This document shows, in pieces, positions 1-64,000 of a stretch of DNA of 64,000 nucleotides (position 1 is its first letter; each line of letters begins with the position of its first letter). The notes under the pieces were generated by a model. It saw nothing but the letters and a program-made list of their open reading frames with translations. It was not told the DNA's origin and did not search any database. The stretch covers positions 1 through 64,000 of the forward strand of contig JAGAOO010000083.1 in assembly GCA_017623675.1 (NCBI GenBank). Reading direction: 5' to 3'. Source of the DNA: Lachnospiraceae bacterium (GTDB taxonomy: Bacteria; Bacillota; Clostridia; Lachnospirales; Lachnospiraceae). A program made the position numbers and the translations under genes.

Positions 1-61
1 ACTGGTAGAGGGATTAAGACATATAGCATAAGAATAATATATAGGGCAGGGACTGCCCGAA

Positions 62-133
62 TTAACGCCTGTGGAGATAGTAGATTACGAGGTCGATGAA
101 GCAGGAAGCCCATTGGCTTTAGACAATGGGTAG
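62..133 (+). pseudogene. possible C-terminal relic of a surface protein
   Basis: A short open stretch in frame 2 encodes LTPVEIVDYEVDEAG and ends LALDNG before a TAG stop. The acidic VEIVDYEV pattern resembles the segment just before the cell-wall or membrane end of many clostridial surface proteins. Upstream in the same frame there are stop codons (TAA at about 29 and 35), so no intact gene runs into it from the left. It may be a decayed tail or a chance match. Little more can be said. Confidence 0.2.
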
Positions 134-189
134 TTCACAATATGATAAGAGTAAAATTTGGGATATAGTATGGATAGCGGGTGCTTAAC

Positions 190-218
190 TTGCAAAAGCA
201 AAAAATTTGCACTATAAT
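190..218 (+). promoter_or_regulatory. sigma-A promoter of the LuxR-type gene
   Basis: TTGCAA (190-195) and a perfect TATAAT (213-218) are separated by 17 bases. This sits about 90 bases before the first ATG of the membrane LuxR regulator at 310. No other gene start lies nearby. Confidence 0.5.
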
Positions 219-309
219 ATTGTTATTATAGAGTAGTATTTGGGTAACGGGGGTTATATCAATGCTGACAGGTTGCGAAAAGTTGTGGAAGTTATTGATT
301 GAGAAGAAT

Positions 310-1723
310 ATGAAAAACAGTTTGTTTATGAATAAATCTACCAAACCAATGATGATACAGGGGCTGTTTTTCTCTCTGTTTTTTTGCATTTCAGCTTACG
401 GAATTTACTGTAAATGATCGTGCTGAGATTCTGTTCGGAGCTAAATGGGTCAATACCGTTTATTCTGTCGGTATTGCCTGCACGGCTCTTGGCTTTCTCT
501 CCTTTTCATGGCTTCGGAGATTATTTGCCGGTGAACGAAAACGAAAGGTTATCATTTGCATTGTAGGGCTGATTTCTATTTTAACCTCTGTCGCCTTATT
601 GACTATAAATTCAAAAGTGCTGTTTTTGCTCTGCTCCTTCTTAGCACTTCTTTCTTACGGACATATTGGCGGAAAAATATATTATAGCGTTTCCATGACT
701 TTTTCGGGGAGCGATTACACCGGGCGTTTTATCGGTATCGGGATGGGCTGCGCCGTATTACTGCAATTTGTTGTTCAAAATCTTTTTGTAACCAACGTCG
801 CCTTTATCACAAGCATAGTCATAAGCGCCGCTGTTTTGGTGTATTTTGTTATAAAACCGCCAAAGGATTGGATGTTTGAAAATCCGCTTCCCTACTCCTC
901 CGAAAACAAGACGGATAAAAAAGAGGTATCTATATTGATTGTGGCGACAATACTAATGTCACTGGTGATTGGATTGATAGATGGCGTGGTGGTAGCCAAA
1001 CACGCAGAAGGAAGCCTTAGTGTTTCCTCTTATGCAAGACTGTTCTATGCGCTTAGTCTGCCCGTTGCAGGATTTGTTGCTGATATCAAGAATAGAAAAT
1101 ATCTGTCAATCGTAACAGTATGCACCCTGTTTATATCCACTATTTCCACAGCTCTTATGTCTGCCTCGGGTACTTTTTTCTGGGCAACGGCATTTATGTA
1201 TGTTTACAGCGGTTTTTATGTTATGTTTTTAACAATATCCTTTATTGACCTGGCTCCCCGGACGAAACGGCCTGAGTTGTGGGCGAGTATGGGCAGAGTC
1301 ATACGAAGTCTGACCACCGCTTTTACGGCGATTCCTGTAGTAGGGCTGTTTGAGCAATTTGGAAGCATCGCCCTGGTTGCAGGAAGTTGTATTTTATCCG
1401 TGATGACCTTACTGGTTTTATTACGATCCATTAGTTGTTCCATACTTCCACAGGAATCAGCAAAGGAGACTTCCGACGACGCATCCGCACCTCTTACCCG
1501 GGAGGAAGTAATACAAGCATACGCTAAACATTACGGCTTTACTCCACGAGAATCTGAGGTCTTTGAAAAACTCATATCCACCGAGGACGGCACTCAGCAA
1601 ATTGCGGACAGCCTTTACATATCCCGCCGTGTATTGCAAAGATATATTGCCGCCATCTATGAAAAGACAGATACGAAATCCCGAATCGGTTTGTTTCAGA
1701 ATTTCATCGCTTTTAATAAATAG
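310..1723 (+). pseudogene. membrane-anchored LuxR-family regulator, frameshifted near its N-terminus
   Basis: The C-terminal 65 residues form a LuxR-type helix-turn-helix (LTREEVIQAYAKHYGFTPRE, later YISRRVLQRYI). The rest is a chain of hydrophobic helices like an MFS transporter, an arrangement known in gut Clostridia and Eggerthella regulators. The N-terminus starts at ATG 310 (MKNSLFMNKSTKPMMIQG) and runs to ...CISAYGIYC before a stop at 415. The body continues in the next frame from about 410 (NDRAEILFGAKWVN). Removing one base near 409-412 joins them into 471 codons. The intact-looking part from TTG 599 is 374 residues and lacks its first membrane helices. It resembles the broken gene at 24843-26268. 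A sequencing error cannot be excluded for a single base. Confidence 0.6.
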
Positions 1724-1743
1724 AACATCCATTTGTAATCTGC

Positions 1744-1777
1744 ACACCGTCTTCACTGTAAAGGCGGTGTTTTTTGT
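1744..1777 (+). terminator. intrinsic terminator of the LuxR-type gene
   Basis: ACACCG (1744-1749) pairs with CGGTGT (1765-1770), followed by TTTTTTG and more T. It lies 21 bases after the stop codon at 1723. Confidence 0.6.
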
Positions 1778-1818
1778 TTTATAGGAAATAAATGCTGACG
1801 CATACCGCTCGGGCGCGA

Positions 1819-1842
1819 AAGAGTCGCAAGCGACTCTTTTTT
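1819..1842 (+). terminator. second hairpin with T-run
   Basis: AAGAGTCGC (1819-1827) pairs perfectly with GCGACTCTT (1830-1838) and is followed by a T-run. It lies before the promoter at 1916, so it most likely insulates the surface-protein gene from upstream transcription. Confidence 0.6.
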
Positions 1843-1915
1843 GGGATTTTCTTCACTTTGGCACACTTGTGACCTACAAAAATGCAAAGAAAATGCGTAA
1901 AATTGGAGTCACTAT

Positions 1916-1943
1916 TTGACATTCACACTACTCCTAATAGTAT
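1916..1943 (+). promoter_or_regulatory. promoter with embedded CTACTCC box
   Basis: TTGACA (1916-1921) and TAGTAT (1938-1943) are 16 bases apart and precede the surface-protein start at 1984. The spacer carries CTACTCC (1928-1934), part of TACTcctaatAGTA, a small inverted repeat. Similar CTAYYCC boxes recur at 7904, 15293 and 26354. Its position inside the promoter argues that translation starts at 1984 rather than at the upstream ATG 1882. Confidence 0.5.
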
Positions 1944-1983
1944 GAATGAGCAAAAATTTACAGTCAAAGGAGAAGACAACAAT

Positions 1984-3090
1984 ATGATGAAAAACAAAAC
2001 AAATGTAAAATGGAAAAAGCGGGCAGCTACCATTGTAATGAGCTTATGCCTGCTGATGGGATTGATGCCATTAAAGGTATTTGCAGCAGGCAGTCCTGCA
2101 CAGCTTCCTGTCTACACGATTGAAAGTGCAGGCGGCGGCTATGTTGAAAGTGATGAAACGGCTACCTTTACATCAAGTGCGGATTTCACTCTTGGAGCGG
2201 TTTATAATGAGTACACCAATTGTGTGAATATTGATTACTATAATGCTAATGATCCTAGTATGCTAGACGATGGCTATGACATACTTGTGGAATGCAACAT
2301 TTCACTTCAGTTTACTAATCCTACGGGTGACAGTCCTACGGGTGACAGCATAAGTGGTGAGATAACCATCCCCCTGCCTAGTGGATACGATGGCGCAACG
2401 GCAAGAACTATAGATGGTGTCACGGCGAGATCCTATACCGAAACCACCGTCACCTTCCCGGTAACACTAGTAGTATATAGCGGTAACGCTTTCACACAAT
2501 TATATGTGGAATACCACACACACAGCTATGGCGACTGGCAGAAAGATGAAACGAATCATTGGCGTGAATGTACCTGCGGCGAAAAAGCGGATTCTGCAGC
2601 GCATTCCTATGATAACGATGCAGATACAACCTGTAATGTCTGCGGCTATGTGAGAACAGTAACGGCTTCGACACCGTCCATTACTGGGGGACAAAATGAA
2701 AAGTGGACACAGGGTTCCGCAAATGAACTTATATTTACCTCAAATGCACCACTTTCAGAATTTATCAGCGTCACCATTGACGGTCAGGTTGTTGATGAGA
2801 AAAACTATGTCAAAGAAGAGGGTAGCACGATTATAAAACTCAAAGCTGATTATCTTTCAACGCTGTCAGCAGGAAACCATACCATCAGCATCAATTCCAC
2901 AAGTGGTTCTGCAACCACGGCCTTTACCATTGAAGAGACAGCAAAATCTTCATCCGGTGCGGCAACAGACAATACGCCGAAGACAGGAGACAACAACAAC
3001 TTGTTTTTATGGACCACTATGTTGTGCATATCCGGCTTTGCAATCCTCGGTACACTTATTTACAGCAAAAAGGAAAAAAACATAAAATAA
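1984..3090 (+). CDS. sortase-anchored cell-surface protein
   Basis: The 368-residue product starts at ATG 1984, 11 bases after AAAGGAG (1966-1972). A signal peptide (charged MMKNKTNVKWKKRA, hydrophobic core, cleavage near VFA/AGS) leads into an unassigned beta-rich region. A cysteine/histidine segment follows (HSYGDWQKDETNHWRECTCG and TTCNVCGY). The next region is an X2-like immunoglobulin domain (TIDGQVVDEKNYVKEEGSTI). The end is a TPKTGD sortase signal, one membrane helix and a lysine-rich tail. The protein should be covalently attached to the cell wall by a sortase, which is not encoded here. It shares the cysteine/X2/TPKTGD plan, and a 31-base identical run, with the gene at 8069. Function is unknown; adhesion is only a guess. 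Confidence 0.8.
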   Translation: MMKNKTNVKWKKRAATIVMSLCLLMGLMPLKVFAAGSPAQLPVYTIESAGGGYVESDETATFTSSADFTLGAVYNEYTNCVNIDYYNANDPSMLDDGYDILVECNISLQFTNPTGDSPTGDSISGEITIPLPSGYDGATARTIDGVTARSYTETTVTFPVTLVVYSGNAFTQLYVEYHTHSYGDWQKDETNHWRECTCGEKADSAAHSYDNDADTTCNVCGYVRTVTASTPSITGGQNEKWTQGSANELIFTSNAPLSEFISVTIDGQVVDEKNYVKEEGSTIIKLKADYLSTLSAGNHTISINSTSGSATTAFTIEETAKSSSGAATDNTPKTGDNNNLFLWTTMLCISGFAILGTLIYSKKEKNIK

Positions 3091-3120
3091 TTATACGAGC
3101 ATCCAAAAGTCCTTAAAGAA

Positions 3121-3156
3121 AAAATCGCTTAGACCATGAGGTTTAAGCGATTTTTT
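3121..3156 (+). terminator. intrinsic terminator
   Basis: AAAATCGCTTA (3121-3131) pairs with TAAGCGATTTTTT (3144-3156). It closes the surface-protein gene. Confidence 0.75.
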
Positions 3157-3244
3157 GGTATAATCAGTAGTAATAGCGAGAAAACAAAATTATAAAGAAG
3201 TAACATGGGGAATCTTGCTAAAGGTTCCCCATTAGATAATAAAT

Positions 3245-3928
3245 TAATTTTTTTTGTTTCTTACCTTGCGTTTGAAGCGTTTCCATTGGATTTTTCTGAA
3301 TATCTGGATATGAAGAAATTCTTTGGTAAAGAAATTCACGATATGGAAGTTGAATTTGATGAATAATTCAGCTCCGTTTTCTATTGGAAATCTTGTGGAG
3401 ACATTAATTTCAGAAGGATTTTCAACCAAGCCGGCTACAGTTAGAGGATATATTGAGGATCTTCAAAAAGCAAAGATTGTATATGAGTGTAATAGGTTTG
3501 ATTTAAAAAGTAAAAAGGCTATTAAACGTGATCAAAAATATTATCTGTCAGACCTGGCGATTTATTTCTCGATGAATACGGACAATAGATTGAGTTATGG
3601 TCCATTTCTTGAGAATATTATTTACTTGTTTTTAGTTAGCAATGATTATCAAGTGAGTATTGGAAAAATAGGAAAATTTGAATGTGATTTTATTGTAAGG
3701 GACCATAATCAGAATTATGCCTATATTCAAGTTGCGTATACTCTAAGATGAGAAGATGCAAAGGAAACTGAACGCATTAAAGAGAGAGAGTATAGACCAT
3801 TTAGAGATATAAAGGATGGATATCCTAGATATATTATTTCCTTGGATAAGTATAGAGATCAGCAGGAAGGTGTACATCACATAAATGCGATTGATTTATT
3901 TTTGGGAAAAGAAAAAATAGGTGATTGA
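3245..3928 (+). pseudogene. relic of an AAA-family ATPase (DUF4143 type)
   Basis: Fragments in two frames resemble the second half of DUF4143-type ATPases. The first reads AFPLDFSEYLDMKKFFG and stops near 3365. The next frame continues as NNSAPFSIGNLVETLISEGF and runs through KYYLSDLAIYFSMN and NDYQVSIGKIGKFECDFIV to an in-frame TGA at 3749. It stays similar after the stop (DAKETERIKEREYRPFRDIK) until TGA 3926-3928. The Walker A half is absent. An intact relative of the same broad type is at 59999. The combination of a frame change, an internal stop and a missing N-terminal half makes this a clear relic. Confidence 0.7.
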
Positions 3929-3938
3929 TATTCGGAAT

Positions 3939-4170
3939 ATGGATATAAAGAAGCTTCCGGTAATTTATTGAATTCTTCTTACAGGGTGTGGAAGCAAGAA
4001 GTATAAAAAAGAGGAAATAGAAACTTCAGAAAAGGTTGCAACCACAGAAGAGGGAACCACCGGTGTCGATACAGAGGGAAAAGATATATCAGAGGAAGAT
4101 GAGTGGAATGTTCCGATTAATTATACGTGGAATCCGCATGTATATGGAGATATTTTTAAGGAACTGTATG
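3939..4170 (+). pseudogene. lipoprotein N-terminal fragment
   Basis: From ATG 3939 the reading frame gives MDIKKLPVIY, a TGA stop, then ILLTGCGSKKYKKEE, which is a lipobox followed by the acidic and threonine-rich linker typical of clostridial lipoproteins. The segment ISEEDEWNVPINYTWNPHVY continues to about 4170. There it runs into response-regulator sequence in another frame, which marks a deletion junction. The mature domain has been lost. Confidence 0.5.
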
Positions 4171-4452
4171 GGAATCACATTGGATTTACAGGCCAGAACC
4201 GTTCGGAGAAATGGAGAATTGATTGCGATTCATGGCAAGGAATTCGATTTGCTTTATGAACTCATGAAACGGCCCGGTGAGGTTATTTCTAAGGAAAAAT
4301 TATTTAATGCAGTATGGGGCATAGACTGCTTTAGTGAAGTTGCGACTTTGAATGTCCATATTCGATGGTTACGGGAAAAGCTGGAAGAAGATCCTAAGAA
4401 TCCCAAATTGATTTAGACTGTTTGGAGAGTAGGTTATAAATTTGGCGATTAA
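4171..4452 (+). pseudogene. OmpR-type response regulator, DNA-binding half only
   Basis: The sequence matches the winged-helix effector domain of OmpR/PhoB regulators: LDLQARTVRRNGELIAIHGK, then EFDLLYELMKRPGEVISKEK, then VHIRWLREKLEEDPKNP. A TAG at 4414-4416 replaces the codon before the conserved final element (TVWRVGYKFGD, stop 4450-4452). The receiver domain is missing, and the left edge is fused out of frame to a lipoprotein fragment. The decayed sensor kinase follows 13 bases later, so this was a two-component pair. Confidence 0.7.
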
Positions 4453-4465
4453 GGAGCATGGATAA

Positions 4466-5213
4466 ATGAAGACATTTAAGAGAATATATCTCGTTTGGCT
4501 CATTTTTCTTGATACAGATTAGTATGCTGTTCATCTATAGAATGTATATTCTGCCGCTTCATCAGTTAGAGCAATACCCGGTGCGAATTGCCAAGGGGGA
4601 TATAGCAGAGCATCTTCCTGAAACCCGGTATCGTAATCTTGGTAATTTTGTATGGGGAATTAATATGTTGTCAGATACCCTGGTTAAGGGGCAGGAAGCC
4701 CTGAATAAAGCCCAGGCTGAAAAGAACAGTTTCTTAACCGGAATTGCCCATGGTGTGAAGACGCCGGTTGCAAATATTAAGCTATATTCGGAGACTATCG
4801 CAACAGGTTTGTATCAACCGGACAGTGTGCCGAATGAAAGTAAACCGTATTCCGTTTGAAGTTCAAGTAATTGAGAATTCAATTGTTCAAAGTGACGAGG
4901 ATGGTATTCATACGATTTTAAGTCAGTTTGTTGAGAATGCTGCCAAGTATGGAGATGGTTCCGGAATTCGAATTGTAATGGAAAAGCAGGAGGATACATA
5001 CTATTTTTCTGTTTTCAATAAGGGAGAATTGTTGCCTGATTCAGAACTTCCGTATGTTTTTCGAAGTTTTGGCGAGGGTCCAATGCAGAAAGCAAGCCGG
5101 GAAGCGGTATGGGTATGTATACGGCAAGGGAAATGGCAAAACAGTTGCAGGGAGAGGTATATGTGAGGGCCTTGAAGGAACAGGGCGAAATGGAATTTAC
5201 GCTGATTATTTAG
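4466..5213 (+). pseudogene. sensor histidine kinase, multiply frameshifted and deleted
   Basis: ATG 4466 follows an AAGGAG site and encodes a membrane start (MKTFKRIYLVWLIFL). The frame then changes to LIQISMLFIYRMYILPLHQL. A HAMP-like part follows, then a phosphoacceptor helix, FLTGIAHGVKTPVANIKLYS, where the usual HELKTP is altered. A second frame change at about 4850 leads to the ATPase N-box (LSQFVENAAKYGDGSGI). A third leads to the G-box and C-terminus (GSGMGMYTAREMAKQLQGEV). Sequence between the dimerisation helices and the N-box is missing. It cannot encode a working kinase. Confidence 0.7.
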
Positions 5214-5228
5214 TCATATTGATGCAAG

Positions 5229-5261
5229 AATCACGTTTGGTGTATGCCAAGCGTGATTTTT
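5229..5261 (+). terminator. intrinsic terminator
   Basis: AATCACGtTTGG pairs with CCAAgCGTGATT (loop tgtatg), followed by TTTTT. It closes the decayed two-component locus and precedes the lipoprotein gene at 5309. Confidence 0.65.
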
Positions 5262-5308
5262 GTGTTATAGTAGAAAAGGAGTATAAAAAATTTTAGGGAG
5301 GAGAACAA

Positions 5309-6415
5309 ATGAAGAAAGTATATATAATAATTATGTCTGTTATATTTGCAATCGGATTGACCGGATGCGGAAAAGAGAATAAGACGGAAATAACCGAGGA
5401 AAGAACAGAAGAATATACTGAATCAGTGTCAACAGAAGAGTTGAATCAATCTTCAGAACGAGTATTTAGTGAAGACTGTATGGGTGTATTTACCATCTCA
5501 ATAAATCCGGAAGTTGAGTTAGAGTTAGATAAAGATGGTAATGTTTTATCGGTTGTCTTCCTGAATGGGGATGCAGAAACGGCATATAAAGACTTGAGTC
5601 TGGAAGGAATGGAAGCGCAAGCGGCCATGAAACTGATTGTAGAAACGGCGAATGATAAAGGATACCTAAAAGATGATGGAGAAGTAGCGTTAATTTATGG
5701 AGCTACCGGGAATGCAACGGCAGAGGAATCTCTTGGTATGATTAATTCTGCAAGAGACACCGTTATGGGTACTTTAAATGATTTGGGAAAAGATACAATG
5801 GTTGCACTAGAGGTGAAGAATTATGCACAAGAGACTTCTAATATTTGTGATTTGTGTTATGGGGTTGGCTCAATCGTATGTGATCAGTGTGGCGGATTAG
5901 GAAATGGAAATGGCATGGTCAAATGTGATCTGTGCATGGGAACCGGTACATATGATGATGGACATAATCCTGACGATGGCGGCGGACCTGTGGATGATGG
6001 ACTATGTAGAACCTGTCGTGGTACAGGCGTTATGACGATTCAGGCACAAACCTGTTATACTTGTAATGGCACAGGGTTGTGTATCAATTGTGGTGGTTCG
6101 GGTATTGATCCTGAACTCGATGATCAAGGGAATAGCGGTTCTTGTCATGCATGCGGAGGAAGTGGAGATTGTTTACAGGAAGTATGTGAAGGTGGAGTTA
6201 TGGTAGAGCGTCACGAAACCTGTAGAGATTGTGGCGGTTCCGGACAAGATACCGGCAATTTCTCGGGACCTGACGTAGGAGAAGGTTCGTCTGATGAACC
6301 ATCGGGCGGCTGCAATAGATGCAACGGTGCCGGGTATATGGAGTGTAATGGATGTCATGGCACTTTAATGGGAACCTGTTATCGTTGTAATGGTACCGGA
6401 ATTAATGAGCATTAG
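5309..6415 (+). CDS. lipoprotein with RsgI-like module and DnaJ-like zinc repeats
   Basis: The 368-residue product begins with a lipoprotein signal (lipobox LTGC, cysteine near residue 20) and an acidic linker. Residues of about 55-125 (MGVFTISINPEVELELDKDG ... VVFLNGDAETAYKDLSLEG) look like the extracellular middle domain of RsgI-type anti-sigma factors. From about residue 180 to the end there are around a dozen CxxC pairs, many in the form CxxCxGxG (CDQCGGLG, CRTCRGTG, CYTCNGTG), the zinc-binding unit of DnaJ and related proteins. It should sit on the outer face of the membrane and may bind zinc or use thiol/disulfide chemistry. No J domain and no sigma factor neighbour are seen. AGGGAGGAG precedes ATG 5309. 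The combination is unusual and the role unknown. Confidence 0.75.
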   Translation: MKKVYIIIMSVIFAIGLTGCGKENKTEITEERTEEYTESVSTEELNQSSERVFSEDCMGVFTISINPEVELELDKDGNVLSVVFLNGDAETAYKDLSLEGMEAQAAMKLIVETANDKGYLKDDGEVALIYGATGNATAEESLGMINSARDTVMGTLNDLGKDTMVALEVKNYAQETSNICDLCYGVGSIVCDQCGGLGNGNGMVKCDLCMGTGTYDDGHNPDDGGGPVDDGLCRTCRGTGVMTIQAQTCYTCNGTGLCINCGGSGIDPELDDQGNSGSCHACGGSGDCLQEVCEGGVMVERHETCRDCGGSGQDTGNFSGPDVGEGSSDEPSGGCNRCNGAGYMECNGCHGTLMGTCYRCNGTGINEH

Positions 6416-6430
6416 AGACGAGGCCTCCTT

Positions 6431-7041
6431 TTATTCCTGCCCATTCACCAGAAACCAGGAGCCGTGGGTATCGATTTGACCGGACTGTTTCAGTTTGCTG
6501 ATTTCGGCAGACATGGCACTACGTTCTACTCCTAAATAATCGGCTAATGATTGCCTGTCATGAGGAATCACAAACTCGTTACTTCCTTGTTGTTTTGCCT
6601 GATCCAAAAGGTAGGCCATTAGCTTTTCTTTCGTTGTTTTTTTGGACATATATCGGATTTTCCGGGACAGAGCAAGATTCTTCTGTGCCATCTCCTGTAG
6701 TAAGTTCTTTATTAGGGTGTTATGAAAATGGCAGGAATTGGAGCAGGAAGATAGAACATGTCGGCAATCCAGAAGAAGTACTTCACTGTCGGTAAGTGCA
6801 ATTGCACTTACCGGCATGGTGTCTAATCCGGCACAGGAAAATACTTCTGCAAACAATTCCCCGGGCTGCAAAATGGTCATTACACTTCGATTTCCATAAT
6901 AATCCTCCCGAACAATCTGAACAGTGCCGAGGAGAACAACACCAACAAAACGTGCAGGCATCCTATCATAGTGTTCAAATCATTTGGCTCAATACCATCG
7001 AATAGAGGGCATTTTGCCAGAATTTCAAAATATTTTTTCAT
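6431..7041 (-). pseudogene. Crp/Fnr-family regulator broken by an out-of-frame deletion
   Basis: Reading leftwards, ATG 7041 follows AAAGGAG and gives MKKYFEILAKCPLFDGIEPN ... TMIGCL, the usual start of clostridial Crp/Fnr regulators. Immediately afterwards the sequence resumes in another frame as ARFVGVVLLGTVQIVREDYY (cyclic-nucleotide-binding fold). It continues to a Crp-type helix-turn-helix (DRQSLADYLGVERSAMSAEI) and stops at 6431. About 20-30 residues normally present between these blocks are missing, so the frame change comes from a deletion near 6957. The downstream part alone (176 residues from ATG 6961) lacks half of the sensor domain. In related bacteria this regulator sits next to a ferredoxin gene, as it does here. 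Confidence 0.7.
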
Positions 7042-7082
7042 AACAGCTCCTTTGTTGGAATTCCAAGAGATTTTCTTTCAAC

Positions 7083-7111
7083 AGCATATTAAAATAAGCA
7101 CGTAACGTCAA
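7083..7111 (-). promoter_or_regulatory. promoter of the Crp/Fnr gene
   Basis: On the minus strand TTGACG (7111-7106) and TATGCT (7088-7083) are 17 bases apart, about 45 bases before ATG 7041. Confidence 0.5.
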
Positions 7112-7161
7112 GTGAAATATACTTTTGGCTAAGGCCTGATAGATATGCAAGGAGGAAAGAA

Positions 7162-7767
7162 ATGATTCGTAAAATTATAGAAATTGATGAAGAAAAATGC
7201 ATCGGTTGCGGAGCTTGTGCCGCTGCCTGCCATGAGGGAGCCATCGGTATGGTGGATGGCAAAGCAAAGCTGCTTCGAGATGACTATTGCGATGGTCTGG
7301 GAGACTGTCTGCCAACCTGTCCGACCGGAGCAATCTCATTCGTAGAGCGAGAGGCAGCCGCTTATGACGAAGCAGCAGTTCTGGCAGCGAAGGAAAAGGA
7401 ACAGGAATCTCAGTTACGCCAGTGGCCGGTTCAGATAAAGCTGGTGCCTGTAAGGGCTCCATGGTTTGACGGAGCCAATCTATTGGTGGCTGCCGACTGT
7501 ACGGCATATGCATATGCTAATTTCCATCAAGATTTTATCAAGGGACACATTACCTTGGTGGGGTGTCCCAAGCTGGATGCAGTGGACTACTCGGACAAAC
7601 TCACCGAGATTCTTCGTAACAATGATATCCGAAGTGTCACTGTTGTTCGGATGGAAGTACCTTGTTGTGGAGGAATAGAGACTGCTGTAAAGATAGCATT
7701 GCAGGATAGTGGAAAATTTATACCATGGAATGTGGTGACAATTGCAATTGATGGGAGTATTTTGTAA
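7162..7767 (+). CDS. 4Fe-4S ferredoxin-type protein
   Basis: The 201-residue protein has an N-terminal two-cluster ferredoxin domain: CIGCGACAAACHEGAIG (residues about 13-29) and a second set in CDGLGDCLPTCPTGA. The second set has C-x4-C-x3-C spacing, not the usual C-x2-C-x2-C. The C-terminal 110 residues (AADCTAYAYANFHQDFIKGH, VGCPKLD, EVPCCGGIE) carry further conserved cysteines of a family often found beside Crp/Fnr regulators and hybrid-cluster proteins. It probably passes electrons in an anaerobic redox or nitrosative-stress system, but no hcp gene follows. An AAGGAGG site precedes ATG 7162. Pieces of a second copy of this gene survive at 9626-9689. Confidence 0.8.
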   Translation: MIRKIIEIDEEKCIGCGACAAACHEGAIGMVDGKAKLLRDDYCDGLGDCLPTCPTGAISFVEREAAAYDEAAVLAAKEKEQESQLRQWPVQIKLVPVRAPWFDGANLLVAADCTAYAYANFHQDFIKGHITLVGCPKLDAVDYSDKLTEILRNNDIRSVTVVRMEVPCCGGIETAVKIALQDSGKFIPWNVVTIAIDGSIL

Positions 7768-8068
7768 TAAAACAATCATTCCCCCATGGTTTTTAGACCG
7801 TGAGGGGGGTGACATCCGGTTCCTCATTCTTTGTAAAGAGAACCTGCATGATGCCGTCATTGTGTCATGAGGGATGAACGCAAATATGCGAATATAGTGC
7901 TACCTATTCCAAAACTATCCTATATAAACAGGCAATGTTGAAGTAGAATATGAAGAGTGAAAGCCTGACATAAACCATTTTAAAATATCAGCCTGTAATC
8001 TTTATAAACAGCAGGTGGTTTTGTTATGAGAAGTAAAAGGCAAAAATAAAAGGACAGGGAGGTACTCT
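7768..8068 (+). promoter_or_regulatory. 301-base spacer with a paired CTAYYCC box
   Basis: An imperfect hairpin (CCCCCATGGT ... ACCGTGAGGGGGG, about 7782-7808) may end the ferredoxin transcript. At 7902-7920 ACCTATTCCAAAACTATCC contains two CTATYCC boxes 11 bases apart. It matches 17 of 19 bases at 26352-26370, a similar distance (140-150 bases) from the next gene. No convincing coding sequence or known riboswitch was recognised. Confidence 0.4.
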
Positions 8069-9472
8069 ATGAAAAAGAAAACAAAAAAAGGGATGGGACT
8101 TTCAATAGGTCTTGCACTATTGCTATTAGTTGTTATGCTTATGCCGACAACAGTCATGGCGACAGAAACAGAAGCAACTACCAGACAGGAATTTGATGAT
8201 TATGGACCGGGCAGTGATGAATATGTACTCCATGTAAAGGTGTCTGCAACAGATGGAGTAAATGATGGGTATGTAGATTTTGGATACTTTGGTCCTAACG
8301 ATTATATGACGTTTAACAATGAATCAAAGTACATATTTAATAAGGAGGACACGACTAGCTACTACACTATATCATTGGTTCCGGGACCGGGGAAAGTACT
8401 GACATATTATAAGATAGTATATGATAACGCACCAGCATCTGAATATGGAACTTCCGGAAATCCAATTAGTTATGAAGACGACGGATCGGTGGAGATTACG
8501 ATTACAGAACCGATGGTATCTCAGGCGAATAACAATAAAGTATATATTGAGGCAACATTTGAGGATGGCCCGGCAACTGGTGAACCAACTAACATAAGAT
8601 GGGAAGGAACGACTGTGAAATGGGATGCACCTGCTTCCGGAGCAGACTTCTATATTGTCAGAGTGGGATATGGTCTCTACTTTAACGGAGAGTGGACAAT
8701 TATACCGAGTAGATACCCGGAGATTACGATACCTAATACTAGTGAACTCGAATTAAATATTGGTAATGTTTATCCACAATTATTTGACACTGCGTCAGAT
8801 AGGCATATAACTGTTTTGTATATTACCGCTGTTAAAGATAACGTTCGGTCAGAAATGGTTCATTCGGAACCGTATGCACAACACGATGTGCCAAATGAAT
8901 ATTCCTATGACGAAGATGATCACTGGAAAGCATGCACAATTTGTGGGTGTCCTATTTATGCCGGAGAACATGATTTCGGTAGGAACGGTTTTTGCAGTGT
9001 ATGTGGCTATACGGGTACTCCTTATAAGTTCTTAGAGGGTGCGAATGGAATCTATACTCTAGATGTAGACAGCAAGCTTTCATTTAGGGCAGACGGAGCA
9101 TTTAACAAGTTCCTTGGAGTGAAGGTAGATGGAGTTGAGATTACATCAGATAAGTACACGGCAACAGAAGGTTCAACCATCATTGAATTTAAGAAGGATT
9201 ATCTGAATACGCTTTCCGTTGGAAAGCATACCTTGACCGTTGTTTACACAGATGGTTCATGTACAACGAACTTTGAGATAAAGAAGAAGGTGGTTAGTAC
9301 GGAGAGTACAACCACGGAGAATACAACCACGGAGAGCACAACGGCGGCGGCAACAGACAATACGCCGAAGACAGGAGACAGCGTTGATGTGACCATGTTG
9401 CTTGTTTTGATTGCATTATCCGGAATGAGTGCTTTGGCTTTGGTCACGTTCGGAAATAAGAAACAACTGTAA
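8069..9472 (+). CDS. sortase-anchored cell-surface protein with Fn3-like domain
   Basis: The 467-residue protein starts at ATG 8069 behind GGGAGG. It has a signal peptide (MKKKTKKGMGLSIG ... TVMA), a beta-rich N-terminal region, then a fibronectin-III-like domain (EPTNIRWEGTTVKWDAPASG). A cysteine segment (WKACTICGCPIY, FCSVCGY) and an X2-like domain (VKVDGVEITSDKYTATEGST) follow. The end has a threonine-rich linker of 15-base repeats, then TPKTGD, one membrane helix and a short basic tail. Layout and the end sequence match the gene at 1984, so the two are paralogues with different exposed domains. It should be wall-linked by a sortase encoded elsewhere. Ligand unknown. Confidence 0.8.
   Translation: MKKKTKKGMGLSIGLALLLLVVMLMPTTVMATETEATTRQEFDDYGPGSDEYVLHVKVSATDGVNDGYVDFGYFGPNDYMTFNNESKYIFNKEDTTSYYTISLVPGPGKVLTYYKIVYDNAPASEYGTSGNPISYEDDGSVEITITEPMVSQANNNKVYIEATFEDGPATGEPTNIRWEGTTVKWDAPASGADFYIVRVGYGLYFNGEWTIIPSRYPEITIPNTSELELNIGNVYPQLFDTASDRHITVLYITAVKDNVRSEMVHSEPYAQHDVPNEYSYDEDDHWKACTICGCPIYAGEHDFGRNGFCSVCGYTGTPYKFLEGANGIYTLDVDSKLSFRADGAFNKFLGVKVDGVEITSDKYTATEGSTIIEFKKDYLNTLSVGKHTLTVVYTDGSCTTNFEIKKKVVSTESTTTENTTTESTTAAATDNTPKTGDSVDVTMLLVLIALSGMSALALVTFGNKKQL
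9302..9346 (+). repeat. three 15-base repeats encoding the Thr-rich linker
   Basis: GAGAGTACAACCACG, GAGAATACAACCACG and GAGAGCACAACGGCG follow each other at 9302, 9317 and 9332 inside the surface-protein gene. Copy number could vary between strains by slippage. Confidence 0.75.
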
Positions 9473-9547
9473 TATAAGGCAACTGTAACAGAATTAGTTA
9501 TATGGGAGTTTAGAAGAGAGGCTTCGTTTTGGTGACTTAATATCGCT

Positions 9548-9690
9548 GAGACGAGGTCTCTTTTTATTCCTGCCCATTCACCGGAAACCGGGAACCAGGA
9601 GCATCGGTTTGACCGGGTTGTAGGATGGTCATTAAGATTTTATCAAGGGACATATTGCCTTGTTGTGGAGGAATAGAGACTGCTGTAAAA
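9548..9690 (+). pseudogene. shrunken second copy of the Crp/Fnr-ferredoxin locus
   Basis: Four pieces in order match the locus at 6415-7691. Bases 9548-9618 match the 3' end of the Crp/Fnr gene (6415-6482). Bases 9612-9628 match its middle (about 6861-6880). Bases 9626-9657 match 7525-7556 of the ferredoxin gene. Bases 9658-9689 are identical over 32 bases to 7660-7691. The order and orientation are those of the intact locus, with the sequence between pieces deleted. GAGACgagGTCTC followed by T5 (9548-9565) may still act as a terminator for the surface-protein gene. Confidence 0.7.
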
Positions 9691-9705
9691 ACCTATATTG
9701 AAGGG

Positions 9706-9733
9706 TTGACAATTTAAGGAGGTTTGGTATACT
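9706..9733 (+). promoter_or_regulatory. promoter of the biotin operon
   Basis: TTGACA (9706-9711) and TATACT (9728-9733) are 16 bases apart. The -35 box lies inside GGTTGACAA (9704-9712), an extra half-site of the BirA operator type. Confidence 0.7.
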
Positions 9734-9734
9734 A

Positions 9735-9766
9735 TTGTCAACTAAATAATGAAAAGAGGTTGACAA
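9735..9766 (+). promoter_or_regulatory. BirA operator
   Basis: TTGTCAACT (9735-9743), 14 bases, then GGTTGACAA (9758-9766) form the inverted repeat known for the biotin repressor BirA in Firmicutes (TTGTTAACY-N14/15-RGTTAACAA). It begins just after the -10 box and ends at the base before the bioY ATG, so it also contains the bioY ribosome binding site. Biotin-loaded BirA should shut off the operon. A birA gene is not in the window. Confidence 0.8.
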
Positions 9767-10315
9767 ATGAGCAAAACAAAAAGTTTAATTCTATGTAGTC
9801 TGTTTACTGCACTGATTGTAGTCGGTGCATTTATCAAAATCCCGGTTCCGGTAGTTCCTTTTACCTTGCAATTCCTGTTTACAACATTGGCAGGTCTGCT
9901 TTTGGGTTCCAAGCGAGGAATGATTTCCGTTGTGGTCTATATGATACTAGGACTGATTGGACTTCCTGTTTTTTCTGAAGGGGGCGGCATTTGGTACATA
10001 TTGAAACCCAGCTTCGGTTACATTATTGGCTTTTGTATTGGAACCTTTGTAACCGGTCTGATTGCAGAACGAATGAAAGAAAAGACAATTCCCCGGTATT
10101 TGCTGGCGAACTTTACCGGTTTGATGATTGTCTATGTTGTAGGTATGGTTTACTACTATATCATTTGTAATTATGTGATAAACACACCAATTGCCTTTGG
10201 ACCATTGTTTCTGTACTGTTTTCTTTTGGCAGTTCCTGGAGACATCTGTCTGTGCATTTTTGCAGCAGTTCTGGTTAAGAAAGTGAAGCCAATTTGGGAT
10301 CGCCAACTGGCGTAG
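9767..10315 (+). CDS. bioY: biotin transporter substrate-binding protein BioY
   Basis: The 182-residue integral membrane protein has the BioY signature: IPVPVVPFTLQFLFTTLAGL after the first helix, GSKRGMISVVVYMILGLIGL, and GGIWYILKPSFGYIIGF. Six membrane segments are expected. BioY is the S-component of an energy-coupling-factor transporter that imports biotin; the shared EcfAAT module is not here. It is the first gene of a BirA-controlled unit with bioB, bioD and bioA, so the cell can both import and finish making biotin. The start is fixed by the operator ending at 9766 and by GAAAAGAGG just upstream. Confidence 0.93.
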   Translation: MSKTKSLILCSLFTALIVVGAFIKIPVPVVPFTLQFLFTTLAGLLLGSKRGMISVVVYMILGLIGLPVFSEGGGIWYILKPSFGYIIGFCIGTFVTGLIAERMKEKTIPRYLLANFTGLMIVYVVGMVYYYIICNYVINTPIAFGPLFLYCFLLAVPGDICLCIFAAVLVKKVKPIWDRQLA

Positions 10316-10370
10316 AGATTTAAGGGAGGATGCTTATTATAGAGATTTAGTTACCGGAAGGAGTGTACAT

Positions 10371-11363
10371 ATGAATGCATTAGATTTGGCACAGGAAATT
10401 ATAGACGGAAGAAGAATTACCGGAGAGGATGATTTGTCCTTCTTTTTGTCCTGTGATTTAAAAGAACTTTGTGAAGGTGCAGACCGTATTCGGGCACATT
10501 TTATTGGAGATAAGGTGGATCTCTGTTCCATTATCAACGGACGGAGTGGCCGTTGCCCGGAGGATTGCAAATATTGTGCACAATCGGCACATCATCATAC
10601 GAACTGTGAGGTTTATGATTTTTTACCGGAAGAAACGATTGTGGAAGCCTGTAAACTGCATGAAAATGAGGGGGTAGACCGTTTCTCAATTGTGACGGCA
10701 GGCAGGTCACTTACCGGAGAGGAATTTGAGAAGGCGATTCATGCCTTTGAAACCATGCATCGGGAATGTAAGATTGACCTGTGTGCATCTATGGGATTTT
10801 TAGATGAAGAACAGCTTCATCGGCTCCATGAGGCAGGCGTGACCAGCTATCATCACAACATTGAAACCTCAAAACGCAATTTTCCCAATATCTGTACCAC
10901 GCATACCTATGAACAGAAGATTGAAACTCTGAAAAAAGTAAAAGCCGAGGGGATGTGTGCCTGCTCCGGCGGTATTATCGGTATGGGGGAAACTTGGGAA
11001 GACCGGTTGGATATGGCAATCAGTCTGGCTGAGCTTGGAATTGATTCCATTCCTATTAATGCATTAATGCCTATTCCGGGGACACCCCTGGAACATCTTC
11101 CACAGTTGACGGAGGAAGAGATTTTGAGAACCATTGCCTTTTTCCGTTATATTAATCCATTGGCTAATATTCGTCTGGCGGCAGGACGTGCATTGCTGAC
11201 CAACGATGGTGAACTTGCTTTTCAGTCTGGTGCATCTGCTACTATTACCGGCAATATGCTGACAACTGTTGCCTGTGCTACTATTCGCAGTGACAGACAG
11301 ATGTTGGAGAGTTTGAATCGGGATGTAACGCCGGATTATTGGAAGGAGAAAGAAGATGAGTAG
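10371..11363 (+). CDS. bioB: biotin synthase
   Basis: The 330-residue radical-SAM enzyme inserts sulfur into dethiobiotin to form biotin, the last step of the pathway. The radical cluster motif CPEDCKYC is at residues 62-69. The conserved substrate region YHHNIETS and the GIIGMGET motif follow, and RLAAGRA near residue 270 includes the arginine ligand region of the second cluster. The length is normal. GGAAGGAG precedes ATG 10371. The gene lies 55 bases after bioY and overlaps bioD by 8 bases, so it is part of the same operon. Confidence 0.95.
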   Translation: MNALDLAQEIIDGRRITGEDDLSFFLSCDLKELCEGADRIRAHFIGDKVDLCSIINGRSGRCPEDCKYCAQSAHHHTNCEVYDFLPEETIVEACKLHENEGVDRFSIVTAGRSLTGEEFEKAIHAFETMHRECKIDLCASMGFLDEEQLHRLHEAGVTSYHHNIETSKRNFPNICTTHTYEQKIETLKKVKAEGMCACSGGIIGMGETWEDRLDMAISLAELGIDSIPINALMPIPGTPLEHLPQLTEEEILRTIAFFRYINPLANIRLAAGRALLTNDGELAFQSGASATITGNMLTTVACATIRSDRQMLESLNRDVTPDYWKEKEDE

Positions 11364-12051
11364 TGCGTTATTTATTACAGGAACCGGAACAGATATGGGA
11401 AAGACCTATATCAGTGGTTTGATAGTTAAGAAGCTGGCAGAATGTGGGAAAAATCCCGGTTACTATAAGGCTGCCATGAGTGGAAATGAGCGCCGGGAAG
11501 ACGGAAGTTTGATTCCGGGGGATGCCTTGTTTGTTAGGCAATGCTCCGGGATTAGCCAGCCGTTAGAAGAAATGTGTCCGTATGTGTATGAGAATGCCTA
11601 TTCTCCTCATTTGGCTTCCCGTCTGGAAGGAAATCCGGTAAAAATGGACGTGGTAAAGCAGGGATTTAATGCTGCTCTGGAAAAGTATGACTATCTGACA
11701 GTAGAAGGGAGTGGGGGAATTCTATGTCCTATTTGCTTTGATGAAGAGAAAATCCAGCTAGAGGACATTGTGAAGGAACTGCATCTTTCTTCTATTATTA
11801 TTGCAGATGCGGGACTGGGAACGATTAATAGTGTGGTTTTGACCGCAGAGTATATGAGGGCAAAGCATATGACCGTCAAGGGAATCATTTTTAACCATTA
11901 TCATCCGGGAAATGTGATGGAAGAGGATAATATTTTCATGTGTGAATACATGACCGGTCTTCCGACATTAGCAAAAGTAGAGGATGGAGCTACAGAGTTG
12001 AATATTGATGTAGATGTATTAACAGGACTTTATGAGGAGAGAAAAATATGA
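11356..12051 (+). CDS. bioD: dethiobiotin synthetase
   Basis: The 231-residue ATP-dependent carboxylase closes the ureido ring of 7,8-diaminopelargonate to give dethiobiotin. The P-loop GTGTDMGKT is at residues 9-17, YYKAAMSG supplies the substrate lysine region, and VEGSGGILCP is the conserved GAGG-like loop. The start ATG 11356 overlaps the bioB end, and the stop overlaps bioA by 4 bases (ATGA), which indicates translational coupling. Confidence 0.93.
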   Translation: MSSALFITGTGTDMGKTYISGLIVKKLAECGKNPGYYKAAMSGNERREDGSLIPGDALFVRQCSGISQPLEEMCPYVYENAYSPHLASRLEGNPVKMDVVKQGFNAALEKYDYLTVEGSGGILCPICFDEEKIQLEDIVKELHLSSIIIADAGLGTINSVVLTAEYMRAKHMTVKGIIFNHYHPGNVMEEDNIFMCEYMTGLPTLAKVEDGATELNIDVDVLTGLYEERKI

Positions 12052-13232
12052 TTTGGTATCCATATGAACAAATGAAAACAATGAAAGCACCATATGAAAT
12101 TGTGGATGCAGAAGGAGTATATCTTTATACAGAAGACCAAAAGTTAATTGACTCGGTTTCTTCCTGGTGGTGCATGATTCATGGATATAAGCATCCGGAG
12201 CTTACGGCTGCGATTAAGGAGCAGGCGGACCATTTTTGCCATGTCATGCTGGGGGGATTGACCCATGAACCGGTACAAAGGCTCTCCCAAAAGCTGCAGA
12301 CATTTCTTCCGGGAGATTTGGATTATTGTTTCTTTTCTGACTCCGGAAGTGTTGGGGTAGAGGTTGCACTGAAAATGGCTTTGCAGTACAACACCAACTT
12401 GGGGCGAAAACGTCCTATGGTGCTGGCACTTGAGCATGCCTATCATGGAGATACATTCAAGGCGATGGAAGTGGGAGATGATGAGGATTATCATTTTGCC
12501 TTTGATGAAAAGAAAGAAGTGGTTCACATTCCTACGGAAGTATCTGCCTTGGAGGAAGCCTTTGAGAAATATCATGATAAGCTGAACTGCTTTATTGTGG
12601 AACCACTGTTGCAGGGAGCCGGTGGTATGCGGATGTATGATATTTTCTTTCTGGAGCGTGCGAGACAACTGTGCAGTCAATATGATGTGTTGCTGATTTT
12701 TGATGAGGTGGCTACCGGTTTTGGACGTACCGGGAATCGTTTCGTAGCGGATTTGGTTCTGCCGGATATTTTAGTGCTGGGAAAAGCCTTGACCGGAGGC
12801 TATATCGGTCATGCGGTGACTGTGGCGAACCACAAGGTATTTCAAGCATTTTACAGTGATGATGACCGTCATGCCCTGATGCATGGACCTACATTTATGG
12901 GAAATGCACTGGCATGTGCGGTTGCACTGAAGGGAATTGAGATTTTTGAACGGGAAGATTATATGAGTAAGATTAAGAGAATTGAAGAAATTTCCCATAG
13001 GGAGATGGACGGATTCACAGACCCACGAATCAAGGAAGTACGTATTATGGGTGGCTGTACTTGTATCGAGGTGTATGATTCAAAAACTTTGGAAGGCTTC
13101 CAACAGTTCGCCTATGAGAGAGGTGTGTTCAGCCGTCCGTTCCTGAAATATATGTATGCTATGGTTCCTTACATTATTGGGGAAGAAGATTTGGTGAAGA
13201 TTTTTGATACCATGAAAGAATGGTTTCGATAG
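12048..13232 (+). CDS. bioA: adenosylmethionine-8-amino-7-oxononanoate aminotransferase
   Basis: The 394-residue class III aminotransferase uses PLP to convert 8-amino-7-oxononanoate (KAPA) into 7,8-diaminopelargonate. Seen in the sequence are SVSSWWCMIHGYKHPEL near the N-terminus (the BioA substrate tryptophans), HAYHGDTFKAMEVGD, IFDEVATGFGRTGN and the PLP lysine K246 in LGKALTGG. HGPTFMGNALACA is the BioA-type end of the active site. It is slightly shorter than many BioA proteins (about 430) but all key motifs are present. bioF and earlier genes are missing from this operon. Confidence 0.93.
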   Translation: MIWYPYEQMKTMKAPYEIVDAEGVYLYTEDQKLIDSVSSWWCMIHGYKHPELTAAIKEQADHFCHVMLGGLTHEPVQRLSQKLQTFLPGDLDYCFFSDSGSVGVEVALKMALQYNTNLGRKRPMVLALEHAYHGDTFKAMEVGDDEDYHFAFDEKKEVVHIPTEVSALEEAFEKYHDKLNCFIVEPLLQGAGGMRMYDIFFLERARQLCSQYDVLLIFDEVATGFGRTGNRFVADLVLPDILVLGKALTGGYIGHAVTVANHKVFQAFYSDDDRHALMHGPTFMGNALACAVALKGIEIFEREDYMSKIKRIEEISHREMDGFTDPRIKEVRIMGGCTCIEVYDSKTLEGFQQFAYERGVFSRPFLKYMYAMVPYIIGEEDLVKIFDTMKEWFR

Positions 13233-13268
13233 TATTTCCAATTTATGGTTGCATAAATGAAATAAAAG

Positions 13269-13287
13269 TGATATCATGATGATATCA
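13269..13287. promoter_or_regulatory. 19-bp perfect palindrome upstream of the SPFH/RHH genes
   Basis: TGATATCAT-G-ATGATATCA is symmetric around one central base. It lies 22 bases before the start at 13309. Ribbon-helix-helix proteins bind such palindromes, and one is encoded two genes downstream, so autoregulation is a reasonable inference. Confidence 0.45.
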
Positions 13288-13308
13288 AAAAGAAAGAAGG
13301 GATTTCCT

Positions 13309-14313
13309 ATGGAAGAAAAAGTATTAAAGAAAAGAAAAAATGGTATGCTGGTTCTTATTTTATCCATTCTCATTTATGCAGCAGCAATTGCCGGTACAAT
13401 CATAGGTGGAATGAAATATGAAAATGGTGGCAATCCGTTTTTCTTAGTAGTTTGTATTGTTTGTGTTGTTTTACTTTGTGTCACATGGTTATTATGGCCC
13501 GGACTTAAGGTGTTAAAACCACAGGAAGCATTGGTGTTGACTCTGTTTGGAAAGTATATCGGTACTTTGAAGGAAGAAGGATTTTATTTTGTAAATCCAT
13601 TTTGTACAGCAGTCAATCCGGCAGCTAAGACCACATTGAATCAGAGCGGTGATGTGAAAGGTGCGGATAAGAATCCTGCTACCACGACGGAACCGGTTCA
13701 AAAGAAAATCTCATTAAAGATTATGACTTTGAGCAATAATCGTCAAAAAATCAATGACTGTCTTGGTAATCCGGTAGAAATCGGAATTGCAGTTACCTGG
13801 CGAATTACGGATACTGCAAAGGCAGTATTCAATGTAGACAATTACAAGGAATTTTTATCCCTGCAATGTGACAGTGCATTAAGAAATATTGTGCGTCTCT
13901 ATCCATATGATGTGGCTCCGAATGTAGATACCACAGGAGATGGAGTTGCAGATGAAGGCAGCCTGCGTGGTTCCAGTGAAACGGTGGCAACAAGAATCCG
14001 TGATGAAATTCAGGAAAGAGTAAATGAAGCCGGTATTGAAGTGGTGGAAGCACGAATTACATACCTTGCTTATGCACCGGAAATTGCCGCGGTTATGTTG
14101 CAACGGCAGCAGGCATCTGCTATTATTGATGCTAGAAAGATGATTGTAGACGGTGCTGTTGGCATGGTGGAAATGGCTTTAGAGCGTTTGAATGAGAATC
14201 AGGTTGTTGTTTTGGATGAAGAACGGAAGGCTGCGATGGTATCGAATCTTCTGGTTGTCCTTTGTGGAAATCACGATGCACAACCGGTTGTAAATTCGGG
14301 AAGTCTGTATTGA
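13309..14313 (+). CDS. SPFH/stomatin-like membrane protein
   Basis: The product from ATG 13309 is 334 residues; GAAGGG lies 7 bases upstream, whereas the earlier ATG 13276 sits in the palindrome and lacks a site. Two membrane helices near the N-terminus are followed by an SPFH (band 7) domain: [20 protein letters not shown] and then [20 protein letters not shown]. The C-terminal helices contain [20 protein letters not shown] and a stretch of about 60 residues ending in [12 protein letters not shown] proteins form large membrane rings that organise membrane proteins. A small ribbon-helix-helix gene starts one base after the stop, which suggests joint expression. Partner proteins are unknown. 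Confidence 0.8.
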
Positions 14314-14314
14314 T

Positions 14315-14515
14315 ATGGCAGATAATACCAAGAAACAGATTCCACTTCGACTTTCACCAAAGCTTTATGATGCAATTGCAGCCTGGGCAGAAGATGATTT
14401 TCGTTCCGTGAATGGACAGATTGAATATCTTCTGTCAGAATGTGTCAGACAGCGAAAGAAAAATGGAAAGTATGTGTCAGATGAGATTGATGTGCCGCCG
14501 GAATTGGATATTTAG
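14315..14515 (+). CDS. small Arc-like ribbon-helix-helix protein
   Basis: The 66-residue protein reads [20 protein letters not shown] then [15 protein letters not shown], the beta strand plus two helices of Arc/MetJ-type DNA-binding proteins. Its ATG lies one base after the SPFH stop, so translation is probably coupled. It is a likely repressor of its own operon through the palindrome at 13269-13287. It could instead act as an adaptor with the SPFH protein, because such pairs are conserved in Firmicutes. Confidence 0.75.
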
Positions 14516-14524
14516 GGAGAATCT

Positions 14525-15274
14525 ATGAAAAAATTGGAAACAAATGATTGGATTATGTTGAATTCGATTATTTATAAGATATATACCATGAGTGACTTTG
14601 ACCGGATGCGTCATGAGCTGATAGAGGATTTATCAATGTTAGTTAACTTTGATAGTGCTGACTTCTATCTGGCGTCACGTGATGAGAATAGATTACTGGA
14701 TGATCCGGTTATGTATCATTGTGAAGAAGATATGTCTCAGGTATATGAAACTTTAGATTATAGCATGGGAATTATGCTAAGTGGCAAATCATTGATCTAT
14801 CGGGAAACAGATATTATGAGCGACGAGACCCGGGTAAATACAGATTACTATAAGAAAGTATATCAGCCAAATCAATGGCATTATTCTCTCCAGATGATTA
14901 TTGCAAAGGAAAATCGTTTTTTGGGAGTGATTACCTTTTATCGGGTTAAGGGAAAGGATGACTTTCAATATGATGATATATTTGTTTTGGACATATTAAA
15001 GGACCATCTGGCTTACCGTTTAGAGCAGCAGACACATATGAACAATTATGTGGAAGAGAAGCTTACAATCTCCGAAGCAGTTTTGAAATATGAGTTGACA
15101 AGGAGAGAAAAGACCATTCTGCAGATGTTGATGTCCGGACGGGAAAATGCAGATATCTGTGAGGAACTGGTGATCAGTAATAATACATTAAAAAAGCACA
15201 TTTTGAATATTTATCGAAAGCTGGGAATTAAGAATCGGGTTCAGTTATTTAAGATGGTGAAAGAATGGGAATAG
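14525..15274 (+). CDS. LuxR-family transcriptional regulator with N-terminal sensor domain
   Basis: The 249-residue protein has a GAF-like sensor part (about 1-170; FDSADFYLASRDENRLLDDP) and a LuxR-type helix-turn-helix at the end (ELTRREKTILQMLMSGREN and ISNNTLKKHILNIYRKLGIK). AGGGAG precedes ATG 14525, 9 bases after the small RHH gene, so it may share that transcript. It stands directly before the amine-oxidising operon and is the best candidate for its regulator. A CTACTCC box is at 15293-15299, just upstream of the operon promoter. The ligand is unknown. Confidence 0.8.
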   Translation: MKKLETNDWIMLNSIIYKIYTMSDFDRMRHELIEDLSMLVNFDSADFYLASRDENRLLDDPVMYHCEEDMSQVYETLDYSMGIMLSGKSLIYRETDIMSDETRVNTDYYKKVYQPNQWHYSLQMIIAKENRFLGVITFYRVKGKDDFQYDDIFVLDILKDHLAYRLEQQTHMNNYVEEKLTISEAVLKYELTRREKTILQMLMSGRENADICEELVISNNTLKKHILNIYRKLGIKNRVQLFKMVKEWE

Positions 15275-15292
15275 AAGAGTGTTGTGTTAAAA

Positions 15293-15360
15293 CTACTCCT
15301 TTTGGGTAATAAAAATGGTAAAAACATATTATTGAACTTCAAACGTATTTGGACTAATAT
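15293..15360 (+). promoter_or_regulatory. promoter and CTACTCC box of the oxidoreductase operon
   Basis: TTGAAC (15332-15337) and TAATAT (15355-15360) are 17 bases apart. CTACTCCttttGGGTA (15293-15307) lies about 30 bases before the -35 box and is a near-inverted repeat like other CTAYYCC boxes in the window. Confidence 0.45.
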
Positions 15361-15383
15361 CATTAACAGATAGAAGATGTATA

Positions 15384-15430
15384 TTACGTAAGGCGAAGGG
15401 GCTGTCATTTGGCAGCTCCTTTTTACGTAA
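15384..15430 (+). terminator. leader hairpin with T-run (terminator or attenuator)
   Basis: GGGGCTG (15398-15404) pairs with CAGCTCC (15413-15419) and is followed by five T. It is framed by TTACGTAA at 15384-15391 and 15423-15430, which can extend the stem. It lies downstream of the promoter at 15332-15360 and upstream of the first gene at 15483, so it could attenuate the operon. It may instead simply end the LuxR transcript. Confidence 0.6.
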
Positions 15431-15482
15431 TATGTTAACAAACCACCGTCAGGAAGATAGTTATGATTAGGAGGATGAGAGA

Positions 15483-15800
15483 ATGGAAAGAATTGAAAAC
15501 CATCCAATACTAGGTGAAACACCCAAGAGAAAGAAAGTAACATTCAGTTATGATGGAAAGATGCTGGAAGGATATGAGGGTGAACCAATTGCTACGGCAT
15601 TGAAGGCAGCAGGTGTTATGGCCCACAGATACACAGCAAAAACACATGAGCCAAGAGGAATTTTCTGTGCAATAGGAAGATGTACCGACTGTGTCATGAT
15701 TGTAGATGGCAAGCCGAATATCAGAACCTGTATCACACCACTTGAAGCAGGAATGGTTGTTCAGACACAGTATGGAGTTTCAGCAACACCAGAAGAGTAG
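15483..15800 (+). CDS. HcnA-like [2Fe-2S] subunit of an amine/opine dehydrogenase
   Basis: The 105-residue protein is a plant-type [2Fe-2S] domain of the HcnA/sarcosine-oxidase-alpha N-terminal kind. It starts with KKVTFSYDGKMLEGYEGEPI and carries the ligands in GIFCAIGRCTDCVMIVDGKP and a fourth cysteine in IRTCITP (C-x4-C-x2-C-x11-C). Such subunits pass electrons between flavins in hydrogen cyanide synthase, opine oxidases and hydroxyproline dehydrogenases. TTAGGAGGATG precedes ATG 15483. It is first in a tight run of seven genes and is best seen as the small subunit of the complex with the next three products. Confidence 0.85.
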   Translation: MERIENHPILGETPKRKKVTFSYDGKMLEGYEGEPIATALKAAGVMAHRYTAKTHEPRGIFCAIGRCTDCVMIVDGKPNIRTCITPLEAGMVVQTQYGVSATPEE

Positions 15801-15826
15801 TAAAATACGGATTGGAGAAATGGATT

Positions 15827-17407
15827 ATGAAGATAGAACGTTATGACATGATAGTAATTGGTGCCGGTCCGGCAGGTTTATCTGCAGCAATCGAAGCGGC
15901 AAAGAAAGGACTGAAGCCAATCGTATTTGATGAAAATGCAAGACCGGGTGGACAGCTCTTTAAGCAGATTCATAAATTTTTCGGTTCGAAAGAGCATAAA
16001 GCAAAAGTAAGGGGATTTAAAATAGGAGAGGAACTTCTGGAAGAGGCAGAAGAATACGGTGTGGAAGTAATTCTGAATGCTACTGTGGTCGGATTATATC
16101 CGGAAAAAGAAGTGACAGTAAAAATAGGTGACAAGGTAAAGCATTATAAAGGAGATGCAATATTAGTTGCAACCGGTGCAAGTGAGAATATGGTAAACTT
16201 TGAAGGTTGGACAAAACCGGGTGTAATTGGTGCCGGAGCTGCTCAGACAATGATGAATCTGCATCATATTAAACCGGGAAACAGAATTCTGATGCTTGGT
16301 TCCGGAAATGTTGGACTTGTTGTAAGCTATCAGCTGATGCAGGCAGGGTGTGAGGTTGTAGCTCTTGCAGATGCAGCACCAAGAGTAGGTGGATATGGAG
16401 TTCATGCAGCTAAAGTAGCAAGATGTGGAGTTCCGTTTTACCTTTCACATACCATTGTGAAAGTGGAAGGTGATGAGTGTGTAACAGGAGTTGTGATTGG
16501 TCAGGTTGGACCGGATTGGAAAGTAATTCCCGGAACGGAGAAGCATTTTGATGTTGATACAGTATGTCTTGCAGTTGGATTATCGCCAATGTCACAATTA
16601 TTAAAGCAGGCTGAAGTGAAGATGAACGATACAAAAGGTGGACATGTACCGGAATGTGATAAGCATGGAGCTACAAGCGTTCCGGGTATATATGCAGCAG
16701 GGGATGTATCAGGAATTGAAGAAGCAAGTTCTGCTATGATTGAAGGAAGAATGTCAGGAACAGCCATTGCATGTTATCTGGGATACATGACAGAAGAAGA
16801 AAGGGATTCAAGAATCGACGAGCTTGAAAAACAACTGGATACACTCAGACAGGGGATGTTTGCACCGAAGAACAGAGGCAAACTTGTTGAAAAGACAGAT
16901 GAGGGAATTGATGTTTCCATGAACCTTTTGAATAAAGGATTTGTAACTGATGATGAGATTGAAAGATTCCCCGGTGTAACACATCAGAAGGGAATTCATC
17001 CGGTAATTGAATGTACACAGAATATTCCATGTAACCCATGTCAGGATGCGTGTAAAATGGGTTGTATCCGTATTGGAGAAAATATCACATCTCTTCCGGC
17101 TATTGATCCGGAGAAAAAATGTATCGGTTGTGGAATGTGTGTTGCATCTTGTTCAGGACAGTCTATTTTCCTTGTTGAAGAGGATGTTGAAGAGGGATAT
17201 GGCGAAGTTACAATGCCATATGAATTTTTGCCGGTTCCTGAAGTAGGAGACAGGGGAGTCGCACTTGGAAGAAATGGACAGTATGTATGTGATGCTGAAG
17301 TAACAAAAGTAAGAATAGCACCGGCATTTGATCACACCTATCTGCTTACGATAAAGGTTCCAAATGACATGGTAATGAGAGCAAGATTTTACAAAAAAGA
17401 AGCTTAG
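15827..17407 (+). CDS. HcnB-like FAD/NAD-binding subunit fused to ferredoxin clusters
   Basis: From ATG 15827 (GGAG nine bases upstream) the product has 526 residues. The N-terminus is an FAD site, MIVIGAGPAGLSAAIEAAKK, and a second dinucleotide site is GSGNVGLVVSYQL near residue 160. AAGDVSGIEEASSAMIEGRM is the usual FAD-closing motif. After a helical linker, residues of about 400-460 carry CTQNIPCNPCQDACKMGC and CIGCGMCVASC, ferredoxin-type iron-sulfur ligands. These clusters replace the simple [2Fe-2S] of oxygen-using homologues and point to a ferredoxin-like acceptor, suiting an anaerobe. It is the alpha-like core of the complex. Confidence 0.85.
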   Translation: MKIERYDMIVIGAGPAGLSAAIEAAKKGLKPIVFDENARPGGQLFKQIHKFFGSKEHKAKVRGFKIGEELLEEAEEYGVEVILNATVVGLYPEKEVTVKIGDKVKHYKGDAILVATGASENMVNFEGWTKPGVIGAGAAQTMMNLHHIKPGNRILMLGSGNVGLVVSYQLMQAGCEVVALADAAPRVGGYGVHAAKVARCGVPFYLSHTIVKVEGDECVTGVVIGQVGPDWKVIPGTEKHFDVDTVCLAVGLSPMSQLLKQAEVKMNDTKGGHVPECDKHGATSVPGIYAAGDVSGIEEASSAMIEGRMSGTAIACYLGYMTEEERDSRIDELEKQLDTLRQGMFAPKNRGKLVEKTDEGIDVSMNLLNKGFVTDDEIERFPGVTHQKGIHPVIECTQNIPCNPCQDACKMGCIRIGENITSLPAIDPEKKCIGCGMCVASCSGQSIFLVEEDVEEGYGEVTMPYEFLPVPEVGDRGVALGRNGQYVCDAEVTKVRIAPAFDHTYLLTIKVPNDMVMRARFYKKEA

Positions 17408-17418
17408 GAGGTTCAGTT

Positions 17419-17751
17419 ATGGTTGATATACAGGCAAAATTAAAGGAAATAGGACCTTTTGTGGAGGAACCTGATGATGACCTCTTGGTGTGCAGATGTG
17501 AAGAGGTTACAAAAGGACAGATTAGAAAAGCAGTACATGAAGGTATTTTTACTTTAGAAGAAATGAGAAGATATCTGAGGTCCGGAATGGGTTTGTGTCA
17601 GGGACAAACATGTGGAAAATTGGTAAAATCTATAATAGCAAGTGAATTAAAAGTATCTCCGGCAGAGGTTGTTCCGGCAAGTTCGCGGGCTCCAATGAGA
17701 CCTATTGAGATGTGTATACTTGCAGAAGACGGAGGTGGTTGCGATGAGTAA
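17419..17751 (+). CDS. BFD-like [2Fe-2S] subunit
   Basis: The 110-residue protein has CRCEEVTKGQIRKAVHEG and GMGLCQGQTCGKL, giving CxC ... CxxxxC, the BFD-like [2Fe-2S] site found in the HcnB or sarcosine-oxidase alpha subunit. Here it is a separate gene. AGGAGG precedes ATG 17419 and the gene overlaps the next by 8 bases. It probably relays electrons within the dehydrogenase complex. Confidence 0.85.
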   Translation: MVDIQAKLKEIGPFVEEPDDDLLVCRCEEVTKGQIRKAVHEGIFTLEEMRRYLRSGMGLCQGQTCGKLVKSIIASELKVSPAEVVPASSRAPMRPIEMCILAEDGGGCDE

Positions 17752-18904
17752 TGTGGCAGATGTTGTAATTATCGGTGGTGGAATTAATGGTTGTGCAGCA
17801 GCATATTACCTTGCAAAGGGCGGTACAAAGTCTGTAATTGTATTAGAAGCAAGTAATAGTATAGGACATGGTGGCTCATCTAGAAATGGTGGTGGCGTAC
17901 GTCAGTCCGGAAGAGATATAAGAGAACTTCCATATGCAATGTACGGAATAAAGAATATGTGGCCTACTTTATCAGAAGAGCTGGGAGTCGATACAGAATA
18001 TACACAGAAAGGAAATCTGCGTATGGGAAAGACTCCGGAGCACATTAAAAAGCTTGAAGCACTTACAAAGTCTGCCAACTCTGTAGGTCTTGATGTAAGA
18101 ATGATAGACCAGAAAGAGGTAAAAGAGATATGTCCATATCTTTCAGATGAGGTAATAGGTGCAAGTTGGTGTCCTACAGATGGACATGCGAATCCGCTTA
18201 CAACAACGCTTGGATACTATAAGAGAGCATTGGAAATGGGTGTGAAATTCTACACAGAAGCACCTGTGAAAAGCTTACAGAAGGTAAAAGGAAAAGTACG
18301 GAAAGTAATATTAAATGACGGAACCATATTTGAAGGTGAGACAATCATACTTGTTTCAGGATATGAAAGCAGGGCGATTGCAAGAACCATTGGTGTTGAT
18401 GTTCCTATGACTAGATTAATCGATGAATGTCTTGTGACTGAAATGCAACCACATATGATAGATGTTATGTTTGGATGTGCATCAGCTGATTTCTATGGAC
18501 ATCAGACAAAGCATGGATCATTCGTATTTGGTTCGGATTCCGGTTGGGAAACTGTAGATGAGATGGTAGATCCATCTACCAACATACCGGATCCATCAAA
18601 GCTTATCACCAATTCTATGACATTGTCAGCGAGTTGTAGAGCAATCCAGGGATATATTCCGGCATTGAAAGATGCGAAGATAGTAAGAAGCTGGTGTGGA
18701 TGGTTAGATGAATCATTTGACGGAGTTCCGTTCTTAAGCAGAGTAGATGAAGCTCCGGGATTAATCCTTGCATGTGGTTTTACGGGGCATGGATTTGGAA
18801 CAGCACCGGTAGTAGGACTTATGCTATCCCAAATGGTACAGGGAGAAGAAACTGTAGTCGATATAAGTGCATTGCAATACAATAGATTTAAGCCTTGCAG
18901 ATAA
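17744..18904 (+). CDS. HcnC/sarcosine-oxidase-beta-like FAD amine dehydrogenase
   Basis: The 386-residue product from ATG 17744 (GGAGGTGG upstream) is a DAO-family flavoenzyme. It shows ADVVIIGGGINGCAAAYYLA at the N-terminus, the flavin-adjacent HGGSSRNGGGVRQSGRD, and the C-terminal FAD motif ILACGFTGHGFGTAPVVG. In the family this subunit oxidises a secondary or primary amine such as glycine, sarcosine, hydroxyproline or an opine, producing an imine. The real substrate cannot be read from sequence. The ornithine-cyclodeaminase-like gene that follows suggests an amino-acid-derived product. Confidence 0.85.
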   Translation: MSNVADVVIIGGGINGCAAAYYLAKGGTKSVIVLEASNSIGHGGSSRNGGGVRQSGRDIRELPYAMYGIKNMWPTLSEELGVDTEYTQKGNLRMGKTPEHIKKLEALTKSANSVGLDVRMIDQKEVKEICPYLSDEVIGASWCPTDGHANPLTTTLGYYKRALEMGVKFYTEAPVKSLQKVKGKVRKVILNDGTIFEGETIILVSGYESRAIARTIGVDVPMTRLIDECLVTEMQPHMIDVMFGCASADFYGHQTKHGSFVFGSDSGWETVDEMVDPSTNIPDPSKLITNSMTLSASCRAIQGYIPALKDAKIVRSWCGWLDESFDGVPFLSRVDEAPGLILACGFTGHGFGTAPVVGLMLSQMVQGEETVVDISALQYNRFKPCR

Positions 18905-18922
18905 GAAATGGAGGGAAAGTAA

Positions 18923-20056
18923 ATGGGTACAAAGATAGAGTTTTTATACTTGAGTGAGCCGGACATGATTAAAGCCGGAGTCAAAGATATGGGAAAATGT
19001 GTTGAAGTCATGGAAGACATGATGATAACATTAAAAAAAGGTGACTATGTAATGGGTGGTGAGAACCATAATTCACATGGATGTATGGTTACTTTCCCGG
19101 ATAATCCTGAGTTTGAGGGAATGCCAAAGAATGGAGAAGATAGAAGATTCATGGCCATGCCTGCTTATTTAGGAGGAAACTTCAAAATGGCAGGAATGAA
19201 ATGGTATGGTTCTAATACAGAGAACAAAAAAGAAGGACTCCCACGTTCCATCCTTATGATGATGTTAAATGATAAGGACACAGGAGCTCCACTTGCACTT
19301 ATGTCAGCAAATCTGTTGAGTGCATATAGAACAGGAGCCATTCCGGGAGTAGGTGCAAAATATCTTGCCAGAAAAGATTCCAAGGTAGTATCTATTGTAG
19401 GACCTGGAGTAATGGGAAAGACAAGCCTTGCTGCATTTATGAGTGTTTGTCCTAACATTGATACAGTGAAGATTAAAGGTCGCGGGCAGAAATCAATTGA
19501 TTCTTTTGTAGAATATGTGAAAACAGATTATCCACAGATAAAAAATATCGTAATTTGTGAAACGATGGAAGAAGCAATTAAAGATAGTGATATCATCAGC
19601 ACGACTACTTGTGTAGGCGACAAGGAGGCATTATTCCCATACATTGATGAAGCCTGGATGAAAGAAGGAGCTTTAATCTGTATGCCTTCAGCAGCCAGAT
19701 TTAACGAAAACTTTTATCTGGATAATAATACTAAATTAGTAGTAGACAATTATAAGTTATATGAGGCATGGGCAGAGGAGTATCCATATCCGAGCTACGA
19801 CCCGGTGCAGATTGTAGGATGTAAGTTTATGGATCTTTTACATGATAAGAAAATCACAAGAGACGACATAATTGACATTACAGATGTTATAACCGGAAAA
19901 CTGCCTGGAAGAGATAATGATAAGCAGAGAATCATCTATTCAGTTGGTGGTATGCCTGTTGAAGATATCGCATGGGGCGAGACGGTTTACAAAAGAGCAT
20001 TAGAGCTTGGAATTGGAATTAAACTTCCGCTTTGGGATACACCAGAACTGCATTAG
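18923..20056 (+). CDS. ornithine cyclodeaminase/mu-crystallin family protein
   Basis: The 377-residue protein belongs to the ornithine cyclodeaminase/mu-crystallin fold. Visible are KMAGMKWYGSNTENKKEGLP, DTGAPLALMSANLLSAYRTG and the NAD-binding turn SIVGPGVMGKTSLAAF. The order substrate lysine region, arginine in AYRTGA, then Rossmann domain is that of the family. Close relatives are often auto-annotated as tyramine oxidase subunit B, a name I would not trust as function. It may deaminate, reduce or cyclise the imine or amino acid released by the flavoenzyme. GGAGGG precedes ATG 18923. Confidence 0.8.
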   Translation: MGTKIEFLYLSEPDMIKAGVKDMGKCVEVMEDMMITLKKGDYVMGGENHNSHGCMVTFPDNPEFEGMPKNGEDRRFMAMPAYLGGNFKMAGMKWYGSNTENKKEGLPRSILMMMLNDKDTGAPLALMSANLLSAYRTGAIPGVGAKYLARKDSKVVSIVGPGVMGKTSLAAFMSVCPNIDTVKIKGRGQKSIDSFVEYVKTDYPQIKNIVICETMEEAIKDSDIISTTTCVGDKEALFPYIDEAWMKEGALICMPSAARFNENFYLDNNTKLVVDNYKLYEAWAEEYPYPSYDPVQIVGCKFMDLLHDKKITRDDIIDITDVITGKLPGRDNDKQRIIYSVGGMPVEDIAWGETVYKRALELGIGIKLPLWDTPELH

Positions 20057-20086
20057 TCAGAGATAATATATAAGGAGGATACGCTT

Positions 20087-20434
20087 ATGAGCAGAATATC
20101 AAAGATTGAAGTTATTACCGGAATGTCGAAACTCACAAATCTTATACAGGAGCTTAGTAAGGTTGGAGTAAGAGGAGTTACGGTCATGCAGGTGCTTGGC
20201 TGTGGCGTTGAAATGGGAACACAAGAATATGAGGTAGAGCTTAATGAAGTGATGGAACTGTTGCCAAAGCAGCAGATAAATATTGTGGTTGAAGCAAACA
20301 AGGTTGATAAAATCCTTGATATTATCAAAAAGGAGCTTTACACAGGACATATTGGAGATGGAAAAATCTTTGTATATGATATCGACAATGTTATCAGAGT
20401 TCGTACCGGAGAAGAGGGAGTAGAAGCTCTCTAG
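20087..20434 (+). CDS. PII-like nitrogen regulatory protein with altered T-loop
   Basis: The 115-residue protein has the PII fold: strand KIEVITGMSKLTNLIQELSK, the later LLPKQQINIVVEANKVDKIL, and the ligand-binding C-terminal part GHIGDGKIFVYDIDNVIRVR. The T-loop is shorter and reads GCGVEMGTQEYEVELNEV, so the usual tyrosine that is uridylylated in GlnB (GHTEIYRG context) is not preserved. AGGAGG precedes ATG 20087. Placed between an amine-oxidising enzyme set and an amino-acid-type permease, it probably senses adenine nucleotides or 2-oxoglutarate and controls either the permease or the enzymes. Confidence 0.8.
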   Translation: MSRISKIEVITGMSKLTNLIQELSKVGVRGVTVMQVLGCGVEMGTQEYEVELNEVMELLPKQQINIVVEANKVDKILDIIKKELYTGHIGDGKIFVYDIDNVIRVRTGEEGVEAL

Positions 20435-20453
20435 AACACAAAAGGAGTTGCTT

Positions 20454-21857
20454 ATGGATGAAAAGAAATTAGGATTAGGAAACGTCGTATCAGTATCTGT
20501 CGGACTTGTTGTAGCTACAAGCTGTCTTGTTTCGCTGGGTTCGGGAGCAGGAACCCTTGGTGTTACATTTATACTGGCAATGGCAATCGCAATGCTTCTG
20601 AATATGACAACAGTTGCATCATTGTCGGAGCTGAACGCACTCATGCCCAATACAACAGGAGGACTTGCACAGTATACACTGGCAGCACTTGGTCCTTTTC
20701 CAACACTGATTTCAATGGTTGGAGGATATATAATATGTAATACAATGTCATGTGGTGTAGAAGCGTCTATTTTCTCTTTTTCACTGGCAGATACGTTAGA
20801 GCTTAATATACCAAGCTTTGTGTATACATTAATTATGACTGTGGTTATTTTGCTGGCAAATCTGCGCGGCATTGACATGTTTGCAAAAATACAGGATATC
20901 GTAGCATTTTTATTGGTAGGTTCACTGGTGGCAATGGGATTTATTGGAATGATTGGAATTGGCACTGGAGTAAAAGTTGAACAACCTTATATGCTTAACA
21001 CTGATTTTAAGGATATTGCAGCTATGACTGCAGTTGCTTTTTGGCTTTTTATCGGAGCAGAGTATGCAATCCCTATCTCAAAAGAGGTCAAGAATGCAAA
21101 GAGGAATGTGCCACTTGGAATGATGATAGGTCTGTTTTTGATATTTATTATGCAGTCAGTTATGGTTTTCGGCTTTCACAATTACGTAGAATGGGATGAA
21201 CTTGCAAACTCAGCAGCCCCTCATATTGTTTACGGATATGCTGTGCTTGGAAAAGCCGGAAAAATATGGATGATGCTGGTTGGAGCACTGGCTGTTATCA
21301 GTACGCAGAATTCAACCGTTAATTCTCTTGCGACAATCTGTCAGGGAATGGCTAAGATGAATATGCTTCCAAAGATTTTTTCTAAAACAAACAAGCATAA
21401 TGTACCATGGTTCGGTCAGGTATTTGTAAGTGTGGCAATACTGGTATTTGGATATTTAAGTGACAGTTCGGCGGATATGATTTCATTCCTTATTTTAGCT
21501 GGCTCAGTCTTTTGGATGATATCATATGTGCTTGCACATATTGATTTATTGGTTTTCAGAAAACGTCTGCCAAATGCACCACGAAACTTCAAAGTGCCGG
21601 GTGGAGTAATCATCCCGATAATCGGAATTGTTGGGACAGTATATATGATTCTCAATATTTCAAGTGACCCGCATGAACGTCTTATGATATGGCTTTTGAC
21701 GGGTGGTTGTTTCGTAGTGCTTGGAGTATATTCAGCTATCTGGATTAAGGTGAAAATGAAAATGAAAATTTTCAAGAGTGTTCCTTTGGAGAAAGTTATG
21801 GCTATGGAAAATGACCTTTACTACCATGTTCGTAAGAGTAAAGGAATATGGAGATAA
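20454..21857 (+). CDS. APC-family amino acid/amine permease
   Basis: From ATG 20454 (AAAGGAG seven bases upstream) the protein has 467 residues and about 12 membrane helices. GLGNVVSVSVGLVVATSCLV and the first helices match the APC superfamily. The conserved cytoplasmic loop SKEVKNAKRNVPLGMMIG is the E-x-x-x-A-x-R-x-x-P motif of amino acid permeases. As the last gene of the operon it probably imports the amine or opine oxidised by the upstream enzymes. The substrate is not known. Confidence 0.85.
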   Translation: MDEKKLGLGNVVSVSVGLVVATSCLVSLGSGAGTLGVTFILAMAIAMLLNMTTVASLSELNALMPNTTGGLAQYTLAALGPFPTLISMVGGYIICNTMSCGVEASIFSFSLADTLELNIPSFVYTLIMTVVILLANLRGIDMFAKIQDIVAFLLVGSLVAMGFIGMIGIGTGVKVEQPYMLNTDFKDIAAMTAVAFWLFIGAEYAIPISKEVKNAKRNVPLGMMIGLFLIFIMQSVMVFGFHNYVEWDELANSAAPHIVYGYAVLGKAGKIWMMLVGALAVISTQNSTVNSLATICQGMAKMNMLPKIFSKTNKHNVPWFGQVFVSVAILVFGYLSDSSADMISFLILAGSVFWMISYVLAHIDLLVFRKRLPNAPRNFKVPGGVIIPIIGIVGTVYMILNISSDPHERLMIWLLTGGCFVVLGVYSAIWIKVKMKMKIFKSVPLEKVMAMENDLYYHVRKSKGIWR

Positions 21858-21906
21858 AAATATAATAGGAAAAGCACCATTTTCTCATTTTTGCATATTC
21901 TATCTG

Positions 21907-21938
21907 ATGGGTACAAATAATGTAATAATTTGTCCCAT
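21907..21938. promoter_or_regulatory. inverted repeat ATGGGtACAAAT...ATTTGTCCCAT
   Basis: ATGGGTACAAAT (21907-21918) and ATTTGTCCCAT (21928-21938) are inverted with one bulged base and a 9-base loop. It lies 50 bases after the permease gene and 30 before the surface protein. There is no clear T-run, so an operator or mRNA structure is as likely as a terminator. Confidence 0.4.
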
Positions 21939-21969
21939 TAAGAAAGAAATGTAAAAATGAGAGGGAGCT

Positions 21970-23319
21970 ATGAAGAAAATTAAAAGAATCTTAAAGAGAT
22001 GTATGGCAGTATTGTGTATTGGTGTGATTGCAATATCGCTAAATTCCAGTGAATTGATGGCAAGCGGAAACTTTTCAACAGAGGCACGTTATTCCGGAGG
22101 CAGTTCGATTGCTGAGATTATGAGTAAGTATATTTACTTTATAGAAGGCAATCTTACAGGAACTACAACTGCACATACCTCCGGCTCAATTGTAGTGGGA
22201 GGAGATTTGAATTATGCATCTTCAGGTTTTGGCAATATAATGGTTGCACCGTCCTATATTGGTCATATTTGCGGGCTGAATTATATTAACAGTATGTTTC
22301 CCGGAACAGAAGGTTATCAAAGTGAGAGAATTATCTATTATGGTACGGCAGAGCCGGGAGTGCCGGGTTACTTATTCTACAATCCGAAGGGTGGAAACAG
22401 CAATGAAAGCATCCTGTTCCAGAATTCGGAGTATATGTCGGTTGCGACAATTATGAATGCAGTCCGTCAGGAGGCTGCAGGACTGGCAGCAAAGGGAAAT
22501 ACCCAGGCCTATACCATAGAAAATAAAGTGCTGACCATTGATTTTAGTAAATCCCAACATATTACAATTTCAGAGGATGTCTCTCAGATACAACGAATAG
22601 AACTAAAGAATGTAACCATTGAAGAACTGATGAAACAGTCACATATTATATCTTTTATAAGCACAGGAACTGTGAATCTGAATGCTCAGAATATCTACGT
22701 AAATGGCAATACCATTGATCAGAAGTTTATGAATTATGCTATTAATAATGATTCAGGGAGTGCGTCAACGGGAGGACAATATTATCTCAGTGGATTAAAT
22801 CTGATATGGAATATACCGAATGCAAAAAAAGTGAATTGCATAAATCTGAACGGACAGCTGGTGGCTCCCGATGCAGATGTTACGTTGACAGGCGGAAGAC
22901 ATGAAGGCTGTGTCATTGCTTTGTCTGTATATACAGATTCAGAAGCACATTTTTATCCGTTGAGCGTGATAAATACGATATTGGAAGAGCCGGACAGTGA
23001 AGAGGCATCAAGCAGTGAAGAGGCATCAAGTAGTGAAGAGGCATCAAGCAGTGAAGAAGAACCAAGTAGCGAAGAAGAACCGAGCAGTGAAGTAAAACCA
23101 TCCACGGAGGAACGTAGAGGCAGCACTTCAGATATAGAGGATCTTGAAACTGTGAAAATAGTAACGACTACGGAAAACAAGGTAGAAACAACAATGACAG
23201 AGGGGCAGATTCGTAACAGGGTTGTTCAGACGGGAGACCAGGAACCACTTATCTGGATTATGAGTATGGCTATTCTGTCCTTGGGGGGAGGAGTGCTGTT
23301 AATTCGTAGAAGAAAATAG
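21970..23319 (+). CDS. choice-of-anchor A family surface protein
   Basis: The 449-residue protein starts at ATG 21970 behind GAGGGAGC. A signal peptide (KKIKRILKRCMAVLCIGVIA) is followed by a choice-of-anchor A domain: FIEGNLTGTTTAHTSGSIVV at the beginning and LNGQLVAPDADVTLTGGRHE at its end, the hallmark of that family. A linker of six serine/glutamate repeats leads to VVQTGDQ, a divergent sortase-type motif, then a membrane helix and RRRK. The protein is likely wall-anchored. The domain is common in adhesins and spore or biofilm surface proteins. Confidence 0.8.
   Translation: MKKIKRILKRCMAVLCIGVIAISLNSSELMASGNFSTEARYSGGSSIAEIMSKYIYFIEGNLTGTTTAHTSGSIVVGGDLNYASSGFGNIMVAPSYIGHICGLNYINSMFPGTEGYQSERIIYYGTAEPGVPGYLFYNPKGGNSNESILFQNSEYMSVATIMNAVRQEAAGLAAKGNTQAYTIENKVLTIDFSKSQHITISEDVSQIQRIELKNVTIEELMKQSHIISFISTGTVNLNAQNIYVNGNTIDQKFMNYAINNDSGSASTGGQYYLSGLNLIWNIPNAKKVNCINLNGQLVAPDADVTLTGGRHEGCVIALSVYTDSEAHFYPLSVINTILEEPDSEEASSSEEASSSEEASSSEEEPSSEEEPSSEVKPSTEERRGSTSDIEDLETVKIVTTTENKVETTMTEGQIRNRVVQTGDQEPLIWIMSMAILSLGGGVLLIRRRK
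22996..23103 (+). repeat. six 18-base repeats encoding the Ser/Glu linker
   Basis: Units begin at 22996, 23014, 23032, 23050, 23068 and 23086. The first three are AGTGAAGAGGCATCAAGY; the last three drift to AGYGAAGAAGAACCRAGY and beyond. They encode SEEASS and SEEEPS. Confidence 0.8.
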
Positions 23320-23342
23320 TATAGAAATATATGAGAATCAAT

Positions 23343-23382
23343 GAGCTGTCGCTTTCACGATGCGTGGGGACAGCTCGTTTTT
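23343..23382 (+). terminator. intrinsic terminator
   Basis: GAGCTGTC (23343-23350) pairs with GACAGCTC (23369-23376), then GTTTTT. It closes the choice-of-anchor A gene. Confidence 0.7.
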
Positions 23383-23483
23383 ATGTATAAAAATCCTTTA
23401 TGGTTTTTTAATTCCTTTCCTCTAACCCTTTTTCCTATCTTAATTTTTTCAGTGATACACTTTTCTCATAAGGAGGTGGCGTC

Positions 23484-23678
23484 ATGATGGGAAAATTTGA
23501 AACAATAAAAGAAAAAGAAGACGAGCTTGGAAGCAGAATAGAACGATATTTATTTCATCATCCATATATTGGTTGCTTCCTGTCTATAGTTGGTGTGCCA
23601 ATTCTGTGTTTGCTGACCATGGCAGTTTGCACAGCGGTGATTATGATTCCGATTTCGTTCTTTATGGGATGGCTTTAA
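23484..23678 (+). CDS. small membrane protein of unknown function
   Basis: The 64-residue product starts at ATG 23484 (or 23487) after a strong AAGGAGGTGG. The N-terminal half is charged (KFETIKEKEDELGSRIERYL). The C-terminal half is one or two hydrophobic helices (GCFLSIVGVPILCLLTMAVC and IMIPISFFMGWL). It stands alone just before the kdp remnants. I do not recognise the family. Confidence 0.6.
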   Translation: MMGKFETIKEKEDELGSRIERYLFHHPYIGCFLSIVGVPILCLLTMAVCTAVIMIPISFFMGWL

Positions 23679-23771
23679 TAAATTAATAGAATCTTTATGC
23701 ATAAATAGAGATTGCTAACACCGTTTTTATAAATAGAGTGCTAAGATTGGGCGAAAAAGGAGGACAAGGTT

Positions 23772-23857
23772 ATGGAAATATTATCTTGCATCATTGAATA
23801 ATGGCATTAGTACTATTAATTTACTACGTATATGTTCTTATGAAAGGAGATGAATAG
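23772..23857 (+). pseudogene. kdpF: kdpF remnant
   Basis: ATG 23772, after an AAAGGAGGAC site, gives MEILSCIIE and a stop. The next frame continues as MALVLLIYYVYVLMKGDE (23801-23857), which is the single helix and basic end of KdpF. A one-base shift separates the halves. KdpA sequence follows two bases later. Confidence 0.55.
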
Positions 23858-23859
23858 AA

Positions 23860-24405
23860 ATGATGCATATTATTTTGCAGTACATAATATATCTTTTGAT
23901 TCTGGTAGGATTAGCGGTTCCACTTGGAGCTTATATCAGAAAAATAATGAATGGTGAAAAGACTTTTCTTTCTAAAATTCTTTCTCCTGTAGAAAAAGGG
24001 ATTTATCGATTGCTGAAGATAAATGAATCGGAAGAAATGAATTGGAAACAGTATGCTAAGAGCGTTATCGTCTTTTCCCTTATAGGACTTGCCTTTTTGT
24101 TTATGTTACAAGTCATACAGGGTGCACTGCCGGGAAATCCGCAAAAATTATCAAATATAAAATGGGATTTGGCATTCAATACGGCAGTTAGCTTTGTTAC
24201 TAATACAAACTGGCAGGCATATTCAGGAGAAAGTACTTTAAGTTATTTGACACAGGCAGTTGGACTTACAGTACAGAATTTCATATCTGCTGCAACAGGA
24301 ATTGCTGTGTTGTTCGCGTTAATCCGTGGTTTTGTCAGATCCAAAACAGATTTGAAAATCCCTGATAAATATGGTATTCTTTATATTAGATTTCAGTATA
24401 AGTGA
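23860..24405 (+). pseudogene. kdpA: truncated potassium-transporting ATPase subunit KdpA
   Basis: The 181-residue reading frame matches only the first third of KdpA, which is normally about 560 residues. It includes GLAVPLGAYIRKIMNGEKTF, the first selectivity-filter region VTNTNWQAYSGESTLSYLTQ and FISAATGIAVLFALIRGFVR. After that the sequence runs into an unrelated tail (LKIPDKYGILYIRFQYK) and stops. kdpB, kdpC and kdpDE are absent. The high-affinity K+ pump is therefore lost at this site. Confidence 0.85.
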
Positions 24406-24429
24406 ATTCGGTTTGGAGGTAATTTGCAA

Positions 24430-24792
24430 ATGATGGATCAAGGGTTTGAACAGGTAGCAAGCATGGGAATAGGAATGACGTTGTTGATGGCTATTATGTC
24501 ATTCGTTATATTTGCTATGGCTATTGGTGTAATGATATTCATTTTCTCACGAGTATTGAAGCAAAGCAGGGATAATCAGAAGGCACCTGAATTGAGTGTG
24601 TATGCTACGGTTGTTTCAAAGCGTATGCGTGTCATGAATGAAATAACAAGTTATTTTGCGACGTTCCAGGTGGATAGTGGTGACCGAATGGAGTTCCACC
24701 TCACGGGGAATGATTATGCAATGCTGGCGGAAGGTGACTATGGGCAATTGTCGTTTAAGGGAACTGAGTTCCTTGAATTTGTACGAAAATAA
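24430..24792 (+). CDS. DUF2500-family membrane protein
   Basis: The product (120 residues from ATG 24430, or 122 from TTG 24424) has one N-terminal membrane helix and a small beta domain. The domain reads LSVYATVVSKRMRV, FATFQVDSGDRMEFHLTGND and LAEGDYGQLSFKGTEFLEF, the layout of DUF2500 proteins. GGAGG (24415-24419) is 10 bases before the ATG. DUF2500 proteins resemble small OB-like sensor or cell-envelope domains, with no established function. Confidence 0.75.
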   Translation: MMDQGFEQVASMGIGMTLLMAIMSFVIFAMAIGVMIFIFSRVLKQSRDNQKAPELSVYATVVSKRMRVMNEITSYFATFQVDSGDRMEFHLTGNDYAMLAEGDYGQLSFKGTEFLEFVRK

Positions 24793-24838
24793 CATATTTG
24801 AAAGATAAATATCTCTTGTGTACTTCATTGATTATTTC

Positions 24839-24880
24839 GGCACTAAACAGAGTCTTCAGAAGGCAGGTTTAGTGCTGTTT
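24839..24880. terminator. shared hairpin between convergent genes
   Basis: GCACTAAAC (24840-24848) pairs with GTTTAGTGC (24867-24875), followed on the plus strand by TGTTTG. Part of the stem lies in the last codons of the LuxR-type gene on the minus strand. It probably ends the DUF2500 transcript. Confidence 0.5.
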
Positions 24881-26268
24881 GTAGTTCAACACGATTCGCA
24901 CAGCCGGTCTTTTTCAGAATGTTGCGGACATGAAATTTAACAGTATTTTCTGAAATGAAAAGTTTGGCTGATATCTCACTATTAGACAATCCTGTAATAA
25001 TCAGTTTCAACACTTCGGCTTCACGAGCAGAAATCTCATGCTTCTGAATGAATATCTGGAGACGATCTTCTGCACTGAGGCTGGATGATGCAGGAGCCAT
25101 ATATAATTTGTTGTAGAGAAGGAAGAATAAAATAAAAGTTATGACAAAGCAGATGCTGGATATCAGCACAAGTAAGACACGCTGACTATTAAGCATTATG
25201 CCTGCAAGACTGCCGAAAGCATCGCCTATTCTTCCGAATAACAGCCCAAATCCTGCAACAGGCAGAAGTTCTTCTCTTGATGTAGATATATCTGTAAATA
25301 TAGTAACACGAAAGACTGTGAAAAAACCAAAGAAGATATATCCCAGAATCCATAGGATGATACTGGCATTTATTTCGCCGGATAATGCAATCATCGCAAA
25401 AGGAAATACGAGTGCAAGGAGACAACTCACTGCACCGCATTTTCTGCTGTAGGTTCCGATGATGCCTGCAAGGACTAGACCAATCGCATAGAATGCTCTT
25501 GAGAATTCAAGGCTGATTCCGGATGAAATATCACCCATTGGAAAATAAAAGCCGATGCCACGTGTCAGACTGAGTAGCAATATGGTTAATCCGGCAAGAA
25601 TGATGGTACTTGTGGATATGGTTTGACCGACAGAGGATATCGATTCATTCGATGCCATGCCTTTCTCGGATATGATGAATGCAACCGTGATACAAATCAG
25701 AATTCCGTATGCGATTAAGGCGTAATCAGAGCGGAGAAAGTTGCTTTTATCTATAAGAGAAATTAGCCAGGAAATAATACTTGAGACACCGTAGGCTGTA
25801 CCGAATACCAGTGGTCGATATTTTGAATTAATCTGTATAGCAAGTATAGTGAGATAAAAGCCTGCAATGATTCCATGGAAGAAATTCATCATATAACCGG
25901 CAACCAGTGCAAAGATTAGCTGTCCGGCTAATGCGGCCAGAATTATGAAAATGAAATCAATACCAATACATATAATAAAGAGGGACTTTTAAGAGGGACT
26001 TTTTGTAAAAGAAGTCTCTCTTATATTTTAATAGGATGCTAAAGCATAATAAACCGAATGCCTGAAATATATATCCAATGACTTCCGTCAACCAATCTAC
26101 GGAAGCTGCATTTGTAAGTTCTAACAGATTGTACATCCAGGATAGGTAGCCGGTAGCTGTCCACAGGAAGCATAATGCTATAATCGTTCCATATTGGATA
26201 TTCTTGTGTAGGATAGGGTGGGTAGGCTTGTTATTCATGGTAGTTTTCTCTTTTGTCTCTGTTGGCAT
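24843..26268 (-). pseudogene. membrane-anchored LuxR regulator broken by a 13-bp tandem duplication
   Basis: ATG 26268 opens MPTETKEKTTMNNKPTHPIL with the first helices of an MFS-like domain and reads to KRDFFYKKSL, then a stop at 25957. The body resumes in another frame (GIDFIFIILAALAGQLIFAL) and ends with a LuxR helix-turn-helix (EISAREAEVLKLIITGLSNS, FISENTVKFHVRNILKKTGC). The frames are separated by a perfect 13-base tandem repeat at 25978-26003. Removing one copy joins them as KKSLFIICIGID in a 471-codon gene, the same length as the repaired gene at 310-1723. The downstream piece from 25892 could be expressed alone, without the first helices. Confidence 0.85.
25978..26003. repeat. perfect 13-bp tandem duplication
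   Basis: AAGAGGGACTTTT occurs twice in a row (25978-25990 and 25991-26003). It causes the frameshift in the LuxR-type gene. It is reversible in principle by slippage or recombination. Confidence 0.9.
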
Positions 26269-26351
26269 AGTCGTTCTTCTCTCCTTTTTGTTAATTATAT
26301 TTTATAGGATTTTTTATGATATTTCAATTCATAATAAGCAGGTATGGGGGC

Positions 26352-26404
26352 ACCTATCCCAAAACTACCCCCGCTGTTTTTGGGGAATTTTGGATATCTA
26401 CCCC
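26352..26404. promoter_or_regulatory. CTAYYCC box cluster in a divergent intergenic region
   Basis: CTATCCC (26354-26360) and CTACCCC (26365-26371) are 11 bases apart, and a further CTACCCC is at 26398-26404. CCCAAAAC (26358-26365) and GTTTTTGGG (26376-26384) are also inverted. The region lies between the LuxR-type gene (leftwards) and the lipoprotein gene (rightwards), and 19 of its bases match 7902-7920 at 17 positions. It is a candidate operator for a LuxR protein. Confidence 0.45.
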
Positions 26405-26507
26405 TTATGGTTGTAGAAGAATTATGGTAGAACAGGTAGAATTAGTATTGATTTACTGAAAATAAAATCGCGAAAGAAACAAAAGGAAGAGAACAAGGAG
26501 GGATAGG

Positions 26508-27689
26508 ATGAAGCAATTTAGAACAATGGGACGATGGAAACAATTAATTGCAATTGGAATGCTGCTTATGCTTGTATTTTCGACAACTGCTTGCAGACTG
26601 ATTGATTTGAGTAAACTGGTGGGTACTGAGAGTACCGAGGATGCCGAGGATACCCGGAATACCGGTGGATGGGGCAACATGGAGGAACAACCAAACACTA
26701 CTGTACAGGGAGCTCAGAGACCGGTAGTGAATATTTCTGAAACAAAGGCACAGCAACTTCAGAATAGCTTGGTTTCCTATTCTGATCCGAACGGAACCTT
26801 TACCGCAATGATTCCGGAAGGCTGGGCAGTGTCAACAGCCGGATATGACATGATGTATTGGATTCGAATTTATGATCCGGAAAATCCTGATTTACAGGTT
26901 TTTACATTATTAAAGACCGAATGTTTGTTAATGGATCAGAATTCAAAGGATTTCTATCAAGCATATGGTTCGCTTGCACTATATGCAACGTTTGCAGATA
27001 TGATAGTAGTGGAAGAAGTAGATGATTTCTATGAGAACTTTATGGATTTTTGTGCTTTTATGGCAACATATGAACCGACCTATGAAGGATTTGAGTATCC
27101 ACAAATCAATAATTTTGAAACATTGGAAAAATTTCCTTTGAATTCTTTTATGGCAGATGTTGCACTGGAGGATACTGTCATTCATGGTACATTTGATGAT
27201 AACTATACCGGTGCAAAGGGGGAGGGGATGTTTACCGGAACCCTTTGTAGAGGATTTGTAGCGAATGGTGTTGGCTGTAATATGATGTATAATATTAGTG
27301 CAATTACGTCTCCATATGGAGAATTGGCTGAGTATGAGGCGGTGTTGAGTCAGATTTTAGGATCTGTTCAGTATACAGATGTTTTTGTTCAAACGGTAAT
27401 GGTTGACCAGCAGATTAAGGCAGCGGGTGCCGCACAGGTGAATCAGACTATGCAAGAAACATCAGATATCATTACACAGGGATGGTATGCTCGTCAGACA
27501 AGCTATGACATTATTTCAGAAAAGCAGTCGGATGCTATACTGGGATATGAACGAGTTTATGATGTCGAAACCGGAGAGGTGTATCGGGCCTATGATGGAT
27601 TTATGGGTCGAGACGATATTAAAGGATTCTATGAACCGGTTACGGATGATATGTATTCAGAGCCTTTGTCCGGATACATTAATGAATAA
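26508..27689 (+). CDS. lipoprotein of unknown function
   Basis: The 393-residue protein starts at ATG 26508 behind AAGGAGGG. It carries a lipoprotein signal (IAIGMLLMLVFSTTACRL, cysteine in the lipobox) and an acidic linker with NTGGWGNMEEQPNTT. The main domain begins YSDPNGTFTAMIPEGWAVST, a start seen in PsbP-like or surface lipoproteins. It has four cysteines and many aromatic residues (YWIRIYDPENPDLQVFTL). No catalytic motif is apparent. It stands divergent from the broken LuxR-type regulator, with shared CTAYYCC boxes between, so it may have been a target. A terminator follows at 27715. Confidence 0.7.
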   Translation: MKQFRTMGRWKQLIAIGMLLMLVFSTTACRLIDLSKLVGTESTEDAEDTRNTGGWGNMEEQPNTTVQGAQRPVVNISETKAQQLQNSLVSYSDPNGTFTAMIPEGWAVSTAGYDMMYWIRIYDPENPDLQVFTLLKTECLLMDQNSKDFYQAYGSLALYATFADMIVVEEVDDFYENFMDFCAFMATYEPTYEGFEYPQINNFETLEKFPLNSFMADVALEDTVIHGTFDDNYTGAKGEGMFTGTLCRGFVANGVGCNMMYNISAITSPYGELAEYEAVLSQILGSVQYTDVFVQTVMVDQQIKAAGAAQVNQTMQETSDIITQGWYARQTSYDIISEKQSDAILGYERVYDVETGEVYRAYDGFMGRDDIKGFYEPVTDDMYSEPLSGYINE

Positions 27690-27714
27690 GAATATTTAGT
27701 AAGAAAATTATTTT

Positions 27715-27749
27715 GGGGACGCTTCTTGTGTTATGAGGAGCGTCCCTTT
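27715..27749 (+). terminator. intrinsic terminator
   Basis: GGGACGCTTCT (27716-27726) pairs with AGGAGCGTCCC, with one mismatch, then TTT. It closes the lipoprotein gene. Confidence 0.6.
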
Positions 27750-27755
27750 GCTATA

Positions 27756-27804
27756 TTACATAATGTAAAATATAGTTGACAAAATGTAATATATATGGTA
27801 TTCT
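27756..27804 (+). promoter_or_regulatory. promoter with adjacent TTACATAATGTAA palindrome
   Basis: TTGACA (27776-27781) and TATTCT (27799-27804) are 17 bases apart. A perfect 13-base palindrome, TTACATAATGTAA (27756-27768), lies just upstream, and another ATGTAA (27784-27789) falls in the spacer. This suits an operator for the XRE regulator encoded at 28905. Confidence 0.55.
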
Positions 27805-27881
27805 CAAATAGAACCGAGAAAGAAATCAATCTTTGGTGTAAGAAACTCTGAAAAGAAATGTTTGAAAGATGAGGAATTATT

Positions 27882-28901
27882 ATGAAGAAAAAAGGGTTAA
27901 TCATTGGTATTGCATGTATTTGCATCGTCTTACTAATAGGTCTTTATTTCCTATTTGGAAATAGGGGAGAAACCATAACGGATTTTAGGTTTACGGAGGA
28001 TATTGTGGTTGAGAATGGAGTGGCAGATATAGCCGAGTCAGAGATTCCATTTACCTTAGGGGAGGATGGAACCTATGTTATGCATACCACATGGAATGCA
28101 AAGGAAGATGGTATGATATCCGGGCTTGCAGTGTATAATCCGGCAGGAGAAATTGTATTTTGTGTTACCGGTGAGAGTGTAGAGGCAGATTCTATTGAAG
28201 TCGAATTAGAGGCAGGAGAGTACATTGCTCATTACTATTATATGACAAATGAAGAAGCGGTGAATGCATTAGTGGAAAAGTCTGGTGCGGATGAGTATGG
28301 TGATGAACCATATACCTATGCTGTAAATGGAACCTATGAAATAACATATCAGTTTTCTATCCGGAAGACAGATGGAATGAATATCTGGTTATGTTTGGGA
28401 GTGTTAGCCGGTGTCGTGATTGGTGCAATTCTAATAATTGTGGTATTAACATTGACCAAGACCGATGGTAATATAGAACCGAAATACGATGAACGGCAAT
28501 TACTGGAACGGGGCAAAGGTTTTAAGTTAGGCTTTTTTGTAGAAATGATATATACAGCATTCTTAATTCTAATGTATATTATGGAGATTAAAGTGCCGGT
28601 TGCTACGGAAGTTCTGCTGTTCTTTGGAATTTTACTCAGCGTATCCGTATATGCCATCTATTGCATTCGAAAGGAAGCCTATATTTCCTTAAATGAAAAT
28701 GCAAAGAAAATTAATATTGTATTTCTCGTGATTGGAATTGAGAATCTGCTTATTGGGGTAAGTCATTGTTTTTCCGGAGGAATGATTCAGGATGGTGTCC
28801 TTGCATTTCGCTCTTTGAATTTAATATGCGGTATCTTTATGATGATTATGAGCATTGTAATTGGAACCAGTCAAATGGGAAAGAAGGAAGAGGAGGAGTA
28901 G
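27882..28901 (+). CDS. membrane protein with YDERQ motif, partner of an XRE regulator
   Basis: The 339-residue protein has one N-terminal helix (GLIIGIACICIVLLIGLYFL), an extracellular beta-rich domain of about 140 residues, then five or so helices. EPKYDERQLLERGKGF follows the second helix; YDERQ is typical of membrane proteins co-encoded with small XRE regulators. Translation starts at ATG 27882. The small regulator gene begins four bases after the stop. The pair may sense the envelope or membrane state, but no function is established. Confidence 0.65.
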   Translation: MKKKGLIIGIACICIVLLIGLYFLFGNRGETITDFRFTEDIVVENGVADIAESEIPFTLGEDGTYVMHTTWNAKEDGMISGLAVYNPAGEIVFCVTGESVEADSIEVELEAGEYIAHYYYMTNEEAVNALVEKSGADEYGDEPYTYAVNGTYEITYQFSIRKTDGMNIWLCLGVLAGVVIGAILIIVVLTLTKTDGNIEPKYDERQLLERGKGFKLGFFVEMIYTAFLILMYIMEIKVPVATEVLLFFGILLSVSVYAIYCIRKEAYISLNENAKKINIVFLVIGIENLLIGVSHCFSGGMIQDGVLAFRSLNLICGIFMMIMSIVIGTSQMGKKEEEE

Positions 28902-28904
28902 CCT

Positions 28905-29099
28905 GTGAAGAATTTGAAATTGAAATCAGCACGTGCTGCTCTGGATTTATCGCAACAGGAATTGGCAGAGAAGGTTGGAGTATCAAGGCAGACAATTAAT
29001 GCCATAGAAAAGGGAGATTACAATCCTACTATTCAGTTGTGTAAAAGTATTTGCAAGGTGCTGGGAAAGACCTTGGATGAATTGTTTTGGGACGATTAA
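28905..29099 (+). CDS. small XRE-family helix-turn-helix regulator
   Basis: The 64-residue protein starts at GTG 28905 after GGAGGAG. It reads KSARAALDLSQQELAEKVGV, then SRQTINAIEKGDYNPTIQLC and ends LDELFWDD, a complete XRE domain with nothing else. Its close spacing to the membrane protein upstream implies co-transcription, and it is a likely autorepressor through the palindrome at 27756-27768. Confidence 0.85.
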   Translation: MKNLKLKSARAALDLSQQELAEKVGVSRQTINAIEKGDYNPTIQLCKSICKVLGKTLDELFWDD

Positions 29100-29226
29100 T
29101 ACTATATCGATGACGCAACAGACATCTAAGAATTGACAATTCCTCTAAATAGGTGTACGGTATATCATGTTCTATTTTATATAATAGACAACATATAGTT
29201 TGATAGAAAGATATGGAGGATGAATT

Positions 29227-29655
29227 ATGAATTTAACAAAATTTGGTATTTCAGCAGCGTTGATTAGTGTCGTTGGTTATTTTGCAGGGTACGTAGGAAT
29301 TGTACCAATGGTTCTTCTTTTTATCTTCGCATTATATTCAGATGCGGACATTGTGGTTAAGAAGAATGTAACACAGGCAACCATTTTATCTATTTTCTTC
29401 AGCATAGTTGTAACAGTTTTAGCAGCTTGCAGCAGTGGATACATAGATTTTATCGGACTGTTTAGTGAGGCTTACAATGTATATAATGTGCTGAGTAAGT
29501 TGAATTTCTGTAGCTGGCTGGTTACAATTTGTAACATTCTTGAATTTGCAGTAATGATTTATGCAGTTATTGCTTCGTTCAAAGGTAATGTAGTAAAATT
29601 ACCGGTTATCAGCAAGCTGGTAAATAAGCATTTCGGAGAAGAAAATGTTCAGTAA
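29227..29655 (+). CDS. small integral membrane protein of unknown function
   Basis: The 142-residue protein starts at ATG 29227 behind GGAGG. It has about four hydrophobic segments (SAALISVVGYFAGYVGIVPM, ATILSIFFSIVVTVLAACSS, CSWLVTICNILEFAVMIYAV) and a basic C-terminus. No conserved motif was recognised. It stands alone between the XRE gene and a perfect terminator. Confidence 0.55.
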   Translation: MNLTKFGISAALISVVGYFAGYVGIVPMVLLFIFALYSDADIVVKKNVTQATILSIFFSIVVTVLAACSSGYIDFIGLFSEAYNVYNVLSKLNFCSWLVTICNILEFAVMIYAVIASFKGNVVKLPVISKLVNKHFGEENVQ

Positions 29656-29743
29656 ATTAGAAAAGTAAGAAGGTATAATTTAGAAAATTGTACCCTTGAC
29701 TTTTGAAAAAATCATTGATAAACTTAGTAAGTCGAGTGGCTAA

Positions 29744-29775
29744 GGCGTAAATCCAGATAGGATTTACGCCTTTTT
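29744..29775 (+). terminator. intrinsic terminator
   Basis: GGCGTAAATCC (29744-29754) pairs perfectly with GGATTTACGCC (29760-29770), then TTTTT. Confidence 0.85.
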
Positions 29776-29842
29776 GTCGTCTACTCGAAAAAATGGTTAT
29801 GGCAGCTTTCCGAAAAAGTCTCCAAAGAGAAATGGAGGAAAC

Positions 29843-31246
29843 ATGAAAAAAGAAGAAACAACTAACAAAATGGGTACAAAGCCGATTCCTAATCTTTTGC
29901 TTTCTATGGGAACCCCGATGATTTTGTCAATGATGATGCAGGCATTATATAACATTGTAGATAGTGCTTTTGTATCCAATATACCAGGTAATGGTGAGCA
30001 GGCATTAAATGCTTTAACACTGGCTTTTCCAGTACAGATGTTGATGGTAGCCTTGGGAATTGGAACCGGAGTAGGGGTAAATGCTTTATTGGCGAAAAGC
30101 CTGGGACAAGAGGATGGAGAGAAGGTGAATCGAACCGCCGGTAATGGAGTGTTGCTTGCAGGAATCATCTATATTTTGTGCGTATTATTTGGAGTATTTG
30201 GTGTTGATGCTTATGTGGGAACGCAGACAACCAATTCTCAAATCATTACTATGGCAGTGGAATATTTGAAAATCTGCTGTATCTTATCCTTTGGTATTGT
30301 ATTCTTTTCGTTATATGAAAAGATTTTACAGGCAACCGGACGTTCCCTGTTCTCTACAATTGCTCAAATTGCAGGAGCAGTCACGAATATTGTTCTGGAT
30401 CCAATCTTCATTTATGGTTTAATTGGCTGCCCGGAAATGGGTGTAAAGGGTGCTGCTTATGCAACTGTGATTGGACAAATTGTGTCAATGGTCGTTGCCT
30501 TGCTGTTCCATTTTATATGGAATAAAGAAATTAGTAATAAACTTATGTATTTGGTGCCATCAGGAAAAATTATATTAGGTATCTATTCCATCGGTCTGCC
30601 TGCAATTATTGCACAGGCATTGATGTCCGTAATGACATATGGATTAAATGTAATTCTGGTAACCATAGATGAGGCAGTAGTAACGGCATATGGGTTATTT
30701 TACAAGATACAGCAGTTTATCTTATTTGCAGCGTTTGGTCTGCGTGATGCGATTACACCCGTAGTATCCTTTAATCATGGTATGAGGAGCAAAGAAAGAG
30801 TAAAAGAAGGAATTCGATATGGAACGTTGTACACGCTGGTGATTATGGTATTGGGCTTGCTGCTGTTAGAACTTTTTGCAAAACCAATTTCAACCACTTT
30901 TGGTTTGTCCGGAGTCACACAGCAGTTTTGTATAGATGCAATGAGGATAGTATCCATTAGCTTTTTATTTGCAGGCGTGAACATAGCGTTCCAGGGTGTA
31001 TTTCAAGCACTGGATAGTGGATTCGAGTCGCTGGTTATTTCTATCTGTCGACAGTTCTTATTTGTACTGCCGGTGGCGTGGGGATTTGCACAGCTTGGAA
31101 AACAATCTACAGACTGGATTTGGACGGTTTGGCTGACATTTCCGATAGCAGAAATTATTTCCTGTATCATATCGGTGCTTTTCATGAAGAGAATCATGGG
31201 AAAGAAAGTCAGTACTGTGGAATTAGGAATCAATCTTTACATATAA
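29843..31246 (+). CDS. MATE-family multidrug or metabolite exporter
   Basis: From ATG 29843 (GGAGG nearby) the protein has 467 residues and about 12 helices. It shows MGTPMILSMMMQALYNIVDS and FVSNIPGNGEQALNALTLAF at the start, GIGTGVGVNALLAKSLGQED, and in the second half ALMSVMTYGLNVILVTIDEA. These are the repeated MATE motifs of DinF/NorM-type exporters that use Na+ or H+ gradients. An upstream ATG at 29774 lies over the preceding terminator and has no site. The substrate is unknown. Confidence 0.85.
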   Translation: MKKEETTNKMGTKPIPNLLLSMGTPMILSMMMQALYNIVDSAFVSNIPGNGEQALNALTLAFPVQMLMVALGIGTGVGVNALLAKSLGQEDGEKVNRTAGNGVLLAGIIYILCVLFGVFGVDAYVGTQTTNSQIITMAVEYLKICCILSFGIVFFSLYEKILQATGRSLFSTIAQIAGAVTNIVLDPIFIYGLIGCPEMGVKGAAYATVIGQIVSMVVALLFHFIWNKEISNKLMYLVPSGKIILGIYSIGLPAIIAQALMSVMTYGLNVILVTIDEAVVTAYGLFYKIQQFILFAAFGLRDAITPVVSFNHGMRSKERVKEGIRYGTLYTLVIMVLGLLLLELFAKPISTTFGLSGVTQQFCIDAMRIVSISFLFAGVNIAFQGVFQALDSGFESLVISICRQFLFVLPVAWGFAQLGKQSTDWIWTVWLTFPIAEIISCIISVLFMKRIMGKKVSTVELGINLYI

Positions 31247-31360
31247 AACGGTGCTTTCTCTATACTCATATTTTACAAAGATATTACTGACAAATGATAG
31301 TGGAAAATGAACAATAACTATATGCTTGATAGGTAGTGAGTGAAGAAAGGAAATAAGAAT

Positions 31361-33042
31361 ATGAATAAAAAGCAAGCATCCATTTTGACTGTCATTCAAC
31401 ATGCGTTGCGACAAAATCAAAGAATATTCTTTGGGATGTCGTTAGTATTTGTTTTGATAACAGGATATTTTTTGTGGAATCTAAAGGAAATTCAAAGAAA
31501 AAATGTAGAGATACGAAATGTAGTTTACCAATTAGAAGTAGATAATCTTAATGAACAAAACAGTGTATTCAAACTGTGTTTGGCAACAGACCCGGAAGTA
31601 AGAAGCGAGTATTCGACAATGTGCGATACATACGATATAGAGATACAAAATCATTTGAAAACGCTGCGTCAGCATATGCCGAAAGGGAAGAGACGTTGAA
31701 TCAGATACAATTGACTCTTCAAAGTGCCTTACGGTCTAGGCAAATGGCAGTTTTGAATGGCAGCATTCATGGAGATGGGAGTGCTGCGTTAAAGTTACTA
31801 AATGAAGAATACTTACCTCAAATGCAGGAGGTAGATAGCTTGTGTCAGAATATGTCTCAAAGAGTTACCACTGAGTGTCAGAGAAAAATAGAACATATGG
31901 TAATTGTAATGATAGGAACAATCATAGTATTAATATCAGTAATGATTGCTTTGATGATATATACCAGTCGCAAAAAGAAGAAAATACAATCCCTGATTCA
32001 AGTTCCTATTCAAGAAATAACAATTGCCATGCAAGAATTAGAACGAGGGAATTTGAACTATGAGAGTAATTATCACTCTGAAAATGAAATGGGACAATTG
32101 ACAGATAGCGTTCGAAAGACTATGCATATTTTGCAAGGATATATTAGTAACATTGAACAAGTGCTTCATGCATTGGCAAAAAAGCAATACAACATAGAAA
32201 ACACATATGAATACACTGGAGATTTTTTGCGTATATCAAAGGCTCTGGATAGCATTGTTGATGGATTAAATGATACTATGTTTGAAATAACGGATTGTAT
32301 GAATCGTGTTGAAGTAGCTGGAGATCAGGTAAATCAATCTTCCGTTAGCCTAGCACAGGATACAATGGATAATGCGGCGACAATTGAAGAATTGTCTGCG
32401 TCAATGGAGGAAATTGTAATACAGGTGCAAGAAAATCTGCTTCAAATGAAAGCAGTCAATCAACAGGAACAAGAAATGACTCAACATGTAGAAGATTGTT
32501 GGGAGAGAATGCATCGTTTGCAAGAGGTTATGGTGGAAACTGTAACTGCGACGGATTTGTTAAAAAACTTCATGAAGGATATGGATGATATTACAGCTCA
32601 GATTAATTTATTGTCCTTAAATGCGACTATTGAAGCAGCACGAGCCGGAGAAGCAGGTAGAGGTTTTGTTGTGGTGGCCGAAGAAATTAGAAAATTGTCT
32701 GCAAAAATAATGATTGTTACGGGAAAATCAAAAAAGTATATACAAGATTGTATGGGAATGGTACAAACGGGAATGATGGAAATTCAAAATATGGGGGATG
32801 TGGTTTCTCAGATTTTCGAACAAATACAGTCTATTCAGGAAAAGGTTGAGGCTACATCTGAAGTTTCGGATGCTCAACTTATGGAAATGCAGAATTTTGA
32901 AAAGGGTATTTCTGATATGGCTCAAGTTGTTCAAAATGATTCTGAATTAGCAGAAATGTTAGATGACCAGGCGGAAATTATGCGACAGTCAGTGGAAGCA
33001 ATTTCTGTTAAAATACAGGAATTTCAATTGCGTACGGTCTAA
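31361..33042 (+). pseudogene. methyl-accepting chemotaxis protein, frameshifted
   Basis: ATG 31361 begins MNKKQASILTVIQHALRQNQ with a first membrane helix. The sensor domain ([20 protein letters not shown]) reads to about 31670, where the frame changes. The rest continues as [20 protein letters not shown], a second helix ([20 protein letters not shown]), a HAMP region and the signalling domain with its tip [20 protein letters not shown]. One small indel near 31650-31680 would restore a protein of about 560 residues. As it stands neither half can work as a transmembrane receptor. No chemotaxis genes are nearby. Confidence 0.7.
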
Positions 33043-33072
33043 AACTAAATCATTTGAAGTAGTGTTAAAAGC

Positions 33073-33118
33073 TTAGCCTGCCCTAAACGATTGTGAGTTG
33101 GTTTTGAGAGCAGGCTAA
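33073..33118. terminator. bidirectional hairpin
   Basis: TTAGCCTGC (33073-33081) pairs with GCAGGCTAA (33110-33118). It lies between the chemoreceptor and the leftward KAS II gene; a TTTT run follows on the minus strand. Confidence 0.5.
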
Positions 33119-33143
33119 TAATATATATGTTTAAGAACCGGTA

Positions 33144-34397
33144 TTAAATATATTTTTGCAATAAAATGCTGGAATTTTGACCGCCGAATCCGAATGCATT
33201 GGACATTGCAATATTTACAGTTTGTTTTCTCGCTGTATTTGGAACATAATCTAAATCGCATTCCGGGTCCGGTGTTTCCAGATTCAGAGTCGGAGGAACA
33301 ATTCCCTCCTGAATGGCTTTTACACAGGCAATGGTTTCCGTGATTCCGCCTGCTCCCATCATATGACCGGTAGAACCCTTGGTAGAAGAGATTGCAAGCT
33401 TAGAAGCATGCTCTCCAAATAATGTCTTAATTGCCTTAGTTTCAATAATATCACCCTTTGGTGTTGAGGTTCCATGGGTATTAATATAATCTACATCCTC
33501 GATGGAGATGCCGGCTTTTTCAATACAATGCCGCATACAGAAAACTGCACCAATTCCATCCGGATGAGGAGAGGTTACGTGATAACCGTCTGTACTGTTT
33601 GCCCAGCCGATGATGGAGGCATGGATATGAGCATTTCGTTTCTTGGCATGCTCCTCTGTTTCAATGATAATACATCCGCCACCTTCGCCCATAACAAATC
33701 CGTCTCTGGTAGCATCGAAAGGTCGGCTGGCTGTTTCCGGTGAATCATTTCGTGTAGACAGGGCATGAGCAGAAGCCAAACCCATAATTGTTAACGGAGA
33801 AGTTGCGGCTTCTGCACCCACACATACCACCACATCAGCTTCACCGCTGTTTAGTAACATGATTCCCGTAGAAAGTGCATCGGCACCGGAAGAACAGGCG
33901 GTACTTACTGTTAGACTTGGCCCATGAAATTCCTTTGCAATGGCAATTTGAGCCGCAGCAATATTTCCGATGATTTTCGGTACGAATCTTGGACTGACTT
34001 TGGAATGCAGTCCTGCACTAATGCCATGCTGGGTTTCCGCAATGGTTCCAATACCGGAAAAAGCAGTGCCTACCACAACGCCGATTCGCTCTGAAGATAC
34101 AGGGCGGTCTTCCGGCTGTTCCTGATTTAATCCGGCATCGGTTAAGGCTTCATCTGCAGCAACATAACCGTATTGCATGAAAAGGTCCATTTCTTTTGTT
34201 AATTTCTTTGGAATATAATCGGTTGCTTCAAAATCTTTTACCTCAGCAGCAATCTGTACAGGCAGGTCTGTGGTATCAAAACGAGTGATACGTCCGATTC
34301 CATGTACACCGGTGATTAATCCTTTCCAATAATTGTCTACACCAATTCCGACAGGAGTGACAGCACCCATACCGGTAATTACGATTTTGTTATTCAT
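33144..34397 (-). CDS. beta-ketoacyl-ACP synthase II (second copy)
   Basis: The 417-residue enzyme condenses malonyl-ACP with acyl-ACP. The catalytic triad is visible: cysteine in TVSTACSSGADALSTG, histidines in INTHGTSTPKGD and STKGSTGHMMGAGG. It is full length and ends SNAFGFGGQNSSILLQKYI. It is separate from the fabF of the main cluster (41438) and sits 32 bases downstream of an acyl-CoA/acyl-ACP synthetase-like gene on the same strand. That suggests a role in using exogenous or unusual acyl groups rather than basic elongation. A GGGAGAAG site precedes its ATG. Confidence 0.88.
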   Translation of the reverse strand: MNNKIVITGMGAVTPVGIGVDNYWKGLITGVHGIGRITRFDTTDLPVQIAAEVKDFEATDYIPKKLTKEMDLFMQYGYVAADEALTDAGLNQEQPEDRPVSSERIGVVVGTAFSGIGTIAETQHGISAGLHSKVSPRFVPKIIGNIAAAQIAIAKEFHGPSLTVSTACSSGADALSTGIMLLNSGEADVVVCVGAEAATSPLTIMGLASAHALSTRNDSPETASRPFDATRDGFVMGEGGGCIIIETEEHAKKRNAHIHASIIGWANSTDGYHVTSPHPDGIGAVFCMRHCIEKAGISIEDVDYINTHGTSTPKGDIIETKAIKTLFGEHASKLAISSTKGSTGHMMGAGGITETIACVKAIQEGIVPPTLNLETPDPECDLDYVPNTARKQTVNIAMSNAFGFGGQNSSILLQKYI

Positions 34398-34429
34398 ACA
34401 TCTTCTCCCTGAATACCCTTCTTTTAATA

Positions 34430-36133
34430 TTAATTATTGTTATCGTTTTTGGCCCAATCTTTTTCTTTGATTTCTACACGACGGATTTTCCCACTAACAG
34501 TTTTTGGCAGCTCTTTCACAAACTCAATTACCTTTGGACGCTTATAGGAGGCAAGGTTGGATTTAAAGAATTTAACCATTTCTTTCTTCAAAGCGTCTGT
34601 AGGTTCTGTGTCTTCTGTCAAAACAACACTGGCTTTGATAGCCTGACCGCGCATTGGGTCAGGAACAGAGGTTACGGCACATTCAACAACATATGGCAGC
34701 TTCATAATTTCGTTTTCAATCTCAAATGGACCAACACGATAGCCAGTAGACTTGATTACATCATCTACACGACCAACATACCATAAATATCCATCCTCGT
34801 CCATATAAGCGGTATCTCCGGTATGGTAATACCCATTATAATATACGGATTCTGTCCGTTTTTCGTCTAAATAGTAGCCCAGGAACAAGCCTTCCGGTAC
34901 CCGTTCCTTCACGCTGATAACAATTTCACCGGTTTCCCCTGTGTCACAAATACTTTCATCCGGACGCATGACCTGAACGGTATATTGAGGACTTGGTTTT
35001 CCCATAGAGCCCGGTTTTGGCTCCATGCCTTCCAGATTACCGATGGTTAACGTGGTTTCTGTCTGTCCAAAACCTTCCATTATCTTCATGCCGGTAGCTT
35101 TATAGAATTTCTCGTATATTTCAGGGTTCAATGCTTCCCCGGCAGTCGTAACATTCTGTAAGGAAGATAAGTCGAACTTATCCAGCTTCATGTGAACCAT
35201 TACCCGATAAACAGTTGGTGGAGCACAGAATGTAGTAATCTTATATTTTTGAATCATTTTCAATACTTCACTGGCATAAAATTCGTCAAAGTCATAGGTA
35301 AAGACAGCCGCTTCGCAGAGCCATTGACCATATAACTTGCCCCAAAGAGCTTTGCCCCATCCGGTGTCACTGATAGTAAAATGAATACCATCCGGATCTA
35401 CCTGCTGCCAGTATTTTGCAGTAATGTAATGTCCTAACGCATATTTATAGCTGTGTGCCGCAATCTTTGGATACGAAGTCGTACCGGAGGTGAAGAACAT
35501 AAGCATTGGATCATCACCACCCGGAACTTGAGAAGGCTTCTTAAAATCAGAAGAGAAGAACCGGATATCTCGATTGAAGTTGCTCCATCCCTTCAGAGTG
35601 GTAGAACCAACCATAATCTTTGCCTTCAAACCGTCATAGGTTCTGGAGGCTTTTTCCACTTCCTGGGCTACCTTTCCATCAGAAGTGCAAAGAACCGCAT
35701 TAATCTTTCCGGCCTTAAACCGATATTCGAAATCCTTCTTAACAAGCAGATTCGTAGCAGGAATTGCAATGGCACCAATCTTATGAAGGGCAAGAATTGT
35801 AAACCAGAATTGGTAGTGACGTTTTAATACCAGCATAACACGGTCGCCGCGTTTAATGCCCAGATAGCGAAAATAGTTGGCTGCCTTGTTGGAATAAACC
35901 ATCATATCCCGGAATGTAATCCGGCGTTCTTTTCCATCACTGGAAATATGAAGCATTGCTAATTTGTCAGGCTTTGTACGGCCTAAAACATCTACTACGT
36001 CATAGGCAAAATTAAAATGCTCATCATTGTGAAAGGCGATGCCGTTTAATACACCATTTTCATCCTTAGAAGTTGAAATAAACTTGCCGGCAATTCCGGT
36101 TTCCGGTTGTAATTGTGAATTGCTCATATTCAT
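34430..36133 (-). CDS. AMP-forming acyl-CoA (or acyl-ACP) synthetase
   Basis: The 567-residue member of the AMP-binding family resembles medium-chain acyl-CoA synthetases. It has the P-loop-like MLMFFTSGTTSYPKIAAHSY, the adenylate motif MEGFGQTETTLTIGN, YYHTGDTAYMDEDGYLWYVG, and the C-terminal lysine in LPKTVSGKIRRVEI. A better-spaced start is the second methionine (36127), since AAGGG is only three bases from ATG 36133. It is divergent from the acpP-fab operon, next to a KAS II gene, so activated acyl groups probably feed lipid synthesis. A 17-bp palindrome just after its promoter suggests repression. Confidence 0.85.
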   Translation of the reverse strand: MNMSNSQLQPETGIAGKFISTSKDENGVLNGIAFHNDEHFNFAYDVVDVLGRTKPDKLAMLHISSDGKERRITFRDMMVYSNKAANYFRYLGIKRGDRVMLVLKRHYQFWFTILALHKIGAIAIPATNLLVKKDFEYRFKAGKINAVLCTSDGKVAQEVEKASRTYDGLKAKIMVGSTTLKGWSNFNRDIRFFSSDFKKPSQVPGGDDPMLMFFTSGTTSYPKIAAHSYKYALGHYITAKYWQQVDPDGIHFTISDTGWGKALWGKLYGQWLCEAAVFTYDFDEFYASEVLKMIQKYKITTFCAPPTVYRVMVHMKLDKFDLSSLQNVTTAGEALNPEIYEKFYKATGMKIMEGFGQTETTLTIGNLEGMEPKPGSMGKPSPQYTVQVMRPDESICDTGETGEIVISVKERVPEGLFLGYYLDEKRTESVYYNGYYHTGDTAYMDEDGYLWYVGRVDDVIKSTGYRVGPFEIENEIMKLPYVVECAVTSVPDPMRGQAIKASVVLTEDTEPTDALKKEMVKFFKSNLASYKRPKVIEFVKELPKTVSGKIRRVEIKEKDWAKNDNNN

Positions 36134-36226
36134 ACCCTTTCTTATCTTTTCTTTATATATATTGTCAGAATAATCAAATGAAATTGTTTTTTTGTCTAGA
36201 AAAAATAGTTTGACAAAATTTTACAT

Positions 36227-36243
36227 GTAGTTTTCAAAACTAC
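36227..36243. promoter_or_regulatory. 17-bp perfect palindrome, candidate lipid-regulator operator
   Basis: GTAGTTTT-C-AAAACTAC lies just downstream of the leftward promoter 36284-36256, where a bound repressor would block transcription of the synthetase gene. AGTTTTCAAAACT resembles the symmetric FabT-type sites of Firmicutes. A FabT-like MarR protein is encoded at 43135. Confidence 0.5.
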
Positions 36244-36255
36244 GTACCTTTTTCT

Positions 36256-36284
36256 ATGGTAAATTGTTATACAGAAAATGTCAA
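36256..36284 (-). promoter_or_regulatory. promoter of the acyl-CoA synthetase gene
   Basis: On the minus strand TTGACA (36284-36279) and TACCAT (36261-36256) are 17 bases apart. Confidence 0.55.
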
Positions 36285-36396
36285 GTGGTATTTCATTAAA
36301 ATATTGAAGCAAATTTGAACTTTTTATGAACAAAAAGAAAACGAAAAAGAACAGGAAAAATAAAGGAAAAAACTTGAAAAAAAATGAATAAATCAG

Positions 36397-36458
36397 TTGA
36401 CAAACAGGGAATACTTGCTACAATATACTTGGTTAGAAAATTAAAAAAATTTAACTAA
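36397..36458 (+). promoter_or_regulatory. promoter and candidate operator of the acpP-fab operon
   Basis: TTGACA (36397-36402) and TACAAT (36419-36424) are 16 bases apart. TTAGAAAATT...AATTTAACTAA (36433-36458) is an imperfect inverted repeat at the expected transcription start. It could be a binding site for the MarR-family regulator at the end of the operon. Confidence 0.6.
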
Positions 36459-36491
36459 AAAAATGGAAGTAATGGAAAAGGAGAAACTACT

Positions 36492-36719
36492 ATGTTCGAA
36501 ACAATCAAAAAGGTTATTGCTGATACTTTAAGCTGTGATGAGGATAAGATCACATTAGAAGCATCATTAACAGATGATTTAGGTGCAGATTCCTTAGACG
36601 CTGTAGAATTAGGTATGGCTATTGAAGAAGAAACTGGTGTTGCTATTGCAGACGAAGATCTTCCAAATATGAAGACAGTTAAGGATTTAGTAGACTACGT
36701 TACTGCTCATCAGGAGTAA
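36492..36719 (+). CDS. acpP: acyl carrier protein
   Basis: The 75-residue acidic protein carries the growing acyl chain on a phosphopantetheine arm. The attachment serine is S34 in [20 protein letters not shown]. It ends with the usual helix ([16 protein letters not shown]). GGAAAAGGAG precedes ATG 36492. It is the first gene of the fatty acid cluster. Confidence 0.95.
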
Positions 36720-36827
36720 TTGTAACGCTATTAGCTGAGAAAGACAGGTATATATGAATCGCGTACATATCAGGGATTTGTGTATGCCTGTTTCTTTTAT
36801 GGCTATCTTAGAAGTGGAGTGATGAAA

Positions 36828-37760
36828 ATGGGTTTGTTAGGTAAGACAAAAGCAGAATTAGCAAAATATGCAACTGTTTTAAAACATTCTGAAAAAGAAG
36901 CGGCAGAATTGAATGATGATTTTGAGCCGGCAGTGGTAAAGGAAAAGTCGGAGAAGCCGAAAACAGAGGATGGTGTGGTAGAAATGATTACCTGTTCCTC
37001 ATGTAAAAAGGAAATCCCGGCTGGTTTAATGAAAAAGAATTTATGCGTGTGTCCGGAGTGTGGAGCTCACAATAAGATTTCTGCAGCCCGTCGTGTCAGA
37101 AGTATGGTGGATCCCGGTACATTCAGAAAGCTTAAGTGTAAGGTGCCGTTTGTAAATCCACTGGATTATCCGGATTATGAAGAAAAGATAACAAAATTAC
37201 AGGAGAAGACCGGTTTGGAAGAAGGTGTTCTCATTGGTGTTGGTGAAATAATGGGTCAGAAAGCGATGATTGCAGTTATGGGAAGTGAGTTCCTGATGGG
37301 AAGCATGGGTATCGCTTTAGGAGAGAAAGTAACGTATGCCTTTGAAGTGGCAGATAAGAATAAATTACCGGTTGTTATGTTTACCGCCAGTGGTGGTGCC
37401 AGAATGCAGGAGGGAATCCTTTCCTTAATGCAGATGGCAAAAACCAGTGCGGCAGTTCAGCGTTTTAGCGAGCATGGAGGCTTATATGTGGTATGTCTCA
37501 CTCATCCGACTACGGGTGGTGTAAGTGCCAGCTTTGCAACGTTAGGTGATATTACATTAGCAGAGCCGGGGGCGTTAATCGGATTTGCCGGTCCTCGAGT
37601 AATTGAACAGACAATCGGACAGAAATTGCCGGAAGGCTTTCAGCGGGCGGAATATCTGGAAAGCCATGGTTTTGTTGACCAGATAGTGCCAAGGAATGAA
37701 ATGCGGGAAGTGGTTGGTCAGATTTTGAAGCTTCATGAGAGAAAGAGGTGGTCATTATGA
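36828..37760 (+). CDS. accD: acetyl-CoA carboxylase, carboxyltransferase beta subunit
   Basis: The 310-residue protein from ATG 36828 (GGAG eight bases upstream; the ATG at 36822 is too close) makes malonyl-CoA together with AccA. The N-terminal zinc ribbon has C56, C59, C75 and C78 (CSSC and CPEC). The crotonase-like core includes FTASGGARMQEGILSLMQMA and THPTTGGVSASFATLGDI. The last codons overlap accA by 4 bases (ATGA). accB and accC are not in this cluster. Confidence 0.93.
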   Translation: MGLLGKTKAELAKYATVLKHSEKEAAELNDDFEPAVVKEKSEKPKTEDGVVEMITCSSCKKEIPAGLMKKNLCVCPECGAHNKISAARRVRSMVDPGTFRKLKCKVPFVNPLDYPDYEEKITKLQEKTGLEEGVLIGVGEIMGQKAMIAVMGSEFLMGSMGIALGEKVTYAFEVADKNKLPVVMFTASGGARMQEGILSLMQMAKTSAAVQRFSEHGGLYVVCLTHPTTGGVSASFATLGDITLAEPGALIGFAGPRVIEQTIGQKLPEGFQRAEYLESHGFVDQIVPRNEMREVVGQILKLHERKRWSL

Positions 37761-38722
37761 TGCGTGAAATAGACGAAAAGCTTCGGGCAATTGATACGGA
37801 AATCGAAGAATTATCAGCAAAAACCGATGATTATGCGGCAGATGTAAGAGTAAAAGAATTAAAATCCGAAAAGAAGAAACTGTTGCGTCAATGTGAAAAT
37901 CTGACGCCGGCAGATAAAGTATATTTGGCAAGAAGCATTAAACGACCAAAGGTAGATGATTATATTAATGCATTGTTTGATGATTTCTTTATTCAAAGAG
38001 GTGACTTCTTAAGCAAAGAAGATAAGAGTATCTATGGTGGTATTGCCAGCTTTCATGGTACACCGGTTACCGTTCTTGGTCATCGTAAGGGAAGAAATAT
38101 CAATGAGAATATGGAATTTAATTTTGGTATGCCGGAACCGGAAGGATATCGGAAAGCACTTCGTATGATGAAGCAGGCAGAGAAATTCGGACGGCCGATT
38201 ATTACCTTTATTGATACGCCGGGTGCATATCCGGGGCTGGAAGCCGAGGAACATGGACAGGCAAATGCAATTGCAAGGAATCTGGCTGAGATGAGTTCGT
38301 TAAAGGTTCCGATTATTGCTATTGTAACCGGCGAGGGAAGCAGTGGAGGTGCTTTGGCAATTGGTGTTGCTAACAGTGTTTATATGCTGGAGCATGCGGT
38401 GTATTCTGTATTATCACCGGAAGGGTTTGCTTCTATATTATGGAAGGATTCGAACCGGAGTGCAGAGGCTTGTGACTTGATGAAGCTGACTGCACAGGAC
38501 TTAAAACATTACAATGTGATTGATGGAATTATTAAAGAGCCGTTGGGTGGTATTCAGCAGAATCCAAACAAGGTATATCGGGAAATTGATGCTTTGTTAA
38601 TGCTGGAGCTTGCAAAGTACAAGAAGATGTCACCAAATGAATTGGCAAAGAACCGTTACGATAAGTTCCGCTACATGGATGCAGCAATTATTGAAGCGGC
38701 AAAGAAGGAGAATCAGGCATGA
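37757..38722 (+). CDS. accA: acetyl-CoA carboxylase, carboxyltransferase alpha subunit
   Basis: The 321-residue protein from ATG 37757 completes the carboxyltransferase. Its coiled N-terminus (EIDEKLRAIDTEIEELSAKT) is followed by GRPIITFIDTPGAYPGLEAE and IAIVTGEGSSGGALAIGVAN, which form the oxyanion and biotin-binding loops. The length is typical. ATGA overlaps on both sides (with accD and fabK) indicate tight coupling. Confidence 0.93.
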   Translation: MMREIDEKLRAIDTEIEELSAKTDDYAADVRVKELKSEKKKLLRQCENLTPADKVYLARSIKRPKVDDYINALFDDFFIQRGDFLSKEDKSIYGGIASFHGTPVTVLGHRKGRNINENMEFNFGMPEPEGYRKALRMMKQAEKFGRPIITFIDTPGAYPGLEAEEHGQANAIARNLAEMSSLKVPIIAIVTGEGSSGGALAIGVANSVYMLEHAVYSVLSPEGFASILWKDSNRSAEACDLMKLTAQDLKHYNVIDGIIKEPLGGIQQNPNKVYREIDALLMLELAKYKKMSPNELAKNRYDKFRYMDAAIIEAAKKENQA

Positions 38723-39654
38723 AATTAAATGAAATGTTAAACATTAAGTACCCGATTATTCAAGGTGGTATGGCAAATATTGCAACCGGTAAATTTGCAG
38801 CACAGGTATCCAATGCAGGTGCATTGGGCTTGATTGCTTCCGGCGGTATGAATGCAGAAGCATTGGAAAAAGAAATTGCAGAATGCAGAAAGCTCACAGA
38901 TAAGCCATTTGGTGTAAATCTTATGCTGATGAATCCGGATGTAGACAATATTGCACAGTTATTGGCAGATGAGAAAATCGGAATTATTACCACCGGTGCA
39001 GGTACTCCGGGTAAGTACATGGGAATGTGGAAGGATGCCGGCAGTAAGATTATTCCGGTAGTAGCCAGCACAGCTTTGGCCAGAAAGGTGGAGCAGCTTG
39101 GTGCAGATGCTGTCATAGCTGAAGGTGGCGAAAGTGGTGGACACGTTGGCGATATGACAACCATGACTTTAGTTCCGCAGGTAATTGAGAAGGTAAACAT
39201 TCCGGTCATTGCAGCCGGGGGTATTGCCAGTGGCAAACAGTTTGTGGCAGCAATGGCATTAGGTGCCTGTGGTGTACAGGTTGGTACCTGTCTTCTGGTA
39301 AGTGAGGAATGTCCAATCCATGAGAATTATAAATTAGCCTTGATTAAGGCAAGAGATAACAGTACAACTGTAACCGGTCGTTCGTTAGATGCTCCGGTTC
39401 GTATTCTGAAAAATGATATGGCAAGAGAGTACATAAAGGTAGAACGAAGTGGTGGTACAAGAGAAGAATTAGAACAGTTTACATTAGGCGGACTCCGCCG
39501 TGCAGTTTTAGAAGGCGATGTAAAAAATGGTTCTGTTATGGCAGGTCAGGTATGTGGACAGTTGAAGGAAATCCAGCCTTTATCTGTGATTTTAGAGAAT
39601 TTATATGAGGATGCCAAGAAAGAGTTAGAACAATTGAAACAAGTAGAACTGTAA
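38719..39654 (+). CDS. fabK: FMN-dependent enoyl-ACP reductase II
   Basis: The 311-residue enzyme carries out the last reduction of each elongation cycle. It belongs to the nitronate-monooxygenase fold: MLNIKYPIIQGGMANIATGK, AEGGESGGHVGDMTTMTLVP and IPVIAAGGIASGKQFVAAMA. No FabI is present here, so FabK is probably the only enoyl reductase of this cluster and makes triclosan resistance likely. Start ATG overlaps accA. Confidence 0.93.
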   Translation: MKLNEMLNIKYPIIQGGMANIATGKFAAQVSNAGALGLIASGGMNAEALEKEIAECRKLTDKPFGVNLMLMNPDVDNIAQLLADEKIGIITTGAGTPGKYMGMWKDAGSKIIPVVASTALARKVEQLGADAVIAEGGESGGHVGDMTTMTLVPQVIEKVNIPVIAAGGIASGKQFVAAMALGACGVQVGTCLLVSEECPIHENYKLALIKARDNSTTVTGRSLDAPVRILKNDMAREYIKVERSGGTREELEQFTLGGLRRAVLEGDVKNGSVMAGQVCGQLKEIQPLSVILENLYEDAKKELEQLKQVEL

Positions 39655-39677
39655 GAAAAGATATGGAGGAAAGGTTC

Positions 39678-40619
39678 ATGAAGTTAGCATTTATGTATGC
39701 CGGACAGGGCAGTCAGTCAGTAGGAATGGGTAAGGATTTTTATGAGGCTTACCCGGAATTTCGTCAGGTCATGGATAATACAAATGTAGGATTTGATGTG
39801 AAGGATTGTTGTTTTAACGGACCGGCAGAGATGTTAAATACAACAAAGTATACACAGCCATGTATGGTAGCATTTGCAGTAGGTGTTACAAAGGTATTGA
39901 AGAGTAAGGGAATTGTTCCTGAGATGGCAGCAGGCTTAAGCCTTGGTGAATATTCGGCACTTCATGCAGCAGGAGTATTTGAAGACCAACAGGTAATTTC
40001 TCTGGTTGCATTTCGTGGACAGGCAATGGCAGAAGCAGTGGTAGACCGGGAATGTAAGATGGCAGCTGTACTGAATCTGGACCGTAGTGTGGTACAGGAT
40101 TGTTGTGCAAAGGCACATGAGGAATTCAAGGATCAGACCTTCAATGTTGTAGAGCCTACCAATTATAATTGTCCGGGACAGATTGTTATTTCCGGTGACA
40201 AGGAGCCGGTAGATCGTGCCATTGAATTATTGATGGAAGCCGGAGCCAGAAGATGTCTGCCACTGAATGTAAGTGGACCGTTCCATACATCATTAATGAA
40301 ACCGGCAGGAGATCGTTTGAAGGCTCGTTTTGCAGAGGAAACCTTTGGAAAAATGCAGTTACCGGTTGTCTTCAATACCATAGGACGTGCAAAGACAGAG
40401 GAAGAAACCATTCCTGCATTATTAGAGAAACAGGTGCAGAGCAGTATTTATGTTGAGGATTCCATTCGTTATATGGCAGAGCAGGGAATTGATACTATTG
40501 TTGAAATTGGACCGGGTAGTGCCCTTTCGAAGTTTGTAAAGAAGACATGTCCGGAAATTACCTGTTATTCAGTTGAAAAGGTAGAGGATGTAGATGCTTT
40601 GGTAGAAGCATTGGCATAG
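39678..40619 (+). CDS. fabD: malonyl-CoA:ACP transacylase
   Basis: The 313-residue enzyme loads malonate onto ACP. Visible are FMYAGQGSQSVGMGKDFYEA near the start, the nucleophile serine in AAGLSLGEYSALHAAGVF, and the histidine region LNVSGPFHTSLMKPAGDRLK. GGAGGAAAGG lies before ATG 39678; the ATG at 39663 overlaps that site and is not used. Confidence 0.93.
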   Translation: MKLAFMYAGQGSQSVGMGKDFYEAYPEFRQVMDNTNVGFDVKDCCFNGPAEMLNTTKYTQPCMVAFAVGVTKVLKSKGIVPEMAAGLSLGEYSALHAAGVFEDQQVISLVAFRGQAMAEAVVDRECKMAAVLNLDRSVVQDCCAKAHEEFKDQTFNVVEPTNYNCPGQIVISGDKEPVDRAIELLMEAGARRCLPLNVSGPFHTSLMKPAGDRLKARFAEETFGKMQLPVVFNTIGRAKTEEETIPALLEKQVQSSIYVEDSIRYMAEQGIDTIVEIGPGSALSKFVKKTCPEITCYSVEKVEDVDALVEALA

Positions 40620-40628
40620 GAGGTAAAG

Positions 40629-41372
40629 ATGAAGTTGGAGAATAAGACCGCCATTGTAACCGGAGGCAGCCGTGGTATTGGAAGAGCTATCTGTATTGCA
40701 TTAGCAAAGGAAGGTGCGAATATCGTAACCTGTTATGCAAAGGGTGCAGCGGCAGCAGAAGAAACAGTAGCAATGTGTAAAGAATATGGTGTGCAGGCAG
40801 TAGCCATTCAGGCAGATGTTGCTGTAAAAGAGGACGTAGAGAATTTATTTGCAGAAGCATTAAAGATAACCGGAACGGTTGAAATTCTTGTAAACAATGC
40901 CGGTATAACCAGAGATGGTCTGGTGATGCGGATGTCAGATGATGATTTCAATCAGGTAATTGATACGAATCTAAGAGGCGCATTTTACTGTATGCGTGCT
41001 GCTTCTAAGCTGATGATGAAGAAGCGATATGGCAGAATCGTAACAATCAGCAGTGTTGTTGGTGTTATGGGAAATGCCGGACAGGTAAATTATGCAGCAA
41101 GTAAAGCCGGAGTGATTGGTATGACCAAGTCATTGGCAAAGGAATTAGGGTCCAGAAATGTAACAGCAAATGCAGTTGCACCCGGCTTTATTACAACAGA
41201 TATGACAGATTCTTTGCCGGAAGCAGTAAAAGAACAGATGGCAAAGGAAATTCCTCTTGCCAGAATGGGGCAGCCGGAGGATGTGGCAAATGCAGTTGTA
41301 TTCCTGGTATCCGATCAGGCGTCTTACATTACCGGACAGGTATTGCATGTGGATGGCGGAATGGCAATGTAA
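40629..41372 (+). CDS. fabG: 3-oxoacyl-ACP reductase
   Basis: The 247-residue short-chain dehydrogenase reduces the keto group with NADPH. It has TGGSRGIGRAICIALAKEGA, the NNAGITRDGL motif and the catalytic YAASKAGVIGMTKSLAKELG. It ends with the typical YITGQVLHVDGGMAM. GGAGG precedes ATG 40629 at 9 bases after fabD. Confidence 0.95.
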   Translation: MKLENKTAIVTGGSRGIGRAICIALAKEGANIVTCYAKGAAAAEETVAMCKEYGVQAVAIQADVAVKEDVENLFAEALKITGTVEILVNNAGITRDGLVMRMSDDDFNQVIDTNLRGAFYCMRAASKLMMKKRYGRIVTISSVVGVMGNAGQVNYAASKAGVIGMTKSLAKELGSRNVTANAVAPGFITTDMTDSLPEAVKEQMAKEIPLARMGQPEDVANAVVFLVSDQASYITGQVLHVDGGMAM

Positions 41373-41437
41373 TCATGGAACAGAAGCTTTAGAAGTTGAT
41401 AAGTCAGCAGAATACAAGCATAAGAAGGAGAGAATGA

Positions 41438-42676
41438 ATGAAGAGAAGAGTTGTAATTACTGGTTTGGGAACCATTAATCCATTAGGTCATAATACCAGT
41501 GAGACATGGGAAAATGTTAAGAAGGGTGTATGTGGCATTAACCGCATTACACAGATTGACACTACAGATTTTCAGGTGAAAATTGCTGGTGAAGTAAAGG
41601 ATTATCAACCTGAGGATTATCTGGATAAAAAAGAAGCAAAGCGTATGGATCGTTATACCCAGTTTGCTATGATTGCTGCAAAGGAAGCATTTGCAGACAG
41701 TGGCTTGGACATGGAACAGGAAAATCCGGTTCGTTGCGGTACAATCGTTTCTGCTGGTATCGGTGGTTTAAAGACGATTGAAAGCGAACATGAGCGAGGA
41801 ATGAATCGTGGATTTGAAAAGATTTCACCATTCTTTATTCCGATGTCCATTGCAAATATGGCAGCAGGTCAGATTGCTATTGAGACAGGATTTAAAGGGG
41901 TATGTACCTGTGTTGTAACAGCTTGTGCCTCCGGTAACAATGCTATTGGTGAATCCTTCCATTATATTCGGGATGGATATACCGATGTTATGCTGTGTGG
42001 TGGTGCTGAGGCTTGTATCTGTAATATGGGTGTAGGCGGTTTTACTGCTATGAAGGCTTTGAATACCACTGAGGATGTGAATCGTGCTTCTATTCCATTT
42101 GATAAAGAGCGTAGTGGCTTTGTCATGGGAGAAGGTGCAGCGATTTTGGTATTAGAAGAATTGGAGCATGCAAAGGCACGTGGAGCAAAGATATATGGCG
42201 AGATAATCGGTTATGGTGCAAGCTGTGATGCATATCATATTACCGCACCGGACCCAACCGGAGCAGGCGGTACTGCCAGCATGCAGCTGGCGATGGAAGA
42301 TGCAGGAATTGCACCGGAACAGGTTGGATATATTAATGCACATGGTACATCGACACATCTGAATGATGCTGGAGAGACCAAGGCTATTAAGGCTGCTTTT
42401 GGTGAGCATGCATATAAGTTAATGGTAAGTTCAACGAAATCTATGACAGGACACTTGTTAGGTGCCAGTGGTGCGATTGAAGCAATCTTCACAACCTTGG
42501 CGTTGAAGGATGGATTCATACCGGCAACCATTCATTATCAGGTGCCGGATGAAGAATGCGATTTGGACATTGTTCCGAATGAAGGAAGAAAGGTTCAAGT
42601 TGATGTTGCATTGTCGAACTCATTAGGTTTTGGTGGACATAATGCAACAGTTGCGTTTAAGAGATGGGAGGCGTAA
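41438..42676 (+). CDS. fabF: beta-ketoacyl-ACP synthase II
   Basis: The 412-residue condensing enzyme has its nucleophile in [20 protein letters not shown] and histidines in [12 protein letters not shown] and [14 protein letters not shown]. It ends [28 protein letters not shown] precedes ATG 41438. A second KAS II is at 33144. This one, inside the operon, is the likely main elongation enzyme. Confidence 0.95.
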
Positions 42677-42678
42677 TT

Positions 42679-43131
42679 ATGGAATCCAATGAAACTGTAA
42701 TTTTTGATTCGAATCAGATTCAGGAAATTATTCCCCATCGCTATCCATTTCAGTTAGTGGATAAGATTGTAGAATGTGAACCGGGTAAAAGTGCAAAGGG
42801 TATCAAATGTGTATCTGTAAATGAACTGTTTTTCTGTGGACATTTTCCACAAAAACATGTTATGCCGGGAGTTCTGATTATTGAAGCACTGGCACAGGTT
42901 GGAGCAGTTGCCATTCTTTGTGAAGAAGAAAACAAAGGTAAGATTGCCTTCTTTGGTGGAATTAAGAATGCCAGATTTAAGAAACAGGTAGTGCCGGGAG
43001 ATGTTCTGACACTGGAATGCGAAATTATTAATCGAAGAGGACCTATTGGCTTCGGCAAGGCTGTGGCAAAGGTAGGCGATAAGGTGGCTGCACAGGCTGA
43101 ATTGTCCTTTGTAATAGGTGAGGATGAGTAG
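42679..43131 (+). CDS. fabZ: 3-hydroxyacyl-ACP dehydratase
   Basis: The 150-residue hot-dog enzyme removes water from 3-hydroxyacyl-ACP. The catalytic histidine is in [20 protein letters not shown]-like context and the acid residue in [26 protein letters not shown] lies before ATG 42679, which starts two bases after the fabF stop. The length is normal. Confidence 0.95.
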
Positions 43132-43134
43132 AAC

Positions 43135-43581
43135 ATGCTAGAAGAATCATTTTCAGAAGTATATAAAAAGTTCAAGATTCGTTATTATCAAAATGTGTTT
43201 GCACAGGCTCCGGACCGTGAATTGAGTCTGACAACGATTGAAGCTTTTTGTGCCGAGATAATTGGTGCTTTGGATAATCCTACCATTAATGAGTTTGCTA
43301 GTTTTATTAATGTATCAGCACCAAATGCTACCTATCGGGTGAATAGTCTGATTCAAAAAGGCTACATCGAAAAGGTACAGTCAGAAACGGACAAGCGGGA
43401 ATATCATCTGCGTGTAACGGATAAATATTATAAATATTATAATATTAGTAAAAGTTATGTGGATACGGTACTGGAACGGGTAAAAACCACCTGTTCAAAA
43501 GAGGATGTAGAAGCTTTTGACCGTGTGCTGTCTAAAATGAATGAGGAATTGATGCCGGAGGTTGATTTTAAGCATTCATAG
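43135..43581 (+). CDS. MarR-family regulator, FabT-like
   Basis: The 148-residue protein starts three bases after the fabZ stop. It has a winged helix of the MarR type (PTINEFASFINVSAPNATYR, recognition VNSLIQKGYIEKVQSETDKR) flanked by dimerisation helices. Its position at the end of the acpP-fab operon matches FabT-type repressors that control fatty acid synthesis using long-chain acyl-ACP. Candidate sites are the inverted repeats at 36227-36243 and 36433-36458. In streptococci fabT is near the start of the cluster, so identity with FabT is inferred, not shown. Confidence 0.75.
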   Translation: MLEESFSEVYKKFKIRYYQNVFAQAPDRELSLTTIEAFCAEIIGALDNPTINEFASFINVSAPNATYRVNSLIQKGYIEKVQSETDKREYHLRVTDKYYKYYNISKSYVDTVLERVKTTCSKEDVEAFDRVLSKMNEELMPEVDFKHS

Positions 43582-43650
43582 ACAATTTTAAACATTTTGT
43601 TAAGAAACTGGACAAAAAAATAGAAATATATTAGAATAATATTAAATAAA

Positions 43651-43683
43651 AAGCAGCAAAGCCAATTTGGTTTTGCTGCTTTT
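43651..43683 (+). terminator. intrinsic terminator of the fab operon
   Basis: AAGCAGCAAAgCC (43651-43663) pairs with GGTTTTGCTGCTT (43669-43681), followed by T. It separates fabH from the operon. Confidence 0.8.
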
Positions 43684-43710
43684 GTAAGTTTGCGATAAGT
43701 GGTTTTTTAT

Positions 43711-43740
43711 ACTACTTGCTATGGTTAAGAAAAAAGTAGT
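43711..43740. promoter_or_regulatory. inverted repeat upstream of fabH
   Basis: ACTACTT (43711-43717) and AAGTAGT (43734-43740) are inverted with 16 bases between. It lies 60 bases before fabH and may be an operator. No clear promoter boxes were recognised around it. Confidence 0.35.
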
Positions 43741-43800
43741 GAATAGCTCTTAAGGCTAGGTCTTGTGAAAAAGACAAAAGAGGAAGAAAGGAATTAAAAA

Positions 43801-44778
43801 ATGGCAACAAGAATAATTGGGACAGGAAGTGCTACACCGGCACACGTTGTTACGAACAGTGATTTGGAAGGCTTTTTGGATACATCTGACACATGGATAC
43901 GGGAACGAACCGGAATTGGAAGCCGACATGCTGCAACAACAGAAACAACGACTTCATTAGCTGCAGAAGCATGTATAAAGGCATTGGAGGATGCCGGTAA
44001 AAAACCGGAAGATGTGGATTTGATACTGGCAGCAACTGTATCACCGGATTGTACATTTCCATGCCTTGCATGTCAGATTCAGGCAGAAATCGGAGCAGAT
44101 AATGCAACGGCATATGATGTGAATGCTGCCTGTGCCGGCTTTTTATTTGCGTTGAATTCGGCTACTGCATATATTGAATGTGGTATGTATAAGAATGCTT
44201 TGATTGTAGGAGCAGAAGTATTAACAAAGATTGTAGATTGGAATGACCGTTCTTCCTGTATCTTATTTGGTGACGGAGCCGGAGCTGCATTTGTAGAACA
44301 GGCAGATACAGGTGTCGTAGCAATGGAGCAGGGTGCCAATGGCAAAAAAGGAATGGTATTATACCGATATGAAAGACCGGTACAGAATCCATTTTGCGAG
44401 AAAGCAGATGAGGAAGTTTCTCAAGGCAGTGGTTTCTTAGAGATGAATGGACAGGAAGTATTCCGTTTTGCAGTGAGCCAGGTTCCGGAAAGTATTCAAA
44501 AGGTACTGGTAAAAGCAGGATGGGATATTTCGGAAGTAGATCATTTTGTATTACATCAGGCAAATGCAAGAATCATTCAGTCTATTGCAAAGCGTCTGGG
44601 AGAACCGGAGGAGAAATTCCCAATGAATCTGCAAAAGTATGGGAATATGTCTTCTGCCAGCATTCCGGTTTTGCTAGATGAGTTGAATAAAGCCGGAGAA
44701 TTGAAACGGGGAGAAAAGTTGATATTATCCGGGTTTGGAGCTGGACTTACATATGGCGCAACTGCTCTAATATGGTAA
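43801..44778 (+). CDS. fabH: beta-ketoacyl-ACP synthase III
   Basis: The 325-residue enzyme starts fatty acid synthesis by joining acetyl-CoA (or a branched starter) with malonyl-ACP. The nucleophile is in YDVNAACAGFLFALNSATAY, histidine in HFVLHQANARIIQSIAKRLG and asparagine in YGNMSSASIPVLLDEL. AGGAAGAAAGGAATT precedes ATG 43801. It is outside the acpP-fabZ operon but directly after its terminator, so it may be controlled separately. Confidence 0.95.
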   Translation: MATRIIGTGSATPAHVVTNSDLEGFLDTSDTWIRERTGIGSRHAATTETTTSLAAEACIKALEDAGKKPEDVDLILAATVSPDCTFPCLACQIQAEIGADNATAYDVNAACAGFLFALNSATAYIECGMYKNALIVGAEVLTKIVDWNDRSSCILFGDGAGAAFVEQADTGVVAMEQGANGKKGMVLYRYERPVQNPFCEKADEEVSQGSGFLEMNGQEVFRFAVSQVPESIQKVLVKAGWDISEVDHFVLHQANARIIQSIAKRLGEPEEKFPMNLQKYGNMSSASIPVLLDELNKAGELKRGEKLILSGFGAGLTYGATALIW

Positions 44779-44877
44779 AGGTGTGTCTTGCAAAGATAGA
44801 GAAAATGGTATAAACTGAATGAGTTATAGAAATTATAAGAATACCATAGAAAAGATTTCAGTGGGCAGGAGGAAATT

Positions 44878-46158
44878 ATGTTAGACATTAAGTTTCTAAG
44901 AGAAAATCCGGATGTTGTAAAACAGAATATCAAGAATAAATTTCAGGACAGTAAACTTCCGTTGGTAGATGAAGTGATTGAGTTAGATGCTGAGAGCCGT
45001 AAGACTCAGCAGGAGGCAGATGACCTTCGTGCAAATCGGAATAAGATATCCAAGCAGATTGGTGCTTTAATGGCACAGGGTAAGAAGGAAGAAGCGGAAG
45101 AGATTAAGAAGCAGGTAACTCAAGCGGCTGAGCACCTGGCAGAGCTGGAGCAAAAAGAAACGGAATTACAGGAAAAAATCAAAAAGATTATGATGATAAT
45201 TCCGAATATTATTGACCCTTCTGTTCCAATCGGTAAAGATGATAGTGAAAATGTTGAAGTTCAAAGATATGGTGAACCTGTTGTGCCGGATTTTGAAGTT
45301 CCGTATCACACAGAAATCATGGAGAAATTTAACGGCATTGACTTAGATGCAGCCCGTCGGGTAGCAGGCAATGGCTTCTATTACTTAATGGGTGATATTG
45401 CCAGATTGCATTCGGCAGTCATTTCTTATGCAAGAGATTTTATGATTGACAGAGGATTTACCTACTGTGTACCGCCGTTTATGATTCGTAGTGATGTGGT
45501 CACCGGTGTTATGAGTTTTGCGGAAATGGATGCCATGATGTACAAGATTGAAGGAGAAGACTTGTACTTAATCGGTACCAGTGAGCATTCTATGATTGGT
45601 AAGTTTATTGATACCATGATTCCGGAGGAACAGTTGCCGCAAACCTTAACCAGTTATTCGCCATGTTTCCGTAAGGAAAAGGGAGCTCATGGTTTAGAGG
45701 AACGTGGTGTTTATCGGATTCATCAGTTTGAAAAGCAGGAAATGATTGTAATCTGTAAGCCGGAAGAAAGCCCAATGTGGTTCGATAAGTTATGGCAGAA
45801 TACCGTTGATTTATTCCGCTCTTTGGATATTCCGGTTCGAACCTTGGAGTGTTGTTCCGGTGATTTGGCAGACTTGAAGGTGAAATCCATTGATGTAGAA
45901 GCATGGTCTCCACGTCAGAAGAAATATTTTGAAGTAGGAAGTTGTTCAAACCTTGGAGATGCACAGGCAAGACGGTTACGAATTCGTGTAAAAGGGGAAA
46001 ATGGAGAAAAATATTTGGCTCATACTTTGAATAACACAGTGGTAGCACCGCCTAGAATGTTGATTGCATTTTTAGAGAATAATTTGCAGGCAGACGGAAG
46101 TGTAAGAATTCCGGAAGCATTGCAGCCATATATGGGTGGAAAAAAAGAAATCAGATAG
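44878..46158 (+). CDS. serS: seryl-tRNA synthetase
   Basis: The 426-residue class II enzyme charges tRNA-Ser. A long N-terminal coiled coil (about residues 30-105) carries tRNA contacts. The catalytic core includes GTSEHSMIGKFIDTM, motif 2 in SYSPCFRKEKGAHGLEERGV, and motif 3 near VVAPPRMLIAFLENNLQADG. GCAGGAGG precedes ATG 44878. The 99-base leader is too short for a T-box and none is seen. Confidence 0.95.
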   Translation: MLDIKFLRENPDVVKQNIKNKFQDSKLPLVDEVIELDAESRKTQQEADDLRANRNKISKQIGALMAQGKKEEAEEIKKQVTQAAEHLAELEQKETELQEKIKKIMMIIPNIIDPSVPIGKDDSENVEVQRYGEPVVPDFEVPYHTEIMEKFNGIDLDAARRVAGNGFYYLMGDIARLHSAVISYARDFMIDRGFTYCVPPFMIRSDVVTGVMSFAEMDAMMYKIEGEDLYLIGTSEHSMIGKFIDTMIPEEQLPQTLTSYSPCFRKEKGAHGLEERGVYRIHQFEKQEMIVICKPEESPMWFDKLWQNTVDLFRSLDIPVRTLECCSGDLADLKVKSIDVEAWSPRQKKYFEVGSCSNLGDAQARRLRIRVKGENGEKYLAHTLNNTVVAPPRMLIAFLENNLQADGSVRIPEALQPYMGGKKEIR

Positions 46159-46254
46159 CAAGTGTTTCTTACTTAAAATAAATAAAATCAAATAATTAAA
46201 TAGTGTAAATTCTGGATAAATATGGTATAATTCAGTTATCAGATTGATAGGCAG

Positions 46255-46293
46255 AAACAGGTATATAGGAAAGGATAATATATACCTGTTTTT
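46255..46293 (+). terminator. intrinsic terminator
   Basis: AAACAGGTATATA (46255-46267) pairs with TATATACCTGTTT (46279-46291), followed by more T. A third AGGTATAT copy (46306-46313) just downstream could compete for pairing, but simple termination of serS is enough to explain it. Confidence 0.7.
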
Positions 46294-46338
46294 CTCTATA
46301 TAATCAGGTATATGGAGAACAGGTAAGAGGGTGATGGT

Positions 46339-48012
46339 TTGAAGCAAGATATGAATCGCAATGAAATGTTGAATATTCCAAGAATCCGGGCGGAGCATTT
46401 AGATGTTATTTACTTTTATGAAAATTTAGTCACTGGCTTCCATTATATAGAAGAGAATCCATACATACCGAAACCAGTTATGAAAAGTCAGAATTTTTTG
46501 TTAGAGATGTATAATGGCGGCTGGGTAGAATCGGAGGATCAGGGAAAGATCATTAACTTGTATGAACGGTTGAAGCAGGGAACAAAAGAGCCGATACATA
46601 TGCGGGAATTATCGGCTGAAGTTCATGTGAATAGTGAGGAATACCCGGTTGAACTGGTTTCAATTGTCTGTTACCTGGATTTAAATGAGAAAGGCTTGAT
46701 TCAGTCATATGTTGGAAAGGTAAAAGCACTTCGGGGAAAAGAACTGGAAGATAGAGAAATTCTCAGAACATTTACCAATGATAAGAATCCGGCTATCTTT
46801 ATCAATCGAATTGCCCGATTTATGGCAAAAGCACCGGAGAGGCAGTATGCTTTTATTCAATTTGATATTCGCAAATTCCGGTATATTAATGAAACCTACG
46901 GAAGTGATAAAGGCGATGAGATTCTACAGTATATATTAGATACCTTGAAGGTGATGTGTGATGAAGAACACATTTACAGCCGATTGTCTGCGGATTTATT
47001 CCAGATTGTAACATTATATAATAGCAAAGAGGAGATTCTGGAATTCATTGATACCATTGATGCACGTTTGCATCGATGTGGCGATGTACGATTTAATATG
47101 TCATATGGTGTAAGTATAGCACCCGGAACGACAAAGGAATTCCGAAAGCATGGGGATGAAGCAGGGCTGGCAAGAGTTATAAGTAAGACATCCGTTATAA
47201 AAAGAGCTGTCTTCTATGAAGATACACAGAAAAACAATGTAATTACATCTGCAGCGATAGAGGAACTGGAAGATGAAGCTTTGAAGAACAGGGAATTTCA
47301 GGTTTATCTGCAACCGAAATACCGCTATGATAAGTATAGGGCTATGATAGTAGGAGCAGAAGCATTGGTTCGGTGGATTGGAACTGATGGAAAGATAAAG
47401 TCACCGGCTGAGTTCATTCCGGTATTTGAGGAGAATGGTTTTATTTTGAAGCTGGACCAGTATATGTGGGAAGAAGTTTGTAAGATTATCCGACACTGGA
47501 TAGATGCGGGAAAAACACCGGTGCCGATTTCTGTAAATGTATCCAGAACCTATTTAAAGAAGTTTGATGCAGTAGGTTATATTAAAAATCTGGTGGATAC
47601 CTATCAGATACCGATTGAACTGTTAGAACTGGAAATCACGGAAACCACAGAAAGTGAAGAAACTATCGCTTACGCCAATGGGTTCAAGGATGCCGGTTTT
47701 ACTTTAATGATGGACGACTTTGGTTCCGGTTATTCCTCATTAAGCATGTTGAAGGATACACCTTTTGATGTATTAAAGATGGATCGGTTTTTCTTAGATG
47801 AATGTCTGGAAAATGAGAATGGAAAAACCATTGTATCCCATGTAATCTCTATGACGAATGATTTAGGACTGGATATTGTGGCAGAAGGAGTGGAGACAAA
47901 GGAAATGGCAGATTTTCTGTATGATAATGGCTGTGATGTCTCACAGGGATATTATTTTTCAAAACCGATTCCGGTAAAGGAATTTGAGGAGTTATGGGAG
48001 AATAGGAAATAA
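46339..48012 (+). CDS. GGDEF/EAL protein, probable cyclic-di-GMP phosphodiesterase
   Basis: The protein has 557 residues from TTG 46339 (or 553 from ATG 46351). Residues of about 1-130 form a sensor-like region. A GGDEF-type domain follows (FIQFDIRKFRYINETYGSDK), but the signature reads SDKGDE and is degenerate, so it should not make c-di-GMP. The C-terminal EAL domain is intact: GAEALVRWIGTDGKIKSPAE, ETTESEETIA and LMMDDFGSGYSSLSMLKDTP. The likely activity is hydrolysis of c-di-GMP, with the GGDEF part as a GTP-sensing module. It stands alone after serS. Confidence 0.85.
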   Translation: MKQDMNRNEMLNIPRIRAEHLDVIYFYENLVTGFHYIEENPYIPKPVMKSQNFLLEMYNGGWVESEDQGKIINLYERLKQGTKEPIHMRELSAEVHVNSEEYPVELVSIVCYLDLNEKGLIQSYVGKVKALRGKELEDREILRTFTNDKNPAIFINRIARFMAKAPERQYAFIQFDIRKFRYINETYGSDKGDEILQYILDTLKVMCDEEHIYSRLSADLFQIVTLYNSKEEILEFIDTIDARLHRCGDVRFNMSYGVSIAPGTTKEFRKHGDEAGLARVISKTSVIKRAVFYEDTQKNNVITSAAIEELEDEALKNREFQVYLQPKYRYDKYRAMIVGAEALVRWIGTDGKIKSPAEFIPVFEENGFILKLDQYMWEEVCKIIRHWIDAGKTPVPISVNVSRTYLKKFDAVGYIKNLVDTYQIPIELLELEITETTESEETIAYANGFKDAGFTLMMDDFGSGYSSLSMLKDTPFDVLKMDRFFLDECLENENGKTIVSHVISMTNDLGLDIVAEGVETKEMADFLYDNGCDVSQGYYFSKPIPVKEFEELWENRK

Positions 48013-48051
48013 GCCTTTTGTCTACCGTAGTCTACCGATTCAGACAGCAGA

Positions 48052-48088
48052 TAAAAAACGGGAAACCATTGAAAAATCAAGGTTTCCC
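48052..48088 (-). terminator. terminator of the tRNA-Gly transcript
   Basis: On the minus strand GGGAAACC (48088-48081) pairs with GGTTTCCC (48067-48060), then a T-run at 48058-48053. It lies 15 bases after the tRNA-Gly(GCC) gene. Confidence 0.75.
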
Positions 48089-48102
48089 ACAAAAAATAAA
48101 AG

Positions 48103-48175
48103 AGCGCGAGACGGGACTCGAACCCGCGACCCCGACCTTGGCAAGGTCGTGCTCCACCAACTGAGCCACTCGCGC
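48103..48175 (-). tRNA. tRNA-Gly (anticodon GCC)
   Basis: Read on the minus strand, the 73-base gene has acceptor arms GCGCGAG and CTCGCGC, a D arm GCTCAGTTGGTGGAGC, anticodon arm CGACC-TTGCCAA-GGTCG and T arm GCGGG-TTCGAGT-CCCGT. The anticodon is GCC. The 3' CCA is not encoded. Confidence 0.92.
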
Positions 48176-48244
48176 ACATGTCTGACGACAAGTGATACTA
48201 TAACATAAGATAATATTGTTGTCAACTAAATTTTGAAAAAGAAA

Positions 48245-48315
48245 AGCAGATAACGGGAATCGAACCCGCCTCTCCAGCTTGGGAAGCTAGCATTCTACCG
48301 ATGAACTATATCTGC
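48245..48315 (-). tRNA. tRNA-Gly (anticodon CCC)
   Basis: On the minus strand the 71-base gene has acceptor arms GCAGATA and TATCTGC, anticodon arm CTAGC-TTCCCAA-GCTGG (anticodon CCC) and T arm GCGGG-TTCGATT-CCCGT. It lies 69 bases upstream of tRNA-Gly(GCC) on the same strand and probably shares its transcript. CCA is not encoded. Confidence 0.88.
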
Positions 48316-48320
48316 TGACA

Positions 48321-48344
48321 ATATGGTAAGTGTACCATATTTTT
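48321..48344 (+). other. perfect hairpin between mgtE and the tRNA genes
   Basis: ATATGGTA (48321-48328) pairs with TACCATAT (48333-48340), followed on the plus strand by TTTT. The neighbours are all on the minus strand, where no T-run follows the stem, so its role is unclear. Confidence 0.4.
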
Positions 48345-48368
48345 GAAATGAATGAAAGGGCTTAATTC

Positions 48369-49715
48369 TTAAATCTTAAAAAACTGTATTGCAATTGTAT
48401 AATAAAGCAATGTAGTACAAATATCTACAATTGTAGTAATTAATGGACCGGCCATGACAGCAGGGTCTAAATGAATCGCCTTTGCAATAATAGGCAATAA
48501 ACAACCGATTAACTTGGATAAGACAACCGTTGCAATGATAGATAGGGTCAATACAATAGCAAGAATCGGGTCATGATAGAAGATTAGGATTCTTGCACCG
48601 TTGATAACAGCAAGAATAGCACTGACAACAATGGCTATCCGAAATTCCTTCCACATAACTCTTAAAAAATCACTGGTTTTTATTTCACCTAATGCAAGAC
48701 CACGAATCATCAGGGCGGAACTCTGGGAACCACAGTTACCACCGGTACCGGTAATCATCGGCATAAAGGAAACCAGAATTGGCAACGCACTGATTACAGC
48801 GTCAAACCGATTGATAATGGCACCTGTAATGGCATTGCTTAACATTAAGATGATAAGCCAGACGATTCGGTTTTTTACCTGTGCAAATACACTGGTTTTG
48901 AAATACGAATCATCACTTGGTGTCATAGCAGCCATGATGGAAATATCTTCTGTATTCTCTTCCTGAATAACGTCCATAGCATCATCGAAGGTGATAATAC
49001 CGACTAAGCGTTCTTCGGCGTCCACAACAGGAAGTGCAAGAATATCGTATTTCTGGAATTGGTGTGCTACTACTTCTTTATCCTCTGAGGTATCAACAAA
49101 AATCAAGTTGGTTTCCATGATATCACAGATATGGGTATCATCTGTTGCTGTTAATAAATCTTTCACGGATACAATACCAATTAGTTTTCGTGCCTCTGTT
49201 ACATAACAGGTATAAATGGTCTCTTTATTCGGACCCACCTTTCGAATACGGGAGATAGCCTCTTTTACGGTTAAATCTTTGCTTAAATTAACGTATTCAA
49301 TGGTCATCAGTGATCCGGCACTATCTTCCGGATATTTGAGAATCTGATTGATGGCATTCCGGGACTGGGCATCGCAGTTTCGTAAAATACGATTGACTAC
49401 ATTTGCCGGCATCTCTTCAATCATGTCTACGGTATCATCAATAAAGGTCTGATCCAAAACCTCTCGTAATTCTTTGTCAGAGAATCCGTTGATTAGATTT
49501 TCCTGCATGTCACTGTCCATGTAGGAAAAAGTATCAGCAGCCAGTTCCTTTGGCAGTAACCGATAAAGCAGTAATACATCCTTTTCTTCGAAATCGGTAA
49601 ATAATTGGGCAAGGTCAGCGGGGTATTCGTTTGCTAAGGTCTCTCTTAATTTGCTGAATTTTTTTTGATTTAGGTATTCAGAAACCAGGTCATACAAAAG
49701 TGTTTTTTCATCCAT
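48369..49715 (-). CDS. mgtE: magnesium transporter MgtE
   Basis: The 448-residue protein has an N-terminal helical domain (YPADLAQLFTDFEEKDVLLL), a CBS pair (GSLMTIEYVNLSKDLTVKEA; LPVVDAEERLVGIITFDDAM) and five C-terminal helices with the pore signature FMPMITGTGGNCGSQSSALM. This is the complete MgtE channel whose cytosolic domains close on Mg2+ binding. GGAGGG precedes its ATG. The upstream region is short and shows no M-box. Confidence 0.93.
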   Translation of the reverse strand: MDEKTLLYDLVSEYLNQKKFSKLRETLANEYPADLAQLFTDFEEKDVLLLYRLLPKELAADTFSYMDSDMQENLINGFSDKELREVLDQTFIDDTVDMIEEMPANVVNRILRNCDAQSRNAINQILKYPEDSAGSLMTIEYVNLSKDLTVKEAISRIRKVGPNKETIYTCYVTEARKLIGIVSVKDLLTATDDTHICDIMETNLIFVDTSEDKEVVAHQFQKYDILALPVVDAEERLVGIITFDDAMDVIQEENTEDISIMAAMTPSDDSYFKTSVFAQVKNRIVWLIILMLSNAITGAIINRFDAVISALPILVSFMPMITGTGGNCGSQSSALMIRGLALGEIKTSDFLRVMWKEFRIAIVVSAILAVINGARILIFYHDPILAIVLTLSIIATVVLSKLIGCLLPIIAKAIHLDPAVMAGPLITTIVDICTTLLYYTIAIQFFKI

Positions 49716-49783
49716 GTTTACACCCTCCTTGCCACATTTTTAGTAGAATATATAAGAAAAGAATTTATATACCAACAAATTTT

Positions 49784-49812
49784 AAAGTACACGTTTTATT
49801 AATATTTGTCAA
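49784..49812 (-). promoter_or_regulatory. promoter of mgtE
   Basis: On the minus strand TTGACA (49812-49807) and TACTTT (49789-49784) are 17 bases apart, about 70 bases before the start codon. Confidence 0.45.
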
Positions 49813-49852
49813 TGATTTGAGGGTTGAGTTTCAAGAAAAAAAGGAAATGAAC

Positions 49853-49881
49853 TTGTTTTTTATGAGATAGACTTGTATAGT
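49853..49881 (+). promoter_or_regulatory. promoter of the tautomerase gene
   Basis: TTGTTT (49853-49858) and TATAGT (49876-49881) are 17 bases apart and lie 30 bases before ATG 49911. Confidence 0.5.
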
Positions 49882-49910
49882 AGAAGAAAAAGGATAAGGA
49901 GCGTATTCAT

Positions 49911-50252
49911 ATGCCATTTATTGATTCAAAAATAACATTACCGGTAACACCGGAACAAAAGGAAAACATTAAAAGCAGATTGGGAAAGGCAGTTTCCATT
50001 ATTAATAAACCGGAATCTTTCTTGATGGTTGGAATTGAAGATAATTACGACTTGTATATGGGAGGTAATAAGCTGGAGAAGGGAGCTTATGTATCTGTAA
50101 GTTTATTTGGTAATGCAACGTCTTCCGCATATGAAAAGATGACAGGAGAAATCTGCAAGATTTATGAAGAAGAGTTGGGAATTCCGGGGCAGGCTGTTTA
50201 TGTCACCTATCATGGTGTCAATGACTGGGGCTGGAACGGACGGAACTTCTAA
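49911..50252 (+). CDS. MIF-family tautomerase homologue
   Basis: The 113-residue protein belongs to the macrophage migration inhibitory factor/phenylpyruvate tautomerase family. Pro2 follows the initiator methionine (MPFIDSKITL) and K33 is in the family position (IINKPESFLMVGIEDNYDLY). The end YHGVNDWGWNGRNF matches the W-G-x-N-G motif near the active site. It should keto-enol tautomerise small aromatic pyruvates, as the family does; the biological role in bacteria is not settled. AAGGAGCG precedes ATG 49911. The pyrC gene follows 76 bases later. Confidence 0.88.
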   Translation: MPFIDSKITLPVTPEQKENIKSRLGKAVSIINKPESFLMVGIEDNYDLYMGGNKLEKGAYVSVSLFGNATSSAYEKMTGEICKIYEEELGIPGQAVYVTYHGVNDWGWNGRNF

Positions 50253-50328
50253 TGGAAGTATTCTGTTTTTCTTTGGAAGAGTGTCATAAATGTGTTGAAT
50301 GAAAGCAACAGATATATGGAGGACAGGA

Positions 50329-51621
50329 ATGAGAACATATATTAAAAACGGCAGAGTGATTAATCCGGCCACCAAACAGGATGCAATTTTGGATATTGCA
50401 ATTGAAAATGAACGAATTGTTGAGGTGGGAATGGATTTAATATCAAGAGGTAACTTGGCAGGAGCCGAAATTATTGACGCAGAAGGCTGTATGATAATGC
50501 CCGGTTTTGTAGATTTGCATGTGCATTTTCGTGACCCCGGCTTAACCTATAAGGAGGATATCGAAACTGGGGCGAAGGCGGCAGCAAGAGGTGGTGTGAC
50601 AACAGTATGTGCCATGCCGAATACGAAGCCTGTGGTTGATTCCGTTGAAACCTTGGAATATATTCAGAATAAGGCAGAACGTACAGCACCAATTCATGTG
50701 GAACAGCTATCCGCCGTCACCAAGGGTCAGAATGGTACCGAACTTGTAGATATGAAGGCAATGGTAGAGCAGGGTGCGATTGGGTTTTCGGAAGATGGTA
50801 AAAGTGTGATGGATGTTACCTTGTATGCAGAAGCCATGAAGCAGGCGGCAGAACTTGGAGCAGTTGTTATGGCACACTGCGAAGATAAGGCACTGGTACG
50901 TGGCGGTGTGTTGAATGAAGGAATTGCATCAAAGAGATTTGGCGTGCCGGGAATTACGAATTCAGTGGAGGATATCATTACGGCCAGAGATATTTTTCTG
51001 GCAAATGATTGTGGAACAAAGCTTCATCTTTGCCATTGTTCCACAGCAGGCAGTGTAGAATTGGTACGAATGGCAAAAAAGATGGGAATTTCGGTTACTG
51101 CAGAAGTATGTCCGCATCATTTTACCTTATGTGATGCAGATATTGATTGTGAGGATTCAAATTATAAAATGAATCCGCCTCTTCGAAGTGAAGCAGATGT
51201 ACAAGCCTTAATCCGGGGCTTGCAGGATGGGACAATGGAAGTCATTTCAACGGATCATGCACCTCATAGTGCAGAAGAAAAAGCAAAGGGCTTTCTGGAA
51301 GCGCCCTTCGGTATTGTTGGCTTGGAAACCAGTGCCTCTCTGACTTATACCGCTTTGGTTGCAACCGGAATTCTGACGCCGATGCAGATGGCAGAGAAGA
51401 TGAGCTGGAATCCGGCAAAGGTAATCGGCATTGAGGAGGAACGAGGAAGTATTGAAGCCGGTAAGCTGGCAGATATTGTAATCTTCAATCCGGATATGGA
51501 ATATGAAGTGGACGTGAATGAATTTGCATCTAAGGGAAAGAATACTCCTTTTGCCGGAAAACTGTTGAAGGGAAGAGTTGTAAAGACAATCTGTCGGGGC
51601 AAGATTGTGTTTGCTTTATAG
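50329..51621 (+). CDS. pyrC: dihydroorotase
   Basis: The 430-residue enzyme closes carbamoyl-aspartate to dihydroorotate in pyrimidine synthesis. The metal site HxH is in FVDLHVHFRDPGLTYKEDI, further ligands lie in VMAHCEDKALV and LHLCHCSTAGS, and ISTDHAPHSAEEKAKG carries the catalytic aspartate. This is the type I (long) form. GGAGGACAGG precedes ATG 50329; the ATG at 50299 overlaps no site. It is separate from pyrF-pyrK-pyrD and pyrE. Confidence 0.93.
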   Translation: MRTYIKNGRVINPATKQDAILDIAIENERIVEVGMDLISRGNLAGAEIIDAEGCMIMPGFVDLHVHFRDPGLTYKEDIETGAKAAARGGVTTVCAMPNTKPVVDSVETLEYIQNKAERTAPIHVEQLSAVTKGQNGTELVDMKAMVEQGAIGFSEDGKSVMDVTLYAEAMKQAAELGAVVMAHCEDKALVRGGVLNEGIASKRFGVPGITNSVEDIITARDIFLANDCGTKLHLCHCSTAGSVELVRMAKKMGISVTAEVCPHHFTLCDADIDCEDSNYKMNPPLRSEADVQALIRGLQDGTMEVISTDHAPHSAEEKAKGFLEAPFGIVGLETSASLTYTALVATGILTPMQMAEKMSWNPAKVIGIEEERGSIEAGKLADIVIFNPDMEYEVDVNEFASKGKNTPFAGKLLKGRVVKTICRGKIVFAL

Positions 51622-51665
51622 GGATACTGTGGGTTTGTAAATAATGAAAGAAATGAGGGATACAA

Positions 51666-52792
51666 ATGATGGAAGAAAATATTTTTTGTGAGAATGACGA
51701 AAGGGTTACAAAAACGGCAGTAACAGTATTGAGATGGTTGATAATAGTATTTCCGCTTTTGATAATACTGTCACTGGTAGGGATTTTTCAGTCTAAGATT
51801 CAGAGTCTGATTATAATGACGGTAGTTGCTCTTGTGGTTACCATGGGACCGACGCTTGCTTACAAGCTGCACGCACCAATTGGTGCAATGAAATACGTTA
51901 CAACTATTGCTCTTGGCTGCTTGGTGGCACTGATGGCGACAGATTCCACCATTGGTATTTATATGACCTATGCATTGGCTATGGTGTTCAGTATTTTCTA
52001 TTATGACAAAAAATTCACTTTGCGGATTCCGTCTGTACTTCTATGGGAGAACTGAATCAGACGGTTGATGTGATTGTGGAAAATACGGAACAAATGATGG
52101 CAATTTCTCAGGAAACAACAGAGAAAATGCAGGGTTATATTGAATTGATGGAAAAGACAACCGGAGATATGCAGGTAATCGAGCAATCGGCATATCAGAC
52201 AGAGCAATCTATTACCAGTCTGGAGGAAGGCATGAAAGAAGTGTCAGAATTTGCAACCACCATTGCAAAGATTACCAGTCAGACGAACCTGCTAGCCTTG
52301 AATGCTTCCATTGAGGCGGCAAGGGCAGGAGAAATGGGAAGAGGATTTAGTGTTGTTGCAGAACAGGTCAAGGAATTGGCAGAGGATTCTAAGAATGCAA
52401 GTGACTCAATTTCGAATATTATAAATAAAATCTTTGCCCTGCTACAGGAAGTGCGAGTTGCTAATAAGGAAAATCTGGATAATATAACAGAAGGAATTGA
52501 AAAATTGCATGCTGCAGAAGATGAAGCACAAAGTCTGGGGAAATTGCAGGCAGAGTCTGGTGATAAGGCACGTATGGTTGCTGCGTCCAGTGAAGATACG
52601 GTTGAACATAGTGAACAGGTATTGCAGATGATAAAGCAAATGCAGGAACTATTGGAAAATACTTTGAATCAGGCAAATCAAATTGTACAGGAATCTGAAA
52701 CCCAGAAGGGAGTAACAGGCGAAGTAGAAACTTCATTCCATCAGGTGAATGAAGTTTCAAGAAATCTTTTGGCAATTAGTAAGGTAGAATAA
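51666..52792 (+). pseudogene. methyl-accepting chemotaxis-type protein with an internal out-of-frame deletion
   Basis: ATG 51666 starts an N-terminal domain of about four helices (VLRWLIIVFPLLIILSLVGI, MKYVTTIALGCLVALMATDS) that reads to YYDKKFTL and then runs out of frame to a stop at 52055. The second half is in another frame and reads [20 protein letters not shown], then a complete signalling domain with tip [20 protein letters not shown], to 52792. Related proteins have about 100 residues between these parts. The fused DNA is therefore a deletion junction near 52020. The second half could be made as a soluble receptor fragment from ATG 52043. Confidence 0.75.
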
Positions 52793-52814
52793 ATTTTTCG
52801 GGATTCTATAACAT

Positions 52815-52845
52815 GGCGTTGGAGTTTGAACTCTGACGCCTTTTT
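52815..52845 (+). terminator. intrinsic terminator
   Basis: GGCGTtgGAGTT pairs with AACTCtgACGCC (52815-52840), followed by TTTTT. Confidence 0.75.
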
Positions 52846-52879
52846 GTTGCAAAAGTCCGACAAGGATTAAAAAAAGGTG

Positions 52880-52908
52880 TTGACAACTATTCTTGTCATA
52901 TGTATAAT
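52880..52908 (+). promoter_or_regulatory. promoter of the XRE operon
   Basis: TTGACA (52880-52885) and TATAAT (52903-52908) are 17 bases apart, a consensus sigma-A promoter. TTGTCA (52893-52898) lies in its spacer. Confidence 0.8.
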
Positions 52909-52931
52909 GTGGCTATGATGGAATGACAAAG

Positions 52932-52994
52932 AAAGCTGTCAAAATGAAATTGAAACTTGTCAAATTGAATATCAAAGTTGTCAGATAGAGAATA
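52932..52994 (+). repeat. three direct repeats with a 21-base period
   Basis: Units start at 52932, 52953 and 52974. Each begins AAASYTGTCAAA-like (AAAGCTGTCA, AAACTTGTCA, AAAGTTGTCA). They lie between the promoter at 52880-52908 and the XRE start at 53009. An inverted TGACAA is at 52924-52929. Two helical turns between copies suit cooperative binding on one face of DNA, probably by the XRE protein. Confidence 0.65.
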
Positions 52995-53008
52995 GGAGAT
53001 GATGGAAA

Positions 53009-53224
53009 TTGCCATTGTATAATCGTTTAAAAGAATACCGTGCCAGATTGGGTGTGAATCAGCAGGAAATGGGTGCTTTGGTTGGGACTTCCAGACAGAC
53101 TATAAGTCAGATTGAACGGGGGGACTATTCTCCATCCGTATCGTTAGCACTTAGAATTGCTAAAGTTTGTCAAGCACAGGTAGAGGACATTTTTCAATAT
53201 GAGGAGGAACAGGAGAATGAGTGA
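53009..53224 (+). CDS. small XRE-family helix-turn-helix regulator
   Basis: The 71-residue protein starts at TTG 53009, 10 bases after AGGAG. It reads LKEYRARLGVNQQEMGALVG, then TSRQTISQIERGDYSPSVSL, a full XRE domain ending VEDIFQYEEEQENE. Its stop overlaps the next ATG by 8 bases, so the genes are translated together. The repeats upstream are likely its own operator. Confidence 0.85.
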   Translation: MPLYNRLKEYRARLGVNQQEMGALVGTSRQTISQIERGDYSPSVSLALRIAKVCQAQVEDIFQYEEEQENE

Positions 53225-53990
53225 TAAAAAGAATAAAAAAATTATGGTAGGCTTTATTGCATCGTTAGCAGTCAGTTTGGTTTTAGGGTTTCTGTTTGGT
53301 ATAATTTCCCGTATCATCCAAAACAGTATACCTGATATGCAAATGTTTATTCTCCAAGTGAAAATTATAATGTCCTATGTGGTTCCAATTCTGTTTTTGA
53401 TATTAAATCTGACGCAGGCGGTTGTTGGCTCCATTTATATTAAAATAAGTAAAAAGCAGGCAGCGACTTGGGATGGAGAGGATGAGGAAGTAATTGAACA
53501 AATTGAAAAGAAACTGAATGTTCCTATGATTCTGACAAATGCAATGCAGGTTTTGAACTTTGTCTTCTTCTCCGTCTGTATTTGTCTGGCGGAAACTGAT
53601 GAACTGAGCAAGCTGATGCAGGATATAATAGGTAATGGTGCAATCGTACTTTTTATAGTCAGTTTTGTCATAGAGATGGTATTGCAGAAGCAGACAGTAG
53701 ATTTGGAAAAACAATTAAATCCGGAAAAGCAGGGAAATATATTCGATGTGAAATTCCAGGAAGTTTGGGTGAATAGTTGCGATGAAGCACAAAAACTGAT
53801 GATTTATAAAGCCGGTTATCAGGCATTTAAGGTGACCAATTATACCTGTATGGGCGTATGGCTGCTCGCACTCATTGCACAGTTCATGTTTCAGACAGGA
53901 ATCTTTCCGGTTATATGCATTGGAATAATATGGATGGTACTGATTATGACATATTCAATTACAAGTTATAAACTAGAGATTAAAAAGTAG
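53217..53990 (+). CDS. DUF3169-family membrane protein
   Basis: The 257-residue protein starts at ATG 53217 after AGGAGGAACAGGAG. It has a pair of helices near the N-terminus, two in the middle and two at the end (VGFIASLAVSLVLGFLFGII; LQVKIIMSYVVPILFLILNL; MGVWLLALIAQFMFQTGIF). Hydrophilic segments such as LNPEKQGNIFDVKFQEVWVN lie between. DUF3169 proteins are often encoded with small XRE regulators and CPBP proteases, as here. Their role is unknown. Confidence 0.7.
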   Translation: MSDKKNKKIMVGFIASLAVSLVLGFLFGIISRIIQNSIPDMQMFILQVKIIMSYVVPILFLILNLTQAVVGSIYIKISKKQAATWDGEDEEVIEQIEKKLNVPMILTNAMQVLNFVFFSVCICLAETDELSKLMQDIIGNGAIVLFIVSFVIEMVLQKQTVDLEKQLNPEKQGNIFDVKFQEVWVNSCDEAQKLMIYKAGYQAFKVTNYTCMGVWLLALIAQFMFQTGIFPVICIGIIWMVLIMTYSITSYKLEIKK

Positions 53991-54054
53991 TAAAAGTAAT
54001 AGTGAAAATGAAATTATGAATACAAAATTAAGAAAAGCTAGGGAGGCATGTATT

Positions 54055-54948
54055 ATGAAGTTTTGGAAGAAGTTTGGTTGGTTTATGTTGGGCTTAACAC
54101 CGATGGTGACAGTTTTCTTGTGGCAGATTCTGGTATCTGGTGTCGGTATGTTTATTTACTCTTTTATTGCAGAAATGCAGGCAAGTCAAACCGGAGCAGA
54201 GATTGTTTATGATGACCTAATAGAGGGATTTCTAAGTGGTACACCATATGCAATTGTTATGTTTGTAACATATATTGGCTATCTGGTTATTTTTGGACTG
54301 TGGTACTGGTTGATGTACTGTCGTAAGAAGCAGACGGGTGCATGGAAGCAGGTGTTAAAGCCACAAAGAATTGGTGGAATTATTGGTTGTGGATTTGCGG
54401 TACAGGTGACACTTTCTTTGGCATTAACTATCATGCTTCCTCTGTTTCCGAAAGCCATGGATTCCTATATGTCTGTGATGGAAGGGCTGGAAAACGAATC
54501 TGTATTTATGATTCTTTGTGTCTGTCTGCTGGCTCCAATCTGTGAAGAACTGATTTTCCGGGGATTAACCATGCGGACGATGGGGAAAGCATTCCCTTGG
54601 CAGGCGGCACTCATCATACAGGCAGTACTGTTTGGCGTGTATCATATGAATCTTGTACAGGGAATTTATGCCATGTTACTGGGATTGTTATTCGGATATA
54701 TTGCACATCGCTATGGTTCTATTGTACCGGGAATCCTGTTGCATATGGCAGTTAATTCATTTAGTTACGTGATTGGTTATATTCTTCCGGAATCTTTGGA
54801 GGAACACACCGGTATAATGATAGCAATTGCAATGGTTGGTTTAGCGGCAACCATAGGTTTTTATATCCTATTATTAAAGGGTGTGAAACCGCAGCCGAAG
54901 TTGGACGCAGTTAGCGAAGCAGAAGTTCAAAGTATTCCAGCCAATTAA
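54055..54948 (+). CDS. CPBP-family intramembrane metalloprotease
   Basis: The 297-residue protein from ATG 54055 (GGGAGG upstream) has about eight helices. The CPBP/Abi signature is present: APICEELIFRGLTMRTMGKA (EExxxR), FGVYHMNLVQGIYAMLLGLL, and LLHMAVNSFSYVIGY. Such proteases process prenyl proteins or bacteriocins, or confer immunity. It ends the XRE-DUF3169 operon. Its last 38 bases overlap the end of the dipeptidase gene on the other strand. Confidence 0.8.
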   Translation: MKFWKKFGWFMLGLTPMVTVFLWQILVSGVGMFIYSFIAEMQASQTGAEIVYDDLIEGFLSGTPYAIVMFVTYIGYLVIFGLWYWLMYCRKKQTGAWKQVLKPQRIGGIIGCGFAVQVTLSLALTIMLPLFPKAMDSYMSVMEGLENESVFMILCVCLLAPICEELIFRGLTMRTMGKAFPWQAALIIQAVLFGVYHMNLVQGIYAMLLGLLFGYIAHRYGSIVPGILLHMAVNSFSYVIGYILPESLEEHTGIMIAIAMVGLAATIGFYILLLKGVKPQPKLDAVSEAEVQSIPAN

Positions 54949-56176
54949 GACCAAGAATTCGAAGCACTGTTTGCTCTGACATGCCCCGTTCCAACAGACG
55001 GGCGGTGAGCAACAGTGCTTTTTTATGATTCTCCAGACAATCTTCTGGTTCTATATCGTCCTTCTTATACTTCCCTCTGGTATAGGAATCACATAAATCA
55101 AAACCGAGTCCCACATGATTGGAACCAAGGAGATTTACGGCATATTCAATGTGACGGCACATGGCATCCAGACAATGTATCGAATGGCTTCCTACATCGC
55201 TGTCGGAATAACCTACAATATATTTACAGGCATTAAAGCCCATGATGCCACCTTGGTTTGATAACGCCTGCATTTGTGCATCTGTCAGATTTCGATAATT
55301 GGGATGTACGGAATAGGCATTTGAATGAGTAGCTATGTAAGGGAGAAATGGAGTACAAGAGGTTTCCTGTTCTTTGACCTGCTTTTGAAAAAGGTTATTT
55401 ACCTGCTCCCACCCTTCGTTGTTCAGGTGACTGATATCCAAGAACATTCCAAGCTGATGCAATTCTTGAATTGCCTGAAGCCCCAAAGGGGTAATTTGCC
55501 CCGGGATGTCTTGGAATCTGGTGGCAGTACAACAACCGGTTGCCAATAGATTCGGACGGCTCCATGTCAGACTGGCACCCCGGATGCCTAATTGATACAG
55601 GGTATGTATTTTATCGAGCTCAGAACCGATACAGTCCAGACCTTCCATATACAGAAGAATTCCAATCTTTTCTTTGCTCTTGACGGCTTCTAAATCTTTT
55701 CTGGTTGTGACCAGACATAGTTCTTCGGACAACCCCTGAATTTCTTCTTTGAGTATTTTGATTTGTGCCAATGTGTTGAGAAATCCCTGTTCCCAGTATA
55801 GAGCTCCTTTTGTCCAATATTCGTTCCAGTTCTTTTGCGTGGATTGAGATATTGCCGAAGGGGATTGAGAAAATGGATTCGTTGGGGCGGACTCTGCCTC
55901 CGGATAGAAGATGGCATTTTCAATATAAATAGAGGAAACGATTAATTGAAAACCGGATGCTTTCCAATGGGGCAGATACAGTCTGCGTATCACATCCCGT
56001 TCGCCATGTTGATGGCGGAGAAGAAGTTCTCCGGCTAAATCGTTGTGTGCATCAATTACCGGGATGGAAAAGTGTAGTTGCTTGGCACGTTCTTTATAAT
56101 AATTAGTTTGTGAGTGATAAGCGGTGCTGTCAGAAGATATATTTGAAGGACATATAGATGTCTGTATAGGTTTCAT
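54911..56176 (-). CDS. membrane dipeptidase family (M19) peptidase
   Basis: The 421-residue protein resembles renal-dipeptidase-type enzymes. The first metal ligands are in FSIPVIDAHNDLAGELLLRH, the bridging glutamate in EKIGILLYMEGLDCI, and later histidines in MFLDISHLNNEG and PYIATHSNAYSVHPNYRNLT. It ends after GLGFDLCDSYTRGKYKKDDI and a helical tail. There is no signal peptide, so it is probably cytosolic. It lies divergent from a C26 hydrolase gene, suggesting shared use in peptide breakdown. Confidence 0.82.
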   Translation of the reverse strand: MKPIQTSICPSNISSDSTAYHSQTNYYKERAKQLHFSIPVIDAHNDLAGELLLRHQHGERDVIRRLYLPHWKASGFQLIVSSIYIENAIFYPEAESAPTNPFSQSPSAISQSTQKNWNEYWTKGALYWEQGFLNTLAQIKILKEEIQGLSEELCLVTTRKDLEAVKSKEKIGILLYMEGLDCIGSELDKIHTLYQLGIRGASLTWSRPNLLATGCCTATRFQDIPGQITPLGLQAIQELHQLGMFLDISHLNNEGWEQVNNLFQKQVKEQETSCTPFLPYIATHSNAYSVHPNYRNLTDAQMQALSNQGGIMGFNACKYIVGYSDSDVGSHSIHCLDAMCRHIEYAVNLLGSNHVGLGFDLCDSYTRGKYKKDDIEPEDCLENHKKALLLTARLLERGMSEQTVLRILGLNWLEYFELLLR

Positions 56177-56318
56177 GTATGTGTTCCTTTCAGGTAGAGA
56201 AGTATCATTTTATTAAAATATTCCCATGTATGAAAAGATATGTCAAGTAAGCATAGAGAATTCCAAAACAACATATGAATAATTTAGCAGAATATGTATG
56301 TGAAAAGGATGTGAAAAA

Positions 56319-56996
56319 ATGAATTCTAAGGTATTGATTGGTGGAAAGCCGGATCAAATTAGGAATTATGTAAAGGCACTGGAGCAGGTTCAGGTTGAGG
56401 GAATTAGTGTGTATGCCTGTCCTTGGCAGGAAGCAATCGACTGTTTAGGACTTATCCTGCCGGGGGGTGGAGACATTGCTCCGGACATATTTGGACAGGA
56501 GAATCATGGCTCTGTTCATATAGATGAAGCCTTGGACCGGCTACAGCTTAAGCTGTTAGGCGAATATATAAAAGCCGGAAAACCGGTGCTGGGAATCTGC
56601 AAAGGAATACAAATCATCAATGTATTTTTTGGTGGTACGATTCAGCAACATCTGCCTACTGCCCATGCCCATTGTTATCAAGAGTCAGACCAATATCATA
56701 TGACCATTGCAAAGAGGGGAACTGTACTGGAACAATTGTATGGCTTGCGATTCCCGGTGAATAGCGCACATCATCAGGGAATTGATCAATTGGGACAGGG
56801 TTTAGAAGCAATTCAGTTTGCGGAAGACCAGGTAATCGAAGGGATTGTACATAAAGAACTGCCGATATTGGGAGTGCAATGGCATCCGGAGCGAATGATG
56901 GGTTATAGTGAGAATCATGTAGAAGGAAAACGATTGTTCCAATTCTGGATTCAACTCTTTCCAAAGAAAAAGGGGTGTGATACAATGAACGCATAG
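56319..56996 (+). CDS. class I glutamine amidotransferase-like (C26) hydrolase
   Basis: The 225-residue protein resembles gamma-glutamyl-gamma-aminobutyrate hydrolases. The nucleophile is the cysteine in VLGICKGIQIINVFFGGTIQ, and the His-Glu pair is in GVQWHPERMMGY. LGLILPGGGDIAPDIFG is the family start. It is a little shorter than PuuD (about 250). It should release glutamate from a gamma-glutamyl compound. The stop lies within a repetitive element that separates it from pyrF. Confidence 0.8.
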   Translation: MNSKVLIGGKPDQIRNYVKALEQVQVEGISVYACPWQEAIDCLGLILPGGGDIAPDIFGQENHGSVHIDEALDRLQLKLLGEYIKAGKPVLGICKGIQIINVFFGGTIQQHLPTAHAHCYQESDQYHMTIAKRGTVLEQLYGLRFPVNSAHHQGIDQLGQGLEAIQFAEDQVIEGIVHKELPILGVQWHPERMMGYSENHVEGKRLFQFWIQLFPKKKGCDTMNA

Positions 56997-57151
56997 CATG
57001 AACGCAGTGACGAAGAAAATCCACCGATTGCTTGCAAGCGAGTGGATTTTCAAGGAACTATGTGAGTGCAACGAACACCGAGATGGAGCGAAGCGAAATC
57101 GAGGTGCGTTCATGCGGAGCAGAACGTGCAACGAACACCGAGATGAAGCGA
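56985..57151 (+). repeat. intergenic repeat element with hairpin and flanking inverted repeats
   Basis: ATGAACGCA occurs at 56985-56993 and 56998-57006, and its complement TGCGTTCAT at 57105-57113. Inside is a long hairpin, GAAAATCCAC (57015-57024) with GTGGATTTTC (57042-57051), including TTGCTTGCAAGC. GTGCAACGAACACCGAGATG occurs at 57066 and again exactly 60 bases later at 57126. The block lies between the C26 gene and pyrF and looks like a dispersed element. Confidence 0.65.
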
Positions 57152-57183
57152 AAAAAGTAACAAATACCCAGGAGGACAGGAGA

Positions 57184-58110
57184 ATGATTAGCAAATTAGT
57201 AAACAAAATCGAAACATTGAAGGCGCCGATTGTAGTAGGATTGGACCCAATGTTATCATACGTGCCGGAGCATATTCAGAAGCAGGCATTTGAAGAATAT
57301 GGGGAAACCTTAGAAGGAGCAGCAGAAGCAATCTGGCAATTCAATAAGGCAATTGTAGATGCTACCTGTGATTTAATTCCGGCGGTAAAACCTCAGATTG
57401 CCATGTATGAGCAGTTTGGTGTAGAAGGTGTGAAAGCATTCAAGAAGACGGTCGAATACTGCAAAAGCAAGGATTTAATTGTGATTGGTGATGTCAAGCG
57501 TGGAGATATTGGCTCAACTTCTGAAGCATATGCAGTCGGTCATTTAGGAACAGTACAGGTAGGAAGTAAGACCTATGCAGGATTTGATGAAGATTTTGCT
57601 ACTGTGAATCCATACTTGGGTTCGGATGGTATCAAGCCGTTTTTGAAGGTTTGTAATGAATGTGATAAGGGTATTTTCGTATTAGTAAAGACATCAAATC
57701 CTTCTTCCGGTGAATTTCAGGATCAGCTGGTTGATGGCACACCATTGTATGAACTGGTTGGCAAGAAAGTGGCTGAATGGGGAGAGGAAAGCATGGATGG
57801 TGCATATAGCAACGTGGGCTGCGTGGTTGGTGCAACCTATCCTAAAATGGGTAAAGTCCTTCGTAAATTAATGCCAAAGACTTATATTCTGGTGCCGGGC
57901 TATGGTGCACAGGGCGGTAAGGCAGAAGATTTGGTACATTATTTCAATGCAGATGGACTGGGTGCAATCGTCAATTCTTCCAGAGGAATTATTGCTGCAT
58001 ATAAACAGGAAAAATATCAGAAGTTCGGTAGTGAGAATTTCGCAGATGCTTCCAGACAGGCAGTGATTGATATGATTGAGGATATTAATGGAGCATTGGC
58101 ACATAAATAA
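57184..58110 (+). CDS. pyrF: orotidine 5'-phosphate decarboxylase
   Basis: The 308-residue enzyme is of the long type-2 form. It decarboxylates OMP to UMP. The catalytic charged network is in VIGDVKRGDIGSTSEAYAVG, the N-terminal strand in PIVVGLDPMLSYVPEHIQKQ and the phosphate loop near YILVPGYGAQGGKAEDL. The start is ATG 57184 after AGGAGG (about 57171); the open frame from 56998 runs through the repeat element and is not protein-like. It leads pyrF-pyrK-pyrD. Confidence 0.93.
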   Translation: MISKLVNKIETLKAPIVVGLDPMLSYVPEHIQKQAFEEYGETLEGAAEAIWQFNKAIVDATCDLIPAVKPQIAMYEQFGVEGVKAFKKTVEYCKSKDLIVIGDVKRGDIGSTSEAYAVGHLGTVQVGSKTYAGFDEDFATVNPYLGSDGIKPFLKVCNECDKGIFVLVKTSNPSSGEFQDQLVDGTPLYELVGKKVAEWGEESMDGAYSNVGCVVGATYPKMGKVLRKLMPKTYILVPGYGAQGGKAEDLVHYFNADGLGAIVNSSRGIIAAYKQEKYQKFGSENFADASRQAVIDMIEDINGALAHK

Positions 58111-58140
58111 TAGAAACAATCACAAAAAGGAGAAAAAGAG

Positions 58141-58914
58141 ATGGCTACAACAAAGATGACAGCAACAGTGATTCATCAGGAGCCGATTGGAACCGGAATC
58201 TTTAGTATGCAGTTACAGGCAGCGGAAATTGCAAAGCAGGCAAAGCCGGGGCAATTTGTGAATTTATATAGTAAAGACGGCTCCCGTCTGTTACCAAGAC
58301 CTATAAGCTTATGTGAAATCAATGGAGAGGCAGGTACCTTACGATTGGTGTACCGTACCGTGGGAAAAGGAACAGAGGAATTCGCAAGGCTGCATGCCGG
58401 TGACAAAATCGACATTATGGGACCGCTGGGAAATGGATTTACTATGCAGGAAGAAAAAGCAATTCTGATTGGCGGTGGCATTGGTATTCCTCCAATGTTG
58501 CAGTTGGCAAAGGAATTGTCTCAACAATCTGTAGAAGTGCAGGTGGTACTGGGATATCGGGATGAAACCTTTCTGGATGAAGAATTTGCTCCATATGGAA
58601 CCGTTTATTTTGCCAGTGAGGATGGAAATCATGGAGTAAAAGGCACCGTTATGGATGCAATTCGTGAATATGGAATTACAGGAAATGTGATTTATGCCTG
58701 TGGTCCGACTCCGATGTTAAGAGCAATTCAAGCCTATGCATTAGAAAATGGTATCGTGGCTCAGCTTTCTTTAGAAGAAAAGATGGCTTGTGGTATTGGT
58801 GCCTGTCTTGCCTGTGTTTGTAAATCCAAGGAAAAGGACCACCATACCAATGTGAATAATAAGCGGATTTGTAAAGACGGTCCCGTTTTCTTTGCTGAGG
58901 AGGTGGAATTCTAA
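58141..58914 (+). CDS. pyrK: dihydroorotate dehydrogenase electron transfer subunit
   Basis: The 257-residue protein carries FAD and a [2Fe-2S] cluster and links PyrD to NAD+. RLLPRPISLCEING is the FAD site, LIGGGIGIPPMLQLAKELSQ the nucleotide site, and CGIGACLACVCKSKEKDHH plus a further cysteine in RICKDGPV bind the cluster. AAAAGGAG precedes ATG 58141. The stop overlaps pyrD by one base (TAATG). Confidence 0.95.
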   Translation: MATTKMTATVIHQEPIGTGIFSMQLQAAEIAKQAKPGQFVNLYSKDGSRLLPRPISLCEINGEAGTLRLVYRTVGKGTEEFARLHAGDKIDIMGPLGNGFTMQEEKAILIGGGIGIPPMLQLAKELSQQSVEVQVVLGYRDETFLDEEFAPYGTVYFASEDGNHGVKGTVMDAIREYGITGNVIYACGPTPMLRAIQAYALENGIVAQLSLEEKMACGIGACLACVCKSKEKDHHTNVNNKRICKDGPVFFAEEVEF

Positions 58915-59816
58915 TGAATACAGCAGTTACAATTGCAGGTGTTACATGGAAGAATCCGGTTACGGTAGCATCCGGTACCTTTGGCTCCGGAGCAGAATAT
59001 AGTGAGCTGGTGGATTTGAATCAATTAGGTGCAGTAACAACGAAAGGGGTTGCCAATATTCCATGGCAGGGCAATCCAACCCCTCGAATTGCAGAAACCT
59101 ATGGCGGTATGATTAATGCAGTAGGATTACAGAATCCGGGTATTGATTTATTTACACAACGTGATATTCCGTTTTTAAAGCAGTATGATACCAGGATAAT
59201 TGTTAACGTTTGTGGAAAATCAGTTACTGATTATGTAGAAGTAGTGGAACGCTTAGGGGATGAGCCGGTAGATATGCTGGAAATCAATGTATCCTGTCCG
59301 AATGTTAAGGAAGGGGGCATTGCTTTTGGACAAGACCCGAAAGCACTATTTGAAATTACGAAGGAAGTTAAGGCTGTGGCAAAGCAGCCGATTATTATGA
59401 AACTGAGTCCTAATGTGACAGATATTACGGAAATGGCGAAAGCGGCAGAAGCAGCAGGAGCAGACGCATTGTCATTAATCAATACATTAACCGGAATGAA
59501 GATTGATATTCATAAGAGAACCTTTGCTGTTGCCAATAAGACCGGTGGATTATCCGGTCCGGCTATTAAGCCGGTAGCGGTTCGAATGGTATATCAGGTA
59601 GCGCATGCAGTACAGATTCCAATTATCGGTATGGGTGGCATTGCAACCGGTGAAGATGCCATTGAATTCATAATGGCAGGAGCAACTGCAGTTTCTGTGG
59701 GAACTGCAAACTTCCATGACCCAATGGCATCGGTAAAAGTGGCACAGGGAATAGAAGAATACATGAAGCGTTATGGTGTAGAGGATATTAATGAACTGCG
59801 GGGATGCGTAGAATAA
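58914..59816 (+). CDS. pyrD: dihydroorotate dehydrogenase catalytic subunit (class 1B)
   Basis: The 300-residue FMN enzyme oxidises dihydroorotate to orotate. VTVASGTFGSGAEYSELVDL, the active-site segment LEINVSCPNVKEGGIAFGQD with its cysteine, and IPIIGMGGIATGEDAIEFIM are visible. With PyrK it forms the NAD-linked class 1B enzyme suitable for an anaerobe. GAGGAGG precedes the ATG, which overlaps the pyrK stop. Confidence 0.95.
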   Translation: MNTAVTIAGVTWKNPVTVASGTFGSGAEYSELVDLNQLGAVTTKGVANIPWQGNPTPRIAETYGGMINAVGLQNPGIDLFTQRDIPFLKQYDTRIIVNVCGKSVTDYVEVVERLGDEPVDMLEINVSCPNVKEGGIAFGQDPKALFEITKEVKAVAKQPIIMKLSPNVTDITEMAKAAEAAGADALSLINTLTGMKIDIHKRTFAVANKTGGLSGPAIKPVAVRMVYQVAHAVQIPIIGMGGIATGEDAIEFIMAGATAVSVGTANFHDPMASVKVAQGIEEYMKRYGVEDINELRGCVE

Positions 59817-59837
59817 CTGAAAAGGGTAGATGGTTCG

Positions 59838-59873
59838 AAAAAGGTATCAGATGTAAGTTTGATGCCTTTTTTT
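59838..59873 (+). terminator. terminator after pyrD
   Basis: AAAAAGGTATCA pairs with TTGATGCCTTTTTTT (one mismatch). It ends pyrF-pyrK-pyrD before the ATPase gene. Confidence 0.6.
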
Positions 59874-59884
59874 AATGAAACATC

Positions 59885-59959
59885 GAAGAAATGCACATTT
59901 TTTGCTTTTAAAATATTGAAGAAATGTATATTTTTTAATTCTGAAATATTGAAGAAATG
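59885..59959 (+). repeat. three direct repeats with a 33-base period
   Basis: GAAGAAATG recurs at 59885, 59918 and 59951. The context ATATTGAAGAAATGYA and ATTTTTT is shared. They lie directly before the ATPase gene. Both strands give repeating 11-residue peptides (minus: HFFNILKAKN-like), so the repeat may be a coding relic or a dispersed element. Confidence 0.65.
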
Positions 59960-59998
59960 CAAAAACGGTGATATATTTATTATACGGAGGTGGTTTCA

Positions 59999-61339
59999 AT
60001 GTATTTTAGAAGAAAAGCATATGATAAATTACTGGAATGGAAAAGTAAGTATGCTGATCAGTACAGTATTCTTCTGGAAGGTGCAAGACGTGTTGGAAAA
60101 TCAACGATTGCAGAGCAATTTGCTATAAATGAATATGAGTCGTATATTCTAATTGATTTTGCTAATGTATCGGATACAATTATTTCCTGCTTTGATGACG
60201 TTTATGATTTGGATTTGTTTTTTCTAAGATTACAGGCCGCTACGGGTGTTACATTAGTGTTGCATAAATCAGTAATTATTTTTGATGAAATACAATTGTT
60301 CCCAAAGGCAAGACAGGCCATTAAATATTTGGTAAAAGATGGTCGCTATCATTACATTGAAACAGGTTCGTTAATATCAATCAAAAAAAATGTAAAGGGA
60401 ATTTTGATTCCTTCGGAAGAGAAGAAAATAAGTATATACCCCATGGATTATGAAGAATTTATGTGGGCAACAGGGAACAATAATTATGAATTATTAAGAA
60501 AACTATATGAATCAAAGAAGGAAGTTGGACAACAGATTAATCGAAAATTGATGAGAGATTTTCGAATATATATGGCAGTGGGAGGAATGCCACAAGCAGT
60601 TCAGGCTTATGTAGAGGGTAAAAATTTTTCTGAAATTGATAAAGTAAAGAGGACAATTTTGTCGTTATATGAGGAAGATTTTAAAAAAATAGATTCTTCA
60701 GGAAGAATTACATCCATGTTTCATTCTATTCCTACTCAACTTTGTAAGGATACAAAAAAGTATTCGCTTTCTGAAGCTACAGGAAAAAGAAAGAGTAAAA
60801 AAGATGAAGAATTATTATATGATTTAATTGATTCTAAAACTGTATTGGTATCATACAATTCGACGGATCCCAGAGTGAGTATATCTATGACAAAGGATTT
60901 AAGAAGTTATAAGATGTATATATGTGATACAGGATTGTTTGTTACATTATTATTTATGGATAGACCGGAAGTAGAAAGCAATATTTATTCCAAATTGCTT
61001 TCTGATAAATTGCCTGCAAACCTGGGATATTTGTATGAAAATGCAGTTGCACAGGTTCTTGCTTCGATGGATAGGGAGTTGTATTATCACACATGGAAAA
61101 AACCATATAGCACACATTACTATGAAATAGATTTTCTTGTCTCAAACAAAGATAAGGTTTCTGTTATTGAAGTGAAGTCCTCCGGAACAGGAAAGCATGA
61201 GTCTATTTTAAAATTTAGAGAAAAGTATTCAAAGAATATAAAAGATGCATATGTTTTGTCCCAAAAGGATGTATCAAAAAAAGAAGGAATTGATTTTCTT
61301 CCAATTTATATGGCGCCATTTATAGTAACTCAAAGATAA
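59999..61339 (+). CDS. AAA-family ATPase with DUF4143 domain
   Basis: The 446-residue protein from ATG 59999 (GGAGGTGG upstream) has Walker A in LLEGARRVGKSTIAEQFAIN and Walker B in SVIIFDEIQLFPKARQAIKY. A middle helical part contains RDFRIYMAVGGMPQAVQAYV. The C-terminal DUF4143-type nuclease-like region has KMYICDTGLFVTLLFMDRPE and HYYEIDFLVSNKDKVSVIEV, followed by KSSGTGKHES, the D-ExK-like pattern. These proteins are common mobile cargo of unknown function. The gene sits between pyrD and pyrE and looks AT-rich, so it was probably inserted. A decayed relative is at 3245. Confidence 0.82.
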   Translation: MYFRRKAYDKLLEWKSKYADQYSILLEGARRVGKSTIAEQFAINEYESYILIDFANVSDTIISCFDDVYDLDLFFLRLQAATGVTLVLHKSVIIFDEIQLFPKARQAIKYLVKDGRYHYIETGSLISIKKNVKGILIPSEEKKISIYPMDYEEFMWATGNNNYELLRKLYESKKEVGQQINRKLMRDFRIYMAVGGMPQAVQAYVEGKNFSEIDKVKRTILSLYEEDFKKIDSSGRITSMFHSIPTQLCKDTKKYSLSEATGKRKSKKDEELLYDLIDSKTVLVSYNSTDPRVSISMTKDLRSYKMYICDTGLFVTLLFMDRPEVESNIYSKLLSDKLPANLGYLYENAVAQVLASMDRELYYHTWKKPYSTHYYEIDFLVSNKDKVSVIEVKSSGTGKHESILKFREKYSKNIKDAYVLSQKDVSKKEGIDFLPIYMAPFIVTQR

Positions 61340-61359
61340 GAAGTATAAGATTTATCTTT
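61332..61359 (+). terminator. weak terminator-like hairpin
   Basis: AAAGATAA (61332-61339) pairs with TTATCTTT (61352-61359) at the ATPase stop codon. The stem is AT-rich with only a short T-run. Confidence 0.4.
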
Positions 61360-61488
61360 ATTAATTCAAGGAATACCCTTGTCAAGCAATTGTGAATATG
61401 ATATCTTTTTTATAGGTTTCAATGGCTTAAATGAGTTGTTGCAGTACATAATATGTGAATCTACATAGAAGAAGGAGACAGAAGGAAA

Positions 61489-62163
61489 ATGGAACGTTAT
61501 AAAGAAGAGTTTATTGAGTTCATGATTGATTGTAATGTATTAAAATTTGGAGATTTCGTAACAAAAAGCGGAAGAAAAACACCATTTTTTGTAAATACAG
61601 GCTTCTATCGAACCGGTTCTCAGTTACGCAGATTAGGTAATTATTATGCAGAAGCAATTAATAATAAATACGGATTTGAATTTGATGTATTGTTTGGACC
61701 TGCATACAAGGGAATTCCATTAAGTGTTGCAACTACTATGGCAATTGATGAGAAGTATGGAAAAGAGATTAAGTATTGCTCCAATCGTAAGGAAATTAAG
61801 GATCATGGCGATAAAGGAATTCTGTTAGGAAGTCCGATACAGGATGGAGATAAGGTGGTAATTATTGAAGATGTTACCACTGCCGGTACTTCGATTCAGG
61901 AAACACTTCCAATTTTGAAAGCACAGGGCAATATTGATGTAATGGGATTAGTCGTTTCCGTAGACCGCATGGAACGGGGACAGGGAACGAAGAGTGCCTT
62001 GACAGAGATTGAAGAAAACTATGGTATTAAGACAACGGCAATTGTAACTATGGCAGAAGTAGTAGAACATTTGTATAATAAGCCTTATAATGGAAAAGTT
62101 ATAATTGATGATACATTGAAGGCAGCCATTGATGCGTACTATGAACAATATGGTGTGAAGTAG
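61489..62163 (+). CDS. pyrE: orotate phosphoribosyltransferase
   Basis: The 224-residue enzyme joins orotate with PRPP to give OMP. The N-terminal FGDFVTKSGRKTPFFVNTG binds orotate, and VVIIEDVTTAGTSIQETLPI is the PRPP-binding motif. AGAAGGAGACAGAAGG precedes ATG 61489. It was probably once contiguous with pyrD, since the four genes act in sequence, but the ATPase gene and a terminator now separate it. Confidence 0.95.
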   Translation: MERYKEEFIEFMIDCNVLKFGDFVTKSGRKTPFFVNTGFYRTGSQLRRLGNYYAEAINNKYGFEFDVLFGPAYKGIPLSVATTMAIDEKYGKEIKYCSNRKEIKDHGDKGILLGSPIQDGDKVVIIEDVTTAGTSIQETLPILKAQGNIDVMGLVVSVDRMERGQGTKSALTEIEENYGIKTTAIVTMAEVVEHLYNKPYNGKVIIDDTLKAAIDAYYEQYGVK

Positions 62164-62187
62164 GATTCGACATTTTAAGGCAAACAT

Positions 62188-62213
62188 GGGGAAGTTGATG
62201 ACTTCCCCTTTTT
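62188..62213 (+). terminator. intrinsic terminator of pyrE
   Basis: GGGGAAGT (62188-62195) pairs with ACTTCCCC (62201-62208), followed by TTTTT. Confidence 0.85.
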
Positions 62214-62278
62214 ACCGAAGAGCATTTGAGTGCATATTTGGAGAAATAAATAATAATTATAAGTATGGGTAAAATAAT

Positions 62279-62779
62279 TTGAGTGAGAATAGAAAGATGG
62301 ATAGTAGAAAACGATTTCGCACAATTTGCTTGATTCTGTTTGTTTTATATGTGATAGCAATTGTGTATTTTTTACTGTTAAGTGATATATATGGCAGAGT
62401 AGATGGATATACAGATTATCGTTGTAATCTGGTACCATTTTATGAAATTGCCCGCTTTTGGAAAAGTGCAGTCAATGGTGGCAGTATTGCATATAAGGAT
62501 GTTTTTATTAATCTGGTTGGTAATGTTGCTGCGTTCGTTCCGTTCGGAGCGTTAATTCGCTGGGTTCGGAATCAAAAAACAGGATTTTGGATTGCTGTGT
62601 TGTATACCTTTTTGTTTAGTCTGGGAATTGAGGTAATACAATTGGTGACAAAGGTAGGGGTATTTGATGTGGATGATTTAATTCTGAATACCTGTGGAGG
62701 AGCGATTGGATATGTATGTTATCGAATTCTTCGGGCTCTGGACAGAAGGAGGTATCGTAATGCCGAAACGAAATCATAA
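62279..62779 (+). CDS. VanZ-family membrane protein
   Basis: The protein has 166 residues from TTG 62279 or 160 from ATG 62297; no strong site decides. It has an N-terminal helix, CNLVPFYEIARFWKSAVNG, then FINLVGNVAAFVPFGALIRW and SLGIEVIQLVTKVGVFDVDD, the VanZ signature, followed by LNTCGGAIGYVCYRILRALD. VanZ proteins confer low-level teicoplanin resistance in vancomycin clusters, but most genomic copies have unknown roles. The end overlaps the next gene by 20 bases. Confidence 0.85.
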   Translation: MSENRKMDSRKRFRTICLILFVLYVIAIVYFLLLSDIYGRVDGYTDYRCNLVPFYEIARFWKSAVNGGSIAYKDVFINLVGNVAAFVPFGALIRWVRNQKTGFWIAVLYTFLFSLGIEVIQLVTKVGVFDVDDLILNTCGGAIGYVCYRILRALDRRRYRNAETKS

Positions 62780-63077
62780 ACCATATGATATTAAGCATTC
62801 GCTGGATGGAATTCTGTCATGTATCTTAGGAGGGATTTCTGCAATTTTGGTAATTGGGGAATTGGCACTGACGATACGGGCTAAGGGACAAGCTGGTGGA
62901 ATGGCAGGATTTATGGGGATTTCTGCATTTTTGCTTACAGTGGTTGGCTTGATATTTGCCATTGTAAGCTGGAAGGATGAGGAAACCTTGGATTTATTTA
63001 AACGAGTTGGAACCTTATTGAATACCATTATGATCATTGTAAATCTGTTAATTATAGTGTTAGGAATATTTGGGTAG
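62760..63077 (+). CDS. small membrane protein (DUF6142-like)
   Basis: The 105-residue protein starts at ATG 62760 after AGAAGGAGG, inside the VanZ gene. Three hydrophobic segments are visible (SCILGGISAILVIGELALTI, MAGFMGISAFLLTVVGLIFA and LLNTIMIIVNLLIIVLGIFG). It resembles small Lachnospiraceae membrane proteins labelled DUF6142. The overlap suggests co-expression with VanZ. Function is unknown. Confidence 0.65.
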   Translation: MPKRNHKPYDIKHSLDGILSCILGGISAILVIGELALTIRAKGQAGGMAGFMGISAFLLTVVGLIFAIVSWKDEETLDLFKRVGTLLNTIMIIVNLLIIVLGIFG

Positions 63078-63124
63078 GATATTGGTATGAAACAAAGAGG
63101 AAGACAGAATAGAGGAAGGTTGAA

Positions 63125-64000
63125 ATGAAGTATCAGGAGCTATTTAATGAAGAGAATATGGCAGTTGCAGAACGCATGGAGCTTGCATGGGAACGAATGG
63201 AAGAAATAAGGCAGGAAGAGAGCGTTCCGGAGCCTTTTCGGATGTATTTTCAGACAGTAGCCGAATATATTCTGCAATTCAAGTCACAGATTGGCTTTGA
63301 TTATGGAAGTTATTCATTGGACGAACTGCAGCAGATGAATCAAAATATCTATCGGGATATTTTGCCGGAACAGTATGCAACCAGTTATGGGAATCCGGAA
63401 TTTGCAGTAAATACGTTAGGAGAAACCTATGGGGCAATACTCAGTTTTCTATATACAGAGCTTCGTGGGTTGAACCTTTATACAAGAGAATATCGATTGA
63501 CGGAAGCGACCTGTTTCATGGAATTATTCATTGAAATCTATAATTTATTTGAAGATTTTGAAGAATTGAAACCACAACAGGTTCAGAAAGCCATCTATTA
63601 TTTTTATTATGATTACTGTGATGTTCTGGTACCGCTTCGAATTGGAGAGCAATACAATCCCCGGTTTAATCGTTATGTTGAATTAGTGGAACAGGCTGAT
63701 TTAGAGGATATGCGGTATCTCTATGCATATGGGGAATATGTGTCGGAAAATGAAATCAAGACAGCACAATTTCTGAATGGATTATCTGAGAAAGAAATTG
63801 AGGAGTTGGCATTTACCTATACCGATGGATATCGGGAAGGATTTGAAATTGCCGGTATTGATTTGAGTAAAAAGAAGTATGTAAATATTCACTATGCCAT
63901 TGGACAGGAACGAATTGTAAGAGCAGCCATTCATCAGTTTCGTGAGTTGGGATTGGAACCGGTGATTTATGCACCGGCTGTCAGCCGAATCAATAGTAAG
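63125..64000 (+). CDS. aminopeptidase-like protein, 3' end beyond the window
   Basis: An open reading frame starts at ATG 63125 behind AGAGGAAGG and is open to the last base (292 codons, no stop). It reads MKYQELFNEENMAVAERMEL, a long helical N-terminal region, then FTYTDGYREGFEIAGIDLSK and YVNIHYAIGQERIVRAAIHQ, and EPVIYAPAVSRINSK at the edge. The second part resembles the start of M29-type aminopeptidases found in Lachnospiraceae with such an extension. The metal-binding half is outside the window, so the call is tentative. Confidence 0.55.
   Translation, partial: MKYQELFNEENMAVAERMELAWERMEEIRQEESVPEPFRMYFQTVAEYILQFKSQIGFDYGSYSLDELQQMNQNIYRDILPEQYATSYGNPEFAVNTLGETYGAILSFLYTELRGLNLYTREYRLTEATCFMELFIEIYNLFEDFEELKPQQVQKAIYYFYYDYCDVLVPLRIGEQYNPRFNRYVELVEQADLEDMRYLYAYGEYVSENEIKTAQFLNGLSEKEIEELAFTYTDGYREGFEIAGIDLSKKKYVNIHYAIGQERIVRAAIHQFRELGLEPVIYAPAVSRINSK

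Follow-up and report, generated by a model that had tools for sequence, protein, structure and literature searches.

Gene content and spread of the operon

The window (the whole stretch of 64,000 nucleotides analysed here) carries seven open, same-strand genes at 15483-21857, which are separated by gaps of 11-30 bp, apart from an 8-bp overlap between the BFD and DAO genes. ATG start codons were chosen for the flavoprotein (15827), the DAO gene (17744) and the permease (20454), replacing the TTG starts of a mechanical list of open reading frames. The features are as follows (PF07992, PF12838 and PF04324 being the Pyr_redox_2, Fer4_7 and Fer2_BFD matches, respectively):

14525..15274, + strand: LuxR/GerE-type regulator (PF00196, 7.9e-18)
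15483..15800, + strand: [2Fe-2S] subunit, Fer2_4, corresponding to the N-terminal part of a SoxA-type alpha subunit (PF13510, 8.3e-31)
15827..17407, + strand: FAD/NAD subunit, middle portion of SoxA-type alpha, with a 4Fe-4S-type region at its C-terminus (PF07992, 2.5e-42; PF12838, 3.4e-6)
17419..17751, + strand: BFD-like [2Fe-2S] subunit, SO_alpha_A3 part of SoxA-type alpha (PF04324, 1.3e-13; PF17806, 2.2e-10)
17744..18904, + strand: DAO-family catalytic flavoprotein subunit (PF01266, 4e-63)
18923..20056, + strand: OCD/mu-crystallin-family protein (NF004848), probably an SbnB-like NAD(P)-dependent dehydrogenase (OCD_Mu_crystall, 1.6e-82)
20087..20434, + strand: dedicated PII protein (PF00543, 2.9e-23)
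20207..20263, + strand: acidic PII T-loop, residues 41-59, VEMGTQEYEVELNEVMELL, net charge -6
20454..21857, + strand: APC-family amino acid/amine permease (AA_permease_2, PF13520, 3e-29)
21795..21812, + strand: VMAMEN motif within the basic permease tail (C-terminal), a candidate docking site for PII

An earlier note on this DNA had described seven closely packed genes, and their open frames, family matches and joint presence in relatives confirm it. Of 51 related loci flanked by 6 kb or more on each side, 39 had the complete set when gene presence was counted by tblastn anywhere in the locus, so that the grouping is more than chance. The same note had proposed a unit for import and oxidation with its own PII protein, and had made this depend on the PII and permease genes occurring together elsewhere; 44 of the 51 loci carry both, and the parts co-occur in many genomes, which supports the proposal. 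Carriers include the common gut genera Roseburia, Anaerostipes, Butyribacter and Butyrivibrio, among others, as well as Acetobacterium.

The LuxR-type gene at 14525-15274 may be the operon's own regulator: homologues with 60-66% identity lie upstream of the PII gene in four loci of the arrangement PII-ABC-OCD2-OCD-oxidase (L145, L147, L149 and L153, the last with one intervening gene), and a homologue with 46% identity lies upstream of Fer2 in L090. Such a regulator was found in one of the 51 loci with both flanks, and an AraC gene, absent from the window operon, in 39 of them. RidA, also absent from the window operon, is found in 18 of the 51 loci, and variant loci add an iron-containing alcohol dehydrogenase (Fe-ADH) or an ammonium transporter (Amt). 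Regulators, the permease tail motif and the changing transporter partner of PII were all absent from the earlier note. Promoter and terminator scans gave counts near chance (29 against a mean of 25.9, and 5 against 3.8, respectively), and Rfam at gathering thresholds gave no match between 12000 and 24000.

A probable split dehydrogenase and the OCD-family protein

Judging from their sequences, the first four genes probably encode a flavin/Fe-S dehydrogenase of the opine/D-hydroxyproline/L-proline dehydrogenase superfamily, with an alpha subunit split over three genes. Both [2Fe-2S] motif types of the superfamily are present, as C-x4-C-x2-C-x12-C in Fer2 (C62, C67, C70 and C83, kept in 82/82 rows) and as C-x-C-x32-C-x4-C in BFD (C25, C27, C60 and C65, kept in 81/81 rows), all eight cysteines being invariant; the middle spacing of the BFD-type motif is given as x15-20 in PMC4575208, against x32 here. 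The DAO subunit has the Arg-x-Trp FMN motif expected of a beta subunit of this superfamily (R315 and W317, in 83 of 84 rows), and the flavoprotein carries nine cysteines between C396 and C442, kept in 80-81 of 83 rows. As the flavoprotein combines this 4Fe-4S-type region and its conserved cysteines with a pyridine-nucleotide reductase fold, NAD or ferredoxin is a possible electron acceptor.

One member of the superfamily, an opine dehydrogenase, has been purified and contains FAD, FMN and [2Fe-2S] (PMC4575208). As described in the same source, OdhABC (a flavin-containing opine dehydrogenase) and the alpha4beta4gamma4 D-hydroxyproline dehydrogenase share with our set a DAO catalytic subunit with Arg-x-Trp, a subunit of FAD/NAD type, both kinds of [2Fe-2S] motif and putative transporter genes nearby. 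In contrast to these systems, both [2Fe-2S] domains and the flavoprotein are here three separate genes, the flavoprotein has nine extra conserved cysteines, the hosts are anaerobes, and the partners are an SbnB-like protein and PII. Among solved chains, 1y56_B is the closest to the DAO subunit (1.2e-37), yet a distant match, and 1y56_A is matched by the flavoprotein (3.2e-14). We take 1y56, deposited as sarcosine oxidase, to be an archaeal L-proline dehydrogenase; our analysis found no evidence for proline as the substrate.

The best NCBIfam matches are soxB (5e-37) and, on the flavoprotein, soxA (3.8e-35), as would be expected if sarcosine or another N-methyl amino acid were demethylated by the DAO subunit and the released formaldehyde reduced by the Fe-ADH of some relatives. 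Both are nevertheless far below their cut-offs (127.7 bits for soxB against 529.45; 37.9, 121 and 23 bits for soxA on the three alpha parts against 1164), and membership of the heterotetrameric sarcosine oxidases was rejected on this ground. Moreover, the folate-binding GCV_T part has no match in the window genes scanned, and Fe-ADH, although present in 5 of 23 loci of a further set, occurs in none of the 51 loci of the main set, all of which makes demethylation improbable.

The OCD-family protein scores 587.6 bits against NF004848 (NCBI cut-off 362), a family labelled 'tyramine oxidase subunit B', a phrase that we did not find in the literature searched. Its best profile match is SbnB (4m54; 214 bits over profile positions 6-370, thus nearly full length, with a runner-up at 152 bits), which we take to be an opine-type N-(2-amino-2-carboxyethyl)-L-glutamate dehydrogenase and from which it differs by its catabolic context, whereas the true ornithine cyclodeaminase 1u7h reaches 69 bits. 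We place the equivalent of the catalytic Asp228 of ornithine cyclodeaminase, presumably, around position 258. The stretch there reads MPSAARFN, and position 258 shows no conserved Asp across 120 rows (A in 64, G in 15, F in 12), the alignment of this loop being uncertain. Asp228 serves the leaving ammonia group, according to PMC3702523, and sponge-type opine dehydrogenases belong to the same Pfam family as our protein (PMC4575208).

The earlier note had drawn an analogy with Agrobacterium, where opine catabolism pairs an oxidase with ornithine cyclodeaminase. This analogy is not supported here: the closest solved relative of the protein is SbnB, nothing was found in favour of an Agrobacterium-style arginine-ornithine-proline route, and we set the cyclodeaminase reading aside because of the SbnB similarity and the missing Asp. 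Conversion of ornithine into proline by a true cyclodeaminase, followed by L-proline dehydrogenase, would fit the resemblance of the DAO subunit to 1y56_B and the Pfam family of the OCD protein, but the profile scores and the MPSAARFN stretch (with its presumed placement) make it highly improbable. In Corynebacterium glutamicum, a putative ornithine cyclodeaminase had no detectable activity of this kind (PMC3702523). NF004848 has matches in four control genomes, including that of C. glutamicum, one of the four being over the cut-off; membership of the tested protein in this family is no more than a guess, and its negative result counts against a cyclodeaminase only if it is a member.

Among 61 relatives, strong OCD and strong DAO homologues (both E < 1e-130) occur in the same four genomes (G000, G021, G036 and G044), and all ten genomes in which no DAO set was seen near the OCD locus hold a DAO homologue, five of these loci being cut by contig ends. 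In L150, an NF004848 protein lies in a polysaccharide-type locus, so that these proteins may also act in synthesis.

PII, its T-loop and the permease tail

At E <= 1e-5, this genome (assembly 93.8% complete) yields a single further PII, which is part of a fusion with an ammonium transporter. The window PII, by contrast with a GlnK-Amt pair, adjoins the APC permease, and the Amt-PII fusion is separate. Nucleotide-binding residues are retained, namely the G-D-G-K loop and the RTG arginine (G90, D91, K93 and R106 in 33/33). Of the two positions that we take to form the 2-oxoglutarate site, Lys58 is Lys in 33/33, whereas the window PII has Glu at the Gln39 position (Glu in 15/33, Gln in 18/33), and 2-oxoglutarate binding may therefore be weaker. 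Tyr51, presumably the T-loop uridylylation site and a feature of one PII branch, is replaced by Glu in the window PII and is Tyr in 6 of 33.

T-loop charge shifts with transporter type. In 28 permease-linked PIIs it averages -4.0 and ranges from 0 to -6, against 0 to +2 in the PIIs of L140, L145, L147, L153 and L163, the two ranges meeting at 0 (L103 and L147). The acidic T-loop of permease-linked PIIs is missing from those adjoining ABC importers.

The C-terminal tail of permeases adjoining PII is basic and contains a V-M-A-M-E-N-x-[LM]-Y motif. Mean tail charge is +5.7 in 76 tails with both motif and adjacent PII, against -1.1 in 13 tails with neither, and A450 and M451 are identical in 70/70 PII-linked permeases while the positions just after the motif vary. 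A search for the VMAMEN pattern in 285 Lachnospiraceae genomes recovered 16 full-length permeases, 14 of which have PII directly upstream; for two of these 14, the oxidase was not seen nearby. Among 16 permeases without PII in the locus, 12 lack the motif and four have it. Across 95 permeases, the motif without PII in the locus is found in four cases (L061, L137/L222, L212 and L114, the last starting 102 bp from a contig end). Two of the genomes concerned, G408 (L137/L222) and G1328 (L212), have a standalone relative of the window PII elsewhere (66% and 63% identity, respectively); the L061 genome has none. PII-permease pairs with the motif also adjoin an aminotransferase (L207) and a urea amidolyase (L219), OCD and DAO not being in the stretch seen. 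The pair accompanies at least three kinds of nitrogen gene set in gut anaerobes: amine oxidation, aminotransferase and urea amidolyase.

On the basis of these sequence patterns, we infer that PII docks on the permease tail and gates uptake. Under a rather unlikely alternative, PII leaves the permease untouched and controls the dehydrogenases or nothing nearby, the VMAMEN tail being inherited within a clade for another role (folding, gating or membrane anchoring). Motif permeases do form one clade (SH-aLRT 100) in which the motif changes about two times, and the tree test of motif against PII adjacency has only two independent pairs (sign test p 1), where significance would take six or more, so that the association is not separable from shared descent; furthermore, the motif persists without PII in the locus in L061, L137/L222 and L212. 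What speaks against this alternative is that motif pairs also stand beside the aminotransferase and the urea amidolyase, that A450 and M451 are invariant next to variable positions, and that T-loop charge tracks the transporter while motif-less tails are not basic.

As in GlnK-AmtB, NrtABCD, UrtABCDE and SbtB-SbtA, the PII gene adjoins a transporter gene, and the ATP-site residues are kept; unlike in these systems, PII is here paired with an APC permease whose C-terminal tail carries a motif. Our literature search, limited to part of the matches, found no report of a PII-APC permease pair. APC-fold permeases are not known to form trimers. A review of PII targets gives no APC permeases among them and describes the partners as transporters able to be trimers (PMC10710835).

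Proposed pathway and implications

We propose, with a probability of about 0.55, that the operon ensures PII-gated import and anaerobic oxidation of an amino-acid-derived secondary amine, the OCD protein acting as an opine-type dehydrogenase. The substrate class would most likely be an N-substituted amino acid. The APC permease would import the secondary amine (opine-like, or an N-alkyl amino acid), from which the DAO subunit would, in the cytoplasm and without oxygen, draw two electrons at the C-N bond to yield an imine. Electrons would pass via the flavin and [2Fe-2S] subunits to the FAD/NAD subunit, then to NAD or ferredoxin. The imine would hydrolyse, assisted by RidA in the relatives that have it; an imine product fits the presence of RidA in 18 of the 51 loci, just as an aldehyde and ammonia fit Fe-ADH and Amt in the variants. 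The OCD-family protein would be an opine-type dehydrogenase dependent on NAD(P), and not a cyclodeaminase, with the same compound or a fragment released from it as substrate. Finally, PII would sense ATP/ADP, and perhaps 2-oxoglutarate, and would stop import by docking, through its acidic T-loop, on the permease's basic V-M-A-M-E-N tail.

Two loci suggest a more specific substrate, namely an opine of ethanolamine or an ethanolamine glycation product, from which ethanolamine would be released. One such opine, N-(2-hydroxyethyl)alanine, comes from rumen ciliate lipids. L092 carries EutA, EutB and EutC within the cluster, where they separate AraC from Fer2, and L132 has two pieces of an eutA relative just upstream of Fer2. 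These are, however, two loci only: of 392 genomes, 26 have a match to EutB over its cut-off and 22 one to NF004848, and because the two share a single genome (G173, on another contig), we dropped this very unlikely substrate as a general answer.

The gene set, common to many relatives of this gut bacterium, thus seems to import and oxidise an amino-acid-derived amine without oxygen. As the operon occurs in common gut genera and in Acetobacterium, its substrate is probably a widespread compound. More tentatively, and with chances slightly short of even, the sequences suggest that a PII branch was re-targeted from ammonium channels to APC permeases through an acidic T-loop and a basic V-M-A-M-E-N-x-[LM]-Y tail, the pair forming a movable uptake switch associated with at least three nitrogen gene sets. 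If docking is true, APC permeases would come under PII control, contrary to the view of trimer-capable partners (PMC10710835), and such control could be predicted from sequence by a short tail motif.

Redox subunits of the operon

Seven open, tightly packed genes lie on one strand of the window, and family matches in NCBIfam and Pfam bear out the assignments that the earlier note had made for them:

15483-21857, one strand, seven genes of the following families:
Fer2_4 protein
Pyr_redox_2 flavoprotein with a Fer4_7 region
BFD-like protein
DAO-family flavoprotein
OCD/mu-crystallin family protein
PII protein
APC permease

The Fer2_4 protein, the flavoprotein and the BFD-like protein match in turn positions 14-100, 170-489 and 522-597 of the soxA (sarcosine oxidase alpha subunit) profile. 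As these are consecutive parts of one profile, the three genes look like a single alpha subunit split over three genes, beside which the DAO protein looks like the catalytic subunit. Membership of sarcosine oxidase itself was rejected, soxA and soxB scores being far under the NCBI cut-offs. The [2Fe-2S] cysteines are invariant in the alignments (82/82 rows for Fer2, 81/81 for BFD), and nine flavoprotein cysteines, from C396 to C442, are kept in 80-81 of 83 rows, in a pattern that would fit 4Fe-4S clusters. In kind, the operon belongs with the flavin/Fe-S dehydrogenases of opines and imino acids, among which it is a widespread variant.

Positions 21970-23319 of the window encode an adhesive protein of choice-of-anchor A / ice-binding-like type that contains Ser-Glu repeats and whose C-terminus (VQTGD, a hydrophobic stretch and an RRRK end; sorting motif identified by eye) resembles that of a sortase-type surface protein.

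The OCD-family protein and possible substrates

The OCD-family protein is named tyramine oxidase subunit B in NCBIfam (NF004848), a name for which our literature search found no paper. Its match to the OCD/mu-crystallin family upholds the family named in the earlier note, but not an ornithine cyclodeaminase: in a profile search of solved structures, SbnB (4m54) comes top with 214 bits, followed by pyrroline carboxylate reductase (152) and archaeal alanine dehydrogenase (144), against 69 for true ornithine cyclodeaminase. All 120 aligned rows share R75, K93, R108 and R136, but the same alignment has no conserved Asp at the presumed place of the cyclodeaminase catalytic Asp. One study reports no detectable activity for a putative Corynebacterium glutamicum OCD, in which Gly replaces Asp228 (PMC3702523). 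Four control genomes match NF004848, that of C. glutamicum included, but a single one of the four, not necessarily this one, is over the cut-off, so this result is a hint only. Because SbnB is nearest, the Asp is not conserved, and sponge-type opine dehydrogenases belong to the same Pfam family (PMC4575208), we infer that the protein is an opine-type NAD(P) dehydrogenase.

Two NF004848 homologues lie in other settings. One (L150:9072-10205) sits between ATP-grasp and UDP-galactopyranose mutase genes with a glycosyltransferase near, a context that may point to synthesis of an opine-like group for a polysaccharide; the other (L166:5399-13799) occurs with genes for hydantoinases A and B and with an ABC transporter of the oligopeptide type.

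RidA proteins, a family that hydrolyses imines, are encoded in 18 of 51 first-set and 14 of 23 second-set loci with both flanks (sets defined below). Some variants carry an Fe-ADH gene, and single loci have an ammonium transporter adjoining PII (L177), a glutamate dehydrogenase-type gene (L140), an amidohydrolase (L163) or EutABC (L092). These genes suggest that an imine is produced along with ammonia or an amine, and in some cases an aldehyde. Together they do not single out one compound, and the substrate may differ among the variants. In L092 (2438-17122), one run comprises an oligopeptide-type ABC transporter, OCD, AraC, EutA, EutB and EutC together with the four redox genes (Fer2, flavoprotein, BFD and DAO); neither PII nor APC was found in this locus, whose last gene is DAO. 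In L177 (7109-14387), the four redox genes are followed by the ammonium transporter, PII, OCD and Fe-ADH, PII here standing beside Amt.

Distribution and linkage

The first set consists of the best 80 of 163 loci encoding a relative, each with an OCD relative at 50% identity or more, from Roseburia, Butyribacter, Anaerostipes, Butyrivibrio, Acetobacterium and Coriobacteriales among others. Parts were counted by tblastn anywhere in the 51 loci that extend 6 kb or more beyond this relative in both directions. All four redox genes were found in 45 of them and an AraC regulator in 39; the expected co-occurrence of PII and permease in related genomes held, with PII in 44, the permease in 46 and all seven parts in 39. 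In a second set of 40 loci, 33 have an OCD relative (at least 50% identity) and 23 both flanks, with the four redox genes in 21 and all seven parts in 10 of the 23. The sets were not summed because they overlap (L100 and L157, for example, have the same permease sequence).

Of 392 genomes from the order, 22 have NF004848 over its cut-off. No match was found in seven other genomes of the window's genus (three only 67-86% complete); distribution of the operon is therefore patchy. Among 61 relatives, strong OCD and strong DAO homologues occur in the same four genomes; weaker matches are found to both in G047 (OCD 5.3e-19, DAO 2.5e-48), to DAO only in G054, and to OCD only in G020 and six others. 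For ten loci with no redox set nearby, all ten genomes have a DAO homologue somewhere; five of these loci end at contig ends (L078, L083, L091, L095, L108). In the L083 genome the DAO match is a fragment at a contig end, adjoining a second AraC-PII-APC-OCD set (L174).

PII and the permease tail

The transporter type varies among loci while PII remains with it. The partner is an APC permease in most loci, an ABC importer with its ATPase adjoining PII in L145, L147, L149, L153, L163 and L178 (Pfam: SBP_bac_8 and TOBE_2 in L149, TOBE_2 in L163), and Amt in L177. A 502-aa multi-spanning protein adjoins the oxidase genes of an Anaerostipes genome (L169:10702-12207) and has no match in Pfam, NCBIfam or PDB; with its look-alike at L178:14235-15737, it is perhaps an unnamed transporter family.

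The C-terminus of PII-adjacent permeases is a basic tail that carries a conserved motif, a candidate PII docking site. When 70 distinct PII-linked permeases are compared, A450 and M451 are identical in all, V448 in 99%, Y456 in 96% and E452 in 90%; F440, K441 and P444, before the motif, reach 86-94%, and positions 445-447 and 457-467 only 31-54% and 16-61%. The strict motif V[ML]AM[ED] was scored in 95 distinct permeases, all 430 aa or longer. It occurs at most 400 bp from PII in 76, 1.2 kb from PII in one (L086, OCD between) and without PII in the locus in four (L061, L114, which begins 102 bp from a contig end, L137 and L212). It is absent with PII adjacent in one (L133, reading IMAMENELY), with PII distant in one (L140) and without PII in 12; among these, L129 and L131 come from a more remote family of permeases and L161 reads VIAMD. 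Removing relatives of >80% identity leaves a table of 38, 3, 1 and 11, whose Fisher p of 5e-8 is not independent evidence, because in the tree motif permeases form one clade with only two independent pairs.

An operon-blind search of 285 Lachnospiraceae genomes with VMAMEN gave 21 matches in 18 genomes (three for the reversed control), of which 19 lie in the tails of APC permeases or of permease remnants (remnants in L210, L215 and one of two in L212) and two are unrelated. PII is directly upstream in 14 of the 16 full-length permeases (G036 and G408:C64 being read from L154 and L132, the window from itself); for the other two (G1328, G408:C71), the genome encodes a PII with 63-66% identity at another place. 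In L207 the pair adjoins a class-III aminotransferase and in L219 a urea amidolyase, and neither OCD nor DAO was found in the stretch covered (L207 stops at a contig end). In L219 (3854-10962), the biotin carboxylase and allophanate hydrolase genes of the amidolyase are directly followed by the motif-type pair.

In an alignment of 33 PII proteins, the 28 permease-linked ones (including L086, with OCD between) have a T-loop of the form V/I-[EQ]-x-G-[TSA]-x-E-[YF] and of charge 0 to -6 (mean -4.0). The five others (L145, L147, L153 and L163, beside ABC importers, and L140, far from a motif-less permease) lack this form, E-Y being kept in L140, and carry 0 to +2, so the ranges touch at 0. The sole other PII found in the window genome is fused to the C-terminus of Amt in a 586-aa protein (G000:C27, L224:1486-3246) and has a T-loop charge of 0. 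Tail charge averages +5.7 (-1 to +9) in 76 permeases with motif and adjacent PII, +6.6 in five with the motif and no adjacent PII, and -1.1 (-5 to +2) in 13 with neither (L129, L131 and L140 poorly framed); that of L133 is +3. The ATP-site residues of PII are invariant, which makes nucleotide sensing likely; in the window PII, Glu occupies the Q39 position.

Our literature search found no report of a PII-APC pair, an absence that is weak since subscription papers were outside its reach. What would surprise a specialist is the PII-permease pair and its tail motif, and this part is directly testable.
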